Assembly (NCBI GenBank): GCA_025934495.1
Contig: JAICXY010000006.1
Location: 1 to 62,617 of the forward strand
DNA: 62,617 nucleotides
DNA from: Candidatus Nitrosocosmicus sp.
Lineage (GTDB): Archaea > Thermoproteota > Nitrososphaeria > Nitrososphaerales > Nitrososphaeraceae
Direction of reading: 5' to 3'
Every line of letters begins with the position of its first letter. Positions within the stretch are counted from its first letter, which is position 1. The notes under the pieces were generated by a model. That model was given only the letters and a program-made list of their open reading frames with translations, did not search any database and was not told the origin of the DNA. Shown one piece after another: positions 1 to 62,617 of this stretch. The translations under genes and the position numbers were made by a program.

Positions 1-215
<215 letters not shown>

Positions 216-219
216 CAAC

Positions 220-838
220 TGTACTTTAGTAGCATGTCTTTTCTTCTTGCCTCTAAAATAGAAAATATGCTTTATTTTATTATTTGTATGGTATTGGTAT
301 TTGCTGTTGCTGTCCGGTACAATCTATGACGGACAGAAAAATAGAAAATATTTCTCTACTATTTCCTCTACTACTGATGTCTTTAGTATGTTTTTTGTTT
401 TATCTATTGTTTTCTGTGGGATTGGTAAGTAAACATTCTCTTATTACTAGTCTCAATCTTTGTATATCTCTACAAAGATGTTGCTCATCTAAATCAAAGA
501 GAAAACGAGAAAGTGTAAGTTATATAAAAAGATAGTACACTAAAAGAATTAGAAATCTATTCCATAGGTCAAGTTTGAAAGGTCTAACTTATAACAGCAT
601 CAATATCCCTCTTTCTCTTTCTTTCTTTCTTTTAAAAGATGAACGTTGTGTTGTATACCTCTCTGCTGTTTATATTTTTAATATCTCTTTATTGTAAATA
701 TTATTGAACTCTTGTACGTCAAGCCAGCAGTGATGATTTGAAAAAGCAGTAGTATTTTTTTTGATAACTGTCAAAGGAAAGCAAATAAATAAATAACAGA
801 TGTATGAGGAGATGAGATTTATAAAGCTGTTTGTCTTA
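220..838. other. Intergenic stretch without recognisable gene
   Basis: AT-rich DNA with short pyrimidine runs (about 610-632) and no open frame that looks coding on either strand. I see nothing that can be named in it. Confidence 0.5.
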
Positions 839-839
839 A

Positions 840-1185
840 TTTTGCAAGATTTTATATTCTGTAATCGGGGTATAAGATATTTTCCTTTTGACAGTCCCTC
901 ATTTACAGCCTATTCTTTGTTTTGTCTAAAAGTAGATGAAAGTTCACTTTAGCATAACCAAGCACGAAAAGAAGAAACGTATTGGGAAAATGAAAAGATT
1001 CTTAACCCAATTTTGGTTTTGTCCATCACTTTTAAACCTCTATCCCAGTTTTTAATCACATCAAATCCAAGTATATATTCACCTACTATAACTAGAGATT
1101 GGTTGTAGACTAAAGAACAGTTCACATAATTTATTGGTAGATGTTAGCCAAATGTATCTGAAAAAGAGAAATAATGTAACAAAGC
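840..1185 (-). mobile_element. 5' relic of an IS5-like element
   Basis: Read on the reverse strand, this stretch starts with the terminal sequence GCTTTGTTACATTATTTC at 1185-1168. It then gives, across several frameshifts, a protein resembling the N-terminal part of the IS5-like copies at 33.8, 37.7 and 45.3 kb: a Tyr-Asn-Gln-Ser-Leu-Val block, a GEYILGFDVI block and an LKVMDK block. Only the first third of the element is left; there is no catalytic domain. It ends about 125 bp upstream of the aRF1 gene. Confidence 0.6.
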
Positions 1186-1311
1186 GGAAATAAACAACCA
1201 AAATAATTTAAATTATATAAAATACAACATGAAAATTAATAGGTTAAAGTAACACACATTTTTTTACATAATTTAATCAAAAATTAAATTATGTAAAAAA
1301 TAATTATAAGT

Positions 1312-2592
1312 ATGCCCCAACAGGTAAAAGATGAAGAAAAATGGGATTCGGTTAAAAAATATAAAATAACAAAAATGCTAAATGATCTATCAAAAATATC
1401 AGGACATGGAACAGAATTGGTTACCGTATATATTCCACCTAGAAGGCCCATATTTGATATAATATCCCAGCTCAGGAATGAAGCCGGTACTGCTACCAAT
1501 ATCAAATCTGATCTTACTAGAACTCACGTTCAAGATGCATTAAGTAAAACCATAGAACAGTTAAAACTATACAAAGAAACACCCGATAATGGCCTAGTCA
1601 TTTTTTGTGGAGCAATTCCAACAGGTAAAGGGATAGGAACTGAAAAAGTTGAACTTTTTACCATTTCGCCCCCAAAACCGGTTCAGATAAATCTCTACCG
1701 ATGCGATGACCATTTTTGGATAGACCACATAAAAGAAATGTTAAAAGACGACAAAGTAATTGGAATAATTGCAATAGATACTCAAGAGACAGGTTTAGGA
1801 ATATTAACAGGAGACAGATGGCAAACAATAGAAACACTAACTTCAGGGGTAGCAGGGAAACACAGGCAAGGAGGTCAATCTGCAAGAAGATTCGAGAGGT
1901 TACGAGACAATGAACTTAATGAGTATTATCACCGTGTGGCCGATTATGCTCAAAAAATATTTATTGATCAATTTACAGTTAAAGGTTTGATAGTAGGTGG
2001 TCCAGGTCCAACAAAAGATAATTTTGTCAAAGAAGAGTATTTAGACTATAGATTACAAAACAACATTATTTCAATATTAGATACATCCTATACAGGTGAC
2101 GAAGGTGTGAGGGAAATTATTGATAAAGTAAACGAACAAGGTATTATGTCAGAGTTTAGATTAATGGAAGAGAAGAAACTTGTAAAAAAATTTATGAGCG
2201 AAGTTCATTCAGGAAGGGGATTAGGGATATATGGCCTGAATGAAGTAGTAGATAAATTAAAATCAGGTATTACTGATCTAATAGTTGTAACTGACGATAT
2301 AGAATTAGTTAAATTAGAAGCTATTTGTAAAAAATGTAACAACAGTATAGAAAAAATAATTGATAAGGAACACTTGATTGAAACCAAGCAAAATATTATT
2401 TCAAAACCATGTCCAAATTGTTCAAGTATGGATTATATGATAAAAGAAAAAGATTTCATTGACTATTTGGAAGAACTATCTGTCTTAAGTGGAAACAGAC
2501 TTGAGATAATTTCATCTAAAACAGAAGAGGGCAATCAAATACAAAGTCTTGGGAAAATTGGTGCATTATTGAGGTTTAAACCAATTAATTAG
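1312..2592 (+). CDS. prf1: Peptide chain release factor aRF1
   Basis: Class I translation release factor of the eRF1/aRF1 family. It recognises all three stop codons in the ribosomal A site and triggers hydrolysis of peptidyl-tRNA. The 426-residue length fits the archaeal family. The NIKS stop-codon-decoding motif is at residues 63-66 and the catalytic GGQ motif at 187-189, followed by the basic stretch SARRFERLR. The C-terminal domain carries two CxxC pairs (about residues 335-375), a mini zinc-binding insertion often kept in archaeal aRF1. The ATG start lies just after an AT-rich promoter-like stretch (about 1267-1306) and no clear Shine-Dalgarno sequence is seen, consistent with a short leader. 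It is the first gene of the conserved block and converges on apgM, with 16 bp between the stops. Confidence 0.97.
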   Translation: MPQQVKDEEKWDSVKKYKITKMLNDLSKISGHGTELVTVYIPPRRPIFDIISQLRNEAGTATNIKSDLTRTHVQDALSKTIEQLKLYKETPDNGLVIFCGAIPTGKGIGTEKVELFTISPPKPVQINLYRCDDHFWIDHIKEMLKDDKVIGIIAIDTQETGLGILTGDRWQTIETLTSGVAGKHRQGGQSARRFERLRDNELNEYYHRVADYAQKIFIDQFTVKGLIVGGPGPTKDNFVKEEYLDYRLQNNIISILDTSYTGDEGVREIIDKVNEQGIMSEFRLMEEKKLVKKFMSEVHSGRGLGIYGLNEVVDKLKSGITDLIVVTDDIELVKLEAICKKCNNSIEKIIDKEHLIETKQNIISKPCPNCSSMDYMIKEKDFIDYLEELSVLSGNRLEIISSKTEEGNQIQSLGKIGALLRFKPIN

Positions 2593-2608
2593 TATTAAAG
2601 TAATTAAT

Positions 2609-3883
2609 TTATGATTTATTCAAAATATTCAAAGAGCGTTCTATAACTTGGTAGCCAAGAATTTTCCCAATTTTTCCTTTGTCTGAATTTGATTCGGTAA
2701 ACCTATTGGTTCCATCATTTTCAATATTTTTACCAGAAACAATAATTGGGATAGGATCATCGGTATGAGCCTGTTTTATACATGGAGTAGAATGATCGCC
2801 TGAAATAATAAAACCTATATCCATATCCTTTAAAAGTTTTATTCCGTCTTGTAAAGGTTTAAAAAAACGTGTATCAATTTCTTCAATATTTTTCTTTTTT
2901 CCTTTTGCGTCACCATCGTGTCCAAATTCATCAGGACCTTTAATATGAACATAAAAAAAGTCATGATCTTTCATAATACCTAAAAGAGTTTTTGCTTTTA
3001 ATTCATATTCGTTAGGATTCCCTGCTTCATAAGAAGTAAGACCAAGAATTTTTGAGATACCTATTTCTACCGGCATATCAACTAAAGATGCAAAATTAAG
3101 ATGATATTTTTCATTAATTGGTTGAATGTGAGGATATCTATTTCCAGCATCTCTTAATAAAATACTGTTAATTGGCAGTAATCCTTTATTAATTCTTCTC
3201 TCATTTACTTCACAATTATTTAACAATTTAATAGTTAGATTGGAAAATGTATTCACAATTTCTGCAGAAGTTTTAGAATTTTCATCAACATACTTTGAAT
3301 CTGCAATATAAAGATCCCCTCCTGAATTAGATTTTGCAACACCAATTCCATTAATTTTATCATATGCAGGATCAGTATTAGTTATATTTTCCCCTAAAAC
3401 ACAATTTTTTTTTCTAATATTTATAATAACTCGATGTCCTATAGTAGGCTTTACATAAATATCGACATCTTTTAATCGCACATTTTTATTTATCAAATCA
3501 CAAATTTCAGTTGCATCCTCTTTTGAAATAATTCTTCCTGCGCGCCTATTTACTATTTTTTTATTAAAATCAATGGTAGCAAAATTTCCACGTAAAGCTA
3601 AATCACCATCTTTAAAGTCAATATTACAACCAAGGCATTCCACAACCCCTCTTCCCACATAATCTTTATCTTCAAAATTGTATCCCAACATATTGAAAAC
3701 TGCAATATCTGATTGCGGAGCAATTCCTTTCCCAACACTCATTACTTGGCCGGAAACTCCATTTTGGGCAATTTTATCAATATTTGGTGTATTGGCAGCC
3801 TCCAAGGGTGTTAAATCATCTAAATCAGGATGAGGTAAATCGCCTATACCATCTAACAAAACGTAAATAATTTTGTTTTTCAA
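2609..3883 (-). CDS. apgM: 2,3-bisphosphoglycerate-independent phosphoglycerate mutase
   Basis: Interconverts 3- and 2-phosphoglycerate, here most likely in gluconeogenesis and central carbon metabolism of an autotroph. The 424 residues match the archaeal ApgM branch of the alkaline-phosphatase superfamily. Visible marks are the N-terminal metal-binding stretch LLDGIGD, the phosphorylatable serine in GIAPQSDIAVFNMLGY (about residues 53-68), a metal-ligand block HIKGPDEFGHDGDAKGK and the C-terminal GDHSTP motif. ATG start; an AT-rich divergent intergenic region of about 110 bp separates it from the MBL gene, so each probably has its own promoter. Confidence 0.95.
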   Translation of the reverse strand: MKNKIIYVLLDGIGDLPHPDLDDLTPLEAANTPNIDKIAQNGVSGQVMSVGKGIAPQSDIAVFNMLGYNFEDKDYVGRGVVECLGCNIDFKDGDLALRGNFATIDFNKKIVNRRAGRIISKEDATEICDLINKNVRLKDVDIYVKPTIGHRVIINIRKKNCVLGENITNTDPAYDKINGIGVAKSNSGGDLYIADSKYVDENSKTSAEIVNTFSNLTIKLLNNCEVNERRINKGLLPINSILLRDAGNRYPHIQPINEKYHLNFASLVDMPVEIGISKILGLTSYEAGNPNEYELKAKTLLGIMKDHDFFYVHIKGPDEFGHDGDAKGKKKNIEEIDTRFFKPLQDGIKLLKDMDIGFIISGDHSTPCIKQAHTDDPIPIIVSGKNIENDGTNRFTESNSDKGKIGKILGYQVIERSLNILNKS

Positions 3884-3994
3884 TTAATCTTGTAGTTTAA
3901 AAGCTAAATTTAATTTTAATGAAATATCTTTTAATTAAATAATTTAAAAGATAAAAGTAAATAAATAATACAAGAAAAAAACAAATAAAATAGT

Positions 3995-5038
3995 GTGGAG
4001 TACGAGGTAATTTCAAATAAGAACAATGAAATATTATTAAAGAGTGACAAAGTTAAAATTTATTTAGACCCTTCACATATAATAGATGAAGAGTTCATAT
4101 TCATTTCACATGCTCATACAGATCATCTATTAAATAAGAAACACTTAAAAAAATTTAATTTAAAAAATAAAATAATTAGTTCGCGTGAAACGTCTGCAAT
4201 AGCAAATTTAAGAGGATATTCTATAATGGATTATTTAGGATCTTGTGAAGGTGTTCAATTAATAGATAATGGTCACATTTTAGGATCAAAAGGTTTACTA
4301 GTCAACAATAAAATTTTTTACACATCTGACTTATCTACAAGAAAAAGAGCTTTTTTAAAAAAACCAGAAATACCAAAGGTAGAAACATTAATCATTGAAT
4401 CGACTTTTGGTAAACCTGAATACCAATTTCCACCGCTTGATCAAATAATTCATCAAGTAAACTCATTAATTTCTGAAATGTATGCAAGAGGAATTCCGAT
4501 TATTTTAATGGGATACTCATTGGGTAAAGCACAAATACTAACTTCACTATTTGGAACATGGAAGCCACTCATAGTGCATGATGATATATACCGATTTAAT
4601 GAAATTTATAAAAATTTTGGAATAACCTTGGAGGATTCGATACCTCTATCAAACGCCAAAGAAAAAGAAATATTAAATAAAAAACCATGGATTTTAATTT
4701 ATCCATTAACCAGCGGTAAACATAATTTTATTGCATATTTAAAAGAAAGATATGGGGCAATTACGGTAGGATTTAGCGGTTGGGCTATTAATAAAAATTA
4801 TTCTAATTTTATGAATTTAGATTACGTCATACCATTTAGTGATCACTGCGATTTTAATGAATTGGTAGAAGTGGTAAAGAAAAGTAAACCAGAAAAGATC
4901 TTTACTACTCATGGATTTCAAAAAGAATTTGCCCGTTATCTAAACTTTATTGGTTTTAATGCAGAACCAGTGGATAAACAGAAAATAAATAAAATAAAAA
5001 ATAATAAAAATAATAAAACACTAGATGGGTTTTTTTAA
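3995..5038 (+). CDS. MBL-fold RNA-processing exonuclease-like protein
   Basis: Metallo-beta-lactamase-fold protein related to the mRNA 3'-end-processing/beta-CASP group (COG1236-like). The zinc-binding motif HAHTDH is at residues 39-44. It is followed by a GHILGSKG block, a TSDLS block where a third ligand Asp is expected, IIESTFG, and a late SDHCDF/THGF pair typical of beta-CASP enzymes. At 347 residues it is much shorter than aCPSF1 and lacks KH domains. GTG start at 3995. The last residues are Lys/Asn-rich. The 3' end runs into a T-rich stretch shared with the convergent LLM gene, 4 bp away. Substrate unknown; an RNA nuclease is inferred from the fold. Confidence 0.8.
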   Translation: MEYEVISNKNNEILLKSDKVKIYLDPSHIIDEEFIFISHAHTDHLLNKKHLKKFNLKNKIISSRETSAIANLRGYSIMDYLGSCEGVQLIDNGHILGSKGLLVNNKIFYTSDLSTRKRAFLKKPEIPKVETLIIESTFGKPEYQFPPLDQIIHQVNSLISEMYARGIPIILMGYSLGKAQILTSLFGTWKPLIVHDDIYRFNEIYKNFGITLEDSIPLSNAKEKEILNKKPWILIYPLTSGKHNFIAYLKERYGAITVGFSGWAINKNYSNFMNLDYVIPFSDHCDFNELVEVVKKSKPEKIFTTHGFQKEFARYLNFIGFNAEPVDKQKINKIKNNKNNKTLDGFF

Positions 5039-5042
5039 AATT

Positions 5043-6122
5043 TTACTTTTCTAAATTTTTAAAATATGGCACTACTTTGTTTCCAAATGTCTCGATATTT
5101 TTATATAATCCATCTCCCCAGAAGCGAATTATAAAATGATTAGTGCCTGCTTGGATAAATCGATCCAACATCTCAATAACATCATCTGGACTACCCACAC
5201 CTATTGCGGTTCTGGCCACATCATCTGGAATTTTAAGAGCAGCCTTTTTCATTTGCTCCATTAATTCAGGTTTATTCATAGCATATTCTGTAAAATATCT
5301 TCGAAAATCAAATTCAGAATCCTGAGAGATATTATGAACTTTTAAAAGTTCGGGTTTATATAAACTGACTTTCACCGAATTTTTCATTTTTTCCCATGCA
5401 CTATCGGCATCATCGCTAAAATAAACATCCACATCGTTTGCGAATTCAAATTTAGAAATATCACGACCGGATCTTTTTGCATGTTCTTTTATAACATTTG
5501 CATGATTTTTGAACAATTCTGGTGTATAACCAATTGGAATCCAACCATCACCGAAGGTTGCACACATTTCTAATGTTTTTGGAGCACCTGCAGCGATATA
5601 TACTGGCGGCCTCGGGTTTCTGATAGGTTTTGCTTGTAAGCAAGCATCAATTAATTTATAGTATTTACCATCATAATTTACTTTATTATCTGGATTAGAT
5701 TCAAATAACTTTTCAATTACCTCCAGTTGTTCTTTAAATTTCGTTACGGGTTTACTAAACTCGATCCCAAAATCAACCACGTTTTGCGCTTCCCCTGCTC
5801 CAATACCTAAAATTCCTCTTCCTTTTGTGATTCTATCAAGAGTTACTGTAGATAAGGCAATAGTAGAAGGATGTCTTCTTATTGCATCCGTTACACAGGT
5901 TCCAAGCTCAACATTGGTTGTTACTGCCCCGATAGCAGCCAACATTATCCAGGCATCATTTACTACTGCATTTTTCCACTGGGGCACATTTGTATGATCC
6001 ATAGCCCAAATAGAATCAAAGTTTGTTCTATCAGCGATCTGAGCAGCAGTAATAACCTGTGTCTCATCTAAACCCAACCTTGCGACATTCAAACCAAATG
6101 TCAACCCAAATTTAATTTTCAT
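5043..6122 (-). CDS. F420-dependent LLM-class oxidoreductase (Mer-like)
   Basis: Luciferase-like TIM-barrel flavin/F420 oxidoreductase of 359 residues, close to 5,10-methylene-tetrahydromethanopterin reductase (Mer) and its many archaeal paralogues. Visible features are an N-terminal KFGLTFGLNVARLG strand, an IWAMDHTNVPQW block, the GTCVTDAIRRHP segment and ILGIGAGEAQN, which is a cofactor-binding loop in the family. Family knowledge supports F420 use; the substrate cannot be told from sequence, and methanogenesis genes are not expected here. A real Shine-Dalgarno sequence, GGAGGT, sits about 8 bases upstream of the ATG (plus-strand 6131-6137), unusual among its neighbours. Divergent from the tandem SDR gene. 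Confidence 0.85.
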   Translation of the reverse strand: MKIKFGLTFGLNVARLGLDETQVITAAQIADRTNFDSIWAMDHTNVPQWKNAVVNDAWIMLAAIGAVTTNVELGTCVTDAIRRHPSTIALSTVTLDRITKGRGILGIGAGEAQNVVDFGIEFSKPVTKFKEQLEVIEKLFESNPDNKVNYDGKYYKLIDACLQAKPIRNPRPPVYIAAGAPKTLEMCATFGDGWIPIGYTPELFKNHANVIKEHAKRSGRDISKFEFANDVDVYFSDDADSAWEKMKNSVKVSLYKPELLKVHNISQDSEFDFRRYFTEYAMNKPELMEQMKKAALKIPDDVARTAIGVGSPDDVIEMLDRFIQAGTNHFIIRFWGDGLYKNIETFGNKVVPYFKNLEK

Positions 6123-6128
6123 AATGAA

Positions 6129-6138
6129 GTTACCTCCA
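6129..6138 (-). promoter_or_regulatory. Strong Shine-Dalgarno site of the LLM gene
   Basis: On the reverse strand GGAGGT lies 8-9 bases before the ATG at 6122. Most genes in the window lack such a site, so this one supports the chosen start and suggests a leadered transcript. Confidence 0.7.
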
Positions 6139-6314
6139 TATTGTAAATTATATTGCTAAATTCGTAATTTTGCATATCTATGATATCTCTGAAATAATCT
6201 TGTTTTTATAAGTTTTTTTTTTATAATTCTAGATATATTACATATTTAATGAAATATAGAAGAATATTTGAAAATACAATTAATATTAGAGATTTATATC
6301 TTTATATTCAGTAA

Positions 6315-8096
6315 ATGAATCAAGCCAATAAAACAGTTCTCGTTACCGGTAGTGGAACTGGAATAGGCCAAGCCATTGCTAGGAAATTTGCAAAACTGGG
6401 ATATAATATAGTAATCTTAGGAAGAAGAAAAGAACCATTGATAGAAGCATCCGAAATTTTAAATGAAATTATAAAAAAAGAGGGACATGATACCATGGTA
6501 AAATATTACCCAGGTATTGATGTTGCAGATGAGAATGGAATAAATAGTCTATTTGATAAAATAAAAATAGATTTTGGAAAAATAGACCTAATAGTAAATA
6601 ATGCCGGCGTCTCTGGACCTGTAAAGATCTTTACTAATTCAAATTATCAAGATTTTAAAGAATGTGTATCTATTCACCTGACTGGAACCTTTTGGACAAG
6701 TATCAAAGGTTTAGAATCATTAAAAACAGGCGGCAAAATAATAACCATTTCAACCTTTTTTACAGAAGAAAATAAATTTGAACAGAGACCATATAGATTT
6801 CGAACGCCCTATACTGCAGCACAGGGAGCAAAAAATAGATTGACAGAGGCACTCGCATGGGAATTGGTTGAAAAAGATATAAAGTCTATAGGGACAAACC
6901 CAGGACCCGTACATTCAGACAGAATCTACAAAACAGTTTATCCAAAAGCTGCTGCGGAATTTTTGAGAATTGGAGGATTCAAAGGGTTAACAAATAAACA
7001 AATTGAAAGTGCAACCTTTGCACTGCTCCCTTTTTTAGGAGAGAAGCAAGGCATTATAGAAAATGAATCAATGAAAATAGCTGAAAATTTAGTAAAAGAA
7101 AATAATAAATCGGATTTAGGTATTGATGAATATAAAAAAATATTATTAAAACTTATGGAAAAAGTCCAAGAAATTGCTGAAAAGGTCCAACATAATACTA
7201 AAAAAATGATCGTTGATAAAGAATTTTTAACTCAAGAGGATGTTGCCGAAATGGTATATACTTTATCCTTGAATTCAATAAGTGATTTGATAAATGGTAA
7301 AATTATTCCAAATGATAATGTTTTTTATCCTGTAAAACCCATCATAAACAAAAGCATAGAATTAAATTCTGATTTATCACCCGAAGGAAGTTTAATACTT
7401 ATTACTACAACAACAAGAGAAATTAATGATATAGAAATAATAAAAAAAATTGCCGAAAAGCTTAACATGGTAAAAGTAAAGCAAATAATAATTCTTACCA
7501 ATAAAAATGAAATTTCAGACAAAGCTCAAGAAAAACTAAATGAATTTCATCATCATAGTATAGATTTTGGAAATGAAGAAGCAATAAAACGAATTTTTAA
7601 TACCATTAGAAATCGCTTTGGAAAAATTGATTCAACCATTCATTTTACAGGTAATTTTGATTATAATAACGATATCACAAAGCTATCAAGATTAGAATGG
7701 GATGGGCTTGTAAATAATTTTATAAACATTCCGCATTTGATCACCCGTGAATCAGTTTTATCAATGGCCACGCAAGAGGCTCTGGAAAATCCAGGCAAAT
7801 TTAAAGATTCTTTTGGAAATATAATTATCATAGGTCCAAATGCGCCGGTTGGGGAAAAAATAGAAGGAAAAATTAGAGCCCGATCCGAAATATTTCGAGG
7901 AGCTTTAAGACCTTATATAACAACAGCAAACCAAGAATTACACGATGTTTTAAACTCCAAAATTAATTTAACCTTGATTCTTCCAGGTAGTTTAGAAGGT
8001 ACAATGCCCAATTATACTAAATTAGAGAATTCATTAATAAATCTCTGTTCACAAAAAGAATTGAAAAATAATTTAATTATATATATAGATGAATGA
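6315..8096 (+). CDS. Tandem SDR-domain oxidoreductase, Mcr N-half-like
   Basis: A 593-residue protein with two short-chain dehydrogenase domains. Domain 1 (1-300) has TGSGTGIG at 11-18, NNAG at 95-98 and Ser146. At the catalytic YxxxK it reads Tyr166-TAA-Gln170, so the usual lysine is replaced. After it comes GPVHSDRIYKTVYP, resembling the PGP-SDRI block in the N-terminal half of the Chloroflexus bifunctional malonyl-CoA reductase. A helical linker (about 300-350) leads to a degenerate second domain that starts near residue 355 with LILITTTT instead of a glycine-rich loop. The two-SDR layout and length match the Mcr N-half, which reduces malonate semialdehyde to 3-hydroxypropionate. That role would fit the 3HP/4HB carbon-fixation cycle of these archaea but is an inference. 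ATG start. Confidence 0.75.
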   Translation: MNQANKTVLVTGSGTGIGQAIARKFAKLGYNIVILGRRKEPLIEASEILNEIIKKEGHDTMVKYYPGIDVADENGINSLFDKIKIDFGKIDLIVNNAGVSGPVKIFTNSNYQDFKECVSIHLTGTFWTSIKGLESLKTGGKIITISTFFTEENKFEQRPYRFRTPYTAAQGAKNRLTEALAWELVEKDIKSIGTNPGPVHSDRIYKTVYPKAAAEFLRIGGFKGLTNKQIESATFALLPFLGEKQGIIENESMKIAENLVKENNKSDLGIDEYKKILLKLMEKVQEIAEKVQHNTKKMIVDKEFLTQEDVAEMVYTLSLNSISDLINGKIIPNDNVFYPVKPIINKSIELNSDLSPEGSLILITTTTREINDIEIIKKIAEKLNMVKVKQIIILTNKNEISDKAQEKLNEFHHHSIDFGNEEAIKRIFNTIRNRFGKIDSTIHFTGNFDYNNDITKLSRLEWDGLVNNFINIPHLITRESVLSMATQEALENPGKFKDSFGNIIIIGPNAPVGEKIEGKIRARSEIFRGALRPYITTANQELHDVLNSKINLTLILPGSLEGTMPNYTKLENSLINLCSQKELKNNLIIYIDE

Positions 8097-8110
8097 AAAA
8101 AATTATTTAT

Positions 8111-8323
8111 TTAATGATGGTGGTGTGTATGAAGAGAATGCTTTTCCTCGTATTTTATTGTCCATATGCCAAGACCAAGAGTAGCAGCCCCTAAAGCTAC
8201 CATAACAAAATCTGGAAGTAAAATAGCTCCCCATGTAGAATTCACCATGCCGGCACCAATAAAAATAACACCCATAATAATTAGGGCACAACCTGCAATT
8301 ACTTCTCCATTTGCAATCGTCAT
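8111..8323 (-). CDS. Small two-helix membrane protein with His tail
   Basis: A 70-residue protein with two hydrophobic segments (about residues 8-29 and 34-55) separated by a short polar turn, so probably a helical hairpin in the membrane. The C-terminus is HSLHTHHHH, which could bind metal or simply reflect CAT-triplet expansion. No family recognised. ATG start with an AT-rich upstream region shared divergently with dph6. The other frame over the same bases is a shadow. Confidence 0.6.
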   Translation of the reverse strand: MTIANGEVIAGCALIIMGVIFIGAGMVNSTWGAILLPDFVMVALGAATLGLGIWTIKYEEKHSLHTHHHH

Positions 8324-8383
8324 AAATTTAGAATTTACTGCGCACTATAAAAACTATTAGGTCTGAAAAAAATATTAAAACAC

Positions 8384-9070
8384 ATGAAGTTAGCATGCTT
8401 ATTTTCTGGTGGAAAGGACAGTACATATGCTTTATTCAGATCATTGGAGGAAGGTCATAAAGTACCATGTTTAATATCTTTACATCCTTTTAATGATGAA
8501 AGTCTTTTATATCACTATCCTAATAACATATTGTTTAAAAGCATATCACAAGCTATTGAAATTCCACTTATTGAAAGATGTTGTATAGACATAACAAAGG
8601 AACATGAAATAAATCAATTAGGTTTGTCAATAAAACAAGCAATTGACGAATTTTCCATTGAGGGTTTAATCCATGGAGCCATATCAAGTAAATTTCAAAT
8701 CAATATTTTCAAAAAAATTTGCACCGATTTAAATTTAAAATTGTACTCGCCAGTTTGGAACATCGATCCTAGCAAATACTATCATCAGCTGTTTAATTCA
8801 CATTTTGAAATTTTAATTACGAGAGTAGCCGCTCTAGGATTAGATAAAGTTTGGTTAGGCAAGATAATAGATAAAAAAAATTACGAAGAATTAAAAAAGA
8901 ATAGTCAAAAATTTAAATTCAATATAACTTTTGAAGGGGGAGAGGCTGAAACAATGGTACTTGATTGTCCAATTTACAAAAGTAGAATCAAAATAATGGA
9001 ATCTAAAATACAATGGGATGGAATAAGGGGAACATTTGAAATATTAGATGTTGCTTTAATAAGGAAGTAG
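8384..9070 (+). CDS. dph6: Diphthine--ammonia ligase
   Basis: ATP-dependent amidation of diphthine on elongation factor 2, the last step of diphthamide synthesis. The 228-residue protein is an N-type ATP pyrophosphatase: the PP-loop FSGGKDSTYA begins at residue 7, and the family signature EGGEAETMVLDCP lies near residue 185. The middle contains the GLIHGAISSKFQ and RVAALGLDKVWLGK blocks expected for this family. It is followed after 5 bp by srp54, so the two are probably cotranscribed. ATG start; the upstream spacer to the divergent membrane protein is about 60 bp. Confidence 0.92.
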   Translation: MKLACLFSGGKDSTYALFRSLEEGHKVPCLISLHPFNDESLLYHYPNNILFKSISQAIEIPLIERCCIDITKEHEINQLGLSIKQAIDEFSIEGLIHGAISSKFQINIFKKICTDLNLKLYSPVWNIDPSKYYHQLFNSHFEILITRVAALGLDKVWLGKIIDKKNYEELKKNSQKFKFNITFEGGEAETMVLDCPIYKSRIKIMESKIQWDGIRGTFEILDVALIRK

Positions 9071-9075
9071 TAATT

Positions 9076-10440
9076 ATGCTTGATAGTTTAAAAGACAATT
9101 TACGCTCGGCATTGAAAAAAATTGTCGGAGCATCAGATGTAAATGAAGAATTGATTAATGAACTTTGCAAAGATCTACAGAGGGCACTATTATCATCAGA
9201 TGTAAATGTCAAATTAGTATTAGAAATAACCAAAAATCTCAAGGAAAGAGCACTTAAAGATATCCCACCAAAAGGTCTATCAAAAAAAGATCATATAATA
9301 TCAATTCTATATGGAGAGTTATCAAGGCTTTTAGGTTATAGTGGTGAATCAATAAAGAATATAGATAAAAAAAAAATAGATGAGAAAATAATCAACTTCC
9401 ATCCAGATCGACAAAACACAATTTTGATGTTGGGTATTCAAGGAAGTGGAAAAACAACCGTTGTTGCAAAACTAGCACGATGGTTAACCAAGCATGGATA
9501 CAGAGTAGGTGTTATAGGAGCAGACACATGGAGACCAGGAGCTTTAACTCAATTGAAGATGAACTGCAGTAAAATTAATTCATTAGTATATGGTGAAGAA
9601 GAAAATAAAAATGCCCTTGAGATTGTTAAAAACGGCCTTGCTTTTTTTAAAGGACAAGCAATAGATATAGTTATTATTGATACTGCAGGGAGACACAAAG
9701 AAGAACAAAGTTTACTAGAGGAAATGAAATCAATTTATTCGATAGTAACTCCAGATCACGTTTTTTTAGTAATTGACGGTACAATCGGTCAGCAGGCATT
9801 CAATCAGGCAAAAATTTTTCATGAAAATGCAAAAATAAGTGGAATTATTATTACAAAACTAGATGGAACAGCTAAAGGAGGAGGAGCAATTGCCTCCTCA
9901 GCTGCTACAGGCGCTAAGGTGCTTTTTATTGGAACAGGAGAAAGAATAGATGATTTGGAACAATTTTCACCTACTAGCTTTGTAGGGAGATTATTAGGCA
10001 TGGGCGATATTAAAGCGCTTTTAGAAATGGCAAGGAGCCTGGAAATCCAATCTGATGAAAATCAATCTAAAAGACTATTAAGTGGTAAAATGACTATAGA
10101 GGATTTCTATTCCCAGATGGAAAATATGGGAAAAATGGGATTTAGAAATGTAATTGAAAATCTTCCAGGACTTTCAAATTTTGTTAAAGATGATCACTTA
10201 GATGTACTCCAAGAAAAAATGGAGAAGTGGAGGTTCATAATACAATCATTTACCAAGGAAGAAAAGAAAAATCCAGACCTTATAAATGAATCGCGAAGAA
10301 AGAGAATAGCTAAAGGATCTGGACTAATGGAACATGATATTAAAGATCTAATAAAACAGTACAATAATTCCAAAACAATGATGAAACAAGCTAAAGGAAG
10401 ACAAATGCATGGACTATTAAGGAGATTTGGTCTTGGTTAA
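9076..10440 (+). CDS. srp54: Signal recognition particle protein SRP54
   Basis: GTPase of the signal recognition particle, which binds signal sequences and 7S RNA and docks to FtsY. The 454 residues comprise an N-terminal four-helix bundle, a G domain and a Met-rich M domain. G1 is GIQGSGKTT at 120-128, the DTWRPGA loop follows, G3 is DTAGRH, and G4/G5 are TKLDGTAKGGG and GTGE. The M domain holds MENMGKMGF and a C-terminal MMKQAKGRQMHGLLRRFGLG helix. Its partner SRP19 is encoded at 22.3 kb. Cotranscribed with dph6 upstream; the next gene overlaps its 3' end by 14 bp. Confidence 0.97.
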   Translation: MLDSLKDNLRSALKKIVGASDVNEELINELCKDLQRALLSSDVNVKLVLEITKNLKERALKDIPPKGLSKKDHIISILYGELSRLLGYSGESIKNIDKKKIDEKIINFHPDRQNTILMLGIQGSGKTTVVAKLARWLTKHGYRVGVIGADTWRPGALTQLKMNCSKINSLVYGEEENKNALEIVKNGLAFFKGQAIDIVIIDTAGRHKEEQSLLEEMKSIYSIVTPDHVFLVIDGTIGQQAFNQAKIFHENAKISGIIITKLDGTAKGGGAIASSAATGAKVLFIGTGERIDDLEQFSPTSFVGRLLGMGDIKALLEMARSLEIQSDENQSKRLLSGKMTIEDFYSQMENMGKMGFRNVIENLPGLSNFVKDDHLDVLQEKMEKWRFIIQSFTKEEKKNPDLINESRRKRIAKGSGLMEHDIKDLIKQYNNSKTMMKQAKGRQMHGLLRRFGLG

Positions 10441-11632
10441 AATCTATGAAAAAAAAATTAGCAAATATAAAAAAGATACTTCTTTAAAATTAATCCAATA
10501 CAATTTATTTATTTGCAAATATTGTTTTGATAGAAATTTTAAAAACGTAAAGGAAAAAATTATCAAATATAAAACATCTGTAAATATAGTTAGAACAGAA
10601 AACAAAGAATGTAACATTTGCAAAAACTTGTTTCAAAAAACAATTCTAAAAATAAAAACCGATATAATAAATTCATTTCAATTTGTTAATGATAATTCAA
10701 ACAAATCCATAGAAATAGGTTCTAGTATACCATTTCAGTTATTCGAAAAAGAAGATAATCTGAGATCTCTATTCAAAATTAAAGGAGTTCCAAATATTAA
10801 AACTCATTACAATGCAATTATCAGGAATGAAGTTATAAAAGAAACAAGATCTACATTAAATCATCTTAATCCTGATATTAGAATAGAAATATCCGTAGAT
10901 ATTAAATTAAATTACGAGATAAAATATAAAACTAAAGAAATAGTACTTTTGGGAAGGTATAATAAATATCAAAGAGGATTAATTCAAAGATTTAAAAAAA
11001 ATAGTATGAACAATAATGAACATATTCTTAATAACAATTCTGACACATACAGGAATACTACTATAGAGGAAATTATTTTAGATTTTTTATATAAACAATC
11101 TGGTTCTAAAGACATCAAAATTGGATGGTCTGGCAGTGAAGATAAGGATAGTCTAGTTTTAGGTAACGGAAGACCTTTTATAGTGAAAATTAATAGTCCA
11201 AAATATCGAAATTTTCAAAAAATGTTAAACATTAAAAACAAGTTATCTCTGAATTTTCTAGAAATACCAACTAATGATCCCAGAATTTATCAAAAGTATA
11301 AAATTCAAATTAAAACCTTAATTAAAGTCATAGATGATAGCTTGGAAAAAGCAGATTTGGAAAAAATTATTTGTAAATTAATAGGAGAAATAAAATATCG
11401 ATTTAAAAATAAAATTGTTAAAAAAAAAATATACTCATCAAGTTATAAAATGATAGATAAAAAGAACTTTGAAATGAATTTGGTTCTAGATAGTGGAATA
11501 CCGATAAAACAATTAATTGGTGGAAATGAGTTCATAGAGCCTTGTTTATCTAATTTGCTAAATAAAAAATGCGAATGTGTTTTTTTTGATATAGATGATA
11601 TAATTATAAATAACAATTTAACGGGATATTAG
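10427..11632 (+). CDS. pus10: tRNA pseudouridine synthase Pus10
   Basis: Makes pseudouridine 54 and/or 55 in the T-loop of archaeal tRNAs. The 401-residue protein has an N-terminal zinc-binding part with CxxC pairs at C30/C33 and C62/C65, a THUMP-like middle, and a C-terminal catalytic domain. That domain contains GWSGSEDKDSLVLGNGRPF (about residues 236-254), matching the Pus10 signature in which an Asp is catalytic, plus a YNKYQRGLIQ block. It is Lys/Asn-rich and more divergent than usual. The TTG start at 10427 overlaps the srp54 coding end; a second TTG at 10433 is also possible. It ends 1 bp before the HExxH gene's TTG start, so translation is probably coupled along this operon. Confidence 0.88.
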   Translation: MVLVKIYEKKISKYKKDTSLKLIQYNLFICKYCFDRNFKNVKEKIIKYKTSVNIVRTENKECNICKNLFQKTILKIKTDIINSFQFVNDNSNKSIEIGSSIPFQLFEKEDNLRSLFKIKGVPNIKTHYNAIIRNEVIKETRSTLNHLNPDIRIEISVDIKLNYEIKYKTKEIVLLGRYNKYQRGLIQRFKKNSMNNNEHILNNNSDTYRNTTIEEIILDFLYKQSGSKDIKIGWSGSEDKDSLVLGNGRPFIVKINSPKYRNFQKMLNIKNKLSLNFLEIPTNDPRIYQKYKIQIKTLIKVIDDSLEKADLEKIICKLIGEIKYRFKNKIVKKKIYSSSYKMIDKKNFEMNLVLDSGIPIKQLIGGNEFIEPCLSNLLNKKCECVFFDIDDIIINNNLTGY

Positions 11633-11633
11633 T

Positions 11634-12320
11634 TTGAAAAAAATAGATCCATTATTTAAAGTAAATCTAGCTTATGAGAATAAATTAATCGGGGAAAAAA
11701 TTTATAATTTGATATTAAAAAGAAAAACAATAATTGATGATGGAATTAACAAAATATATAGAATAACCGATATAGAATATCCACAATATTTTATTGAACC
11801 AAGTTTATTAATAGCCACCTCACCACTAGAATACGAGCAATTTTCGATTATATATGCCAGGACTATACCAATTTGTAATAGAGAAAACAAAATAGAAATT
11901 TTTATTCAATTATTTACACCGTTGGTCATTTATGGATTAAAAGGGACCATTCAATCTGTAATAGCTCATGAATTTTTGCATTACCTTGACATTTTAAACA
12001 AAATTATAAATTTGGAAATAACTTCCGATACTCTTCACAATACTTTATTTGAAAATATTTATAAAGACAATGAAAAACTGTTTGATCATAACAAGGTTTT
12101 CAAAAGGGATAGATATCTAACAAAAACTATAAGTAAAAAATTTGGAAATGGATTTAATGATGAAAAGTTAAATAATAAATCCTTAAAATTGTGGATACAA
12201 AAGAAATTACCGATTGAAAAATTACCTATAGAGGAGAATTATACAAAACTGTCATTTTCCTCCATGGCAAATACAGAAATTGACGAATTTACTAGAAAAA
12301 AGATATCAAATCTATCCTAA
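11634..12320 (+). CDS. Conserved hypothetical protein with HExxH motif
   Basis: A 228-residue protein with TTG start immediately after the pus10 stop. It has a single strong motif, AHEFLHYLD (His112-Glu-Phe-Leu-His116), the classic zinc-metallopeptidase HExxH. The helix before it is hydrophobic and the downstream region has several Asp/Glu that could supply a third ligand. No signal peptide and no membrane helix. No family name can be given with confidence. A cytosolic minimal gluzincin- or metzincin-like protein, or an inactive relative, are the main alternatives. The position after pus10 suggests coexpression but not necessarily a tRNA role. Confidence 0.65.
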   Translation: MKKIDPLFKVNLAYENKLIGEKIYNLILKRKTIIDDGINKIYRITDIEYPQYFIEPSLLIATSPLEYEQFSIIYARTIPICNRENKIEIFIQLFTPLVIYGLKGTIQSVIAHEFLHYLDILNKIINLEITSDTLHNTLFENIYKDNEKLFDHNKVFKRDRYLTKTISKKFGNGFNDEKLNNKSLKLWIQKKLPIEKLPIEENYTKLSFSSMANTEIDEFTRKKISNLS

Positions 12321-12329
12321 AAATAATAA

Positions 12330-12527
12330 TTATTTCGTTTTAGATTTTTTATGATCTTTTTTAAATTCAGTATATCCACATTTTCCACACGTATATCGTT
12401 CTTTATGGTCAGCCATAAAAATTCCTTTTCCACATCGCGGACATTCCCTTTTTGTTCTCTCAATTTTATCACCATCCATCTTATAGAATTTATAGACGCT
12501 TGTTTGTCCTTTTGGATCTTTTGCCAT
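12330..12527 (-). CDS. rps27ae: Small ribosomal subunit protein eS27 / S27ae
   Basis: A 65-residue zinc-ribbon ribosomal protein of the archaeal 30S subunit. The four cysteines are in [24 protein letters not shown] (about residues 34-57), the S27ae signature. The basic N- and C-termini fit rRNA contact. It lies 36 bp downstream of the eS24 gene on the same strand, the usual eS24-eS27 pairing in archaea. ATG start. Confidence 0.93.
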
Positions 12528-12563
12528 TGTATATTTATTCCTCTAATTATTTCCTATTTTAAT

Positions 12564-12956
12564 TTATTTTTTTTTCTTAGATTTTGCTTCTGCAACAGCG
12601 GCTTGTTTAGCTTTTAGTCGTGCAGATTTTTCTTCATCTATTATTTTTTTCCTTTCATCTTTCGATAATGACCTCAGGAACAGATAGCGAGGAATTTGTT
12701 TCTTTGCCTCGTTCATATTATCAAAATAATACATCAATGTCATGATATTTGGATTTCCAAATTCGCTCTTGATGGATATAGGTAAGATGTTTTTTTTATC
12801 TAAATTTAATTTATTTGCGACTAATTCTGCTGCATCTTGCCTTTTTATTGAACCAACTGCATTTTTAATTATTGATTTGATTTCACGTCTTTTTAATAAT
12901 ACATTATTATTATCTTCCAATAATACAACTTCTAAACTCAAACAATTGTCATTCAT
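12564..12956 (-). CDS. rps24e: Small ribosomal subunit protein eS24
   Basis: A 130-residue archaeal/eukaryotic 30S protein. The N-terminal part shows the beta-strand pattern followed by NVLLKRREI, then a helical DAAELVANKL block and an NPNIMTLMYYFDN segment typical of eS24. The C-terminal tail is Lys/Ala-rich. It forms a two-gene unit with S27ae on the reverse strand. It is divergent from the HAD phosphatase gene, with about 65 bp of AT-rich spacer likely holding both promoters. Confidence 0.9.
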   Translation of the reverse strand: MNDNCLSLEVVLLEDNNNVLLKRREIKSIIKNAVGSIKRQDAAELVANKLNLDKKNILPISIKSEFGNPNIMTLMYYFDNMNEAKKQIPRYLFLRSLSKDERKKIIDEEKSARLKAKQAAVAEAKSKKKK

Positions 12957-13021
12957 AAATAAACAATATATATATTTCTAAATTGCATTTTTATGTAATA
13001 ACAATTATAAATTAAGATTAT

Positions 13022-13720
13022 TTGAAGACAATCAAATTATTTGCAATAGATATAGATGGCACAATAACCATTAATGGAGATGGGGCAATTAATTTAGAAA
13101 TATTATCTAAATTAAGATATCTTATTAAATTAGGTTATAAAATCATATATGTAACAGGAAGATCATCAACTGAGGCATTTATCTTATCAGTATTCGGAGG
13201 AACAACAAAGATATCTATTGGCGAAAATGGCGGCGTTATCACTAAATCACCCACGGATCACATACTTTTAGCAGATAAAGAAAAATGTATGATAGGATAT
13301 AACCTATTAGCAAAAGAATTTGATAATATAGAAAACAAACAAGTTTTTCCAAGGATGACCGAGGTTGTTCTAACAAGAACATTTGATATCGATAAGGGAA
13401 ATAAAATATTAAAAGAAAATAAGTTAGATCTGTCAATAGTTGATAGTAATTATGCTTTTCATATCAATGAAAAAAAAATAAACAAAGCATATGGATTAAA
13501 ATATCTATTGAACACTTTAAAAATAAATACCTCAGAAGTAGTTGCGATAGGAGATAGTGAAACAGACATACCAATGTTTGAATTATGTCAAAATAGCGTA
13601 ACATTTGAAAGCTCCAAAGTTAAAGTAAAAAAAATGGCAAAGTTTGTAGTAAAAGGCGAGAGCGGAGAAGGGTTAATAAATGCTTTAGATTTAATCATTC
13701 GAGAAAAAACAATAGATTAA
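13022..13720 (+). CDS. HAD-family phosphoglycolate phosphatase-like protein
   Basis: A 232-residue HAD hydrolase of the Cof/phosphoglycolate-phosphatase archaeal type. Motif I is FAIDIDGTIT (residues 7-16), motif II is VTGRSS, and motif III/IV is AIGDSETDIPMF near residue 177. The cap is the C2 type. The family removes phosphate from phosphoglycolate or related sugar phosphates; the true substrate is not visible. TTG start at 13022, with no ATG nearby in frame. Stop is 4 bp before argS, so the two probably form an operon. Confidence 0.85.
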   Translation: MKTIKLFAIDIDGTITINGDGAINLEILSKLRYLIKLGYKIIYVTGRSSTEAFILSVFGGTTKISIGENGGVITKSPTDHILLADKEKCMIGYNLLAKEFDNIENKQVFPRMTEVVLTRTFDIDKGNKILKENKLDLSIVDSNYAFHINEKKINKAYGLKYLLNTLKINTSEVVAIGDSETDIPMFELCQNSVTFESSKVKVKKMAKFVVKGESGEGLINALDLIIREKTID

Positions 13721-13724
13721 GAAA

Positions 13725-15680
13725 ATGTTATTTGAAGTTATCAAGGAAGAAATAAAGGATCTGATTAGAAAGGTATTACCATATTGCAATCTAAGTGAAA
13801 ACGATATTGATTTTGAAGTTTCAGAATCACCACTCAAAGAATACGGAGACTTTTCATGTAATTTGGCATTTTTATTGTCCAAAATCCAGAAAAAGAATCC
13901 ATATGAAATAGCAAAAAATATTGTAAATGATATATTACCCAAATATGAAATTATAAACAAAAATAAATCTCTAATTGAATCAGTTTCCATCGAAAGACCT
14001 GGATTTATCAATTTTAGGATCAATTTAAAAGGATTTTTAAAAATGTTTTTTTTAAAAATAATGGAAGTAACAATGATGCCAACTATTGGTACCCCCGAAG
14101 ATTTAATACTAATTGAACACACAAGTGTCAATCCAAATAAAGCTTTACATGTAGGACATATAAGAAATGCAGTAATAGGCGATAGTTTATATAGGTTATT
14201 TTCATCGACTAGGCATAACGTCAAAGTTTTAAATTATGTTGATGATTCAGGTCTACAGATTGCAGATATTATTGTTGCATTTAGATATGCAAATATTCCT
14301 ATAGAAGAAGAAAAGAGAAATAGTGAAAGTAAAAAGTTTGACCATTATTGTGGAAACTATGTATATGTAAAAATCAACGAATTATATTCTACAAGACAAG
14401 ATTTAGAAATAGAAAGAAAAAGCGTATTAAAAGAGTTAGAAAATCCTTATTCTCAAATATCACTTTTTACTCATCAAATAGTAAATAGAATATTAATAGA
14501 TCAGCTTCAAACATGCTGGAATATAAAATGCCATTATGATATTTTAAATTTTGAATCTCAGATCATTCAGTCTAATTTATGGGAAAGTATTTTTAAAATA
14601 TTAAAGGAAAAGCAAATCATCCAATTTGAAACGACTGGTAGGAATGCAGGATGTTGGATTTTCAAATCACAAAAAGAAGGTGACAAAGTTTTAGTACGAA
14701 GTGATTCTACAATCACCTATTTTGCAAAGGATATTCCATACGCTATGTGGAAATTAGGGTGTATAGAAAACCCTTTTGAATTTGAAATATTTTCACAGCA
14801 ATGGGATAATACGAATTTGTACCAAACAAAGATGAAAAGAGAAAAAGAACAATCATCATCTTTTAACAATTTAATTAATTTTGATAAAATTAAAAAGGTT
14901 ATTACAATAATTGATTTTAGACAAGAAAGATTACAATCACTATTGCTAGAAATTCTAAATAAGTTAGGTATAGAAAATACAAAATATAGGTATCTTGGCT
15001 ATGAACCGGTCACTTTAAGCAATAAAACAGCAGAATTATTAGGAGTTAATAGGGAGAACAAAAAATCAACGCAAATGTCTGGAAGAAAAGGAATTTTTAT
15101 AGAGGCAGATACAGCATTAAATTTATTAATAAATAAAGCCTATGACGAAGTAATAAAAAGAAATCCAGATATTTCAGAAAAAGAAGCAAAATTTATCGCT
15201 AAAGAAATATCCATTTCAGCCATCAGATATTATTTTATTAAACAAGATATGGGAAAGATTATCACATTTGATATAAATGACTCCTTAAGTTTAGAAGGTG
15301 ATACCGGGCCCTATATTCAATATTCTTATGCAAGGGGTATGAGAATCATAGACAAAATGGACTATAAAATAGATTCATTAAGCGGGATTGAATTATCAGA
15401 TTTAGATTTAGATCTCCTTAATAACGAAATTGAATTAATCACACATTTGTGTAAATTCTCAACAATCATAAAAGAATCAGCATATAACTATGAACCAAAA
15501 CTGATAGCAAAATACCTTTTTAAATTATCAACTTTGTTCAATAATTTTTACGAAAGTTCACCTATTTTAAAAGAAGTGGGAAATAAAAAAACTATCAGAA
15601 TCAGAATACTTTATTCATCTCTTTTAATTATGAATCATTGTATGGAAATAATCGGTATAACTCCTCTTAATAAAATGTAA
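13725..15680 (+). CDS. argS: Arginyl-tRNA synthetase
   Basis: Class I aminoacyl-tRNA synthetase charging tRNA-Arg. The 651 residues are slightly longer than the usual 560-630. An N-terminal Add-1-type domain (1-110) carries the EYGDFSCNLAF signature. The HIGH motif is HVGH at 142-145, followed by the YVDDSGLQ block. The KMSKS equivalent is QMSGRKG (about residue 450), with MSGR replacing MSKS as is common in ArgS. The C-terminal anticodon-binding domain contains GDTGPYIQYSYAR and LFNNFYESSP. Preceded by the HAD gene. Confidence 0.95.
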   Translation: MLFEVIKEEIKDLIRKVLPYCNLSENDIDFEVSESPLKEYGDFSCNLAFLLSKIQKKNPYEIAKNIVNDILPKYEIINKNKSLIESVSIERPGFINFRINLKGFLKMFFLKIMEVTMMPTIGTPEDLILIEHTSVNPNKALHVGHIRNAVIGDSLYRLFSSTRHNVKVLNYVDDSGLQIADIIVAFRYANIPIEEEKRNSESKKFDHYCGNYVYVKINELYSTRQDLEIERKSVLKELENPYSQISLFTHQIVNRILIDQLQTCWNIKCHYDILNFESQIIQSNLWESIFKILKEKQIIQFETTGRNAGCWIFKSQKEGDKVLVRSDSTITYFAKDIPYAMWKLGCIENPFEFEIFSQQWDNTNLYQTKMKREKEQSSSFNNLINFDKIKKVITIIDFRQERLQSLLLEILNKLGIENTKYRYLGYEPVTLSNKTAELLGVNRENKKSTQMSGRKGIFIEADTALNLLINKAYDEVIKRNPDISEKEAKFIAKEISISAIRYYFIKQDMGKIITFDINDSLSLEGDTGPYIQYSYARGMRIIDKMDYKIDSLSGIELSDLDLDLLNNEIELITHLCKFSTIIKESAYNYEPKLIAKYLFKLSTLFNNFYESSPILKEVGNKKTIRIRILYSSLLIMNHCMEIIGITPLNKM

Positions 15681-15742
15681 TTCTTGTAATTATTGGACAA
15701 GTAAAAAGATTAATAACCCTAAAAAAATTTAGTCATCATAGT

Positions 15743-16372
15743 TTGATAGACATAACCCATATTTTTAATAGTTTTATATTACAATTACCCGGTCTAACCC
15801 CTCATTATACAACACATCCTATTTTTCCAGACATGGTTTCATCTGCAATTGTAGCTGCACTAATAGCTATGGGCTTAAACACTGCCATGGCACTTTTGAG
15901 AAGAAAAACAACAAATATAGAAAAAATGAAAACAGTCATGAAAGAAACTGGAGAATGGAGAAAAAAATATACAGAAGCAATAAAAAAAAAGGATAAAGTA
16001 CTTATTGATGAATTAAAGAAAAAGCAATCTCAAATGAACAAAATGAGTATGGAAATGCAGCAGCAACAAATGAGGCCAATGATGCTGTATATGATACCTT
16101 CTTTTATGCTATGGATTTTTGTTTTTCCTTCCATTTTTGGGCAAACTGTTGCTTTATCTCCTATAGCAATTCCATACATTACCTGTTCAAGCGCGAATGT
16201 AAATAATGATAATCCAGCACAACTTATACATAATGCTCATGCTGCTCAAATTATAAAAGGACCATGTAAAATTCCTGGTCAGGTATTCCTATGGGGATGG
16301 TTTTTGCTAGTAAATTTTGCATTTAGTGGCATTATTGCAAAGGTTACCAATACCAGTATTCCCACATTTTAG
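15743..16372 (+). CDS. DUF106/EMC3-type (Oxa1 superfamily) membrane protein
   Basis: A 209-residue archaeal YidC/Oxa1/EMC3-superfamily protein (DUF106), thought to help insert membrane proteins. A first hydrophobic segment lies at about 28-48. It is followed by a long charged coiled-coil (50-105, rich in Lys, Glu and Met, including QQQQMRP), then two C-terminal membrane segments around 113-135 and 185-203. That three-helix layout with a cytosolic coiled coil is the family hallmark. The extracytosolic loop between helices 2 and 3 has two Cys. TTG start at 15743; an ATG further down (about 15832) is less likely because it would clip helix 1. Confidence 0.85.
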   Translation: MIDITHIFNSFILQLPGLTPHYTTHPIFPDMVSSAIVAALIAMGLNTAMALLRRKTTNIEKMKTVMKETGEWRKKYTEAIKKKDKVLIDELKKKQSQMNKMSMEMQQQQMRPMMLYMIPSFMLWIFVFPSIFGQTVALSPIAIPYITCSSANVNNDNPAQLIHNAHAAQIIKGPCKIPGQVFLWGWFLLVNFAFSGIIAKVTNTSIPTF

Positions 16373-16459
16373 TTTTTAAAATTTAAGAAATGTTTTAAAT
16401 TCAAATCATTATTTTAAAAGATAAATCTATTTATCTTTGGTATACATTAAGTTATTTAA

Positions 16460-17560
16460 ATGGAAAAGATCTTTGGGAGGAAATTATCTTCAGAAAAGGT
16501 AATAGAATCTTCCCAACCAAGCGGGCATAAAATAACTGCAGAGGATATACAGAAAGTCAATTTGTATAAAAAAGGTGTTAGTAAAATGTCTGAAGAAAAA
16601 TTTGAAGAGGCAATTAAAACTTTTGATCTTGCTTTAAGAATTGATCCCCATTTTGTAGATGCAATAATTAAAAAAGGATATTCTCATTTTAATTTACGTG
16701 AATACAATCTTGCTTTAACATTTTTTGATCAAGCTTTAGAAATTAGTATCAATGATCCCGAAATATGGAATTTAAAAGGATTGGTATATTATAAAACAAA
16801 AAGCTATGAAAAGGCTATAAATTGCTGCGAGAAGGCAATAGATTTAAATCCCAATATATCTATGGCATGGTACAATTATGCATGTTATTTAACATTATAT
16901 GGCAAAATATCCGAGGGTATGGAAGCTTTAAAAAAATCTATCGAATTAGATATATCTAATGCCAAAAAAGCTGTCAAAGATAAAGATTTTATGAATGCAC
17001 ACATGGAAGAAGATTATAAAAGAATTATAGAGGTAGTGATATTAGAATCGATAAGGCAAGGAAATGACTACCTTGGAAAGATAATATGGGTAACAGGTCT
17101 AAGCAGAGAAGAGATCCAAGACGCAACATCAAGATTAGCAAATAAAGGTTTGTTGTTTAAAAATATTAAGAGAACATTTACTAGGAGCGACGAACAGTAC
17201 GAGTTATCCAAAGAACTCATTGCAAAAGTTGGAATGGAAAAAAGATCATCACATAAATCCTTTGAAGGAAAAAAAGAAATATTTTTTTCGTCTCAACAAT
17301 TAAAAGATATAAGCAAGATTCTAAATGAAGCTTCATCATATGCTGAAAGGGGAGAGTTGAGTTTATTGATAAATAGTATTGATAAGCTATTGAATCCGAT
17401 ATTACATGGAACAGTAATTCTAGATAATTTCTTTGAAGAGCATAGAGAAATAAGGTTATTTAACAGCAGATTAAGAGAAAAAGGACAAGAATATCTCAAT
17501 GTACATAAAGAAGAAATATCTAAATTTATGTTGGACATGGATAAAAAGATAAGGGGTTAA
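16460..17560 (+). CDS. TPR-repeat protein with C-terminal winged-helix-like region
   Basis: A 366-residue soluble protein. Residues 30-170 hold about four tetratricopeptide repeats (for example an ALRIDPHFVDAIIKKGYSHF unit and AIDLNPNISMAWYNYACYL). Residues about 190-260 look like a winged helix (LGKIIWVTGLSREEIQ..., then ANKGLLFKNI), and a helical tail follows. The TPR part suggests a scaffold; the wHTH-like part could bind DNA or protein. ATG start. The stop is 12 bp from the convergent purN stop. No precise function can be assigned. Confidence 0.7.
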   Translation: MEKIFGRKLSSEKVIESSQPSGHKITAEDIQKVNLYKKGVSKMSEEKFEEAIKTFDLALRIDPHFVDAIIKKGYSHFNLREYNLALTFFDQALEISINDPEIWNLKGLVYYKTKSYEKAINCCEKAIDLNPNISMAWYNYACYLTLYGKISEGMEALKKSIELDISNAKKAVKDKDFMNAHMEEDYKRIIEVVILESIRQGNDYLGKIIWVTGLSREEIQDATSRLANKGLLFKNIKRTFTRSDEQYELSKELIAKVGMEKRSSHKSFEGKKEIFFSSQQLKDISKILNEASSYAERGELSLLINSIDKLLNPILHGTVILDNFFEEHREIRLFNSRLREKGQEYLNVHKEEISKFMLDMDKKIRG

Positions 17561-17572
17561 AACAGCCACATA

Positions 17573-18190
17573 TTAGGATATAAATACTCGATTACCTTTA
17601 AACTTTAGTTTATTGCCTATAAACAAATTAATAGCATCTTTATATATTTTATGCTCTTCGCCTAGAATCCGTTTGGATAAACTGGTTTCATTATCACTAT
17701 CAAAAATGGGAACGCATTTCTGTAATATGATTGGTCCATTATCAACAGCAGTATCAACAAAGTGAACAGTGCATCCAGAAATTTTTACTCCAGCATCTAG
17801 TGCTTGTTTTTGAGCATTTAATCCTTTAAAGGAAGGTAGCAAAGAAGGATGGATGTTTAAGATACGATGTGCATACATATTAACAATAAATTCACCAAGA
17901 ATTTGCATGAACCCGGCAAGACAAATTAATCCATTAGAGGTATTTACATTATATAGTTTTAAAATGTCTAAAAGTTTAATGTCAAATTCCTCATTTGTTA
18001 AGTTTTTTTTTAGAATTATTTCAGTAGGAACTCCATAAAGATTTTTTGCAATTTGCAATCCAACAGCATCAGATCTATTTGCAATTACTACCACTTTATC
18101 TACATTCGTAATCTGTTTATTTTCAATGGCATTTAGAATAGCAGCCATATTGCTACCTCTACCTGAAATTAGTATAGCTAGATTTATCAA
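17573..18190 (-). CDS. purN: Phosphoribosylglycinamide formyltransferase
   Basis: Transfers a formyl group from 10-formyl-tetrahydrofolate (or an archaeal equivalent) to GAR in purine synthesis. The 205 residues carry ISGRGSNMAAIL near the N-terminus (phosphate binding), the AGFMQILG and NIHPSLLPSF blocks (catalytic His), and a GCTVHFVD segment where the catalytic Asp is expected downstream. All are typical of PurN. ATG start. A purS gene is at 22.6 kb, so purine genes are dispersed here. Confidence 0.92.
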   Translation of the reverse strand: MINLAILISGRGSNMAAILNAIENKQITNVDKVVVIANRSDAVGLQIAKNLYGVPTEIILKKNLTNEEFDIKLLDILKLYNVNTSNGLICLAGFMQILGEFIVNMYAHRILNIHPSLLPSFKGLNAQKQALDAGVKISGCTVHFVDTAVDNGPIILQKCVPIFDSDNETSLSKRILGEEHKIYKDAINLFIGNKLKFKGNRVFIS

Positions 18191-18255
18191 TAAGACAAAA
18201 AAAAGATAATCAAAATTAAAAGTTTTTTACCATATCGAACCAGATAAAAGAACAA

Positions 18256-19056
18256 TTAAAATAAGGTAAATCCATCAAAAAGTAATTTTATAGAAACAAT
18301 TATTAAAACAGCTGAAAATATTTTTAGTAAAATATTTGAAGGAACTATTGGAGATATTTTAGCACCAATTGAACCACCTATCAGCGAACCAATTGACAGA
18401 ACTATGCCTATAAAGTAATCTGGGAATCCATAATAAATATAAATTAATAGACCAGATAGAGAAGTAAATAACAACGCGAATTGAGATGTAGCAGCGGCCT
18501 GATTCATGTCGAAACCTAAAAGTATTATTAGCGAAGGGACAAAAATAATCCCACCTCCTATTCCAAAACTACTAGACAATATTCCGGCAAAAAAAGAAGA
18601 TATGACTATAAATAGCAATTTTATAAGGGAAATATCGTTTTTATTGACTATAACCTGATGATAATTAGTAGAATTGAAATGATTTTTATTTTTTAATTTT
18701 GATTTTAAAATTAGATAAATGGATGTAGCTATTAAAATAAAGGCAAAATAAAACCTAAATTCAGATAATGAGAACAATTTAGAAATTATAACCCCAAAAT
18801 AAGTTCCAGGTATAGAGGATACTGAAAGAATTAATCCTATTTTTTTAGAAAGTAATTTCTTTCTATAATAAAAAAAAGAAGAAGACAAACTGGTTGAAAA
18901 TACTGCCATCAAACTAGTAGAAGATATTTGCGAAGGTAAATAATTAAAATAAGATAAAAAAGGCGTTATAACAATCCCTCCACCTATTCCAACCATAGAT
19001 CCAATTATTCCAGCAAATAAAGAAATAAAAAAACCTAATAAAAATTCAATTACCAT
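18256..19056 (-). CDS. TauE/SafE-family membrane transporter
   Basis: A 266-residue integral membrane protein with about eight hydrophobic segments and the internal duplication typical of TauE/SafE. The half-repeats are marked by GIIGSMVGIGGGIVITP (about 17-33) and ILSSSFGIGGGIIFVP (about 158-173). The family exports or imports sulfite, sulfoacetate and related anions; substrate unknown here. ATG start. The next upstream gene on this strand is a small membrane protein 60 bp away. Confidence 0.88.
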   Translation of the reverse strand: MVIEFLLGFFISLFAGIIGSMVGIGGGIVITPFLSYFNYLPSQISSTSLMAVFSTSLSSSFFYYRKKLLSKKIGLILSVSSIPGTYFGVIISKLFSLSEFRFYFAFILIATSIYLILKSKLKNKNHFNSTNYHQVIVNKNDISLIKLLFIVISSFFAGILSSSFGIGGGIIFVPSLIILLGFDMNQAAATSQFALLFTSLSGLLIYIYYGFPDYFIGIVLSIGSLIGGSIGAKISPIVPSNILLKIFSAVLIIVSIKLLFDGFTLF

Positions 19057-19115
19057 TGTTACTCAAATTTTTGATTATTTAAATATATAAACATAAAAAG
19101 ATGTAGTTCTAAATA

Positions 19116-19337
19116 TTAAAACTCTTTAGCTGATCTACTTGCCCAAAAAAGAATTGCAACGGTACTTATTATTGAACCAATTATTCCAGCGAGTAATGCT
19201 TCTAGAAAAAATGTTGATAAAAGATTTGGGATAAAAGATTTAAAAAAATTAGATATAAAAGGCAAAATAAAGTAGCCTATTATGCCACCAATAAAACCTA
19301 ATAACCAAAATATCAAAACTATTAATAATCTATTCAT
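19116..19337 (-). CDS. Small two-helix membrane protein
   Basis: A 73-residue protein with hydrophobic segments at about 4-27 and 42-66, the second rich in Gly/Ala/Ile, and a short positively charged C-terminus. It lies just upstream of the TauE gene on the same strand and may be cotranscribed with it. No family recognised. Confidence 0.55.
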   Translation of the reverse strand: MNRLLIVLIFWLLGFIGGIIGYFILPFISNFFKSFIPNLLSTFFLEALLAGIIGSIISTVAILFWASRSAKEF

Positions 19338-19475
19338 TCTTTGAATCCCTTTTATCCAATTATAAAACCTATCAAATATTTTAATAATAAAGTTATTTAC
19401 AATTACATATAAAATTAAATTTATAAATAAAGCTATTAATATGATTTAAGTCATTTTTAATATGTGTAATGCGTA

Positions 19476-19766
19476 ATGACAGCAACAAAGAAAGAATTAA
19501 AACAAAAAGAAAATTTAGAAAGGTTAAATAATGCAACAATAACCCTTGATGCATTAACCAAAAATAGTAATATACAAAGGAACATCAGAAATATGATAAG
19601 AGAGGTTTTGATGATTTTAAAAGATGAAAAAGGAGGCAGCATTTCGGTCAGGGCAGCAAATGCCATTAGTATGCTGGATGGTGTAACTCAAAATCCTCAA
19701 ATGCAATCGCATATTAGAACTTCTCTTTGGCAAGTTGTTTCAGCCTTAGAAAGTATTAGAGAGTAA
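19476..19766 (+). CDS. UPF0147 family protein
   Basis: A 96-residue small helical archaeal protein. The sequence pattern with TLDALTKNSNIQRNIR and AISMLDGVTQNPQMQSHIRT is the UPF0147 signature; the two near-repeats suggest a four-helix arrangement. Function unknown. ATG start. It is convergent with the 47-aa zinc-finger-like gene downstream. Confidence 0.85.
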   Translation: MTATKKELKQKENLERLNNATITLDALTKNSNIQRNIRNMIREVLMILKDEKGGSISVRAANAISMLDGVTQNPQMQSHIRTSLWQVVSALESIRE

Positions 19767-19797
19767 AAAGACATTCGTTTTTTAATAAAAAGAGAAA

Positions 19798-19941
19798 TTA
19801 TTCAGAAGAGGAGGATTTAGGGGGTTTTGGCGGAGGCGGAAGTTTTTCTAATTTATGGTCAGGATTAGCCAAATAGTGTCGCGATGCCCCCTCTCCGCTT
19901 AATACAATATTACAATTATTACATCTATATCTTATTGCCAA
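19798..19941 (-). CDS. 47-aa zinc-finger-like protein
   Basis: A short gene on the reverse strand with TTG start at 19941 and stop at 19798-19800. The product begins LAIRYRCNNCNIVLSGEG, then ASRHYLANPDHKLEKL, and ends in a proline-rich tail PPPPKPPKSSSSE. CxxC followed by two His at typical spacing (RHY...DH) suggests a C2H2-like or treble-clef zinc site. The frame is open over its whole length and the spacing between UPF0147 and aCPSF1 suits a gene. It may be cotranscribed downstream of aCPSF1, whose stop-proximal end overlaps the same AT-rich spacer. Function unknown; the assignment rests on composition and the Cys/His pattern only. Confidence 0.6.
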   Translation of the reverse strand: MAIRYRCNNCNIVLSGEGASRHYLANPDHKLEKLPPPPKPPKSSSSE

Positions 19942-19990
19942 ATCAGATCAAACTTTAAAACATCAAACACAGGAAAAAACTTATCGAAAA

Positions 19991-22138
19991 CTACCTCAAT
20001 TTTATTATTTCCCTATTATCTGGAACACTAGATCTTATTCTTAAACGGGAGTAGATGTTGCTAGCAACATTTTCTGACTTTGATTTTTCGCCATGATTTA
20101 CCAATACTCTTTTTGGTTTAATTTTTGAAATAAAAGACAATATTTGATTAAAATCACTGTGTCCACTGAATCCATCAATTTTTTGTTTTGAGCACCTAAC
20201 TGGAACAACTTTCATTTTTCCATTTTTTTCAACCATACTTGCTTCAGATATAGTTCCATCAAGAACCCGTCTACCTAATGTACCATTTATTTGATAAGAT
20301 ACAAAAATTATTTTGTTTCGAGGGTTTGGAGAAATCTCTTTAAAGTATTCCACCGAAGGTCCGCCTTCCAACATTCCGGATGTGGCCATAATAATTGATG
20401 GAGAATCATCATTAAAAACTTCATCTCTTTTACCAAGGCCATTTATAACCGTAAAATAAGATGATAGAAATGGATTTATGCCCTGCGTTACAGATTTCCT
20501 GACTTCGTATCCTAAATAATGAGCATAAGACATGTGTATGGCACTTGCTTCTGAAATCATACCTTCTATAAAAATAGGGGATTCAATCAATCTGCCATCT
20601 CGCATTTCCTTATCTAAAACAAGCATGATTTCTTGAGCTCTGCCAACAGCTGGTACTGGTATTAAAACTTTACCACCCTGTTTCAATGTATGATTAATAC
20701 TTTCGGTAAATGTATTATAAACAGTAGACTGTTCTGGCATAACATCAGTACTTGCACCATATGTACTTTCTGTAATAATTGTCTCTACTCTGGGATAGTT
20801 TGAAATTGCACTATCTAATAATTGGGTTCTTGCATATTTATAATCACCAGTATATAAAATATTATGGGTCCCCGCAATATTGATATGAACCGTTGCACTC
20901 CCCATTATATGTCCAGCATTATTTAAGGTTATTGTAATGTCAGGCGAAATATCAGTAGGCTTTCCATATGGTATAGGTATACAATGTTTAATTATTTCAT
21001 TCACATCCCTAAGTTCATATGGCAAATAGGTCCCATTACTTTTACTAATTTTAACAGAATCCATCTGTAATAAATTCATTAATGGCAATGTAGGCTCGGT
21101 ACAATATACCGGACCCTTATAACCAAACTTATAAAGCGCAGGTAAAAATCCTTGGTGATCTATATGCGCATGGCTAATAACTATTGCATCTAGATCATCT
21201 AAATTAAAATTAAACCAATCGATTCGAGGATAAGCATTATAACTTTGATTTTCTCCAGGATTTATCCCGCAGTCTAACATGATTTTACTTTCAGGTGTTA
21301 CTACAACAAAACATGATCTACCTACTTGCTTAACGCCACCCAAACAATAAATTAAAACTTCTTTGAGATTATTGTATTTGTAGTTATTAGATGGTCCAAT
21401 AGTATAACTTTTTGAGATTTGATCGGCTAAATATGGGCGAGTAAAAGCATCTTTACCATTATTTCCTTTGGAATATTCTTCATTTAGTTTAAGAAGATTG
21501 TTTGATAATAAAGTAGGTCTAAAAATTCGTTTTCCTAAATTTTGGTAAAAGATCTGCCTATCTTTCGAAGAAGATTTTAATGTAGAATGTATATTTTTTA
21601 TGCTATTAGAAGGAATATGAGGTGAACGCCTGGTATGAGTTATCCAACCAGTTACCTTAGCTATCTTTAAAAAAATATCAGAGGTTATACCCTCAGGATT
21701 ATTTACTTCCAATATTACTTCACCTGTGGCATCATCACAAAAAATTACGGATACAGAAATTTCTTTAGGCAATATTTTAGTTATAGCTGAACGAGATTCG
21801 TCTTCAGTTAAACGGATGTTTGGGTCGGTTCTTATAATAAATCTTTTTTTTAATGATTTTGATAGAGCGGATAGATGCAGTGTTAGTTCGGTTAACGAAA
21901 ATTCAGGGTTTTTTGTATAAAGAGCAATATTAGTCCCCTCCAATTTGGCACAGGTTATTAGAGCTTCCTGAGGTAGAGATTGTAAAATCTGTTTTTCCAT
22001 CTTTTCTTCAAAATCCATCGTAATATTCGAAAAGTCGGTCTTTTCAATTTTATCCGAATTTACGGTAGAAACAACCTTGATTGAATTATTACTATTTGTT
22101 TCAATAATGTCATTTTTTTCAATATTTTCTATCGTCAA
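19991..22138 (-). CDS. fttA: aCPSF1 beta-CASP ribonuclease / termination factor
   Basis: Archaeal homologue of CPSF73, an endo/exoribonuclease that cleaves nascent RNA and terminates transcription. Two N-terminal KH-type domains (about 45-190) are followed by the metallo-beta-lactamase domain with HAHIDH at 323-328, GHIMGSATVHI, YTGDYKYART and ITESTYG. The beta-CASP domain then ends in FSGHSD and VNHGE. The 715 residues exceed the usual ~640: there is an Asn/Ser-rich N-terminal extension and an insertion at about 207-240. A start at Met41 (base 22018) would give a more typical N-terminus. The DNA between here and srp19 (22139-22256) is AT-rich and probably holds its promoter. Confidence 0.93.
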   Translation of the reverse strand: MTIENIEKNDIIETNSNNSIKVVSTVNSDKIEKTDFSNITMDFEEKMEKQILQSLPQEALITCAKLEGTNIALYTKNPEFSLTELTLHLSALSKSLKKRFIIRTDPNIRLTEDESRSAITKILPKEISVSVIFCDDATGEVILEVNNPEGITSDIFLKIAKVTGWITHTRRSPHIPSNSIKNIHSTLKSSSKDRQIFYQNLGKRIFRPTLLSNNLLKLNEEYSKGNNGKDAFTRPYLADQISKSYTIGPSNNYKYNNLKEVLIYCLGGVKQVGRSCFVVVTPESKIMLDCGINPGENQSYNAYPRIDWFNFNLDDLDAIVISHAHIDHQGFLPALYKFGYKGPVYCTEPTLPLMNLLQMDSVKISKSNGTYLPYELRDVNEIIKHCIPIPYGKPTDISPDITITLNNAGHIMGSATVHINIAGTHNILYTGDYKYARTQLLDSAISNYPRVETIITESTYGASTDVMPEQSTVYNTFTESINHTLKQGGKVLIPVPAVGRAQEIMLVLDKEMRDGRLIESPIFIEGMISEASAIHMSYAHYLGYEVRKSVTQGINPFLSSYFTVINGLGKRDEVFNDDSPSIIMATSGMLEGGPSVEYFKEISPNPRNKIIFVSYQINGTLGRRVLDGTISEASMVEKNGKMKVVPVRCSKQKIDGFSGHSDFNQILSFISKIKPKRVLVNHGEKSKSENVASNIYSRLRIRSSVPDNREIIKLR

Positions 22139-22256
22139 TTTATTATTGATCCCTTGTTCTAATTAGCATCCTCATCAAAAAAACACACAATATATTTTAT
22201 ATTATTTAAACTGAATATTTATATTTTTAAAAAATTGACAGCAAATGAAAACAATC

Positions 22257-22568
22257 TCATTTATTTTTTTGCTTTGATCTGTTTAGAATCATTTTCCCTG
22301 CTATGTCTTTCAAAATTTTATTTTTTAACATATTGTTTTTAGATAACATAACATATCCCGATTTAATATGAGGTCTTCGTGGAAACCTAGCACTGTCGTT
22401 TATTTGATCTTTAGTAATATTATACCCTAATGAAACAGCCGCTTCGAGTAATTCAGACAGCAGAGGATCATATATTGCTAATGATTTTGGAATTTTCCTA
22501 CCTTTAGTTCGAGATAAACCTTTATTATAATAGTCTAACCATAGAATGACACTATCATAATCCTTCAT
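22257..22568 (-). CDS. srp19: Signal recognition particle protein SRP19
   Basis: A 103-residue protein that binds 7S RNA and primes SRP54 assembly. Recognisable SRP19 blocks are ILWLDYYNKGLSRTKGRKIP near the N-terminus, LLEAAVSLGYN, and FPRRPHIKSGYVML. The basic C-terminal tail is usual. ATG start. It sits 55 bp downstream of purS on the same strand. Confidence 0.93.
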   Translation of the reverse strand: MKDYDSVILWLDYYNKGLSRTKGRKIPKSLAIYDPLLSELLEAAVSLGYNITKDQINDSARFPRRPHIKSGYVMLSKNNMLKNKILKDIAGKMILNRSKQKNK

Positions 22569-22623
22569 ATTATAATAAATATCTTCATAGTATTTTTAAA
22601 AGTTTAGATCTTTTGATCATAAT

Positions 22624-22911
22624 TTATCGATTTCTTTTGATTATAATTTTACAATCACTTACGATTGGATTATAAATTCTTAAATTATCACACATTTCTT
22701 TTATCTTTATTTTCGCCTCATCAATACTTTTTGCTTCTATTTCGATTTTTAAAGATTTAATTGTTCTTACGGATATAATATTATGATAGCCTTCTTTTAG
22801 GATAAGATCGTTTAATATGGTTTCACCTTCAGGATCATCTAGAAAGCTTTTATTTTCTATGTTAACAATAGCTGTAAATACATTATATTTTATTCTATTT
22901 TGTTCATCCAT
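22624..22911 (-). CDS. purS: Phosphoribosylformylglycinamidine synthase subunit PurS
   Basis: Small subunit of the FGAM synthase complex with PurL and PurQ. The 95-residue protein has the ferredoxin-like PurS pattern: a first strand, the DDPEGETILNDLI helix, the VRTIKSLKIEIEA strand and a KIKEMCDNL helix. It is divergent and a little longer than the usual ~80. ATG start. Divergent from the tRNA gene. Confidence 0.8.
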   Translation of the reverse strand: MDEQNRIKYNVFTAIVNIENKSFLDDPEGETILNDLILKEGYHNIISVRTIKSLKIEIEAKSIDEAKIKIKEMCDNLRIYNPIVSDCKIIIKRNR

Positions 22912-22947
22912 AATTAATTAATCAGCTAAAGAACATAATAAATACAA

Positions 22948-22962
22948 AAGCTTTTAATTAGT
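22948..22962 (+). promoter_or_regulatory. TATA-like box of the tRNA-Thr gene
   Basis: AAGCTTTTAATTAG lies about 30 bases before the mature tRNA 5' end, the right distance for an archaeal TATA box. No mapping data, so tentative. Confidence 0.4.
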
Positions 22963-22986
22963 GATTTTAATTGATAATAATTTTAT

Positions 22987-23060
22987 GGTCATGTAGCTCA
23001 GCCTGGCAGAGCGAAGGTTTTGTAAACCTTAGGTCGCGGGTCCAAATCCCGTCATGACCT
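22987..23060 (+). tRNA. tRNA-Thr (anticodon UGU)
   Basis: The acceptor stem GGTCATG pairs perfectly with CATGACC at 23053-23059. The D-arm contains AGCTCAGCCTGGCAGAGC. The anticodon stem AAGGT/ACCTT encloses the 7-base loop TTTGTAA, giving anticodon TGT. The T-arm GCGGG-TCCAAAT-CCCGT completes the cloverleaf, and the discriminator base is T. No intron and no encoded CCA. Confidence 0.97.
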
Positions 23061-23153
23061 TAATTTATAATAATATATGTCATTCTTGTTTATCATTTTG
23101 ATAGCTTTATTTGACAGAAGAGAATGTAAGTCATTAGGAATAAACAGTTGTCT

Positions 23154-23453
23154 ATGGAACTATTGGGGGAAATTTTACATTTTTCAAAAAGCGGGAGATT
23201 AATTGTTAAAATATACAAATATAAACCGTTTATAAAACCAGGTATGAGCATATCTGACGACCAGGTAAAATATATTGGCAAGATTTCCGAATTATTAGGT
23301 CCGGTTGATTCACCATATGCGTCAGTTATTTCAAACATTCAGAAAAGAAACAAATTAACCGGTACAAAAGTATTCATTTATGAAAATCCAAGGAAAAGCT
23401 ATAGGTCAAAATCATATAACTCCAAAACAAAAATAAAAAGAAATAAAAAATAG
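23154..23453 (+). CDS. gar1: H/ACA ribonucleoprotein subunit Gar1
   Basis: Part of the archaeal H/ACA pseudouridylation RNP with Cbf5, Nop10 and L7Ae. The product has the Gar1 beta-barrel pattern: LGEILHFSKSGRLIVK, DQVKYIGKISELLGPVDSPYASV, then GTKVFIYE, with a Lys/Arg/Ser tail. An in-frame TTG at 23148 would add two residues; the ATG at 23154 is preferred because the family starts at this point. Twelve bases after its stop comes the tfb start, so the two genes are probably one operon, as in many archaea. Confidence 0.88.
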   Translation: MELLGEILHFSKSGRLIVKIYKYKPFIKPGMSISDDQVKYIGKISELLGPVDSPYASVISNIQKRNKLTGTKVFIYENPRKSYRSKSYNSKTKIKRNKK

Positions 23454-23464
23454 GATGGATATAT

Positions 23465-24535
23465 TTGTATAACAAATTAAACTTTAAGAATAATTGTCCA
23501 GAGTGCCATGCAAACATTATCCATGATAATATAAAAGGCGAATTCATTTGTAGTACATGTGGATATGTCATCGAAGAACAATTGGAGGATTATGGATATG
23601 ATGGATATAATAACAATTCTCATAATAACAATATTATTGCAAGAGCTAGTGGATCGAATAGTTTATCATATCATGATTTTGGATTACATACAGAAATAGA
23701 TTATAATGGAAAGGATTACTCCGGGAAGGGACTAGATGACCAGGTAAAAAAATCGCTTATAAATCTAAGGAAATGGAATACCATAATAAGAATTTCAAAT
23801 CCGAAGGAAAGAAGATTATCAAATGTGTTATCCAAAATAAATGAAATATGTTCTGCAGGATCTTTTCCAAATGTAGTTTGCGAAACCGCTGCAATGATAT
23901 ATAGAATTTATGAAAATAAATGCGATACAAAGGGAAAATCATCTATCTGTATGGCCGCAGCTGTGATATTTTATGCGTGTAAAATTTGCTCCATAATAAG
24001 ATCTTTAAGTGAAATTATTAAATTATGCACTACAAACGAGGATTATAGTGGGAGCCTAAAACTGACTTCAAAATATTATAGATCAATGGTGATGATTTGT
24101 GAAGAAGAAGATATAAAAAATCAACAAGATGAAATTAGAAAATCAAAAGAAATTCACAGCAATAAAGAACAGATAAAAAATATTCAAAAGACTACACTAA
24201 ACCATAGTTCTAGAATTTCCAATGTTCAAATAATAAGTATTAGCCAATATATTTCCAAATTAGCAAATTTGTCCAATTTTGATGCCAAAGTTGAAAGGCT
24301 TGCTTTAGAAATAGCAAAAAAAACTGAAAATCACCTACTATCAGATGGGAAACTACCAAATGGAATGGCAGCAGCTTATCTTTATTTAGCATCAATATTA
24401 CTCGGTGTGAATATTTTACAACTCGATATCTCTAAATTAGCTGGAGTAACTGAGGTAACGATTAGAAATAGGTGCAAAGATATTTTAACAAGATATAAAA
24501 TAACTATAAAAATTAAACCCAATTCAGCCAAGTAA
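23465..24535 (+). CDS. tfb: Transcription initiation factor TFB
   Basis: Archaeal TFIIB homologue that binds TBP-DNA and recruits RNA polymerase. An N-terminal zinc ribbon has CPEC and CSTCGY (about residues 15-37). The B-reader/linker includes an Asn-rich insertion (YGYDGYNNNSHNNN). Two cyclin folds follow, with NEICSAGSFPNVVCETAAMIY in the first and LPNGMAAAYLYLASILLGV and TEVTIRNRCKDIL in the second. At 356 residues it is longer than the usual ~300, partly because of a polar insertion of about 25 residues between the folds (near 215-240). TTG start at 23465. Confidence 0.92.
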   Translation: MYNKLNFKNNCPECHANIIHDNIKGEFICSTCGYVIEEQLEDYGYDGYNNNSHNNNIIARASGSNSLSYHDFGLHTEIDYNGKDYSGKGLDDQVKKSLINLRKWNTIIRISNPKERRLSNVLSKINEICSAGSFPNVVCETAAMIYRIYENKCDTKGKSSICMAAAVIFYACKICSIIRSLSEIIKLCTTNEDYSGSLKLTSKYYRSMVMICEEEDIKNQQDEIRKSKEIHSNKEQIKNIQKTTLNHSSRISNVQIISISQYISKLANLSNFDAKVERLALEIAKKTENHLLSDGKLPNGMAAAYLYLASILLGVNILQLDISKLAGVTEVTIRNRCKDILTRYKITIKIKPNSAK

Positions 24536-24587
24536 TACTAGAAATAAAATTTAAAGGTATAAATTATGATTTGATAATATATTATTA

Positions 24588-24920
24588 ATGGGCGGCAATA
24601 AAAAGAAACCTACCCAATCAAATGCATCAAAATCACAAGATAATAAAAACACTAAAAAAGATGAAACAAAAAAATCAGCAACACCTGCCAAACCACAACA
24701 GAAACAAAAGTTATCAGTATTGATTGAAGAAAACCAAGGAATGAAAGCTATTGGATCTATGAAAGCTATTACAATTCATGGGTTAGCAAGGACATTGGGT
24801 GTAAAGATATCTGTAGCTAATAATTTTATAAAAAATCTGGAAAACAAAAATATTGTTATAAATGTAGGAGGATATAGCGGCCACAAAATTTATCAGAAAA
24901 TTAGTAATAGAATTAGTTAA
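24588..24920 (+). CDS. rps25e: Small ribosomal subunit protein eS25
   Basis: A 110-residue 30S protein. The Lys/Gln/Ser-rich N-terminal tail (1-42) precedes the winged-helix core, with ITIHGLARTLGVKISVANNF and NVGGYSGHKIYQ typical of eS25. ATG start. Its stop overlaps the convergent cyclophilin-like gene by 4 bp. Confidence 0.92.
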   Translation: MGGNKKKPTQSNASKSQDNKNTKKDETKKSATPAKPQQKQKLSVLIEENQGMKAIGSMKAITIHGLARTLGVKISVANNFIKNLENKNIVINVGGYSGHKIYQKISNRIS

Positions 24921-25309
24921 ATTTTTTGAATAGTGAGAATATCCCCAGCTTTTGTTTTTACAAGTTCGTCCAAATTTTGTGTTTTAATAAATCCCATATG
25001 ACTGAATTGTTTTTGGCTATGAGTATAATCTTCTAAAAAAATATAAATACAATTAGATATGGATGAAAAAGCAATATCTCCCTTTTTAAAACTACTTTGA
25101 GGTTTTTCAAGCCCAATATCCAATTCTAATTTTAATTGAAGAAATTTTTTTTGAAAATTGTTAATTAATTGACTTATAGGTAAATGGTTTAAAACTTTTT
25201 TGATAGTTAGAGGAGAAAGATGTCTAATTAATTCTCCATCCATCTTTACAGTATTATTTAATGTTAGTATAATAGGTATTCGTGATACACTGGATATATT
25301 TTTAGACAT
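24917..25309 (-). CDS. Cyclophilin-like-fold protein
   Basis: A 130-residue protein. The block FKKGDIAFSSISNCIYIFLED (about residues 73-93) and its strand pattern resemble the small archaeal/bacterial cyclophilin-like family (TM1367/DUF3830 type). No typical peptidyl-prolyl isomerase active-site arginine is obvious, so enzymatic activity is doubtful. ATG start, divergent from rpoK with about 75 bp of AT-rich DNA. Confidence 0.6.
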   Translation of the reverse strand: MSKNISSVSRIPIILTLNNTVKMDGELIRHLSPLTIKKVLNHLPISQLINNFQKKFLQLKLELDIGLEKPQSSFKKGDIAFSSISNCIYIFLEDYTHSQKQFSHMGFIKTQNLDELVKTKAGDILTIQKI

Positions 25310-25384
25310 ATAAAATATATCAAAGTTTATAAATATGAACTTTCAGCAACATTTAATTATATATTTTAATGAATTTTCATAACA

Positions 25385-25822
25385 GTGGCTGTTAAAAGGA
25401 CAAGAAAGAAATCAACAGTGAAAAAAAATGAAGACGAAATTGAAGAGATTCAAAATTCAGAAAATATTGACAGTGATAAAAACACTTTAGAAGCCAAAAA
25501 AGATACCTCAAAAGAAAAGATAGAATATAAAATCTATGACGCGGAAACTGAATTTAAGCTCAAAGAAATATTTTCAAAGGAAAACAAGATTCTTATAGGT
25601 CCTGCCAGGTTAACAAGATTCGAAAAGGCAAGAATTACGGGAGCAAGATCATTACAATTATCTCTGGGTGCCCCCACTTTATGCAAAATTCCAACAGAAA
25701 TGACAGATACTATAATGATAGCCAAATTTGAATTGGATAAAAAAACATTACCTATTTCAATTAGAAGAATATTACCAAACGGCTTATATCAAGACATATC
25801 TATAGATTGGACAATAAAATAA
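25385..25822 (+). CDS. rpoK: RNA polymerase subunit Rpo6 (RpoK)
   Basis: Omega/Rpb6 homologue that helps RNA polymerase assembly. The conserved core LTRFEKARITGARSLQLSLGAP (about 79-100) and the C-terminal LPISIRRILPNG segment are diagnostic. The N-terminal 70 residues are an acidic and lysine-rich tail. This makes 145 residues, longer than many archaeal RpoK (~60-100) but with an intact core. GTG start. Confidence 0.92.
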   Translation: MAVKRTRKKSTVKKNEDEIEEIQNSENIDSDKNTLEAKKDTSKEKIEYKIYDAETEFKLKEIFSKENKILIGPARLTRFEKARITGARSLQLSLGAPTLCKIPTEMTDTIMIAKFELDKKTLPISIRRILPNGLYQDISIDWTIK

Positions 25823-25865
25823 ATAATAAATTTAATTTCAAATAAATTTAAAGTCACCAATTTTA

Positions 25866-27365
25866 TTATTTCCTTATGTACAGATAAATATCATTAAAAT
25901 TTGTACCTGTATACCCGGTAAAAATATTAGAGTAAAGCTGTAGAAGTAAGTTGTAGGAATCATGTCCTGCAGTATATTTATTAATTTCTATTTTATTTCT
26001 TTTTAAAAACTCGATGGTGGTAGGGGAAATTAACCCGCCCGCTGCCGGGGTATTTCCATCAATACCATCTGTACCTATAAATATTATAGAGTAATCGTTA
26101 GAATTATAATTACAGAAAAAATCGAGTAAAAGACATAGAGCCTCTTGGTTTCTCCCACCTCTGCCTACATTATTTTTATTAACTGTATTAGTTATCTCAC
26201 CCCCCATTAAAATACAACTATTTTCTTTCAAATATTTTTTTACTATTTCTTTAGAATCATCTATAAATTCAGGTAAATGTTTATCATATCCGGAACCTAA
26301 ATATAGAACGTTATAACCTTTTTTCTTTAAATACCGAATTAAAAAACCACAAAATTCATAATTGTTACCTATTATAAAATTGTTAACATCTTTCTCAAAA
26401 AATTCTTTAGGTTTTAAGGTTTCAGGTATCATATATCTCGTACCAAGATTTATTATTTTTCGAACTTTTTCCATAGTATAGTCAGCAAGATTTAATAGAA
26501 AATATTTTTCTAATACATATTTTGCATTTAAATATGTGGATTCATCAAAAGTAGTCAAACCTGATCCAATAGTATCCAAATAATCTCCTACCACATCAGA
26601 AAGAATTAAACTTATAACACAACATTCATTGTTTATGTACCTTAACATATTTCCTCCTTTAATTTTCGATAAATGCTTCCTTACAATATTGATTTCTTTT
26701 ATATTTGCTCCACAATTTATTAATAATTTATTTACAGTTTTTTTATCATCTAATGTTAGGTTACCTATTGGAGATACTAATAATGATGATGCACCACCAG
26801 ATATTAAAAAAATAATCACATCATTCCCCTTTGTTTGAGATAATAATTGGATAACTTTTTCAGACGCCTCTAAACTATTATTATCAGGGATTGGATGAGA
26901 GGACTTTATTATAAGAATTCTTTCTTTTTCTAGCAACCTTTTTTCAAAATAATTATGATCAAGTGTTTGACCTTTTGGCATAATTAATATAGCATTTTTA
27001 ACTTTTTCTTTAAAGATTTCCAAAATAGATTTTAACATTTTTACAGATGCCTTTCCTACACTAATGACAAAGAGCGAGCTTTTATCATCAAGGTAAAAAA
27101 TTTTGTTATGATTATTGATATCTTTTATTAAAAAATGAGAATTTAAACAAATAGTTTTTTCTTTTACAATTTTATCTGGACTAGCATTATAAAAAGCAAA
27201 TTCTAAGGCATTTAATGAATCAATTACAGATTTGTAATTATGTTTTTTAAACAAATATTTTTTATTTCGTATAATACTTTTTTTTTGATTAATTTTGTTT
27301 TCTCTACTACTTCTACCTACTCCATCATCAACAACAGAAAATCCATCATTGTTTTCCACATTCAA
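25866..27365 (-). CDS. gckA: Glycerate 2-kinase (MOFRL family)
   Basis: Phosphorylates glycerate to 2-phosphoglycerate. The N-terminal DUF4147 domain contains FVISVGKASVKML, SSHPIPDNNS, FLISGGASSLL and IRKHLSKIKGGN (read here as VRKHLSKIKGGN). The C-terminal MOFRL domain contains GGEITNTV, GRGGRNQEALCL and GTDGIDGNTPAAGG. The frame stays open to 27476, but that longer version overlaps the divergent DUF2203 gene, adds a non-family N-terminus and would swallow the promoter-like AATATA/TTTAAA stretch at 27370-27390. A TTG at 27365 or a GTG a few codons later is more likely. Exact start uncertain. Confidence 0.85.
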   Translation of the reverse strand: MNVENNDGFSVVDDGVGRSSRENKINQKKSIIRNKKYLFKKHNYKSVIDSLNALEFAFYNASPDKIVKEKTICLNSHFLIKDINNHNKIFYLDDKSSLFVISVGKASVKMLKSILEIFKEKVKNAILIMPKGQTLDHNYFEKRLLEKERILIIKSSHPIPDNNSLEASEKVIQLLSQTKGNDVIIFLISGGASSLLVSPIGNLTLDDKKTVNKLLINCGANIKEINIVRKHLSKIKGGNMLRYINNECCVISLILSDVVGDYLDTIGSGLTTFDESTYLNAKYVLEKYFLLNLADYTMEKVRKIINLGTRYMIPETLKPKEFFEKDVNNFIIGNNYEFCGFLIRYLKKKGYNVLYLGSGYDKHLPEFIDDSKEIVKKYLKENSCILMGGEITNTVNKNNVGRGGRNQEALCLLLDFFCNYNSNDYSIIFIGTDGIDGNTPAAGGLISPTTIEFLKRNKIEINKYTAGHDSYNLLLQLYSNIFTGYTGTNFNDIYLYIRK

Positions 27366-27449
27366 TAAATATATTAAAAATTTTAAATGTTTTTTATAAC
27401 ATGGATATAATAATATAGAAATAAATAATATTTTAATATATAATAAAAG

Positions 27450-27872
27450 ATGTTTAATTTCTATACTCCCGATCAAGCAAACGAACTCTTGCCTGAAATT
27501 AAAAGGAGATTTAATAAAATTATAGATAAAAGAAATGAAATTATACTAATTCAAAATGAATTAAATAATATAATAGACGGATATCAATCATTTAAGATTT
27601 TTTTTGATAAAAAAAAAGAGCTTAACAAAACAATATCTTTATTATATAAAGAAGTAGAAGAAATAGAAGAATTTGGCATATTGATTAAAAGTTTAGATGA
27701 AGGTCTTGTTGACTTTCCATCTAAAAGATTTGATGAAGAAGTATGGTTATGCTGGAAAATTGAGGAAGAGAAGATCAGATTTTGGCATGGCAAAAATGAA
27801 GGATTTATTGGTAGGAAACCTTTGTCTGTTAAAGGTACTTATAGTGAAGACAATTTAGAGGATTTAAGATAG
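27450..27872 (+). CDS. DUF2203 family protein
   Basis: A 140-residue protein. It starts MFNFYTPDQANELLPEIK and contains a coiled-coil (20-75). The conserved C-terminal block is GLVDFPSKRFDEEVWLCWKIEEE followed by IRFWHGKNEGFIGRKPL, the DUF2203 signature. Function unknown. It is 16 bp upstream of the trpE-like gene and probably cotranscribed. Confidence 0.85.
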   Translation: MFNFYTPDQANELLPEIKRRFNKIIDKRNEIILIQNELNNIIDGYQSFKIFFDKKKELNKTISLLYKEVEEIEEFGILIKSLDEGLVDFPSKRFDEEVWLCWKIEEEKIRFWHGKNEGFIGRKPLSVKGTYSEDNLEDLR

Positions 27873-27874
27873 AT

Positions 27875-27882
27875 AAGGAGAT
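27875..27882 (+). promoter_or_regulatory. Shine-Dalgarno site fixing the TTG start at 27889
   Basis: AAGGAGAT lies about 8 bases before the TTG codon that begins the chorismate-enzyme gene. It supports that start and a leadered, internal-operon cistron. Confidence 0.7.
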
Positions 27883-27888
27883 CTTTAT

Positions 27889-29307
27889 TTGAGTAATAAA
27901 TTAAAAAAAATACTGAATATTGAAGGTGAACCCATTTTTGAAAACCTAAATACTAATTTAAATACTTTTGAAATATTTAAAAAATTATACATCAATTATA
28001 ATGATATTTTTATTTTTGAATCTCTTGACGGGCCTAAAGAATTAATCAAATCTTCAATCATAGGGTTTGAACCAAACTATAAAATTAAATGTCTTTCGAA
28101 AAAATTGTTAATCTTCAAAAAAGAAAAAATAATAGAGAACATTTCAATTATTGATCCCTTAAGCAATATTAATGAATATTTTCCTTCGATCGAGAAAAAA
28201 GATTATCGATACGTTGGGGGATTGGTAGGTTATATAAATTATGAATCAATTAAATATTGGGAAAACATCCATGTAAAAAATAACAAATATTTTCCACTAA
28301 TGGAATTCGGTCTATATACCGATGGAATAATATATGATCATGATAAAAACAAATTAGAGTACTTCTACTATAAAAAATCAAGATTAAAAAATATTGAAAA
28401 AATTATAAAAAGTAATATCATTCAAAATAAAAAAGAAAATGAAAAAAATCTTGAATTTACATTTAACAAATTAAGCAGAAATATCGAGAAAAAAGAATTT
28501 GTGAAAAAGGTGAAAAAGGTGAAAGAATATCTCAATAAGGGAGATATATTTCAAACAGTATTATCAAAAAAAATAAAATTTGTGTGTAATGGTAATCCCC
28601 TATTTCTTTATCAAACCCTCCGAAAAATAAACCCATCACCATACATGTTTTTTTTCCAATTAAACAAACATATACTTATTGGCTCAAGTCCGGAGATGTT
28701 ACTTAGAATTACCAATAAAAAAGCTGAAACTTATCCTATAGCAGGATCAAGACCAGTCTCAAAAGATAGACATAAAACAGAAAAATATAAAAAAGAAATG
28801 CTCAACGACGAAAAAGAAATAGCAGAACATACAATGTTAGTTGATCTCGCAAGGAATGATCTAGGAAAAGTTTGCAAATATGGCACTGTTAACACGGATG
28901 AGCTTATGAGCGTTAAACAATTCAGTCACATTCAACATATCGTTTCTCATGTAACTGGTTACCTAGATAACAAATACAGTGTATTTGATGCATTTAGAGC
29001 AGTATTTCCTGCAGGCACTGTATGTGGGGCCCCTAAAGTTAGATCGATGGAGATAATTAATGAGTTAGAACCAGAGAGCAGAGGACCTTATGCAGGTGCA
29101 ATTGGATATTTTTCTTTTAACAGATCGTGTGATTTTGCCATAACCATTAGATCACTATTTATCAATAAAAATAAAGGATATAATCAATCTGGTGCTGGGA
29201 TCGTAATAGATTCTATCCCTGAAAACGAATACAAAGAAACAGAAGATAAATCAAATGCAATATTATCATCTTTAAGTATTTTTGAAAATAAGAAAATAAG
29301 AAAATAA
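27889..29307 (+). CDS. trpE: Anthranilate synthase component I (TrpE-like)
   Basis: Chorismate-utilising enzyme of 472 residues; anthranilate synthase large subunit is the best fit, with 4-amino-4-deoxychorismate synthase (PabB) the main alternative. N-terminal domain: FIFESLDGP, comparable to the LLES tryptophan-binding motif, and GGLVGYINYE. Catalytic domain: YPIAGSRPVSKD, DEKEIAEHTMLVDLARNDLG, QFSHIQHIVSHVTGYL, FPAGTVCGAPKVRSMEII, RGPYAGAIGYFSFN and the late GAGIVIDSIPENEYKET. No trpG partner is adjacent, so the glutaminase must be elsewhere. TTG start with a Shine-Dalgarno site. Confidence 0.82.
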   Translation: MSNKLKKILNIEGEPIFENLNTNLNTFEIFKKLYINYNDIFIFESLDGPKELIKSSIIGFEPNYKIKCLSKKLLIFKKEKIIENISIIDPLSNINEYFPSIEKKDYRYVGGLVGYINYESIKYWENIHVKNNKYFPLMEFGLYTDGIIYDHDKNKLEYFYYKKSRLKNIEKIIKSNIIQNKKENEKNLEFTFNKLSRNIEKKEFVKKVKKVKEYLNKGDIFQTVLSKKIKFVCNGNPLFLYQTLRKINPSPYMFFFQLNKHILIGSSPEMLLRITNKKAETYPIAGSRPVSKDRHKTEKYKKEMLNDEKEIAEHTMLVDLARNDLGKVCKYGTVNTDELMSVKQFSHIQHIVSHVTGYLDNKYSVFDAFRAVFPAGTVCGAPKVRSMEIINELEPESRGPYAGAIGYFSFNRSCDFAITIRSLFINKNKGYNQSGAGIVIDSIPENEYKETEDKSNAILSSLSIFENKKIRK

Positions 29308-29309
29308 TA

Positions 29310-30647
29310 TCATAAATCCCTTGGAGGTATAGCAAATTTGTTTGATTTATCAGAATGATATTTTATTATCATAGATGGATCCTTTTGTCTTCCGGTTAAT
29401 ACACCTACAACTATATCATCTTTTTGTATAATTTCCTTTTTTCTTAATTTCATTATTCCAGAAGGTACAGAACCCGAGGCCATCTCACAATCAAATCCAT
29501 TTATACCCACTACGGACATTCCATCCATCATATCTTCATCCTCGACTTGTTCCACTATGCCATTTGTAAATTCTATAGTTCTCAATGCTTTGATAATATT
29601 TGCAGGTTTTCCGATCTGTATTGCAGTAGCCGGAGTTTTTGGAAAACGTTTATCTTGGCTCTGTTTTTTATAGTATTTTTCAATTAAAGTAATATCAGGT
29701 TTTCCATTGTTCCAGGCAAGTTTGGTATTTTCAAATAAACCATTTACTAATTCGTAAAAAGTATTAGCTCCAACTGCATTAACCACTAGAACACGAGGTA
29801 TCTTTTTTATCCACCCCCAATTGTAAAGATCAATCAGTGCTTTTCCACAGCTTGAAATATTTCCAAGTGCCCCACCAGGGTAAACAATCCAATCTGGCGG
29901 ATTCCAATTTAAATGCTCAAGTATTCTAAATACAATAGTTTTTTGTCCTTCCAGTCTAAACGGATTTAAAGAATTTACGGTGTAACCACCTTCTTTTGCA
30001 GCGATATCAAGTGATTTTGAAAGTGCATCGTCAAAATTTCCTTCAACTTGAATTACTTGTGCTCCAAATTGAAAAGCCTGTCCCAATTTACCGGGCGCGA
30101 TTTCACCTTTGGGTATATACACTTCACAGTCCAAACCTTCGTTAGAAGCATACATAGCAGCCGAAGCAGAGGTATTACCGGTTGAGGCGCAAATTAGTTT
30201 TTTAATAGATAACAACTTTGCATGGGTCACTGCTGCGGCCATACCATTATCTTTAAAAGATCCACTGGGGTTATACCCTTCTGGCTGAAGAAAAAGATTA
30301 TCAGATGGCATATTAACATAATTAGCAACTTTGCTCATCTTATAAGGCCTAGATAGTCTTCCCTCAGAACCATCCAAAGATACAAAATATTTAGAGCATT
30401 CATCGATGTCTTCTGTATCTATATTTACGAAATTTATTAGCTCTCTAAATCTCCAAACTCCACTTTCATTGAAAATATTTCCGTTTGGATTTCGCCTCTG
30501 GAAAAAGGTCTCAATTAAGGATTTATCAGGGTGTTCAGAATATTCTATATCAAGTAAATAACTACATGATGAACATCGATAAATATCATTATTAATGGAA
30601 TAGGATAATGCACAAGCAGGGTTAATACATTTTTTTTCTACTTTCAA
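29310..30647 (-). CDS. thrC: Threonine synthase
   Basis: PLP enzyme converting O-phosphohomoserine to threonine. The 445-residue protein starts with a zinc ribbon (C7, C12, C25, C28). The PLP lysine is K132 in NPSGSFKDNGMAAA, followed by STGNTSASAAMYA, the phosphate-binding YPGGALGNI block and the C-terminal SGSVPSG motif. Length and motifs match archaeal ThrC. ATG start; convergent with trpE, with 2 bp between the stops. Confidence 0.93.
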   Translation of the reverse strand: MKVEKKCINPACALSYSINNDIYRCSSCSYLLDIEYSEHPDKSLIETFFQRRNPNGNIFNESGVWRFRELINFVNIDTEDIDECSKYFVSLDGSEGRLSRPYKMSKVANYVNMPSDNLFLQPEGYNPSGSFKDNGMAAAVTHAKLLSIKKLICASTGNTSASAAMYASNEGLDCEVYIPKGEIAPGKLGQAFQFGAQVIQVEGNFDDALSKSLDIAAKEGGYTVNSLNPFRLEGQKTIVFRILEHLNWNPPDWIVYPGGALGNISSCGKALIDLYNWGWIKKIPRVLVVNAVGANTFYELVNGLFENTKLAWNNGKPDITLIEKYYKKQSQDKRFPKTPATAIQIGKPANIIKALRTIEFTNGIVEQVEDEDMMDGMSVVGINGFDCEMASGSVPSGIMKLRKKEIIQKDDIVVGVLTGRQKDPSMIIKYHSDKSNKFAIPPRDL

Positions 30648-30718
30648 ATCAATGTTCTTTTAAAGTTTCAGTATCTAGATTTATAAACTTAAATTTTATT
30701 AATTAATAAAAGAAACAT

Positions 30719-31756
30719 TTGAATGATGATGATAATGATGATGATGATGCATGTCAAAAATTTATAGATTTATTTTCCAATATTTGTGTAAAAGAAAATC
30801 ATGATGGAATATTGCTTTCTGGAGGATTGGATAGCAGTATAATTGCATATCATACTAGGCCTACAAATTCAATTACTATAACAATAGACAAGAACTCTCC
30901 AGATTATTTTTATTCCTCTCTAATAGTAAAAAAAAAATTCACTATGAACCATTATAAAATAATTGTATCTTTTGAAGAAATTTTAGCAAATATAGAAGAA
31001 TTAGTAAAAGATTTTAAAACATTCGATCCTATCTTTTTAAAAAATTCAGTAGTTCAGTTAATGGGGTTTAAAACTGCAAAGGATCTCGATATAAATTCCC
31101 TTGTACTAGGTGATGGGGCTGATGAGCTTTTTGCAGGTTATAATTTTCTTCTCCTTAATCGATACGTTAACCAACCTATAAAAATCCAACAAAAAATTAA
31201 TTCAATTATAAAAAATATGGATTTTATTTCTCTTAAACTATCAAAAAAAATAGGGTTAAAAATATTTCTTCCCTTCCTAGAAAAAGAAATTGTTGATTTC
31301 TCACATAAAATACCATTAAATAACAAAATATCAACACATAATGGAATATACTATGGAAAATTTTTTTTAAGAAAATGTTATGAAGATATTTTAGGAAAAG
31401 AAATAGTTTGGAGAAAAAAAACCCCATTGGAAATTGGTTCTGGAGTTACTAATTTACAATCTCACATAGAAAATAACTTGATGACAAATGATAATTATGA
31501 CGGTGAATATATCAAAGAAATAAAAAAAATAAGAATGGAAGAAAAGGTAGAAATCAGGAATAAGGAGCATCTATATTTTTACAAAATGTATAGAAAATTT
31601 TATTGTCCACCTATTGAAGATAAATCTACCTATCTCGAAAAAGATATACGAAAATGTCCACATTGTCAATCAAATTTTATATGGAATGGGAGTTTTTGCA
31701 ATGTTTGTGGTGCCTTTCCTGTTCATATAATTAAAAAAGATGAGAACGAAAATTGA
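30719..31756 (+). CDS. Asparagine-synthase-like PP-loop protein with zinc ribbon
   Basis: A 345-residue protein with only the synthetase half of AsnB: the PP-loop LLSGGLDSSIIAYH at about 32-45, LGDGADELFAGYNFL near 136-150, and a KTPLEIGSGV block later. No N-terminal glutaminase domain and no Cys2, so it must use free ammonia, another glutaminase, or act on a different substrate. The C-terminus carries a zinc ribbon (CPHC ... CNVC, about 315-332). Translation starts at TTG 30719, followed by an Asp run (NDDDNDDDD) from GAT triplets. Probable adenylating amide- or thiol-transfer enzyme; exact reaction unknown. Confidence 0.75.
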   Translation: MNDDDNDDDDACQKFIDLFSNICVKENHDGILLSGGLDSSIIAYHTRPTNSITITIDKNSPDYFYSSLIVKKKFTMNHYKIIVSFEEILANIEELVKDFKTFDPIFLKNSVVQLMGFKTAKDLDINSLVLGDGADELFAGYNFLLLNRYVNQPIKIQQKINSIIKNMDFISLKLSKKIGLKIFLPFLEKEIVDFSHKIPLNNKISTHNGIYYGKFFLRKCYEDILGKEIVWRKKTPLEIGSGVTNLQSHIENNLMTNDNYDGEYIKEIKKIRMEEKVEIRNKEHLYFYKMYRKFYCPPIEDKSTYLEKDIRKCPHCQSNFIWNGSFCNVCGAFPVHIIKKDENEN

Positions 31757-31836
31757 ATATGTATTTGTAACCGCATACAATAGTATCTATGGATACTGAA
31801 TTAGAAAAAACTCTCTTTTTATAAATAAAATATGCT

Positions 31837-32523
31837 ATGATTAATGGGTACATAAGAAAGATGTCTTTTAGTAACAAATGGACAAAACCGCAAAATGAAA
31901 TAAACAATGTAGGTATGAAATTATTAGAAAATATTAAACCTCCGTCCCCTTTGAAACCCCGAATTGAAGAAGCTCAAAAAAGGCTCCATTCACAAATCTC
32001 CAAATTAGAGAACATGTCCATGAAAATGGAAGAAAAAGATCAAGTAATTTTTAAAAGAGTAATCAGTGCTATGCAAAGTCATGATAGCCAATATGCCAAG
32101 ATACTATCAAACGAATTATCACAGATAAGAAAAATGAATAAAATGATCACATCTGCCAAATTAGCTTTGGAACAGATACAATTAAGATTGAATACAATTA
32201 CCGAACTAGGTGATGTAATAGTAACATTAAGCCCAGCAATGTCAGTTATAAAAAATATACAAGGAGGATTAACATCTATGATGCCTGAAGCAGGTCAGTC
32301 ATTTGGAAAGATAACAGACATATTAAATGGAATTATGAATGAATCAGGACAAATCCCTCAAACAGCAGAAATAACGGGCAATACAAATAGTATAAGTGAA
32401 GATGCCATGAAAATTATAGAAGAAGCTAGTGCAATAGTTGAACAAAGCATGAAGGACAAGTTTCCAGATTTACCAAGTTCCAATATAGAACCAAAAGTAT
32501 CTGAAAGCAATTCACTTTATTAA
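31837..32523 (+). CDS. cdvB: CdvB / ESCRT-III (Snf7) family protein
   Basis: ESCRT-III-like membrane-remodelling protein of the archaeal Cdv division system. The helix-rich protein (228 residues) begins FSNKWTKPQNE and has a basic helical hairpin (about 30-75) followed by ISAMQSHDSQYAKILSNELSQIRKM, typical of Snf7-fold CdvB paralogues. The acidic C-terminal part contains EDAMKIIEEASAIVEQ. Ammonia-oxidising archaea usually carry several CdvB paralogues; no wHTH CdvA-binding domain is evident, so this is probably one of the shorter forms. An ATG ten codons into the frame (31861) is an alternative start. Confidence 0.87.
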   Translation: MINGYIRKMSFSNKWTKPQNEINNVGMKLLENIKPPSPLKPRIEEAQKRLHSQISKLENMSMKMEEKDQVIFKRVISAMQSHDSQYAKILSNELSQIRKMNKMITSAKLALEQIQLRLNTITELGDVIVTLSPAMSVIKNIQGGLTSMMPEAGQSFGKITDILNGIMNESGQIPQTAEITGNTNSISEDAMKIIEEASAIVEQSMKDKFPDLPSSNIEPKVSESNSLY

Positions 32524-32524
32524 A

Positions 32525-32570
32525 TTATTATTTTTTTTATTTTAAGTTTGTTTTTGATTTTTTTTTGATG
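32525..32570. terminator. T-rich bidirectional end region
   Basis: Long T-runs occur just after the cdvB stop, separating it from a convergent gene. Oligo-T tracts are the usual archaeal termination signal; no hairpin is seen. Confidence 0.5.
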
Positions 32571-32952
32571 AGATATTTTTTATTTGTTTTTTTATTCTTG
32601 AAATAGTTGGATAGCTATACCCTTTTTCACGGTAACGCTTTATCATTATTTTCCAATTTTTTATTCTTATCTGAGCTTGTTTATTAGTTAGTAATTGAGT
32701 TTCTCTCTTTACAATACTTTTTCGACCAGGATTCAAAAATCCCCCAATAGTTGCTTTATTTCTATTATATGAAAATTTCAATCCAAAAATAATTAAATCA
32801 AAAGGTAAACTATCAAAATAGCTTTTGATTTCTTCGTATTGAGATTTAGATCCCCGAAATTCTATTAAATATTTTTTTTTATTCTTGCTCTTCTCTTTTT
32901 TCTTCTTATCTTTATTTCCTCCCTCCTTTTTCTCTTTCGTTTCTGGCTCCAA
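32542..32952 (-). CDS. Conserved-looking basic hypothetical protein
   Basis: A 136-residue protein. Its first 27 residues are almost all Lys, Glu, Asn and Gly, then comes a compact part (KYLIEFRGSKSQYEEIKSYF, ...IGGFLNPGRKSIVKRETQLLT) and a basic C-terminus. It may be a small nucleic-acid-binding protein judged by charge. No family recognised. ATG start, convergent with cdvB. Confidence 0.55.
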   Translation of the reverse strand: MEPETKEKKEGGNKDKKKKEKSKNKKKYLIEFRGSKSQYEEIKSYFDSLPFDLIIFGLKFSYNRNKATIGGFLNPGRKSIVKRETQLLTNKQAQIRIKNWKIMIKRYREKGYSYPTISRIKKQIKNISSKKNQKQT

Positions 32953-33057
32953 TTTAAATCCCCTAAAATATTTGCAAATTGATTGATTGGTGCTATTTAA
33001 ATTGGAAAAATAAATAGAGATACTATATTATACTAAATTTTCAGAATAATCAATTTG

Positions 33058-33678
33058 TTAAAATATTTTTAGTCCACTATAATTAATTTTTTTTAAAAAT
33101 TCATCAATTTTAATCAAGATTTCAGAAAAAGGAAAAATAAATCTATAATCATGTTGCTGCTGCTGCTGCTGCTGCTGATTATCATTGGGTTTAGATAGAT
33201 ATGGATAGACAACAAAGATATGGATATCTAAATCTATATTTTGCGGTAAATTGGAAGACGATAACGAAGAGGTAACTAGCCAAATATTGTGTATATTTTT
33301 TTGTATAGAGAATAATTTTGTAATTGTTTTGTCAATATTCTCGTGTCTATCTTTTAAAAAATGTATTATTATTGCATTATCATTATCCATTTTAAGATTT
33401 TTAGAGTTTGGAACTAGAATGTCAACTGGGATATCATCTATAGTAATTTTTCGCTCGGCAGGAATCATAGACATGGTTAATATAAAATGCAATAATGCTT
33501 CGCTAAAGCAAACATATTCATCTTCATAGATATTATTTTTATCAAGCAAATTTGAACAATTATTTAAAAGTAAATCAATTATAGTTTTAGAATTAGAAAT
33601 ATCATTTGTTAACCGAGTTCTAATATGATTTTTACCTATCTTATCAATCTCATCGTATAGAATTTCTTTGATCTCCAC
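33058..33678 (-). CDS. Hypothetical protein with poly-Gln run
   Basis: A 206-residue cytosolic protein; no signal peptide or membrane helix. A run of eight Gln (CAG/CAA triplets, plus-strand 33152-33176) lies in the last third, followed by HDYRF. The pattern of alternating hydrophobic strands (IIIHFLKD, IWLVTSS, IHIFVVYPYL) suggests an alpha/beta fold. No known family. It is the last gene of the intact housekeeping block, and directly after it the transposon-rich region begins. Confidence 0.55.
   Translation of the reverse strand: MEIKEILYDEIDKIGKNHIRTRLTNDISNSKTIIDLLLNNCSNLLDKNNIYEDEYVCFSEALLHFILTMSMIPAERKITIDDIPVDILVPNSKNLKMDNDNAIIIHFLKDRHENIDKTITKLFSIQKNIHNIWLVTSSLSSSNLPQNIDLDIHIFVVYPYLSKPNDNQQQQQQQQHDYRFIFPFSEILIKIDEFLKKINYSGLKIF
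33152..33178. repeat. CTG/CAG trinucleotide repeat in a coding region
   Basis: Seven CTG units preceded by TTG, read as eight Gln codons on the reverse strand. Length changes would keep the frame. Confidence 0.9.
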
Positions 33679-33776
33679 TTTTTATAATTTACAGATATAA
33701 TATTTATAAATTAATATTTTAAGATGGAATTCAGTTCTTTTAATAAATTTAAAACTCAAAGAATGTATTACATCTG

Positions 33777-34140
33777 CCTTGTTTCATGCTTCCATATTCT
33801 AAATACATTCAAATAGCATCACCCAACAGATTCTGTGAAATGGTTCATCTACAACCAATCTTTAGTTATAAGAGGCGAAATACTTTTAGGATTTAACGTT
33901 ATTAACAACAGAGATATAGAATTAAAAGAGATGAATATAGATAAGGCTGGATTAGAAGCCATTTCATCATCCTAACTCATTTCTCCCTATTTTGCCCGGT
34001 ATACCAAAGTATACTTTCATCTACCTTTCAGGCAGACCAAAGGTGTATTGCACAAGGACATGTCCATGGGATACCATCTATCACATATTACATTACAATA
34101 AGTAGAAGAATAACCGGGTAGATCAATATAAAAAAATAAA
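33777..34140 (+). mobile_element. 5' relic of an IS5-like element (copy A)
   Basis: Starts with GCCTTGTTTCATGCTTCC, related to the terminal repeats of the copies at 1185, 37757 and 45315. Frameshifted fragments follow: WFIYNQSLVIRGEILLGFNVINN, ELKEMNIDKAG, KVYFHLPFRQTKGV and GHVHGIPSITYYITISRRI. The catalytic domain is missing; at about 34172 another element's end begins. Confidence 0.7.
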
Positions 34141-34171
34141 AACAAGGAATTTGAAGATAACTACCTGAGAC

Positions 34172-34640
34172 GTGGTCATAATTCAATATCCGTCATGTTT
34201 ATCCTTAACTCCATGTCAGCAGCCAGTCCAAAGCATGTATTTTATGGATTTTAGATCAGATTCATCCTTCTTACAGTTATAGTATACCATTAGTGGATAG
34301 AGCAAACAGACAAAAGTACAATTGCAGATACAGTATGAAATCCACATACGGGTAATGGGTCTATCCTAAACACTGATTTTATATGCTCTATCAATGATGG
34401 TTCAATAGATATTTTTCTTCGGTTATAGTGGATAGCCTGACCTAAACCCGATTCATAAAAGTATACAATCTCAAGCCTATTTTTGGAAGAACTTTTGTAC
34501 CTTTCTACAGAGGACAAATGAGATCTATTCCGAATGTCTTTTTGCTATACTCGTACAATTTCTTGTCATCAGTCTTCCTTACCATTTAAAAATATGTTCT
34601 CAATTTGGTGATCACTTATTTACAAAAAGTTACTACTAGC
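34172..34640 (-). mobile_element. C-terminal fragment of an IS4-like element
   Basis: Begins with the terminal sequence TGGTCATAATTCA (34173) and gives on the reverse strand IEPSLIEHIKSVFRIDPLP plus SAIVLLSVCS. These blocks are shared with the longer copy at 47.9-49.1 kb. Only the last quarter of the transposase is left. Confidence 0.7.
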
Positions 34641-34930
34641 AGTTAATTGTATCATATGTAATAAGAATATTATGATATCAAGGCATAACAGTAGAAATAA
34701 CTCCATTATCATGATTATTAAATACGTTTTTATAATAAAGAAATAATTTTTTAAATGTATATAGATATTCTATTACTCATTTTCTGAATAATGGTTTTTA
34801 TCAAATGTAAAAGAAAAACTATTGTCAACTTTTTGTCATCTATACTAATTAGTAAAAGTACGCTAAATAATTCTATCATCGAAAAGTACTGTAATAAAAT
34901 ATAGTCTTCGTTAAACTGTGTTTATTTCCA
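34641..34930. other. AT-rich spacer, nothing recognised
   Basis: About 290 bp of AT-rich DNA between an IS fragment and the inhibitor pseudogene. No open frame of interest. Confidence 0.5.
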
Positions 34931-35443
34931 ATGGAGAAAAGATATCCCGGATATTTGATTTAGCCGACTTATACTAATTGGTATAGGTATTATTTTTACC
35001 ATAGTATGCTCAATTCAAACTATTCATAAAAGTCAACAAATCTTTTGTGAATCAAAAACAAAACCTTATCCTCCGTTACAAAAATCAAATAATATGGATA
35101 ATATAACAGGGACAACCAATAGTTGTATAAATTTGAACATGAAAAATAATGTGGAAAAAAATACCATAGTAAAAGTTGGTGAAGAATTCACATTAAATTG
35201 TAAAGCAAATCGTACGCTGGATATACTTTGATTCCGGAATTCAATAAAGAGATTGTAAGTTTGATAGATCAAAAATTTGAAGCACCTTCACCTCAAATGC
35301 TAGATAGTTCTGGAACCTATTCATTCACATTCAAAGCACTTAAACATGGATCAGATCACCTGAAAGTATTTACAAAAAGTGCCCAAGATAAAGGATCTAT
35401 AATAAATCAAAAAGATTATTTTATAATTGTTGAGCGAATATGA
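34931..35443 (+). pseudogene. Chagasin-type (I42) cysteine-protease inhibitor, frameshifted
   Basis: Read across two frame changes this is a secreted inhibitor. Residual start MEKRYPGYLI (34931) is followed, after a stop and shift near 34960, by a hydrophobic signal/anchor segment LILIGIGIIFTIVCSI. Then comes a linker and VKVGEEFTLNCKANRT. A single-base shift near 35217 leads into GYTLIPEFNKEIVSL, SSGTYSFTFKALKHGSDHLKVF and a final DYFIIVERI. VGEEFTL, N-T-GY, the TFxFKA strand and the last strand match the order of conserved blocks in chagasin-family inhibitors of papain-like proteases; the usual GAGG loop is reduced to SSG. The gene converges on a papain-like protease 206 bp away. As it stands it cannot make a full product unless frameshifting occurs. 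Confidence 0.65.
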
Positions 35444-35530
35444 AATTATGTAGTAATAATTTCAATTCTTTATTTGTTTTTTGTCTAGATTTGAGGCGCA
35501 ACATCATTTTATGTATATAACTCTACCGAC

Positions 35531-35563
35531 AAAGGTCGAACAAGTTTCCATAGACCTTTTTAC
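35531..35563 (+). terminator. Hairpin followed by T-run
   Basis: AAAGGTC (35531-35537) pairs with GACCTTT (35553-35559) around a 15-base loop and runs into TTTTT. It lies about 90 bp past the inhibitor pseudogene stop. A terminator is plausible but unproven. Confidence 0.4.
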
Positions 35564-35648
35564 GGAAACAACATTATATATTTTTTATAGAATTATAATA
35601 TTTACTATATATTGGAAAGATAAAATAAAATAAAATATTGTGATGATT

Positions 35649-36413
35649 TTAACCTACTATTCTAATAGTCCAAAAATCATCGGATAAATTTCCGTCAAGA
35701 AGATAAGCATACGGCATTGTAAAGTAGCCTTTCATTCCCCAAGCATCGCCCCAAGAATTTCTCACAATGAATCTATGTTGAGAATCATCATATCCAACTG
35801 CTAATACTGCATGTCCACCAAGTAATTGTTCTTGGGGGGATGGCATTTGGACAATACCACTCTTGGCAACCTCTTCACTTTCAAAACTCTCGTATACGCT
35901 AAAACCAAAAACAAATGGATAGCCAGATGCTAGGCATCCTTTCATCTGATTTAATGTTCGTAATACTCTTGAATACGATTTAGCTCTGGTTTTTAAAGCA
36001 TCATCATAGCAATTTTGGGATGGTTTTTCGGTGAAATTATTTATATCGTAAGGCCATTCCGTTTCAGCACAGGCTCCTTGAGTGCCTACACTTTTCATTC
36101 CATCTCTGATCATAGCACCACTATCTTGATCTGCGGTTCCCTCTATATCTCGTTCATTATAGTAAATGAAAAGCCTGGATGGTATCATATCTTGTTTTTT
36201 TTGTTTTAATAGATCAAATTCTATTGCTCCAGCAATTGCGTTTCCAGTACAACTACCAAGTTGACCTTGATTGTAAACTGTTGTAGGACATTGAGGTCTC
36301 AAGTCAATTTTTGGTGGAAGTGTTGACAAAACTTGAACAGGAGCGGCATATGTATGATCTCTGTGATCTGGTAAATCTGGTTTCCAACCATATCCTTTTG
36401 TTTTCAAAACCAT
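35649..36413 (-). CDS. Papain-like (C1A) cysteine protease
   Basis: A 254-residue C1 peptidase. The oxyanion Gln49 and catalytic Cys55 are in NQGQLGSCTGNA, the catalytic His201 in LLGGHAVLAVGYDD and the Asn219 in VRNSWGDAWG, so the triad is complete. The first 35 residues (GYGWKPDLPDHRDHTY) resemble the short N-terminal segment of microbial C1 peptidases rather than a long propeptide, and no signal peptide is visible, so it could act inside the cell or leave by another route. ATG start; no operon partner. A chagasin-type inhibitor pseudogene lies opposite. The family is rare in archaea, which together with the surrounding IS debris hints at acquisition by transfer. Confidence 0.9.
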   Translation of the reverse strand: MVLKTKGYGWKPDLPDHRDHTYAAPVQVLSTLPPKIDLRPQCPTTVYNQGQLGSCTGNAIAGAIEFDLLKQKKQDMIPSRLFIYYNERDIEGTADQDSGAMIRDGMKSVGTQGACAETEWPYDINNFTEKPSQNCYDDALKTRAKSYSRVLRTLNQMKGCLASGYPFVFGFSVYESFESEEVAKSGIVQMPSPQEQLLGGHAVLAVGYDDSQHRFIVRNSWGDAWGMKGYFTMPYAYLLDGNLSDDFWTIRIVG

Positions 36414-36639
36414 AAATAGTGCTTATAATATTAATATTTAAGTTTTCCTTTTATCTTTAATCAAAAGCGATATCTCCATGATTATAATATACAGGTAACC
36501 ATCTTGAATGATACCATTTAGGGAATTGTAATTCTCCTGTATATCTTTAAAAAGAAATAGTATTAAAGAATTTCTTATTAAAAAATATATTCTTTGATCT
36601 ATATTTCGAGTAATCACCATTAACAAATTATTGGTATTT
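36414..36639. other. Spacer between protease gene and IS relic
   Basis: AT-rich, contains the protease promoter region. An open frame here (36438-36749, -) has no coding look and its 5' part is out-of-frame IS sequence. Confidence 0.5.
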
Positions 36640-37757
36640 CTAATATTTCTACAAGATTGGATGTAAATATTGTAAAATATCGCTAACAATATAAAAAATT
36701 TTTCAAATTCTCTAATTATGCGAGAACTAATAAATATATTCACCATCAAACATTTACTTTAAAGGATAAAATACTGTTTCTACAATCCATCTTTGTCCAT
36801 AGCTAACAATGCTATCCTTCCACTTTTGCAAATCATTTTTCTAGGCTAAAACTGATAAAATCATGCATAATTAGCACCATTAGAAAAATTTCTAATAATT
36901 GAATACATCTTGACCTAAATGAGCAAGTAAAAATGCAAATATCATTGATAATCTGTAAAATTTTGATAGATATCTAATTATACTAGATCCATGGATTTCA
37001 AGGATATTCCCTTTTTCCCATCCAACTCTAGTATTCTTTCTTACTTTAATGCAAGGCAAGATTCCATTATCCGCCAGATATCTAAAAATGTCATTACCTT
37101 CATAGAAGTCATCGTCGACAAATAGTTTGCTTCTTGCGCTATTGTTAATACATCATCAGATTTTATAATATCCTTAACCAATTGGGTAACACCTTTTTAT
37201 CATGGACTTGTTCGTCAGTAACTTTAATAGTCAATATTTTCATTGTCTTGACGTTACACTTTAAGTATTTTCAAATATCATTTTTCTACATTCCATTTAT
37301 CTCATGACCATTGGTCTCTAGACAAGATTGATACCTTTACTAAAATATAATAATGATAATGTTATCATCTTTGAATTCATTTTATTTGTTATCCGTATAT
37401 TTTTCCTTGATATTTAACCTATTTATCCTTCTATGTTTATTGTGATATAATCTAGGATGGATGGTATCTTTTTCCTTGGAATGTCCTTGTGCAATTCCTT
37501 GGGTCTGTCTGCATCCCAGTTGAAATTGCTTTAGATTAGTTAAGCAGGAGGGGATGGTATTAGGATAATGAATGGTTCATCAACCTTGCCTTTGTTCACA
37601 TCTTTTAGCTCGGATTCAAGTTGTTTATGAAATCAAATCCTAGCAAGATTTCACCACATCTAACAAGAGTTTGGTTTGATTGGAGCGAGACTATTTCATA
37701 TGTTTTCTTAAAAGAGGTAGCTAAAAGATTTCGAAATAAGGAATTATGTAACAAAGC
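36640..37757 (-). mobile_element. IS5-like element relic (copy B), nearly full length
   Basis: Right end AATTATGTAACAAAGC (37742-37757) is the terminal repeat. Reverse-strand fragments in order: QTLVRCGEILLGFDFIN, VNKGKVDEPFII, an HKDIPRKKIPSIL block, a VDDDFYEGNDIFRYLADNG block, then GILPCIKVRKNTRVGWEKGN. After an inserted MITE (36860-36987) come LSVLA, KNDLQKWKDS and YGQRWIVETVF. Many stops and frameshifts; dead. Confidence 0.75.
36860..36987 (-). repeat. MITE-like element, family 2, copy b
   Basis: About 128 bp that interrupt the coding order of IS5-like copy B and match, in inverted orientation, the sequence at 40451-40577. Shared blocks include AGATTATCAAT, the ACTTGCT core and a TTTTTCTAATG stretch. 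Ends are ATCATGCATAATTAG and CTAATTATACTAGAT, an imperfect inverted repeat. No coding capacity. Confidence 0.65.
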
Positions 37758-37789
37758 TCAACACGACATTGATGAACTATTGATTACAG

Positions 37790-37920
37790 AATGACGCCTG
37801 AATTATGGTTATCTACATATAGGTCGTTATTGCAGGATTAAATGCAAAGCCAGCTGAGCCAGTGTTTGGTCCAAGTTGTATGGTCTTCACCATGACGTTA
37901 GAACAAGGATCTTAAATAAA
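37790..37920 (-). pseudogene. Fragment of a beta-propeller (YVTN-like) protein
   Basis: The reverse strand reads VMVKTIQLGPNTGSAGFAFNP, then after a frame change YVDNHNSGVIL. The 'AFNP... YV.N.NSG' spacing is that of a YVTN/NHL-type propeller blade. Only one blade is left, with no start or stop context. Confidence 0.4.
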
Positions 37921-38188
37921 TGGTTATAAATCCAAATAAAAACAAGATCTTGCATATAACAATTACAATATAGAGTTTAGTCAAAGATACCCAAAGACAA
38001 GCAGCGATAAGCATATAAATAGAAAATGATCCATTAAACCTTGACATTTATCGGGAGGAAATAATCCAAGTATATCGCAGGAATTATTATATCTGCAATT
38101 ATTTAAAAAGGTATTTTCCAAAGGTATCTCTATGTTAGATTCTAAAAAAGAAATAAAAAAGGGATTTTATAACAATGAATATTATATT
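37921..38188. other. Gene-free AT-rich stretch
   Basis: About 270 bp downstream of the PsbP-like gene; nothing recognised. Confidence 0.4.
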
Positions 38189-39001
38189 CTACCTTATCAA
38201 AGAGAATGAATTTGTTATTTCTCTTGCTATACCCAAATAATTGTTATACTGCTCTATTGGTGCATTGTATTCTATGACATATATCTTGTTATTAGTTAGA
38301 ACGTAAATAGCATATAATTGCATTATAGACGTTGGTTTTGTAGTATTATTTGATAATGGTACAGCTTTATTTGTTGTTGGTGAATTAGATTGTGTTGTTG
38401 TAGTAGTAGTGGTAGTATTCACTGGATTACTCGATGGAATAGAGAAAGGTGTTACTATCGGTGAAGGAGTATCAATGGAGAATGGATTTGCAAAAGGAAT
38501 TGCATCCTGTGAAGATACAATATTTTTATCATAGCTATATTCAACCTGAAATGCATTGTTACCATTTAAACTACCGAAAACCGGCTGACCAATCAAATGA
38601 AACAAATTCGAATCAGTGAAGAAAAGTATGTTATTAGCCAAGTCAGATATCGATGTTACTGGGATGGATAAATTTGAAACAGATATTCTTACGTAAATTT
38701 CGCCCGTAGTTGGAAATAGTTCTCCCGTTGTAGGACTAAAAAATGTACATAAACCAGATCTTGTCCAATTTAATGGATATGTTATTCGGAACATTTGGGT
38801 CCTATCAATACACGTACATGTCTTGAGATGTACATCGCAAGATTTATTATCGGCTGTATTTGGTAACGTCTTTGTCGTATTTTCAGATGTTTGGAACTCT
38901 GAGGTAACATATGAATTATTAATATATAAAATATTTTCTATAAGAATTATCAATAATGCATCTAGTAATATTAAACCAATATACTTTTTTAATTTTCTCA
39001 T
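38189..39001 (-). CDS. Secreted PsbP-like protein with Thr-rich linker
   Basis: A 270-residue extracytoplasmic protein. An N-terminal hydrophobic segment (about 6-28) is a signal anchor. Residues 70-165 and 225-270 match the pattern of PsbP-related domains seen in these archaea (FRITYPLNWTRSGLCTFFSP, then AIYVLTNNKIYVIEYNAP and IAREITNSFSLI). A low-complexity Thr/Ser/Asn/Pro insertion (about 165-220, with eight consecutive Thr) divides the domain and probably is a flexible or glycosylated loop. Three Cys (CDVHLKTCTC) near residue 60 may form disulphides. ATG start, monocistronic. Confidence 0.7.
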   Translation of the reverse strand: MRKLKKYIGLILLDALLIILIENILYINNSYVTSEFQTSENTTKTLPNTADNKSCDVHLKTCTCIDRTQMFRITYPLNWTRSGLCTFFSPTTGELFPTTGEIYVRISVSNLSIPVTSISDLANNILFFTDSNLFHLIGQPVFGSLNGNNAFQVEYSYDKNIVSSQDAIPFANPFSIDTPSPIVTPFSIPSSNPVNTTTTTTTTQSNSPTTNKAVPLSNNTTKPTSIMQLYAIYVLTNNKIYVIEYNAPIEQYNNYLGIAREITNSFSLIR

Positions 39002-39542
39002 GCTATTTTGTTAAAGTATATAAATTTAAATGTCTATATTTCTTTTTTTATATGTTGAGATATGGTCATAATTTACATCTCTTTTCGATGCCTCTAATAA
39101 TGTATTAAAGATAAGCCCGAACATTATTTTAAGAAAAGCTGTTCCAAAGATTAGACCTGCATATGTTAAAGCAATCCATCCTTTTTAAAATTCTCTATTT
39201 CCGATAGGTTGAAATCCTGACCTGTTGCACCAAGGAAAACCATGTTTACTATAGATATAAAAGAAAGGATATCAAGATTGGGATATATGTTTGCTGCAGA
39301 GTTTAGTAGATCTTGCCATAACCGCAATAGACAGTAATCTCATAAGCAAAATGTAGTATATAACATAGGCTCTTCTTAAGGTTTAATTCCTTGTTATTAA
39401 GATTTACAAATAGATCCAAACAATTGATCATATGTTTTAGTTTAAATTTATTTTTTCTTTTCCCTGAAAATTAATCTTCACAACCTTGCTGAGCCTCCCA
39501 AAATTCGATAGGATTATAGATCTTTTCCCCTTTTGATAAGCT
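39002..39542. other. Gene-free stretch with a lone IS4-type end
   Basis: About 540 bp with no coding frame. TATGGTCATAATTTAC at 39062 resembles the terminal repeat of the IS4-like element, which suggests a solo end left by decay. The rest is unidentifiable. Confidence 0.45.
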
Positions 39543-40450
39543 GTGTCCTGCATCCAAAGAATGGAAGGTATAAAGGAAAAAAACAAACATCCTATTATAC
39601 TCAAAATTCCGGATAAATTATGGGATGAGATTAAGAGTATTTTACCAAAGGAGAAACCACTCAAGACAGTGGGTCGGACAATCATACCATACAGAAAAGT
39701 GATCGATGGAATTCTCTATATACTAAGAACATTAGGATGCCAGTGGAAAATGCTACCAAAAGAATACGGATCGGGTTCTACCTATCATCGTTAGATTTGA
39801 GTGGAATAGACTTGACATATTCAAAAAGGTATGGATTAGGATATTGAAAATCTATGATGACTGTATTGGTATCAACTGGGCATGGCAATCCATCGAAAGC
39901 ATATCTATAAAGTCACCTTTAGGGGGGGCGATGACTGGAAATAATCTACAGGTAGAAGCAAGATAGGCTAAACAAAGACAAATTTTAACAGATAAAAAAG
40001 GAATCCCTATATCTGCATATATTTCTTCTTCAGCCAGTACAGATGATATAAAACTAGTAACAAGTGTGGTTGATAATGTGTTATCAGACAACCACCACCA
40101 TCATATAAAACAAAAACAAGAGAAAGAAGAGGAAGAAGAAAACTTCAACATCTATGTTTAGATAAAGCATATAATTCCGAACTGAAGAGCAATAACTAAT
40201 CAAACGAGTATATGTACTGCATATTCCTCCAAAGAGAAAAAGAGATAAAAAAAGAGAAGGAGGAAGAGACCAAGATTATGACACAACATTGCTCAAATTG
40301 TAAAAAACGTTCTGCAAAAAGAGGATTATAAAGCGAACAATTTCATGATGTCATAATAGGTTCAGGAAACTATTCACCAGGTATAAGAAGAAGGTAAAAG
40401 AGAATTATCTTGGATTGGTACAGTTATACTGTTGTATGATAATAGATATC
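39543..40450 (+). pseudogene. IS5-family transposase pseudogene (DUF4096 type)
   Basis: Frameshifted but readable almost end to end. The DUF4096-like N-terminus IPDKLWDEIKSILPKEKPL...PYRKVIDGILYILRTLGCQWKMLP is open to 39794. After the stop there follow EWNRLDIFKKVWIRILKIYDD, SISIKSPLGGAMTGN (with a G7 run at 39923 causing a shift), ILTDKKGIPISAYISSAS and LCLDKAYNSEL. A final NYSPGI-type block and GLVQLYCCMII close the frame. The order matches an IS5-group DDE transposase. Confidence 0.8.
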
Positions 40451-40577
40451 TTGCATAATTAGATTCCTACCATAATTTTATAGATTATCAATAATATTTT
40501 GTAATATGCATTTTAACTTGCTGATTATGAACAAAATGTATTGCATTAGTAGGAATTTTCTAATGATGTTATTTATG
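40451..40577 (+). repeat. MITE-like element, family 2, copy a
   Basis: About 127 bp between TCTTGCATAATTAGATTCC and TTATTTATGCAAGAGA. It is homologous in inverted orientation to 36860-36987. The termini are those of the neighbouring DDE_4-type element, so this is either its deletion derivative or its left end. Confidence 0.6.
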
Positions 40578-41382
40578 CAAGAGATCTATTGATCTGGATT
40601 TGCTGACCTATTAATATCGACATTAAAAGTCCACCAGATATTCATAATTTAAAATCGGACGTTCCATAAAGATTTATGGGTTTCTGTTGTTTGAAGTATT
40701 GTTTACTTGAATTATAAAAATAGTTGCTTATCCTCATCGTCTGATAAGCAATACATGAGTTCATTCAAATTGTTTATTATTTTGTCATGTATTTCATCTT
40801 CAATTAGATCTATCCATAATGATGAGATTAAATCAAAGAAATCAAATTATTCAGAAAGACAAAAATTTATTTATATCGAATTCTAGGTTAGATTGAATTA
40901 TATTTTATTTGTAGTAAGGAATCAGCTTATGATTAATAACCAGGACTATATCATTCACAAATTAAGTCATAAGAAAGTAAGAAGACATGATGTTTATATA
41001 CCGAGTATATAAGAACAATCATCTGTTACTCCAAAACAAGTTGTAAATGTATATGATCTAGGGTTTTTTTGCATAGAAAAGGATTTCTCTGCAGAACAAC
41101 TATCCATACTGCCATACAAAAAGAAAAGGAATAGCGAGTTGTCTCAAGAAGAAAAAGAGTACAACAAAATTCAGTCCAACAAAAAGATGATAGTGATAGA
41201 GCATACCTATATCGCCTGAAAAAGTACAGAATACAGAGTGATATATTTAGGAATAAATTAAGAAAGTACGATAAAGTGTCAGATATAGTTGCAGGACTGG
41301 TAAACCATAGAATAATGAAACTGTGTTATAGAAACTGAATAAGTATTATATTAAAAAGTGCAGATAATTCTAATTATGCAAG
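40451..41382 (+). mobile_element. DDE_4-type IS relic bounded by inverted repeats
   Basis: Ends TCTTGCATAATTAGA (40450-40465) and TCTAATTATGCAAGAGC (41368-41384) are an essentially perfect inverted repeat of about 15 bp. Inside, from about 40930, the + strand gives INNQDYIIHKLSHKKVRRHDVYI, VVNVYDLGFFCIEKDFSAEQL, LSQEEKEYNK and VIEHTYI. Then, in other frames, LKKYRIQSDIFRNKLRKYD and VSDIVAGLVNHRIM. These are blocks of a HARBI1/DDE_4-like transposase C-terminus. The N-terminal third is gone. Confidence 0.65.
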
Positions 41383-41399
41383 AGCTCTAATCGTCTGGA

Positions 41400-41712
41400 A
41401 GATAATTTTGGGAGAGGCCCTTAGTTCTACTTTGAGATATTGCATTATCTGTTTGATAATATTCTTTTAATAAGATTGATGAATGATATGATATTCTAGT
41501 TTCAAGAATCTATAATTTGTAGAAACACCAAATAACAACGCCATCATCACGACCATCTGCGAGATAGGCTTATGACCCTGAATCTTAACTAGCCAAAAAA
41601 TTAAAGGATCTGTTATGGATATATTTCGTTCTTTTGATATGCATGTCATAAACTTTTTTTCTCTTCTAGTTCGATAACAACCTAGATCATTTCTATATGA
41701 GGTCAAGGCCAA
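41400..41712 (-). mobile_element. IS6-like transposase fragment
   Basis: The reverse strand reads CISKERNIS...LIFWLVKIQGHKPIS, then in a second frame TDGRDDG and a block comparable to the HHLHS...IIERT...QYIKDRT part of the copy at 43.9 kb. Broken by frameshifts, no ends visible. Confidence 0.5.
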
Positions 41713-41827
41713 CTTTTACAATCTAGTCTATAATCCTCATAGGTATAGGATTTATTTTGGTTTTGATAAAGTAGAAATATGTCGCATTTCAGAGATTTTC
41801 TTAAAGAAATGCATGAAAAATAAAAAA

Positions 41828-41866
41828 AAACAGAGCATACCACTTTTTTCTATAGGTGCTCTGTTT
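41828..41866 (-). terminator. Intrinsic-type terminator hairpin
   Basis: On the reverse strand AAACAGAGCA pairs perfectly over 10 bp with TGCTCTGTTT around an 18-19-base loop and runs straight into a T-tract of nine. It sits 70 bp beyond the stop of the surface-protein gene at 41937. Confidence 0.6.
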
Positions 41867-41936
41867 CTTAAATTCACCTTAGAATTATAATGATTCCAAG
41901 CCACATATTTATCGTAATAGGCCAAGCCATTATAGT

Positions 41937-43607
41937 TTAAGGGATAAATTCCCCTGTAATAGGTTTGAATATTTGCGAATTTGTCGTAGCTATATTTTTA
42001 CAATCTGTATTTAGGTTATCGAGAGTAAAAGGTATTATATGCCCCGTATTCTCATTTTTGTCTGCAATCAAGTTCACTCTTACAAATGGGTTATTATTAT
42101 TTGGAATTTTTGCAAGATCGTTTTTATTTTGTAATAGATCTACTGTAATTTCCATTACCAAATGATGACCCCAAATCGCTATATTGTTATTGTTAAATGT
42201 GGTGGTGGCTCCCATTATATTATATAGTGCAATGTCATCTTGAGCACCTGCTGGGGTTCCAGTAGTATCACATCTTCCAAAAGGAGGATTAAGTATCCCT
42301 GGCATTCCATTAATCTGATCCCCCTTAGTCACAAATGTTCCTCCAATTAATAACTTATTAGTATCTGGTGCTTTTATATTCTGTGTTGGAGTATTTATTC
42401 CTCCAATTGGTGCAATAGCTGAATTTGAATTTGGACCAACTGCTTTTGCCAAAGTTATATAGTGACATTCAGTTCTGACATTAGTAATGGCAAATGGGAT
42501 AACTTTTTGCTTTGCCCCATCATCACTTTGTACTATGATATTTCCCGCTAACAGAGGAGCACTAAGAGTTAATGCTACTTTATTTGAATTTTGTTGCAGA
42601 TCACTTAATACTTGAATAGTAAATTTATTGGTGTCAAGATTAAACATAGCATGCCTTACATTTTCAAGTGGTATATCCCCCTCCACAACATAGGTCGCAC
42701 TAGATGGTGCTTGTTCCAAGTCTGTAAATGTTGTTTCTGCACTACTGCCGGATGGGTTTGTTGTGGTCTTCAAAGTTGAAAGGCAAGTTTTAAAAGGAGG
42801 ATTACCACTATTTGGTATAGTATTTGCCGGTGTAACTGCCGCTTGAGGGGTAACAGTTTCTATAGATTGTTTATCTGTTGGAGATGGCGTAGAGGCTGAT
42901 TGAGGGAATAATATGCTGTTCGCTGTTGAATTAACTATTCCACCCGTTATTGAGTTTATTGTATTATTTATGGTACAAGATATGATTTGACCAGCTTGTG
43001 GTGCTGTTCCAGAGCATGTACCAGATAATGATGTACTGAATTGAAATTTTGTTGGTATAAAAGATGTATCTTCGCTTACACTAAAAATTGCACCGGGTGT
43101 TAAACAAAATTGAGAATTTTGTCCATTGTGTATAATAAAGGTGCTATGTACACCATTATCATTTACAATTATTCTAAATGGAAAATTAGTAAATAATCCT
43201 CCGGTATCAATCCTGTTAGGGTCTAGAACTTGTTTGGTTAGAATTAATGTAGATACCAGTGGTGAAGTGCAAGTGAGATTCGCATTAGTAGTAGAGCTCT
43301 GGGCGACAACAAAATTATTTCCGGAGCTTGAGATAACCCCTTGGGGTGTAATAAGTGGAAAGCTTGAGATAGCCCCTTGGGGTGTAATAAGTGGAAAGCT
43401 TGAGATAGACCCGGGGGTTGTAATAAGTGGAAAGCTTGAGATAGACCCGGGGGTTGTAATGCTTCGAGAGCTTGAGATAATCACTGCAGCCACATCTCTA
43501 TTTCCCATCCATAAACTAACAGAATTAAGTATTATGGATATAGATAATATTAAAAACAAAGTTAGTCTTGTTACTCTTTTCAAATAAAACATAATACTTT
43601 GATACAA
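41937..43607 (-). CDS. Secreted surface protein with 12-residue tandem repeats
   Basis: A 556-residue exported protein. A signal/anchor segment lies at about 14-32. Residues 49-97 consist of about four copies of a 12-residue unit of the type ITTPGSISSFPL. A domain with several Cys follows (about 110-215, ending in CSGTAPQAGQIISCTINNTI), then a Ser/Thr/Pro linker, and two similar C-terminal halves (about 280-400 and 410-550). Each half has a TFTDLEQAP/LVMEITVDLLQN-type strand pattern and IPFAI/IPFTL endings, so an internal duplication is likely. It is probably a cell-surface or matrix protein; no enzymatic motif. ATG start, own terminator. Confidence 0.65.
   Translation of the reverse strand: MYQSIMFYLKRVTRLTLFLILSISIILNSVSLWMGNRDVAAVIISSSRSITTPGSISSFPLITTPGSISSFPLITPQGAISSFPLITPQGVISSSGNNFVVAQSSTTNANLTCTSPLVSTLILTKQVLDPNRIDTGGLFTNFPFRIIVNDNGVHSTFIIHNGQNSQFCLTPGAIFSVSEDTSFIPTKFQFSTSLSGTCSGTAPQAGQIISCTINNTINSITGGIVNSTANSILFPQSASTPSPTDKQSIETVTPQAAVTPANTIPNSGNPPFKTCLSTLKTTTNPSGSSAETTFTDLEQAPSSATYVVEGDIPLENVRHAMFNLDTNKFTIQVLSDLQQNSNKVALTLSAPLLAGNIIVQSDDGAKQKVIPFAITNVRTECHYITLAKAVGPNSNSAIAPIGGINTPTQNIKAPDTNKLLIGGTFVTKGDQINGMPGILNPPFGRCDTTGTPAGAQDDIALYNIMGATTTFNNNNIAIWGHHLVMEITVDLLQNKNDLAKIPNNNNPFVRVNLIADKNENTGHIIPFTLDNLNTDCKNIATTNSQIFKPITGEFIP
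43330..43475. repeat. 36-bp tandem repeat in surface-protein gene
   Basis: About four units of 36 bp (TGGAAAGCTTGAGATAG... on the + strand). Two carry CCCCTTGGGGTGT and two CCCGGGGGTTGT, so pairs of units are more alike than their neighbours, as after recent unit duplication. Frame is conserved (12 codons). Confidence 0.85.
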
Positions 43608-43702
43608 TAATAACTATTTTAATACTTCAGAACATACTTATATACAAATATTACGATGTTTTTTTAAAAATTACACTATAAAGGGCTAGTAAAATTTTCG
43701 TC

Positions 43703-45315
43703 GTTTTGTTGCATGATTCTTAAAATCTCTTTCAATATGTTTTATCTTAATAGATATCATCTTGTTATACAATGATGATTTTATCGCTATTTCGTTCACC
43801 ATATTCTCAAACTTAGAATAAAAGGCTCTGTTAACTTAAGATATTATTCTTTATTATGTTGATAAACAAACAATTTGAGCCATTGTTTGATATGATTTAA
43901 TTTACACTTGTTCTTTTTGCAAGGAAAGTAATCGTCAAAATTATCGATTCTATCTTTTATGTATTGTATTGTCCTTTCAATTATGCTTTTTTCAAAAGAA
44001 GAATGAAGATGATGATTTAATTTTAAAAACTTGCATGCTTGTGGATACCAAGTACCATCATCGTCTGATGAAACTTGATGTAATCCATACTTGTCTAAAA
44101 CAAGAGACAGAAATCGTTCAATAGCAACAAACATGTTTCGTTCTTTTGATATGTGAAAGGAAAGAATTTCTTTATTCTTTGGTTCAATTACAATCCAAAG
44201 TCATAGTAGTTCAGAGCCTGCCTGCTTTTATTGCAGTTTCATCAATTATGTATTCTTTAATGTCTCTCTTGTAAAAAATCTCTTTGGTTTGTAATTTTGT
44301 ATCCAGTGCCAAATTGATACATGGCTTATTTTTATTATTTTTAAGAAAGATAATGCTTTGGCAGCATTTCTAAATGATAATCCAAGAAAGTACAAGTATA
44401 ATACGTAACCTATAATTTGTAATGGTGTTCTGCTGTTTCTAGATCGCATAAATAAAATGGTCATTTTCAAGCTATAGGTTTTTCCTTAAGTTAACAGAGC
44501 CGAATAAAAGGACCTCCAAGCATTCCTTTATAACGGTACCTCCGTTTCTACAATCCATCTTGATCTATAGATTACAATGTCATAATTTTATTCTTGCAAA
44601 TTATTGCTTTGGGATATGAATGATAGTTTCGGTATGTTTTCTTATTTATTTCAACCAAACTTGACCATTCTTTCATTTATTAATATAAGGTAAGATCCCA
44701 TTGTGGAATATCTGTCTAAAAATACCGTTGTTATCATAGACGCCATCAGCAAAGAGTTTGCCCAATGATGTAACGCTATTTGATTCTATAATGGTTTCAA
44801 CCAGGTCTGGTAATGCCTTGCTGTCATCATGAACACGTTCGCCTGCGGCTACTTTCATTAAAGTAATTTTTTTGCTTTTTACATTGGCTGCTACATATAT
44901 TTTCAAATATCCTTACTTTTATAATTCCATTTATCTCATAGTTATTGGTCTCTAATGGAGGATATTACCTACACTATCTGTCGCAATGATAATGGAAACC
45001 TCTCGAGTTCTTCCTTTTGTTATCATTTTACAAATTCATATCCAATCCGTTTATTCTTCCTGCTTATTTTACTGTAAAAGAGTGCTTTTCCCTTTGGTGG
45101 GTCTTCTTGTTCAATACCTTCATTGGTTTGTTTGTATGGAACATGAAAGTACACTTTGGTAAATCAAAGTAAGAGTAGGAAGATATCAAACAATGAAATG
45201 TCTTTCCAACTTTACCTTTGTGCATCTCTTTTAAATCATTATCTAACCTCTTTCATATGATTTCTCAAAAGATGTTGCCTGAATGTTTCTATAATATGGA
45301 ATCATGTAAGAAATA
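43703..45315 (-). mobile_element. IS5-like element relic (copy C), split by an IS6-like insertion
   Basis: Ends GTTTTGTTGCATGATTCT (43703) and, inverted, TTACATGATTCC (about 45309). Reverse-strand fragments run from an LKEMHKGKVGKTF block near 45230 to the open DDE part KIYVAANVKSKKITLMKVAAGERVHDDSK...GKLFADGVYDNNGIFRQIFHNG (44673-44906). Then YSKFENMVNEIAIKSSLYNKM lies on the other side of the nested element (43710-43815). Joining across 43816-44509 restores the order, so the element was longer than 900 bp before decay. Confidence 0.8.
43824..44501 (-). mobile_element. IS6-like element, 678 bp, with 8-bp target duplication
   Basis: Terminal inverted repeats GGCTCTGTTAACTTAAG and its complement at 44485-44501. 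The flanks are GAATAAAA on both sides (43816-43823 and 44502-44509), an 8-bp duplication as the IS6 family makes. Two reading pieces, MKMTILFMRSRNSRTPLQIIGYVLYLYF...SIWHWIQNYKPKRFFTRE (44246-44470) and MFVAIERFLSLVLDKYG...DDDGTWYPQACKFL (43844-44134), are the N- and C-terminal halves of one transposase separated by frame damage. Confidence 0.85.
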
Positions 45316-45478
45316 AGTTGTAAATCAATGTAGATGCAACAATGACAAATAAATAGAATATAGCATTAAATTGGAAAAAAATTGCATTATTGTTTATTAT
45401 TTTACTTTAATCTTCAATCATTACAAAATAAAGAATTATCGGCATAAAATATATTAATAAAAAGATCTATTAAGATTT

Positions 45479-46429
45479 ATGAAATCCTTAGAAGAAATAA
45501 GGAAAATTAAAAGAAAGATCGAGCCAGATTTGCTCAAGAGAAAAAATGTAAATGGTGTAGGGATAGGATATAAGATTATAGGCGATCCAGGTCAAGAAAC
45601 AGATGAAATTGTTATCCGTGTATATGTTGATGAGAAAAAGGACAATGTGCCAGATAATGAACGAATTCCTGACGTAGTAGACGGCGATGTGAAGACTGAT
45701 GTAATACAACGAGCCCGAAGTGCTGTAGCTCATAACTCGGGGAATTTAGATACTACTCCATATGATGAATTACAAGGTGGAATTAATGTTGGACCTGTTA
45801 GAAATTTTGGAAATGTGTATGTAAATGGTACTCTCGGAGCTATTGTAAAAGACAATTTCAGTGGAAAACCAATGATATTGAGTAACTATCATACTCTAGC
45901 AGTTGATGACAATAATAAAGTGGGTGTTGATGAGATTAGTCAGCCTGCAGGAAGAGGACGAAAAATTGCACGTCTGGAGAATGCGACTCTTAGTGGAAGT
46001 GTAGATGCAGCAGTAGCCTCTATTTATGATGGCGTGAAACATATTTGTGAAATAAGGGGTATCGGACAAATTAAAGGAGTTGTATCGGAAAAAGAACTAG
46101 ATAATATGTTTACAGAGAATAGAAGACACGTTAGAAAAAGTGGTATCGCAACAAATGTTACCTCAGGTATAATCGATGATATTGAATCAACTAGAATCGT
46201 TCAATATCCTTACGGAATAGGATTTTGGACCTTGAATGGCCAAATAATAATGAAGCCAGATAATTCAAATAGTCTGTTTAGTAATGAAGGTGATTCAGGC
46301 TCATGTATTTTAGATGATCTTGGACGAATAGTTGGCCTGCTGGTTGGCGGTGATCAGAATGGATATACTGTTGCAAACCATATCACAGACATAATTAATG
46401 CATTCAATATTTCAATTTGTACAAACTAA
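45479..46429 (+). CDS. Nal1/trypsin-like serine protease
   Basis: A 316-residue chymotrypsin-fold protein resembling Nal1-type proteases. Probable triad: His138 in ILSNYHTLA, Asp176 in GSVDAAVA and Ser273 in EGDSGSCI. The N-terminal 80 residues begin MKSLEEIRKIKRKIEPDLL with NVNGVGIGYK, the usual start of this family. No signal peptide, so likely cytosolic or non-classically exported. ATG start with a TATA-like AAATATATTAATAAA about 25-35 bases upstream (45446-45460). It stands alone between IS relics, so transfer is possible. Confidence 0.85.
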   Translation: MKSLEEIRKIKRKIEPDLLKRKNVNGVGIGYKIIGDPGQETDEIVIRVYVDEKKDNVPDNERIPDVVDGDVKTDVIQRARSAVAHNSGNLDTTPYDELQGGINVGPVRNFGNVYVNGTLGAIVKDNFSGKPMILSNYHTLAVDDNNKVGVDEISQPAGRGRKIARLENATLSGSVDAAVASIYDGVKHICEIRGIGQIKGVVSEKELDNMFTENRRHVRKSGIATNVTSGIIDDIESTRIVQYPYGIGFWTLNGQIIMKPDNSNSLFSNEGDSGSCILDDLGRIVGLLVGGDQNGYTVANHITDIINAFNISICTN

Positions 46430-46540
46430 TAGAAAATGGATCTTCAGATACTAATTATTAGTATCACGATACCAAATACTTTTTGTTTTTATAAAAAATA
46501 AGAATTGCTAATGCTATATAATATCTTCTGGCACTGGAAT

Positions 46541-47218
46541 GGCTCTTAACTTAACGTATTATCTGTTTATTATGTTTGCTAATGAAAAGATTAAACCACT
46601 TTCTTACATGTTTTAATTTACATTTCTTTATTCTACATGGAAAGTAATCGTCAAACCCTTCCGTTCTATCCTTGATGTATTGGATTGTTTTATCTCTCTC
46701 TATATGATGCTTTTCTCTAATGGAATTAAGATGATGTCTTTGTTTTACAAATGTACATGCTTGCGGTGGATACCAAGTTTCCACCACCGTCTGTTGAGAC
46801 AGGGTACTTGCCATGGATATTTATCAGTGATGCAATAAAACGCTCGGCTACAATAAGCATTGTTTTATCAAAGGATATATCAATATGAAGGATTTGCTTA
46901 TTCTTTGGTTCAATTGCAACCCACAACCAGAAATATTGAGAACCAATTCTAATCAATGTTTCAACTATAATAAATTCATCAATCTTTTTTCTCTTGGTTA
47001 AAAGTTTCTTTGGTCTGTATTTCTGAATCCATTTCCATATTGATATATGGCTTCTGCGAACAAGCCTTTGTAATGCTTTTGCAGTATTTCTATAGGAAAG
47101 ACCATCAAGAAAATAGAGATACAAAGAATAAGCAATACATTGGTTTGGTTCTCTTTCTTTGATATTTCAATAGGGTATAACAAGTTTTCAGATATAGCGT
47201 TTCCTTAAGTTAACAGGA
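46541..47218 (-). mobile_element. IS6-like element relic, second copy
   Basis: Same family as the copy at 43.8 kb: left end GGCTCTTAACTTAAC and right end CCTTAAGTTAACAGG. The transposase is split by shifts into MYLYFLDGLSYRNTAKALQRLVRRSHISIWKWIQKYRPKK...FWLWVAIEPKNKQILHIDIS (46726-47124) and a DDE part with WYPPQACTFVKQRHHLNS and IQYIKDRTEGFDDYFPC (46551-46814). No clear target duplication. Confidence 0.75.
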
Positions 47219-47379
47219 CGTATCCTAGTTATTTTTTTTATTTTTAAAGCTATAATATATTTCTCCTGTTAAGAATTGTTTTTATCTGACATGTCCAGAT
47301 TTGATTTAATATTATTATAAAAAAAATAAAATAAAAAAAGTATTTGGCTATATTCAGAATGTTTCTTTATGTATTTTGA

Positions 47380-47709
47380 TTATTGATTGTTTGCTGCTGC
47401 ATTACCGCCGCCATTGATGTTTGCACAGACTCCAAGATTATTACCTGAAGTAGAAATTGGGGAATTTGCACCGGCTGTTAGAACTGTTGAATGTTGATGT
47501 TGGTTACATCCTTGATGAATACTCTGGTGTATGCTAGAGTGTTTGCCGTGGTGGTGATGATGTGAGAAGAAGTGATGATGATGATGATGGTGATGTCTGT
47601 GTGCAAAGGCATTGTCTGCGCTAGATACGATTGTACCTGCTATCATTATTGCTGAAAGTGCTACTACTACTAAAGCTATTGATGCTTGTTTTTTAGTTAT
47701 AGTTGTCAT
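47380..47709 (-). CDS. Small secreted His-rich protein (paralogue 1)
   Basis: A 109-residue protein. Residues 1-35 are a signal peptide (TKKQASIALVVVALSAIMIAGTIV, cleavage likely after NAFA). A His-rich region follows, with eight consecutive His, a further HHHHH and scattered HQ pairs. The C-terminus is STVLTAGANSPIS, two Cys (one in GVC) and NINGGGNAAANN. The second copy at 55867 keeps the signal, the central Ser/Gln/His part and the C-terminus but lacks the long His runs. A metal-binding role (Cu, Ni, Zn) is inferred from composition. Its 90-bp upstream region matches that of the paralogue. Confidence 0.75.
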   Translation of the reverse strand: MTTITKKQASIALVVVALSAIMIAGTIVSSADNAFAHRHHHHHHHHFFSHHHHHGKHSSIHQSIHQGCNQHQHSTVLTAGANSPISTSGNNLGVCANINGGGNAAANNQ

Positions 47710-47799
47710 ATAGTAATTGTTATTACAAAATAAATAGTATATTTGTAGTATTTCACTTTTAAGCAGAATGTTTTCCTATTTATTTATACTATAATTTAA
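47710..47799 (-). promoter_or_regulatory. Duplicated promoter/leader of the His-rich gene
   Basis: On the reverse strand TTAAATTATAGTATAAAT begins 90 bases and ATACTACAAATATAC about 41 bases before the ATG. Both blocks recur at the same spacing from each other upstream of the paralogue at 55781-55866. They could be operator plus BRE/TATA elements. Confidence 0.65.
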
Positions 47800-47863
47800 T
47801 CCTAAAAAGTTTATAGAATCTTATTTTATGATGATATTACCTAAAGAGATTATCTATTTGAAT

Positions 47864-49075
47864 CCGGGTCATAATTCATTTTAATAATATTGCATAACAG
47901 CTTTAATTCTCCATAGAATAACTGGCTATCAGGTATTTGATTGATCTTATAGAACCTTCCTTTTGAATCTTGTAGTTATAGTAAACAAGTATTTGATAAA
48001 TCAGTATGGATAACAACAGGATACCGTACCTTATCATATATATCCTCTTACAGGTACTGGGTCTATCTTAAATACGATTTTATGTGTTCAATCAACGGTT
48101 CTATAGACGATCTCTTTGAATAGATTAGATTACTTGACCTAAAGCCGATTGATAAAAAAATATCAACCAGTTTCAGTCTTTCTTCCGGTGATGTTTTTCT
48201 ATACCTGTGAACGATATACATACAAACTGAAATCTTTTTTTTGTGCTTACCATACAGTCCCTGATCATTGTATCTGGGTCTGACACCATATAATGATGAA
48301 TTTTCTTTATTGTTTCTGAATGTAAACCGGATACCATATCTGGATAAACAGGTTTGTCAGACACATTGGCTGTAGTAACACATCAGCTACAAGAGGTACT
48401 ATTGTTGAATCAGTACTGTTAGACACTAGATGCAGTTTATATCCAATTATCCAATTATCCAACCTTTGGTATAGCTAAATCCCCCACCATCTGGCATCCG
48501 TGTTAATACCTGAACAAGGTACTATTCCTTCTTTTATTGATGATGCATGCATGCATGCCAAAGATGGACCTTTTGATCTTAAAAGTGCGCTATCTATTGC
48601 AACAACATAAGGTTTGACCAGAACCCTCAAAAACAAACAGATTTCCTATTATCGATATCCTTTCTCTGGCATATATCGTTAGAGAGACAGAGTCTTTAAC
48701 CGTCGGTTAAAGGTGCGTCTGCTGTGCAGATGTAATGATGATGACAATCCACATGCTTTCATTATCCTTTTATTATATGGTGAATCCAAATATAGAAAAT
48801 AATGCAATGATCCATTGGAATCTAGTCTGAACCATATACGAACTATAAAACATTACAATGGTGGTGATATGCGAATACACAAAAGGCCTACCCTTGTGAT
48901 AAGGTTTAACATTATTGCATATCCTATCAATCAACCCAACAAGATATAATAAAATGCTAATTAGGATAGATAGATGATGAATCAAATATTGCTGGTCTTT
49001 TGGATTGTATTTGTTTCAAACAAAATATGATACTCTATAAGACCATCTTTAATTGTTGGTAATTATGACCGGGCC
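47864..49075 (-). mobile_element. IS4-like element relic, full length
   Basis: Terminal inverted repeats CCGGGTCATAATT (47864-47876) and AATTATGACCGGG (49061-49073). Reverse-strand blocks in transposase order: CNNVKPYHKGRPFVYS, SLHLHSRRTFNRRLKTLS, VLVKPYVVAIDSALLRSKG, KEGIVPCSGINTDARW, VSDKPVYPDMVSGLHSETIKKI, a YRKTSPEERLKLV block, and SIEPLIEHIKS near the end. Several frameshifts and stops; inactive. A further C-terminal fragment lies at 34.2-34.6 kb. Confidence 0.8.
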
Positions 49076-49086
49076 TCAAATAGATA

Positions 49087-49737
49087 TTATTTAATAACTT
49101 CACCTTTTGATACAGTTGCTAGGTTGCTAAATACGCCAGTAACGCCATTGGGATATTGGAGGTAGGCATATAATATATAATTACCCGGTGGAAGGTTAGA
49201 TGGCATTACAAAACCACTGTTGCTTCCGCTTGCGTAATGACTAAGGTCTATTGGTGCTCCAAGGGTCATATCATCAGGATTTTCAGGATCAGCATCCTGT
49301 AATTTTGTATCAGGTGAAACAAAAAGGACCTGAGCTAACTTTATAGTTATACTGCTATATTGAATATCCTCCTCATTTATTGGTGCCACTACATATTTTT
49401 GGCCTTCAACTAAATTTACAAAAGGTTGATTTAATCCAAAATCAGGATTTTGCACTTCCAATAGATTTTGGCTATTATTTCCTATCAAAAGGAATTCATA
49501 ATCTAAAGATGAATTTTGGTTATTACTGTTTGTTACATTCACATCAGGAAAAACAATAACATTATTATAAGTTTGAGCATTAACTCTTTCATTTACTAGA
49601 TAAGGCAAAAATACAATGATTGTCCCGAAAATCAGTAGAATCGATACCGTTGTAGAAATTTCATTGTTTTTAGGCATTTTGGATATAAAAGAATAATCTG
49701 TTTGATGAAGGTTATCATCACTTTTCATAAATTGCAT
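49087..49737 (-). CDS. Secreted or membrane-anchored hypothetical protein
   Basis: A 216-residue protein with one hydrophobic segment at about 29-47 and an Asn-rich extracytoplasmic part. The later half (QYSSITIKLAQVLFVSPDTK..., then LPPGNYILYAYLQYPNGVTGVFSNLATV) looks like a beta-sandwich of about 130 residues. No family recognised. The gene ends 12 bp from the end of the IS4-like element; it appears complete. Confidence 0.55.
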   Translation of the reverse strand: MQFMKSDDNLHQTDYSFISKMPKNNEISTTVSILLIFGTIIVFLPYLVNERVNAQTYNNVIVFPDVNVTNSNNQNSSLDYEFLLIGNNSQNLLEVQNPDFGLNQPFVNLVEGQKYVVAPINEEDIQYSSITIKLAQVLFVSPDTKLQDADPENPDDMTLGAPIDLSHYASGSNSGFVMPSNLPPGNYILYAYLQYPNGVTGVFSNLATVSKGEVIK

Positions 49738-50156
49738 ATTATTGATTTACATTTATTAAACTTTGTATTGCCTTTTCTATTTCCAATATTACTTTTAAGT
49801 TATGGTATCTTATGGTTATTTTAATTTTTCAGATCATTATTAAAAAACAATATAATCAAGATAAACTCTTTTGACAGAAGCCGGCTACAAAATACTACGT
49901 TATTTCGAAATTTATCCAAAATTCATTCATATTTTAATTCTAATTCCATCATTTACAACTCAAATTGGTTAGACTAGACCAATATTTCGTCGATTACAAT
50001 TTCTAAACTTAATTAATTTTACAGAATTATGGTAAATTTAGTTTTTCCATTAAATCGGTCATAATTTAAAATCTATTAGAGAGTATAAGGATAAATAGTA
50101 CTCACGCAATGATTAAGAAGGCCATACTTAATGGCATGAGATGCTGTAGGCAATAC
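49738..50156. other. Spacer with a lone IS4-type end
   Basis: About 420 bp without a gene. TCGGTCATAATTTAAAATC at 50056 resembles the IS4-like terminus; nothing else is recognised before the patatin promoter. Confidence 0.45.
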
Positions 50157-50193
50157 TATATTACCCTTAATTGATATTATAAAGGGTAATATA
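50157..50193. promoter_or_regulatory. 12-bp palindrome over the patatin promoter
   Basis: TATATTACCCTT (50157-50168) and AAGGGTAATATA (50182-50193) are a perfect inverted repeat with a 13-base centre holding the TATA-like GATATTATAAA. The ATG follows 21 bases after it. Position over a core promoter fits an operator. Confidence 0.6.
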
Positions 50194-50214
50194 CCTTGCA
50201 TTGTTTATAAAGGT

Positions 50215-51639
50215 ATGACGACATCATCCTACAGATCATCTATTCCCAAAGTCCAAAGAGCTTTAGTATTACAGGGAGGAGGAGCACTTGGGGCTTATCA
50301 GGCTGGTGTTTTCAAATCACTTTATGAAAAAATTAAAAGAAATCAAAGTGGAGATAATAATGAGGTACCAATATTTGATATTATCGCAGGAACCTCTATC
50401 GGTGCTATAAATGGCGCAATACTAGTCAGCTTTTTTCTCGAAAATAAAACTTGGAAAGGTTCTGCAGAAAGACTAGAATCATTTTGGAATTATTTATCTA
50501 TGCCTACACCACAAATATCGGAAGCATCAAAGCTATGGAAAACAGAATATGAGAAAGGAACCCCTCACGTTGCCTCAGAAGAATCGGCAAGAAGATACTA
50601 TTCAGTAAAAGAATTTTCAAAAACCGGTGTAAAAAATGTATTCGGGCCCATTCATCCGCCAAAAGAAGATAATAGATTTTACGATCCTCAAAATCAATGG
50701 CTTTTATTTGATAACCAACCTTTAAGAAAAAGTGTAGAAAAATTTGCTAAATTTCCTATTGCAACTAGCATTGATAGAGAAGAACCAAGGTTACTTGTTA
50801 TTAGTGTTGATGCAGCAGAAGGCACAACAGTTACATTTGACAGCTATGAAAGTGATATTGGAAAGAGAGAAACAGAATATGGGGATTATTTGTCTGGTAA
50901 ATCCATTATTATAAAATACGATGAAGGTATTAATATAAAACATGTAATTGCAAGTTCAACACTACCAGAAGTCTATGCTTATGAAGATATAGATGGACAC
51001 AAGTTTTGGGATGGAGGACTATTAAGCAATACACCGATTAAAGAACTTCTGGATGCACATAAAAGGTTCTGGGAGAAAAGGATTGGCTCTGAAAATCTTG
51101 AAAAATCATTTCGAAGAAAGATAAAAAGTAAAGTAAATCCAATAAATGAGTACAGTAAACATCATGAGGATGAGCAATATGATCCAAGAATTCCCAACTT
51201 GGAGTTATACGTTGTAAATTTATTGGATCCCAAAGAAAATAATGACAAAAATGGCAAAAATATTGTCCCTGAGGATTTTGATGGCGTTAAGGATAGACAT
51301 ATTGATATAGAAATGAGCGATGGCTATGATGCAAAAACAGATGGTCTTTATACGGACTATGTGAATTTAATTGAAAAGTTGATTAGTCTTGGAGATAACG
51401 ATCAAATAATAAAAGAGAAAATTGAAAGAATATTAGATGACAATACTCCAAGACGATTTATTACAGAAGAAATGAAGAAAAATATTGACATACTTAAGAG
51501 CACATTTAAAATAGTCAAAGTAGTTCAAATACAACGTAAAGATGATCGAGATAGTATATCAGGTAAACTTGCAGATTTTACCTCTGAAACAATAAATAAA
51601 TTAATGCAGGATGGATATGAAGATACATTGAGTAAATAA
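50215..51639 (+). CDS. Patatin-like phospholipase
   Basis: A 474-residue patatin-fold lipid acyl hydrolase. The oxyanion loop GGGALGAYQAG is at 21-31, the nucleophile Ser61 in GTSIGAINGA, and the Asp of the dyad in the DGG motif (FWDGGLLSNTPIKELL, about residue 263). The C-terminal third (350-474) is charged and helical, as in DUF3734-containing patatins. No signal peptide. ATG start under a palindromic promoter region; monocistronic. Archaeal lipids are ethers, so the target could be bacterial lipid, a storage ester or an acyl-thioester; not visible from sequence. Confidence 0.9.
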   Translation: MTTSSYRSSIPKVQRALVLQGGGALGAYQAGVFKSLYEKIKRNQSGDNNEVPIFDIIAGTSIGAINGAILVSFFLENKTWKGSAERLESFWNYLSMPTPQISEASKLWKTEYEKGTPHVASEESARRYYSVKEFSKTGVKNVFGPIHPPKEDNRFYDPQNQWLLFDNQPLRKSVEKFAKFPIATSIDREEPRLLVISVDAAEGTTVTFDSYESDIGKRETEYGDYLSGKSIIIKYDEGINIKHVIASSTLPEVYAYEDIDGHKFWDGGLLSNTPIKELLDAHKRFWEKRIGSENLEKSFRRKIKSKVNPINEYSKHHEDEQYDPRIPNLELYVVNLLDPKENNDKNGKNIVPEDFDGVKDRHIDIEMSDGYDAKTDGLYTDYVNLIEKLISLGDNDQIIKEKIERILDDNTPRRFITEEMKKNIDILKSTFKIVKVVQIQRKDDRDSISGKLADFTSETINKLMQDGYEDTLSK

Positions 51640-52131
51640 TAATTTTTTAAATGTACTAGAAAAAAATACTATTTGTTAATAATTACTCCGCCCCCACCCC
51701 AAATGTTTCTAAATTATAACCTCATGCTTTATGGTATTTTATTGAATTATATAAAGCAGAGTTGATCTACTTAAAATCACATTTGTTTTTGAGACTTCAT
51801 TAAAACGAGGTTAATTGCATTAATCAAAATTCTATGTGATATTCGACCGGTTATCACCCTTTGCTAGTGAAGTTTTTGGAGTGGTCTTTATAAAATATAG
51901 GTTATAATTAATATAATCCGTTGATTTTAAAATATGTCTGGCATATTATCAATGTTATTGTTTCTATATAATATAATATAATATAGATGCGAGATGTACC
52001 TCAAAGAGCAGTGTTTATAAAGCCAAAAACATAATTCATTATTAATCATTAACATTTATACATTGAAGAGTATAAATATCAGGTTTCAAACATCCATTAA
52101 ATAAGAAATAAATAAAATGTTTTCGTTTACA
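51640..52131. other. Intergenic AT-rich stretch
   Basis: Holds a TATAATATAATATAATATAG simple repeat (about 51964-51985) and a C-run at 51689-51700. No gene or RNA recognised. Confidence 0.5.
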
Positions 52132-52506
52132 CTATCCAACTTTTACCGCTCTTGAACCACATTTAGGACATGCATCATTTTTGTGTTCATATCCACAGTT
52201 CATACAATAGTATTTAATAGGATTGTATCCAAATCCTTCTGCACCAAGGCCACTACTTTGATTAGCACCTGCTGACATCGACTTGTACAATCCTTTGATT
52301 CCCCCTCTGCCCTGTCTCTTTAACGCAATATGCATTCTATATATATTAAGCAAGGCACAAACAAGCAACAAGGCTCCGAGTGATATAGGAAAGGGTAGGA
52401 TAAAGGAGATAGCTAATCCGATACCTACATATGCGAACAGCCAAGTTAAATAGTTCTTGTTTTGAATAGGATTATTATTATTACGGTCAACATTATTATT
52501 ATCCAT
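52132..52506 (-). CDS. Small membrane protein with C-terminal zinc ribbon
   Basis: A 124-residue protein. An Asn-rich start is followed by two hydrophobic segments (about 19-38 and 42-58), a Gly/Ser linker, and a zinc ribbon CMNCGYEHKNDACPKCGSRAV (about 99-119) on the same side as the N-terminus. Function unknown; this helical-hairpin-plus-ribbon layout is common in archaeal membrane proteins of unknown role. ATG start. Confidence 0.7.
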   Translation of the reverse strand: MDNNNVDRNNNNPIQNKNYLTWLFAYVGIGLAISFILPFPISLGALLLVCALLNIYRMHIALKRQGRGGIKGLYKSMSAGANQSSGLGAEGFGYNPIKYYCMNCGYEHKNDACPKCGSRAVKVG

Positions 52507-53025
52507 TTGTCTACTTACCTCTATAGTAATATAGAGACCTACACTTTCATAAGTTCATTGTATACAATTGATTGCAATGCAATGCATATTAATCCTTTAA
52601 ATAATGTATGTAATTTTGATTTGTTAACTTGTTGTTGTAATTTTAAATGCAATATGATTCATTAAAGGAATATTAAAACATATCTTTTGTAAATAATTCC
52701 GGTGTATAACCATATTTGTCTTTTCTTTTGAAATCTGAAAAAGGGTTCTATATCCAATTGCAAGATCTATTTTAATAATATAAATAAAAACAGGGAATTT
52801 ATTCTTTATACCTTTCTAATTGCTATAAATTTTGATTTGTTAACAGTTCTGTAAATTGTATGCTATGTTTTCATGTAAAATAATTGTGTTTGTTTAGATA
52901 TCGTAACAACTTTATCTTGCTACTCTTAACTATGATGATTAGTTAGCAAGTGGACGATATATCTAATAAAAATCGTGGCAAAGTGATCACTAATATTTTA
53001 CAATAGAATATACCTTTGTGTTTAC
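52507..53025. other. Intergenic stretch, nothing recognised
   Basis: About 520 bp, AT-rich, without a convincing frame or structural RNA. Confidence 0.45.
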
Positions 53026-53842
53026 ACAGATGTTAACTTAAGGAAAAACCTATAGATTTAGAATGACCCTATATTATGAAATCTAGAAATAGAACACCAT
53101 GCTTTGTTGCATAATTTGAAAAACAGTTAATGATATACTCCATTTAGGGGCACGATAATCTAATTTCATTGTTTCCGCCATAATTACATTGATAAACCAT
53201 TAAAAAATAACGATTAAAAGATCATGTAACAAAGCAAAACATCAAAAATTATTGGATATGGATTACATTTGTACTTTTTAGGTTTATCCTTTCGGAACAC
53301 TGTCAACAAAGCATTATCTTTATTATATATAATAAAAATAAGTCATCTTGTATCAATCTGGAACTGATGGCTTCAAAAGTACAAGCCATGGAAATATTAA
53401 AAGAATAATAAAATCAAAGAATACATAATTGATGGAACTGCTATAAAAGTAGGTTCTTCAGGCTTAGTGTGACTTTGGGTTGTTATTGAAAATGAAAAGA
53501 ATGAATTCTTGGATTTGACGTACAAAGGAGAGAAATATGTTTGTATAAATGGGAAAGTTTATCATCGGTTTAATCAAAGGTTATGATAAACATTCGGTTT
53601 TAACAGACGTTGGTAAAACATGGTATTCACCACAAGGCGGTCAGTTTTTAAAACAAAGTAATCATATTCATTTCTCTTTTGAGAAAAGTATCATAGAAAG
53701 GACACTGCAATATGTTAAAGATAGAACAGATATCTAGACGACCATTTTCCATGCAAAAGAAAGAGGTGTAAGATAAAGAACATATTAATTGGTCGAAACT
53801 GTTTGTAGATTACCACAATAAGATTAACTCTTAAGTGGACAG
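53026..53842 (+). mobile_element. IS6-like element relic with nested MITE, third copy
   Basis: Left end TGTTAACTTAAGGAAAAACC (53031) matches the ends at 44.5 and 47.2 kb; the right end CTTAAGTGGACAG (53830) is diverged. Its N-terminal coding part (ATGACC... AATAGAACACCAT) is interrupted at 53100 by a MITE and resumes at about 53240. The C-terminal frame SVLTDVGKTWYSPQGGQFLKQSNHIHFSFEKSIIERTLQYVKDRTDI (53549-53737) is readable. Confidence 0.75.
53101..53235. repeat. MITE-like element, family 1, copy a
   Basis: 135 bp bounded by GCTTTGTTGCATAATT and ATCATGTAACAAAGC, which is the terminal sequence of the IS5-like copies. It interrupts an IS6-like transposase. It matches 58837-58971 in the opposite orientation (AAAAACAGTTAA, GATATACTCCATTTAGGG). 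A CAT at 53098 and 53240 could be the target duplication. Confidence 0.75.
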
Positions 53843-54399
53843 ATTCATTACAACAAATATATGATATTAGATAATCCCATGTATGTACATAACTGTTAAC
53901 ATAAGAAAACCCTGTATCTAAAGTCCATCTAGTTTATGTCTATACCAGAGAAATGGTAAATTATATTCTTAAGAATATTTGAAATTTATACTTTGCTCTT
54001 CATAACTTTACCATATAGAAATATTGCATTGGACATTTTGCCTTTTTAAAATTAAACAAGTATACATCATTAGAAATTAGATAGAAAAAGCATAAATTAC
54101 AAGCAAGATTAGGAAAAAGGAAACAAAATCAAGTCACAGTTTCGACGAAGAGTTATTGATTATTGTAAATACCTTTGAGGAGTTAAACGCAATAATCAAC
54201 CTCGAGGTAAGTAACCCTATTCATAAAGATATCAAAAATCATAATATGCATATTCCAATAATTTCCTTCCAATATTATTGCAGGATAACATAAATTATGT
54301 TTCACCTATAAAGTAAATAGTACTGTAGTTATATGGTCATCAAATGAAGCAGCATATTATTATTTGAAGAAATATCAAAAATCTATTTTAGATTTATTG
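53843..54399. other. Gene-free stretch with a lone IS6-type end
   Basis: CTGTTAACATAAGAAAACCC at 53897 resembles the IS6-like terminus. The remaining about 500 bp show no coding sequence. Confidence 0.45.
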
Positions 54400-54576
54400 T
54401 TAAAGCCGAATACCTGAAGCATACCAATTTCCATGCGGTATTTCATTGAACACTATTATTACCTCCTCTTTTTTTACACCCAGTATTTTTATAATGTCCT
54501 CAGTAAATGCTTCTGCTAATTTGTCCTTTTCTCTTTGGGTTTTTCCACTATACATCTTAACGTTAATTATTGGCAT
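54400..54576 (-). CDS. 4-oxalocrotonate tautomerase-family protein
   Basis: A 58-residue tautomerase. With the start at the ATG at 54576 the mature protein begins PIINVKMYSGKT, giving the N-terminal catalytic proline that the family needs. The rest (QREKDKLAEAFTEDIIKILGV...EVIIVFNEIPHGNWYASGIRL) is the complete beta-alpha-beta unit. A longer frame up to 54624 would add 16 residues and bury the proline, so it is rejected. Substrate unknown. Confidence 0.88.
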   Translation of the reverse strand: MPIINVKMYSGKTQREKDKLAEAFTEDIIKILGVKKEEVIIVFNEIPHGNWYASGIRL

Positions 54577-55071
54577 GATGAATAAATGCAAAGCCATCAA
54601 ATAAGTGTGTCTATAATTTATCAAAAAATTGGAATATTAAATCATTCAATATTAGGGAAAAAACTAGAAAGTCTCTAATGAGCATAATAAAAACATTTCC
54701 CTATTATTTACAAAATATATCAGTTTATATAAATCAATAGCATTACCTTTGGATAAAGTGGCATTCTAAACCAGATTTAACAAAAGGTGATATTTTCAAA
54801 GAATATTGGATTAAATCAATCTAACATAGTATTTAAAAATATATAGTTATACGGTTACTATCGAAACAAACTATAAAAAAATTCTTAAAATTAATGAAGG
54901 GTAATTATTGAAATCAGAAGGTTCTCTATTAGAATAGTAATGAAATTTGATCGCATACAAAAGTTTTCAATGGATTTATTAGCGGTAATCGTTATCTACC
55001 TTCTGAACGATAAAAAGAGAACAAATAGGAAAAAAATGGATCTAACCTATAATACAAAAAGTTTAATTGTT
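54577..55071. other. Gene-free AT-rich stretch
   Basis: About 495 bp with no recognisable gene, lying between the tautomerase gene and a dehydrogenase relic. Confidence 0.45.
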
Positions 55072-55740
55072 TCAACGAACTATTTTAAATATTGCTCCTT
55101 CTGTAAGATCAAATGCTAGTACATATAGATCACATTGTAAGGATTCACTTTAAGTAGGATAATCGCCCCAAAACCTGTTCCAAATATTATTTGTTTAAGA
55201 GAATCTTCACCGTTTGCAACCTTATCTACAAGGGGACCGGCAGAAATCAATAATCCTGTTCTTTGAACATTTAATTTAAATTGGTAAATATGTCCTTTTT
55301 AGCTTCTGCAACAAACATATCATTTTTATATTTATTTCCCAGCTTGCTTGAATTAAGGAATGCGATTTCGGTTGGAACCACTTTATGAAACCATCTAAAT
55401 GGGGGTGGATGATATTTACTTACCTTTTCCACCAAAGTTAACTGAATCGTTTGGATGATGGAATGCAAGATACTTTTCAGCTTGATTTATATTATAGCCA
55501 GTTGGCCATATGCCATCAATTTTGTTGTACCACTATTAAATCCTACATCAACTCAATTGATTTCGTCACCAAATAGTAAACCAATTTATGTACCCCATAG
55601 AATTCTTGATACTGGATTAAAAGCAAGCCCGAAACTATTCCAAGTTCTTTGGTATCAGTATTTAAAATATTGTTATTCATCTAATTTATTTAGAATTACA
55701 TACTCTACTGTTTTTGGTAATATACAACATTTAGTAAAAG
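55072..55740 (-). pseudogene. C-terminal half of a PQQ-type sugar dehydrogenase
   Basis: Across frameshifts the reverse strand reads NSFGLAFNPVSRILWGT, GDEIN, FNSG, KIDGIWPTGYNINQAEKYLAFHHPNDSVNFGGKGK, then an in-frame block with PPFRWFHKVVPTEIAFLNSSKLGNKYKNDMFVAEAKK. After another shift come RTGLLISAGPLVDK, FGTGFGAIIRLKVNPYNVIY and GAIFKIVR before a stop at 55072. This is the order of blocks in soluble glucose/sorbosone-dehydrogenase (GSDH) propeller proteins. The N-terminal half is missing, so it is dead. Confidence 0.7.
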
Positions 55741-55780
55741 AGAGTATATTAAGAAATAATGTTCCATAAATTTATTATGG

Positions 55781-55866
55781 TTAAATTATAGTATAAATTA
55801 ACAGTATAATGTTATACTATAAAGTATTATACTACAAATATACAAGTAATTGTATATAGATACCAA
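55781..55866 (+). promoter_or_regulatory. Duplicated promoter/leader of the second secreted paralogue
   Basis: TTAAATTATAGTATAAAT at 55781 and ATACTACAAATATAC at about 55829 repeat, with the same internal spacing, the two blocks upstream of the gene ending at 47709. Between them the + strand has an extra TATAATGTTATACTATA dyad. Confidence 0.65.
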
Positions 55867-56154
55867 ATGATAACTGTAACTAAAAAACAAGCATCTATAG
55901 TATTAGTAGTAGTAGCATTTGCAGCAATAATGATTACAGGCACTATTGCAGCAGGTTCGGGTAACGCGTATGCCTCACATAAAAAAAATCATACACACCA
56001 AAGCATTAGTCAAAAATGTAAACAATCTCAACATTCTACCCTTGTATCATCTGGTGCGACTTCACCAATTGGTCTATCAGGCAATAACGCAGGTCTCTGT
56101 GTAAACTTGAACGGTGGTGGTAATGCAGCAGCATCTGACCAAGGTCACCATTAA
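55867..56154 (+). CDS. Small secreted protein (paralogue 2)
   Basis: A 95-residue protein, paralogous to the one at 47380-47709. The signal peptide MITVTKKQASIVLVVVAFAAIMITGTIA is nearly the same, followed by ASHKKNHTHQSISQKCKQSQHSTLVSSGATSPIGLSGNNAGLCVNLNGGGNAAA. The poly-His runs of paralogue 1 are absent. Two Cys (KCKQ and LCVN) align in both copies and could form a disulphide. Function unknown; a metal-binding or surface role is a guess. ATG start; T-rich tract at 56195-56212 may terminate it. Confidence 0.7.
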   Translation: MITVTKKQASIVLVVVAFAAIMITGTIAAGSGNAYASHKKNHTHQSISQKCKQSQHSTLVSSGATSPIGLSGNNAGLCVNLNGGGNAAASDQGHH

Positions 56155-56412
56155 TCAAATAGGATAACAAAACAAAATATATTCTGAAAATACATTTTTC
56201 TTTTTTTCCTTTCATATTTCATATGTTAGTACAATAAAAACTTTCTAACAATCCAAAAATAATGAAAAGTAGAGATAACAAATAATAACAAAAACCCTTT
56301 TTATTTTAAGAGTAAATATTCTGAAAATAAATATGATACAGGTGTCTGAATTAGTTTCAAATAGATCCTCAAATATGTCTTGATATTTTTAAATTATGCT
56401 ATCCTCATTTGC
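56155..56412. terminator. T-rich spacer between convergent genes
   Basis: TTTTTCTTTTTTTCCTTTC at 56195 is a likely termination tract for the secreted-protein gene. Nothing else is recognised. Confidence 0.4.
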
Positions 56413-57522
56413 CTATTTTGCTTCACGAATTACTTGTGGAGAAGTAGCTTTAAACATGGCATAGACATAATCACCTTTTTTAATTCCTAGATGAATTCTA
56501 GATTCATTTGTGATTTTGGATACAAGATGAATATAATCTATCCTAAGATGTATATCTATAACTCCTAATGCTGTATCACTATTACTAGTAATATTTACCA
56601 CTTTTGCCTTTATAATATTACGTGCACTTGTTTTTACCATCTCCATCGAAAGAATTACATCTTCGGGTCTAATTAAAACTCCAATGTTTGAACCAATACT
56701 ATGGTTTCCTAATAGTTCTATTCCATAAGATCCGATTCTAATAGTAGTAATACCATTTTTTGACCCCACCACATTTCCCTCTATGTAATTGTATCCTCCA
56801 TGAAGAATCTCTGATAAAAAAGGCGATAAATTATTATTAGAATATGACAATAATGATCTTAGTCCATCTGTAATTTCTATACGCCCGTTTCTTAATATGG
56901 CTACAGAGTCAGCAAGTGCATAAACATCATCTTCAAAATGCGTTACATATACACAAGGTATTTTTTGCTTTTTAAGTACATTTCGAATTTCTACCCTTAA
57001 ATTTCTTTTGGTAGGATCATCAAGATTTGAAAGAGGTTCATCCATCAGCATTATCTTGGGTTCAACTATAAGTGTTCTTGCCAAAGATATCTTTTGCATT
57101 TCACCTCCACTAAGTCCTTGAATACGTCTATTAATAAGATGTGATATTCCCATATTTTCAACAAGGTTTTTAATTTGATAATCTTTATTTTTTTTGTCTT
57201 TTTTTTTAAGACCAAAAGTAATATTTTGATACACATTCAAATAAGGAAATAGATTAGGCTTTTGGAAAGAGTATCCGATATTTCTGGATTCCACGGGTTG
57301 GTGAGTTATATCTATTCCATCTAGAACTATACAACCACTATCTGGCTTGATCAATCCAGCAATAAGGTTAAGAATTGTGGTTTTGCCATTTCCTGTTGGA
57401 CCTATCATTACCAAAATGTTATCGTCGGCTATTTTCAAATTCAGAGGACCGATTGTGAATCCAGGAAATTTTTTAGTAATATTAACAAGTTCTAATACCA
57501 CGGGTAAATCAGGACCACCCAA
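56413..57522 (-). CDS. wtpC: Molybdate/tungstate-type ABC transporter ATPase
   Basis: A 369-residue ATP-binding subunit. Walker A GPTGNGKTT is at 41-49, the Q-loop at SFQKPNLFPYLNV, the signature LSGGEMQK near 140 and Walker B IMLMDEPLSNLD, all intact. The C-terminal third holds a TOBE-type module (VVGSKNGITTIRIGS, VLIRPEDVIL, KAKVVNIT), as in WtpC/ModC/TupC proteins. It overlaps the permease gene by 14 bp, so the two are one operon. Substrate assignment (tungstate or molybdate) comes from the pairing and TOBE type, not from a binding-site residue. The gene symbol is tentative. Confidence 0.82.
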   Translation of the reverse strand: MGGPDLPVVLELVNITKKFPGFTIGPLNLKIADDNILVMIGPTGNGKTTILNLIAGLIKPDSGCIVLDGIDITHQPVESRNIGYSFQKPNLFPYLNVYQNITFGLKKKDKKNKDYQIKNLVENMGISHLINRRIQGLSGGEMQKISLARTLIVEPKIMLMDEPLSNLDDPTKRNLRVEIRNVLKKQKIPCVYVTHFEDDVYALADSVAILRNGRIEITDGLRSLLSYSNNNLSPFLSEILHGGYNYIEGNVVGSKNGITTIRIGSYGIELLGNHSIGSNIGVLIRPEDVILSMEMVKTSARNIIKAKVVNITSNSDTALGVIDIHLRIDYIHLVSKITNESRIHLGIKKGDYVYAMFKATSPQVIREAK

Positions 57523-58306
57523 TCTTAATACCGCCTTGGTCTTTTTTCTTTATGGTGGATACTACAACTAATGCAATGATGGACAGCATTATCACTGCTA
57601 TTATATCAGGCATTGCTTGTCGCAGCCCACCAATTGCGTTATCTTCGAAAATCTGAATTGAAACTGTGTGTGGATTATATGACATCATCATTGTTGCTCC
57701 TAGCTCCCCTATCGCTCTAACCCACGTTAATAGTATGCCTATTATCAGCCCAGTTTTAGCTAATGGAAGTGTCACATGGATAAAAGTCTCGATCTCGCTT
57801 TTACCTAAAACCCGTGCCACCATCTCATACGATTCATCTACTGATTCAAATGATGCTTGACTTGTAAGAATCATAAATGGTGAAGATATATAGGTTTGGG
57901 CAATTATTATTCCAGTTAGAGATTGAGTAAATTCTATAGATGGAAAACTTGATCCTAAAGGCGAGGATGGGCCAAATACTCCTAATAAAAGAGCACCACT
58001 TGCAAGTGGAGGAAGAACCAAGGGAAAAATAACTATAATCTTTAGAATCGATTTACCTCGAAAAGTATATCTGGCTAAACAATAGGCAAGTGGTATTCCA
58101 AAGAAAACTAGAAGCAGTGTAGATATTGTTGAAGAAATTAAACTCAAAATGAAAGCGTTACTTAATTGAGGTCTTGTTAATGACTCAATCATTGTTGAAG
58201 AGTCTACAAAGGTAAAGATACTGATAAATGGATAAGCAATATATGCTATTACTGACCCTGACAAAATCAGTATTATAATATTAAATCGTTGAATCTTGAT
58301 ATCCAT
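57509..58306 (-). CDS. wtpB: Molybdate/tungstate-type ABC transporter permease
   Basis: A 265-residue permease with six membrane segments. The binding-protein-dependent transport signature region is ESYEMVARVLGKSEIETFIHVTLPLAKTGLIIGILLTWVRAIGELGATMMM (EAA loop near 160-200). The N-terminal FILSLISSTISTLLLVFFGIPLAYCLAR is also typical of the WtpB/ModB group. ATG start. The expected binding protein just upstream (to about 58.5 kb) exists only as a relic, so uptake would need an unlinked binding protein. Confidence 0.85.
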   Translation of the reverse strand: MDIKIQRFNIIILILSGSVIAYIAYPFISIFTFVDSSTMIESLTRPQLSNAFILSLISSTISTLLLVFFGIPLAYCLARYTFRGKSILKIIVIFPLVLPPLASGALLLGVFGPSSPLGSSFPSIEFTQSLTGIIIAQTYISSPFMILTSQASFESVDESYEMVARVLGKSEIETFIHVTLPLAKTGLIIGILLTWVRAIGELGATMMMSYNPHTVSIQIFEDNAIGGLRQAMPDIIAVIMLSIIALVVVSTIKKKDQGGIKIGWS

Positions 58307-58380
58307 AGAGTTATCAACAAATAATGGTTTCTACCCACTTGTTAATATTATCTTGGAAAAATTATTTTGAACATAGAAAT

Positions 58381-58500
58381 TTAAACAGGATCTCCTTCAA
58401 CTATAGGTTTGAGTTTAATCCTTCACTTTCTAGAAGTTTTTCATTATCGGATAGAAGATGGTTGGAATTATAGAGATTGGAGAACATGGTATAATGATTA
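58381..58500 (-). pseudogene. C-terminal scrap of a substrate-binding protein
   Basis: The reverse strand reads NHLLSDNEKLLESEGLNS and, after one shift, KPIVEGDPV then stop at 58381. This resembles the last 25-30 residues of WtpA/ModA/TupA-type binding proteins (F-LLS--G--LLE-EG---IKPIVEGD). No further part is found upstream. It sits where the binding-protein gene of the transporter would be. Confidence 0.55.
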
Positions 58501-58836
58501 CATATATTTATGAATTTTCACAAATTTTGTTAATGTGCAGGCATTAAGCCAATTAGAGAATGGGATTAAAATACTTATAGGATATCATATTGAAAATATG
58601 TGATTTATCATGGTATTTTATAATCTTTACCAAATCCAATATTGTATTATACATTGCACCTTTTTTTCTTTATTTTATAGTTTTTGTTAATATTTGAAAT
58701 GTTCTAATAATTCAAATTCCATTTGATTGGAGCTAATATGGATATATGATAATTTTGATTATCCTTTATAATATATCAATCATATTTGCCGTACCAAGCA
58801 ATATGACTTTGTGACCACAATTTGTATTTATAAACT
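58501..58836. other. Spacer, nothing recognised
   Basis: About 335 bp; might once have held the binding-protein gene body, but no homologous block can be read. Confidence 0.4.
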
Positions 58837-58971
58837 GCTTTTTGCATGATTATATTATCGTTCTTTGTTAACGTTTTGTCGGTAGTATTATGACGGAAAC
58901 AGTGAAAATTGTAATAATGTGTCCCTAAATGGAGTATATCTTTAACTGTTTTTCGAATTATGCAACAAAGC
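58837..58971. repeat. MITE-like element, family 1, copy b
   Basis: 135 bp, same family as 53101-53235 in opposite orientation, ending in AATTATGCAACAAAGC. The inverted repeats extend beyond the element: TTTATAAACTGC on the left (58827) and GCAGTTTATAAA on the right (58970-58981) are perfect complements, giving termini of about 16 bp. Confidence 0.75.
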
Positions 58972-59099
58972 AGTTTATAAATCAGTCTAAAACAATATAA
59001 TCTTGAGTTAGGGCCTCAACTTAAGAATGTAAATTATAAGATAATAGAAAGCTGGTATCAGGTCTTTAAATGTGATTCTTGCATGGCATAATCTAACTT

Positions 59100-59960
59100 T
59101 GTTTTAATCAAAAATATATTTAGGTTTACGAATATTTGCATATGTATCACTAACTGTGAATTTAAGTGTACTCCCTTTTGTAACAGGATTTGACGTATTT
59201 CATGTAGGAAGTTCCAGACCATTGAGGCGTCCTACTGCTAATCCAGATTTTTGTGCATCAAGTCCATACATATGCTAAAAGTTTATCAAAAGAGGACATA
59301 TTTGATTTTATGGTTAGAATGTGAAAGTAATCCCGAACCAAAAGTGGAATGATCAAATTTTGAACTGAGTTCTCTTGTAATGATAATATTAGAAAAGACC
59401 TATGTAAAGTTGGCCAAATGTATAGTTTTTGGAACAATTCATAAAATTTATTCGGAATGAAATTGTATTCTAGATCGAATGATTATCTTTGGCATCAATA
59501 GAAGTACAATAGTTGCTTTGCAATTTAGGTAATTCCGAACATGAGTAGATAAATCTCCGGTGGTGATCTTATATTCCTTATTGAGGTATTGTGATATTAG
59601 ATTGGAAATACTTTAAACAGTATCACCTAATTTGACAATGGCTTGGTTTACCATATCTGTCAAAAGAATTGTAGTAAATACCTTGGTAGTAGAACCAAAA
59701 GCAAAAATTATGTTTGGGTCTATCATCGTTTTATTTTTAGTAAACATTTTACCATGGCCATAGAACTGATACTCATTCGAATAAACAAGACCTACCGCAA
59801 TTTCAGCATTAGTTTTATTTTTATCTACGCGATAATTTATCAGTGCTTTTATCCGATAGATTATTAAAATTAAATTCTCTCAATTGGTTTCGTTCTATTA
59901 TATTCACTGCAATTCTACCTATTCTATCTTTTTTTTGGATTTTGTTGAAAGGGAAATTTT
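59100..59960 (-). pseudogene. Class-C beta-lactamase-like serine hydrolase, decayed
   Basis: An uninterrupted reverse-strand block reads NAEIAVGLVYSNEYQFYGHG and, a few residues on, IIFAFGSTTKVFTTILLTDM (59640-59810). It contains the SxxK motif STTK. It continues through shifts to AIVKLGDTV, ISNLISQYLNKEYKITTGDLSTH (the usual 'T-DL--HTSG' region), and a diverged C-terminal part near 59.2-59.3 kb. Stops and shifts show it is dead. Intact relatives hydrolyse esters or peptides. Confidence 0.65.
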
Positions 59961-60252
59961 TTTCTTTAAAGCATATTCATTCAGTTATCATCATGAAACT
60001 ATAATCAATCATATTAAACTCCAACGAGCTTTGATTACTGGATACAACAAAAAATAAATAGAATAGATTTTGGTATAAAGTAAAAAGATTTGCCTATTTT
60101 GAATCGGTTAATGATTTGTACAATAAATATATATATTTAAATCGAATGAAATTATAAAATACAAAACAAGCAAAAACGGGCAAGAATTCGAAAGAACCGG
60201 TCATAGTAAAATTATAGTATATAAATATCGATAAACTTTTTGATAAATGTTG
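59961..60252. other. Spacer, nothing recognised
   Basis: About 290 bp of AT-rich DNA downstream of the glcD-like gene. Confidence 0.4.
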
Positions 60253-61755
60253 TTAAACTCTGGAATTAAGCAAAATCTTCTTTCCAGGATTCATAAGAAA
60301 TGTGGGATCAAATATCTCTTTTACCCGTAGAAAAATCGAATAGATTTCGTTTCCATACATAGATGGAATATACTTTGATCTACCTAGTCCATCTCCATGT
60401 TCCCCTGTTATTGTTCCACCTATTCCTATTACTCTGTTGAAAATTTGCTGAGCAATGCGTTCTATTAAGTCAGTCTCCGACTTTGAATCTATATCAATCA
60501 ATGGTCTTGTATGCAAATTTCCATCCCCGACATGGCCATAAACAACATATTCTAATTTATTATCAATGTACGTTTGTAGAAGGTATTGAGTATATGCATG
60601 CAATAGATATGGATTAACCACGGTATCTTCTATCAAGCCAATTGGCTTTCTTGTACCATAGGTCAGTTTCATGATTTGATTTAATGCACCCTTGCGTGCT
60701 TCCCATATTTTTGTTATAGTAGATTCATCACTTGCACTTTCTATAATACTGCACTTGCCAGATAATCCATCTTTGCATAGATGTGTTTTTCTATCAATAT
60801 CCTCAATCCTGTCCCCTGCAAATTCAACAAATAGTAGACAACCAGAATTTTTGGTAAGTTGCTGAGGATTATCTCTCTCTCCAAGAGATATAATAGTGTG
60901 ATCAAGCATTTCTAGAGCAACAGGAGAATACTGTAAAATAAGTGGGACAGTATTAATAGCAGATAGCAGATTCTTAAATCCTAATAGCATTAAATGCCGG
61001 TGTAGTGGTATATCCAAGATTTTTAGCTTTGCTGAAGCTAGTATGCCTAAAGTGCCTTCTGATGCAGCAAATATTTTTTGAGGCGAAAATCCTTTATCAT
61101 TTATTACTGCATCAAGCCTATAACCACAAGAATTTTTGTTCACTTTTGGATAACGGCTTTGAATGATATGTATAAGAGGTGATAGTAATCTTAGCAAGGT
61201 CTTCATTTTGGGATCCTCAGATTTATTATTACCGCTGATTATGCCAGTAGTACCATCAGAGTAAACAATACAAATTTCTTGAAGAAAATCTATAGTACTG
61301 CCGTAACTAAGACAATGAGCCCCACTTGAATTATTTGCAATCATACCTCCAATTGTACAGTAATTGCTACTTGCAGGATCAGGAGGAAGAAATTTTCCTC
61401 TTTTTTTTAGTTCTCTATCTAAAATACCTTTAACTAAACCTGGTTGGACTTCGATATAATCATCTCCAATTTCAATTATCTTGTTCATATATTTGGTAAA
61501 ATCCATAACGACATTACTTGAAAGAGATTGTCCAAGCAGACCAGTTCCTGCGCCCCTTCCTGTTATAGGCATGTTCTTGGAGAAACAATATTTGCAAATT
61601 TTCTCTACATCATACTTATCAACTGGGCATACTACAACTGATGGTTTTATGATGTAATTACTTGCATCAACAGAATAGATTTCTCTACTCCAAGTATCAG
61701 AAAGAATTTCTCCCTTTGCAATACGTTTTAACTCATCATCAATTGGGATTTCCAT
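60253..61755 (-). CDS. glcD: FAD-linked oxidase, GlcD/D-lactate dehydrogenase type
   Basis: A 500-residue flavoprotein oxidising a 2-hydroxy acid (glycolate or D-lactate). The FAD-binding PCMH domain (about 35-215) has MPITGRGAGTGLLGQSL, VQPGLVKGILDREL, PPDPASSNYCTIGGMIANNSSG and the YSDGT strand. The C-terminal FAD-oxidase domain ends with VYGHVGDGNLHTRPL, GTITGEHGDGLGRSKY and FDPTFLMNPGKKI, all family hallmarks. No Fe-S domain and no GlcE/GlcF neighbour, so it may donate electrons directly to a quinone or cytochrome-like carrier. ATG start; TATA-like TATAAATAT about 30-40 bases upstream (61783-61793). Confidence 0.88.
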   Translation of the reverse strand: MEIPIDDELKRIAKGEILSDTWSREIYSVDASNYIIKPSVVVCPVDKYDVEKICKYCFSKNMPITGRGAGTGLLGQSLSSNVVMDFTKYMNKIIEIGDDYIEVQPGLVKGILDRELKKRGKFLPPDPASSNYCTIGGMIANNSSGAHCLSYGSTIDFLQEICIVYSDGTTGIISGNNKSEDPKMKTLLRLLSPLIHIIQSRYPKVNKNSCGYRLDAVINDKGFSPQKIFAASEGTLGILASAKLKILDIPLHRHLMLLGFKNLLSAINTVPLILQYSPVALEMLDHTIISLGERDNPQQLTKNSGCLLFVEFAGDRIEDIDRKTHLCKDGLSGKCSIIESASDESTITKIWEARKGALNQIMKLTYGTRKPIGLIEDTVVNPYLLHAYTQYLLQTYIDNKLEYVVYGHVGDGNLHTRPLIDIDSKSETDLIERIAQQIFNRVIGIGGTITGEHGDGLGRSKYIPSMYGNEIYSIFLRVKEIFDPTFLMNPGKKILLNSRV

Positions 61756-62298
61756 TTTGGCAGTAATTATATTGATATAAACAAGTATAAATATAGATAG
61801 AATCTTTCAGTTATGTCCTTTTAATTGTATTTTCGAAAAGTTCTCTATCGCCTTCATTTTCACTATTTTTTTATTTTGCTTTGGTGTACTCAATTTATAA
61901 AATAGATGGTTTATGTATATTATGGTAAATAAGGTCATAGTTAATTTTAGCAATGCTGCTAATAGTTTTGAACTTTTAAAAATTACAAACGTATTCGGAT
62001 TCTACTTAACAGAATTTAATGGTGATTTTTGACATAATTAAGATTTATTTGGTTAATTTTATGCAATATTAACCAAAATATACAATTATAATTATTAATA
62101 ATTAACCATGAAAATTACAAAAAAATCAATAACCAATTTTGATCATGTATTCTATAGAGTTGTGTGTTATTTTATTTTATTTTATTTTATTATTCTGTAT
62201 GTTCGAAAGGTGATATATAATTTTGAAATCATAGTACATTTAAAAAAATTATAATTAATTATTATAAAAACAATCAAACATGCTATTCTTATATAATG
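61756..62298. other. Divergent intergenic region with ATTTT repeats
   Basis: About 540 bp holding the glcD promoter on the left and the kinase promoter on the right. A TTTTATTTTATTTTATTTTA simple repeat lies at 62170-62190. No gene seen. Confidence 0.5.
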
Positions 62299-62312
62299 TT
62301 TATAATTTATTA
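62298..62312 (+). promoter_or_regulatory. TATA-like box of the kinase gene
   Basis: GTTTATAATTTATTA lies about 20-25 bases before the ATG at 62325, the spacing expected for a leaderless archaeal gene. Confidence 0.5.
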
Positions 62313-62324
62313 TATTATTTAACG

Positions 62325-62617
62325 ATGACCGATATTGCTATTGAAGATGGTAGAACACGGATTCTATATGGTGCTGAAAATGCTTTATCATACGGGTCAA
62401 AATTTATGCAAAATGTAAAAAAGAAAATGGATATTACATTTGACCATAGAGCTCCTTCAATAGTAATCAAAATTCCCCAGTATTACAATGGTTATAAAAA
62501 TATTTTAAAAAGGGGTGGAAAAATTAGATGTATAACAGAGATTACTAAAGATAATATTCAATATTGCAAGGATCTATTAAATATAGTTAGTGAATTAAGA
62601 CATCTAGACGGTCTCAA
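62325..62617 (+). CDS. Probable sensor histidine kinase, N-terminal part
   Basis: Runs off the end of the window; 97 codons are present. The product begins MTDIAIEDGRTRILYGAENALSY and contains FMQNVKKKMDITFD, APSIVIKI, KRGGKIRCITEITKDNIQYCKDL and VSELRHLDGL. In soil ammonia-oxidising archaea this N-terminal module ('TRILYG-EN', 'G--IR-ITEIT-DN--YCK-L') is found in a large family of signal-transduction proteins with a later PAS and histidine-kinase domain. The kinase part is not visible here, so that role is inferred. ATG start. Confidence 0.7.
   Translation, partial: MTDIAIEDGRTRILYGAENALSYGSKFMQNVKKKMDITFDHRAPSIVIKIPQYYNGYKNILKRGGKIRCITEITKDNIQYCKDLLNIVSELRHLDGL

Follow-up and report, generated by a model that had tools for sequence, protein, structure and literature searches.

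A candidate malonyl-CoA reductase of AOA: a tandem-SDR protein resembling bacterial MCR, with glutamine in place of the catalytic lysine

The window analysed here, a stretch of 62,617 nucleotides of Candidatus Nitrosocosmicus sp. DNA (contig JAICXY010000006.1), carries on its forward strand an intact ORF at 6315-8096, which starts with ATG and encodes 593 amino acids followed by a stop codon; all coordinates within this gene refer to that strand. This gene, termed MCR-like after the malonyl-CoA reductase (MCR) of green non-sulfur bacteria, is a real gene, and full-length orthologues without internal stops were found in four families of ammonia-oxidizing archaea (AOA). It lies between a luciferase-like oxidoreductase gene upstream, on the other strand, and a diphthamide-synthase family gene downstream. 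Pfam adh_short matched the protein twice (E 3.8e-38; best stretch, residues 6-202), and an AlphaFold2 model computed from 27 distinct orthologues (mean pLDDT 86.5, pTM 0.88) comprised two Rossmann/SDR domains with a helical stretch at about residues 202-318 between them. The loop at residues 148-160, before the active site, was the low-confidence part of this otherwise confident model. Domain 1 (residues 1-205; 6315-6929) is a catalytic-type SDR that the tree described below places in the MCR clade, and domain 2 (residues 355-593; 7377-8093) is a degenerate SDR, as judged from the model, whole-chain superposition and profile comparison. The layout read by the first-pass annotation, two SDR domains in one 593-residue chain with a degenerate second domain, was thus confirmed by the ORF, Pfam and the model.

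The active site of domain 1 was compared across 47 aligned orthologues. The glycine-rich dinucleotide-binding loop TGSGTGIG (residues 11-18; 6345-6368) is mostly invariant. The GRR at residues 36-38 (6420-6428) is invariant and aligns with Arg41/Arg616 of Roseiflexus MCR, which bind NADP (PMC10470521); this points to NADPH as the probable cofactor. In MCR, the catalytic domains are SDR1 in the N half and SDR3 in the C half, and alignments identified Thr147 (6753-6755) as the equivalent of Thr165 in SDR1 and Ser731 in SDR3. Next comes a longer active-site loop, FFTEENKFEQRP (residues 148-159; 6756-6791), of the same length as in SDR3 and differing in length from SDR1 and the other SDRs compared. 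It leads into Y160-x-x-R163-x-x-Y166-x-x-x-Q170 (residues 160-170; 6792-6824), which corresponds in alignments to the malonate-binding motif of MCR (PMC10470521) with the catalytic Lys changed to Gln: domain 1 reads PYRFRTPYTAAQ, with Gln170 four positions after Tyr166, at the site expected to hold the catalytic Lys of SDRs. Further on, PGPVHSDRIY (residues 196-205; 6900-6929) provides Ser201 and Arg203, which match Ser213 and Arg215 of SDR1 in alignments and orthologues, Arg203 also matching Arg785 of SDR3.

Both the lysine replacement and a PGP/SDRI-like block common to the MCR N half had been noted from the letters of the window, and both observations stand. The block reads PGPVHSDRI (residues 196-204) in the AOA protein and PGPIDSDRI in the N half. 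Position 170 is Gln in 47/47 orthologues and therefore not a sequencing error. A merely structural role, which had also been raised, is unlikely because the active-site stretch, including Thr147, Tyr166 and the cofactor residues, is nearly invariant across AOA.

In place of the MCR extra domain, the model and orthologues delimit a helical insert (residues 206-305; 6930-7229) with conserved YPKAAxEFxR and AEKxQxNT blocks. An insert-only profile comparison found no significant sequence similarity between the two, and a model of residues 1-345 (domain 1 plus insert) matched ordinary SDRs, with no MCR among the matches listed. The view that the insert is a homologue of the extra domain, with Lys290 equivalent to Lys919, is unsupported by these two comparisons. 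Arg218 and Lys290, the latter from a whole-length alignment, are no more than possible counterparts of the CoA residues of the MCR C half (Arg799, Lys807, Lys919), and no clear counterpart of Arg1164 (SDR4) was found in AOA domain 2. The orthologue alignment did reveal a conserved basic helix in domain 2, GEKIEGKIRARSEIFRGALRPYITTANQEL (residues 513-542; 7851-7940), which might possibly contact CoA.

Phylogenetic analysis grouped AOA domain 1 with MCR SDR1 and SDR3 against 48 other SDRs, including those most like the AOA protein (bootstrap 99, SH-aLRT 89). The group was recovered in all 200 bootstrap trees, and SH-aLRT was 91 after removal of the motif columns. An earlier tree, for which 23 SDRs had been retrieved as relatives of MCR, gave weaker support (90/85) and was long-branched; it was rebuilt with the 48 SDRs nearer the AOA protein. 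Clustering of domain 1 with unrelated SDRs, named in advance as evidence against MCR resemblance, did not occur. The motif agrees with the tree: YxxRxxY, the malonate-binding motif of either half of Roseiflexus MCR (PMC10470521), was present in all complete MCR C halves, in all but one of the complete N halves compared and in 47/47 AOA orthologues. It was found in 0/81 other SDRs, among which Tyr at -6 occurred in 3, Arg at -3 in 11 and both in 0. In a column test, only Tyr160 and Arg163 separated AOA, SDR1 and SDR3 jointly from generic SDRs.

The whole chain also resembles an MCR half. The top 24 rows of a Foldseek search with the whole-chain model were MCR halves or full MCR (TM about 0.7), followed by the tandem SDR 2et6 (TM 0.53), and VIA superposition on either half gave, for the leading MCR rows, Z about 34 over 489-518 residues with an rmsd of about 3.2 A. 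In phmmer against PDB sequences, two full MCR chains ranked first (E 2.7e-31); we rejected this rank as proof of kinship, as it sums two domains (48.5 + 61.2 bits). A generic SDR reached 71 bits with a single domain, better than either MCR domain, and a Chloroflexota SDR outscored MCR against the AOA profile. Because MCR scores no better than some generic SDRs when single domains are compared, the kinship rests on the tree, the motif and the whole-chain arrangement. The 593-residue protein is described as a probable variant branch of the SDR-type MCR family and not as a standard member, since its catalytic Lys is replaced by Gln170.

Resemblance to the N half in particular, as opposed to Chloroflexus-type MCR in general, had been proposed; the general kinship was upheld by tree, whole-chain fold and motif, and the half concerned may be either one. 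The tree leans towards SDR1 as the partner of domain 1 (bootstrap 92-94, SH-aLRT 23-79), with AU tests rejecting neither alternative (p 0.27, 0.43). SDR1-like states in domain 1 number 13, among them Thr147, Asn174, Ser201 and Ile204 (SDRI), against 8 SDR3-like states, and the per-domain profile scores are 203.6 for SDR1 and 181.6 for SDR3; on the SDR3 side stands the longer loop ahead of the motif, which carries a Glu and a Pro-Tyr. With the N half (SDR1-SDR2; malonate semialdehyde to 3-hydroxypropionate) the AOA protein shares the tandem SDR, YxxRxxY, Thr at the Ser/Thr position, PGPxxSDRI and the best-supported tree position, other placements not being rejected. It differs in having Gln for Lys182, a longer active-site loop and a longer helical insert, and in standing alone. 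With the C half (SDR3-ED-SDR4; malonyl-CoA to malonate semialdehyde) it shares the tandem SDR with a degenerate second domain, the whole-chain superposition, YxxRxxY, the longer loop and extra helices between the domains. It differs from that half in Gln for Lys753, Thr for Ser731, an insert of about 100 rather than 150 residues that lacks significant sequence similarity, the absence of a fusion partner and an identity of about 16% in superposition. Full Chloroflexus/Roseiflexus MCR carries four SDR domains and both activities in one chain, whereas the AOA protein is one tandem unit.

Two observations were made on bacterial MCR genes themselves. A 1197-residue MCR of a Chloroflexaceae bin (PL24a_bin.39; L065) has lost the N-half motif YxxRxxYxxxK (PLPYVAARAAL) and retains that of the C half; it is possibly a one-step MCR. 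MCR genes 66-73% identical to Roseiflexus MCR occur in bins named Planctomycetaceae, Gracilibacteria and Gemmatimonadaceae (L050, L063 and L064), reflecting either mis-binned contigs or transfer.

We compared the distribution of the gene with that of AmoA in 200 Nitrososphaeria genomes. The MCR-like gene was detected in 143, at one copy each, a few matches being truncated or fragmentary, and AmoA in 139. Both were present in 137 genomes and neither in 55; 2 had AmoA only (G151, G222) and 6 the MCR-like gene only (G000, G183, G190, G197, G210, G217), the latter all in AOA families. Neither the non-AOA families of the class in this set nor 250 further genomes of the phylum had the gene. The draft genome to which the window belongs gave no AmoA match, although it falls in an AOA family and carries a dehydratase-family gene. 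Small AOA genomes keep the MCR-like gene, one example being G169 (0.8 Mb). This phyletic match counts as one acquisition in the AOA ancestor, not as many independent events. The HpaB_N family, which includes 4-hydroxybutyryl-CoA dehydratase, is wider in the class than the MCR-like gene, which therefore tracks AOA and not that family. Non-AOA genomes with this dehydratase-holding family, without AmoA and without the MCR-like gene, were seen in families f10, f12, f19 and f20.

AOA fix CO2 by the 3HP/4HB cycle. Malonyl-CoA reductase activity is present in them, but its gene was not found (PMC6038301, PMC6964070, PMC4510362), succinyl-CoA reductase likewise lacks an assigned gene (PMC6038301), and a 2026 marker resource gives no MCR marker for the thaumarchaeal cycle variant (PMC12894919). 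Among the papers searched we found none naming an AOA malonyl-CoA reductase gene, though subscription papers could have named one. The nearest earlier hint that we found is the remark of Abby et al. (2018) on Nitrosocaldus SDRs about 30% identical to Chloroflexus MCR, proposed as candidates for semialdehyde reduction (PMC5797428). In N. maritimus, Nmar_1110 has been characterised as a malonic semialdehyde reductase (cited in PMC5797428, PMC4510362); Nitrosocaldus cavascurensis has no homologue of it (PMC5797428).

None of the other known reductase types covers the malonyl-CoA reductase step in all AOA. The semialdehyde-dehydrogenase family has exactly two members per genome, also in a non-AOA genome, and the ALDH family is absent from the complete AOA genomes G142 and G153. 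There was no separate LuxC, LuxC matches coinciding with ALDH genes. An Nmar_1110-type Fe-alcohol dehydrogenase gave a strong match in families f1 and f9, missing in f2 and f3; this enzyme, from Nitrosopumilus, acts in the same pathway at the next step and belongs to a family unrelated to the MCR-like protein. The Sulfolobales malonyl-/succinyl-CoA reductase, a member of the aspartate-semialdehyde-dehydrogenase family (the one with two members per AOA genome), would share the proposed step of the 3HP/4HB cycle, but its fold is unrelated, the AOA protein being an SDR by Pfam and not a semialdehyde dehydrogenase. As a separate observation, the absence of any aldehyde dehydrogenase family member in G142 and G153 leaves succinyl-CoA reductase there likewise unexplained.

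The MCR-like protein is the leading candidate known to us for the AOA malonyl-CoA reductase, because it is single-copy in nearly all AOA, absent in the relatives searched and similar to half of MCR. We consider it somewhat probable (about 0.58) that it reduces malonyl-CoA to malonate semialdehyde with NADPH and forms a third, Gln-bearing branch of SDR-type MCR. We infer its substrate and direction, the CoA contacts and the role of Gln170 by analogy. As in MCR, domain 1 would bind NADPH through GRR and the glycine loop, and Tyr160, Arg163 and Tyr166 would hold the malonyl carboxylate. Hydride attack at the carbonyl of the thioester would release CoA as its thiolate, with CoA held by the insert together with the basic helix of domain 2. 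Another reductase, in lineages that have it the Nmar_1110-type Fe-alcohol dehydrogenase, would then take over the semialdehyde. Gln170 could hold the nicotinamide ribose but not relay protons, which would suit release at the aldehyde; thiolate release may need a Lys-assisted proton relay less than alcohol formation does. Both MCR halves use Lys at this position, and Lys753Ala abolished the activity of Roseiflexus MCR (PMC10470521); the role suggested for Gln170 is therefore a proposal only.

The first-pass annotation linked the protein to the 3HP/4HB cycle, a link that our data support, and suggested an alternative route to 3-HP by reduction of malonate semialdehyde, as in the MCR N half. The lean of the tree to SDR1, Thr147, Asn174 and SDRI, and the profile scores agree with that activity, as do the lack of a strong Fe-alcohol dehydrogenase match in f2 and f3, unlike f1 and f9, and the proposal of MCR-like SDRs for this step in Nitrosocaldus cavascurensis, where Nmar_1110 is missing (PMC5797428). 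The enzyme would, however, be redundant in lineages with an Nmar_1110-type enzyme, as N. maritimus already has; an alcohol-forming SDR is the kind of enzyme in which a missing Lys is most difficult to account for; and malonyl-CoA reduction, the step without a gene, would stay so despite a near-universal AOA gene. We regard this reading as unlikely, though the foremost of the alternatives. Ranked after it, and also unlikely, is a protein that resembles MCR by shared ancestry only, whether an SDR from a different pathway or a catalytically dead or regulatory protein. The missing Lys, the domain-level scores and the lack of observed clustering with cycle genes would fit such a protein, but a near-invariant active site across AOA and retention in small AOA genomes, with absence outside AOA, argue against it.

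We find it improbable that the protein is a succinyl-CoA reductase, or a dual malonyl-/succinyl-CoA reductase. The AOA gene for succinyl-CoA reduction is also missing (PMC6038301), as is the ALDH family in two complete AOA genomes, but the conserved YxxRxxY fits the malonyl group in both MCR halves (PMC10470521) and no feature suiting a longer chain was seen. Quite speculatively, and with as little probability, one Gln-bearing active site might take malonyl-CoA all the way to 3-hydroxypropionate (or serve both malonyl-CoA and succinyl-CoA) in AOA without the Fe-alcohol dehydrogenase, the stand-alone SDR then tracing back to about the point at which a duplication produced the two bacterial MCR halves.

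AOA are very abundant microbes. For some steps of their 3HP/4HB cycle, including malonyl-CoA reduction, an activity has been measured that lacks a gene. One testable candidate shared by nearly all AOA would contribute to completing the cycle and provide a marker gene for it. If malonyl-CoA reduction is indeed its function, one reductase family would be at work in bacteria and in archaea, in two cycles that evolved separately, and the exchange of Lys for Gln, invariant in AOA, would be informative about thioester reduction by SDR enzymes.

Finally, we looked at the surroundings of the gene; no clustering with cycle genes was seen. In 23/28 Nitrosopumilaceae genomes searched, the MCR-like gene is directly followed, on its own strand, by a gene of about 148 codons; G142, G153 and G177 are among the five that lack it. 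At two loci (L033:4491-4937 and L034:4495-4947, both on the reverse strand) this second gene lies 0-2 bases downstream and has no Pfam match. It resembles MaoC-like hot-dog proteins, the best PDB match being weak (1q6w, E 0.0014). The hot-dog fold commonly acts on acyl-CoA thioesters. No such gene adjoins the MCR-like gene in the window. A conserved protein of 125-135 residues with a motif near WGALxxYQxHFI adjoins the MCR-like gene in three AOA families (L041:6882-7289, reverse strand; L036:7092-7490 and L034:7055-7432, forward strand); none of the three had a Pfam match, and NCBIfam, applied to two, gave one weak match (TetR repressor, E 0.11, L041). A TauE/SafE-family gene is found near the MCR-like gene in several AOA families (L041:4175-4945, L036:2797-3714, L033:3551-4303), and the window has one at 18256-19056, 10 kb away.

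Follow-up and report, generated by a model that had tools for sequence, protein, structure and literature searches.

A multi-copy family of small, probably secreted proteins across the genus Nitrosocosmicus and its conserved, probable promoter block

The two small genes at 47380..47709 (minus strand; gene A, 109 amino acids) and 55867..56154 (plus strand; gene B, 95 amino acids) of the window, i.e. the whole stretch of 62,617 nucleotides from Candidatus Nitrosocosmicus sp. that was analysed, belong, judging from sequence comparison, to a large, undescribed, multi-copy family of small secreted proteins that is spread throughout the genus Nitrosocosmicus. Members of this genus are ammonia-oxidizing archaea of soil and wastewater. 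Many of the family genes in the genome under study are preceded by the same upstream block, which appears to be kept by selection. Taken together, these genes can be pictured as a multi-copy exported family with a selected common promoter block, the products of which would assemble into polymers rich in beta structure, on the cell surface or within the matrix, a picture that seems somewhat likelier to be right than wrong. The main interest lies in the size of this undescribed family and in its regulatory classes, and the common modules offer an entry point to the regulation of genes in archaea for which the known operators are few.

The preliminary description of the window treated the two genes as just two paralogues, and in this respect it has to be corrected. 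With the two proteins as queries, at least 31 and at least 29 matches, respectively, were obtained in their own genome. About 18 distinct family genes can be told apart among the loci that were read, scattered over many contigs, with some of the genes cut at contig ends. A profile built from 25 members matches each of the 15 Nitrosocosmicus genomes, from at least 13 to at least 75 times per genome (70 candidates were scored in the larger genomes, so that these counts are lower bounds), compared with 0 to 8 matches per genome in other genera of the same taxonomic family and none among the 18 genomes of genus g6. The homologues in the genus mates are roughly 30–45% identical to the copies in the genome under study, and 14 genus mates have no close orthologues. 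Above the cut-offs, the members match neither a Pfam nor an NCBIfam family, the sequence searches against PDB were likewise empty, and no account of the family was found in the literature searched, which left out most subscription journals. Some copies in other genomes have identical scores although they occupy different places in the genome (G004:C1:653613 and 657845; G003:C1:1097999, 1117929 and 2469641; G006:C88), which suggests very recent duplications. Two copies look broken: L186 has an intact upstream module and a stop codon soon after the start, and L110 has an altered reading of the C-terminal block.

The architecture of the two window genes is the same, i.e. a signal peptide, a tail and a C-terminal block with a putative strand-turn-strand fold. 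In gene A, the signal peptide, called by eye rather than by a signal-peptide program, comprises residues 1–36 (47602..47709, minus strand) and ends in A-F-A. It is followed by a His-rich tail (residues 37–57; 47539..47601, minus strand), which, from the sequence and the composition of 88 members, is the predicted N-terminus of the mature protein, and by a block rich in Asn, Gln, Ser and Gly that the alignment places at 47383..47538 (minus strand) and that contains two cysteines. Gene B has a signal peptide of the same length (residues 1–36; 55867..55974, plus strand; also called by eye) that ends in A-Y-A, and a short, His-poor tail. The alignment shows that this signal peptide is common to genes A and B and most of the copies in the genome. 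The common signal peptide, the common C-terminal block and two upstream motifs had all been reported in the preliminary description, and all were recovered at the same positions.

Upstream of gene A, on the minus strand, lie motif 0 (TTCTATAAACTTTT, 47805..47818), motif 1 (TTAAATTATAGTATAAAT, which includes TTATA-G-TATAA, 47782..47799), a site that corresponds to the palindrome TATTATACTnnnnAGTATAATA and is degenerate here (47749..47770, from sequence comparison), and motif 2 (ATACTACAAATATAC, 47737..47751), which ends 27 nt 5' of the ATG and would probably act as TATA box for an mRNA without a leader. The counterparts upstream of gene B, on the plus strand, are motif 0 (TTCCATAAATTTAT, 55762..55775), motif 1 (55781..55798), the palindrome TGTTATACTATAAAGTATTATA (55810..55831), which has 2 mismatches compared with the symmetric form found exactly in contigs C42 and C181, and motif 2 (55829..55843). 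The stretch bounded by motif 1 and motif 2, both included, aligns between the two genes over 63 bp without gaps, as originally described, with identities of 18/18 in motif 1, 17/30 in the spacer and 15/15 in motif 2; the homology extends farther than had been noticed, to about −117 from the ATG in the BLAST alignment, which has a second block over the C-terminal part of the coding region and the 3' end. Downstream of each gene, the alignment of the 3' flanks reveals a terminator-like element that consists of a short stem and a T-run (47319..47362, minus strand, for gene A; 56178..56215, plus strand, for gene B). This element is common to the copies, with the stem reading GTATT/AATAC or ATATC/GATAT by eye; these variants preserve the pairing, and therefore a real terminator is indicated.

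The upstream block is specific to the family. The module spans about −120 to −27, and a 118-nt query recovers ten copies in the genome (E-value 7e-10 or better), all of which precede family genes, and nothing comparable in 14 genus mates (best E-value 8e-4). Motif 1 occurs exactly 6 times in the genome and motif 2 exactly 5 times, in every case upstream of a family gene; the sixth exact motif 1, on contig C181, is not accompanied by an exact motif 2. Only close matches carry meaning, because motif 1 with 3 mismatches allowed is found at the chance level (124 matches versus 182 for the reversed control). A search of 300 genomes from the order for the composite of motif 1 and motif 2 gave 6 places, every one of them upstream of a family gene, compared with 0 matches for the reversed composite pattern in the same genomes. 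The spacing between the two motifs is constant in all copies except those on C123 (+1) and C101, and several copies have the inverted repeat TATTATACTnnnnAGTATAATA between the motifs, the matches with 0 or 1 mismatch being those on C42, C181 and C123, family promoters only. By the motif, module, palindrome and composite searches, the block thus stands before many family members and nowhere else, and no copy of the module was found upstream of a non-family gene in the genome. At least five members of the family in this genome are without the module (C123:87, C143, C166, C40 and C179:10675), and therefore there is more than one class. Two of these, L042 (C123:87) and L051 (C143), represent a second subfamily within the genome, which is marked by MKTITINSKTLS and is devoid of cysteines; their upstream sequences resemble each other and include TAAATTATTATATATAAT.

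The conservation of the block is not what would be expected from shared history alone. Across the divergent set of 32 pairs with protein identity below 75%, the mean identity is 0.86 in motif 0, 0.90 in motif 1 and 0.89 in motif 2, compared with 0.59 at the fourfold-degenerate sites, 0.70 in the spacer and 0.48 in the 27-nt leader before the ATG; farther upstream, between −330 and −150, identity is 0.31 over all pairs, aligned without gaps. For genes A and B, the chance of matching at 33 of the 33 motif positions at the fourfold-site rate of 0.59 is about 3e-8, a value to be read with the proviso that the motifs were chosen because they match, and the same columns are 86–90% identical over the 32 divergent pairs. 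The leader has diverged despite the conserved stretches on both sides, and therefore purifying selection is indicated, rather than youth of the copies or a single conversion tract. Recent duplication alone, in which the promoter is copied together with the gene and the similarity either has yet to decay or is maintained by gene conversion, would explain why conservation is also high at the beginning of the coding region, and some of the copies are indeed recent: those on C175, C32, C118 and C179 and gene A are 86–93% identical, with homology up to −726. The divergent copies, however, have lost much of the identity at the fourfold sites and still retain the motifs, and neither recency nor one conversion tract produces diverged sequence in the 27 nt that separate motif 2 from the ATG while both sides are kept, so that this explanation appears highly improbable. 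The original suggestion that the shared upstream sequence reflects selection on common regulation is therefore supported, and more strongly than could be seen from the window, since the neutral flanks are far from being equally similar. A mobile cassette with fixed ends was considered as well and dropped, because the length of the common 5' flank varies between pairs.

The preferred reading of the block is that of a promoter. Under this scheme, each family member would be a transcription unit that duplicated along with its own promoter and terminator, with the block of this species arranged as motif 0, motif 1, the inverted repeat TTATACTnnnnAGTATAA and motif 2, which is TATA-like and lies some 27 nt 5' of the ATG; selection on the block would make most of the copies answer to one common, putative regulator, and the leaderless mRNA would probably start near the ATG. 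A different possibility is that the block is a transcribed leader, e.g. a riboswitch, and that the TATA box is motif 0 or motif 1, given that both contain TATA-like letters and that the inverted repeat could fold as a hairpin. There is no Rfam match, however, no ribosome-binding site is seen 5' of the ATG, and in the genus mates, too, the upstream module stands at a fixed distance from the ATG, all of which makes a leader very unlikely.

Exact copies of the block outside the genome under study were found in one genome only, G015, where the block precedes a homologue. The motifs are exactly present in G015 and absent from 14 genus mates, which have no close orthologues to compare; the question, raised with the original observation, of whether orthologues carry them is thereby answered only in part. 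G015 was rejected as evidence from another genus because its contig (L154, G015:C5, 1-4264) shares 92% identity with contig C187 of the genome under study along 1.9 kb and its NUDIX protein is 99% identical to the one of that genome (57–62% in genus mates), which indicates a near relative or a mis-binned contig. In the classes that were read, the homologues from the genus mates bear other upstream modules. One of these, TGCTAGAATATTAGnGTATTGC, which precedes genes of the genus mates' own subfamily, has 79 matches in 11 of the 15 genus genomes (11 species) and 0 in the reversed control. Among the 30 loci read out of these 79 matches, an ORF begins behind the module in 27, at 45 nt in 26 of them and at 44 nt in one. 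The genus mates would thus appear to follow the same principle as the genome under study, with a different block. At five of the 27 loci, the mature protein has no relation to the family, and the signal-peptide region is similar in part; promoter and signal peptide thus seem to move as a pair and to be used by several exported proteins. These five (L164, L165, L173, L176 and L179) are secreted proteins positioned exactly 45 nt behind the module, one of them a small domain, GWIKLPSNLNPQLGDCM.

Within the proteins, conservation resides in the Asn/Gln block. Six residues are invariant in 25 aligned sequences (Q45, Q49, N73, N74, N82 and N86 in the numbering of gene B). The tails differ between members, and therefore the tail appears to vary quickly compared with the conserved block. 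The His-rich middle, described at first as present in one copy only, is indeed confined to gene A inside the window, but genome-wide it recurs in the copies on C175, C123, C32, C118 and C75, and the copy on C40 has an extreme version of it. The latter copy (L052, G000:C40, start at contig position 4021) is an 83-residue ORF in which the family signal peptide is followed by nearly nothing but His and Phe runs, with the C-terminal block missing. The tails encoded on C153, C33 and C166 are mixtures of His, Phe and Asn, and, among the 88 members compared, most of those from other species have a tail rich in Lys where gene A has its His-rich one. All members have a signal peptide by eye, mostly ending in A-x-A. 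The predicted mature part contains 0, 2, 4 or 6 cysteines in 83 of the 88 members, and the odd counts come mostly from cut or mis-started sequences. In the alignment, the two cysteines of the FC...SC and GC...VC subtypes are nearly symmetric about the same turn, as expected of a strand-turn-strand unit that would be closed by a disulphide.

The composition of the tail bears on a possible role in metal handling, in which the His-rich tail would serve as an extracellular binder of copper, zinc or nickel, with the common promoter as a metal-responsive operator. Ammonia oxidation depends on copper, several of the His-rich copies contain 19 to 22 His after the signal peptide, the C40 product passes from the signal peptide straight into His and Phe runs, and there is a weak match to the Pfam family ZrgA (18.1 bits versus the curated cut-off of 27.4; E-value 0.0028). 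ZrgA-type His-rich metal-binding proteins resemble gene A in being secreted and having His runs, but gene B and most of its relatives are without such a run, and the Pfam match lies mostly within it. Moreover, gene B has few His behind the same promoter, the copies on C42 and C33 carry other tails behind that promoter, Lys replaces His in most members of the genus, and the conserved part of the protein is the Asn/Gln block rather than the tail. Metal handling as the common function is therefore unlikely; the suggested response to metal stress is possible for the His-rich copies, where a metal role would be secondary, and does not extend to the Lys-tailed majority of the genus.

Structural modelling points, with low confidence, in another direction. 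The AlphaFold2 model of the gene B product has no fold (pLDDT 51), whereas that of a three-repeat member from a genus mate shows three strand pairs of about 20 residues (pLDDT 60, pTM 0.43, i.e. low confidence). When this three-repeat model was compared with PDB by Foldseek, FapC came first (E-value 1.9e-5, probability 0.97), with a TM-score of only 0.17 for a model of pLDDT 60, and the CsgA fibril third, at a non-significant E-value of 0.63; a viral fold library gave no match at an E-value of 0.001. In FapC and CsgA, according to the literature, imperfect repeats are stacked on one another, with conserved Asn and Gln holding the stack together (PMC12822426). The putative Asn/Gln-rich strand-turn-strand units of the family weakly resemble such functional amyloids. 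Like FapC of the Pseudomonas Fap system, the family proteins are predicted to be secreted and have Asn/Gln-rich imperfect repeats (PMC12822426), up to three in number, and FapC is the top fold match of the three-repeat model; they differ in being archaeal, in having one to three units, in being encoded by dozens of scattered copies rather than one operon and in the low TM-score. PDB sequence searches with one protein and two profiles detected no homology to FapC, and the model-based likeness would be one of kind rather than of demonstrated common descent. Curli subunits CsgA and CsgB are also small secreted proteins, with a Q..G.N.A.Q-like pattern recognizable by eye, but the units of the family are about 50 residues long and have cysteine pairs, the curlin repeat of Pfam has no match among the nine family members scanned, and CsgA was not recovered by any sequence search. 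On the preferred reading, the product would be exported by Sec. The tail of the mature protein would be charged, with Lys prevailing in most species and His in the present one, and would be joined to between one and three strand-turn-strand units rich in Asn and Gln, which often contain a putatively disulphide-bonded cysteine pair. By stacking, these units would most likely build a beta-rich polymer, either on the cell surface or within the matrix, and this polymer would work in the manner of FapC or curli, short of a claim to membership in either system.

The cell surface of the genus provides a setting for such a polymer. Nitrosocosmicus lacks the S-layer gene slp1, and the genome of N. franklandus revealed no replacement for the S-layer protein (PMC6776761); cryo-tomography of Nitrosocosmicus shows no visible lattice, a thick wall of 18 nm and hair-like structures of about 30 nm of unknown make (PMC11559005), and the cells attach to surfaces as aggregates (PMC12448741). 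An exported, beta-prone family that is expanded in a genus without an S-layer is therefore a natural candidate for a coat or matrix component, and a surface-coat role is plausible from this co-occurrence. The S-layer proteins (slp1) of other ammonia-oxidizing archaea would be comparable in their outer-coat location, but they form a crystal lattice and are absent from Nitrosocosmicus (PMC6776761, PMC11559005). A bolder version holds that this family supplies the protein of the outer coat, e.g. of the hair-like structures, and replaces the S-layer with amyloid-like subunits encoded by dozens of copies that are divided into regulatory classes by subfamily-specific promoter modules. In this specific form the proposal is speculative and rather unlikely to be correct; the family itself is a concrete, testable candidate for the S-layer replacement, with many copies in every member of the genus and no profile match in the 18 g6 genomes.

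The neighbourhood of the two genes contains broken ORFs at 46551-47124, 43844-44470 and 53549-53737 of the window that are similar to one another (TWYPPQAC..ERTIQYIKDR..DDYFPC). Four pieces scanned against Pfam gave no match at 0.001. A similar piece is present in L154, and these ORFs are probably remnants of one type of transposase.
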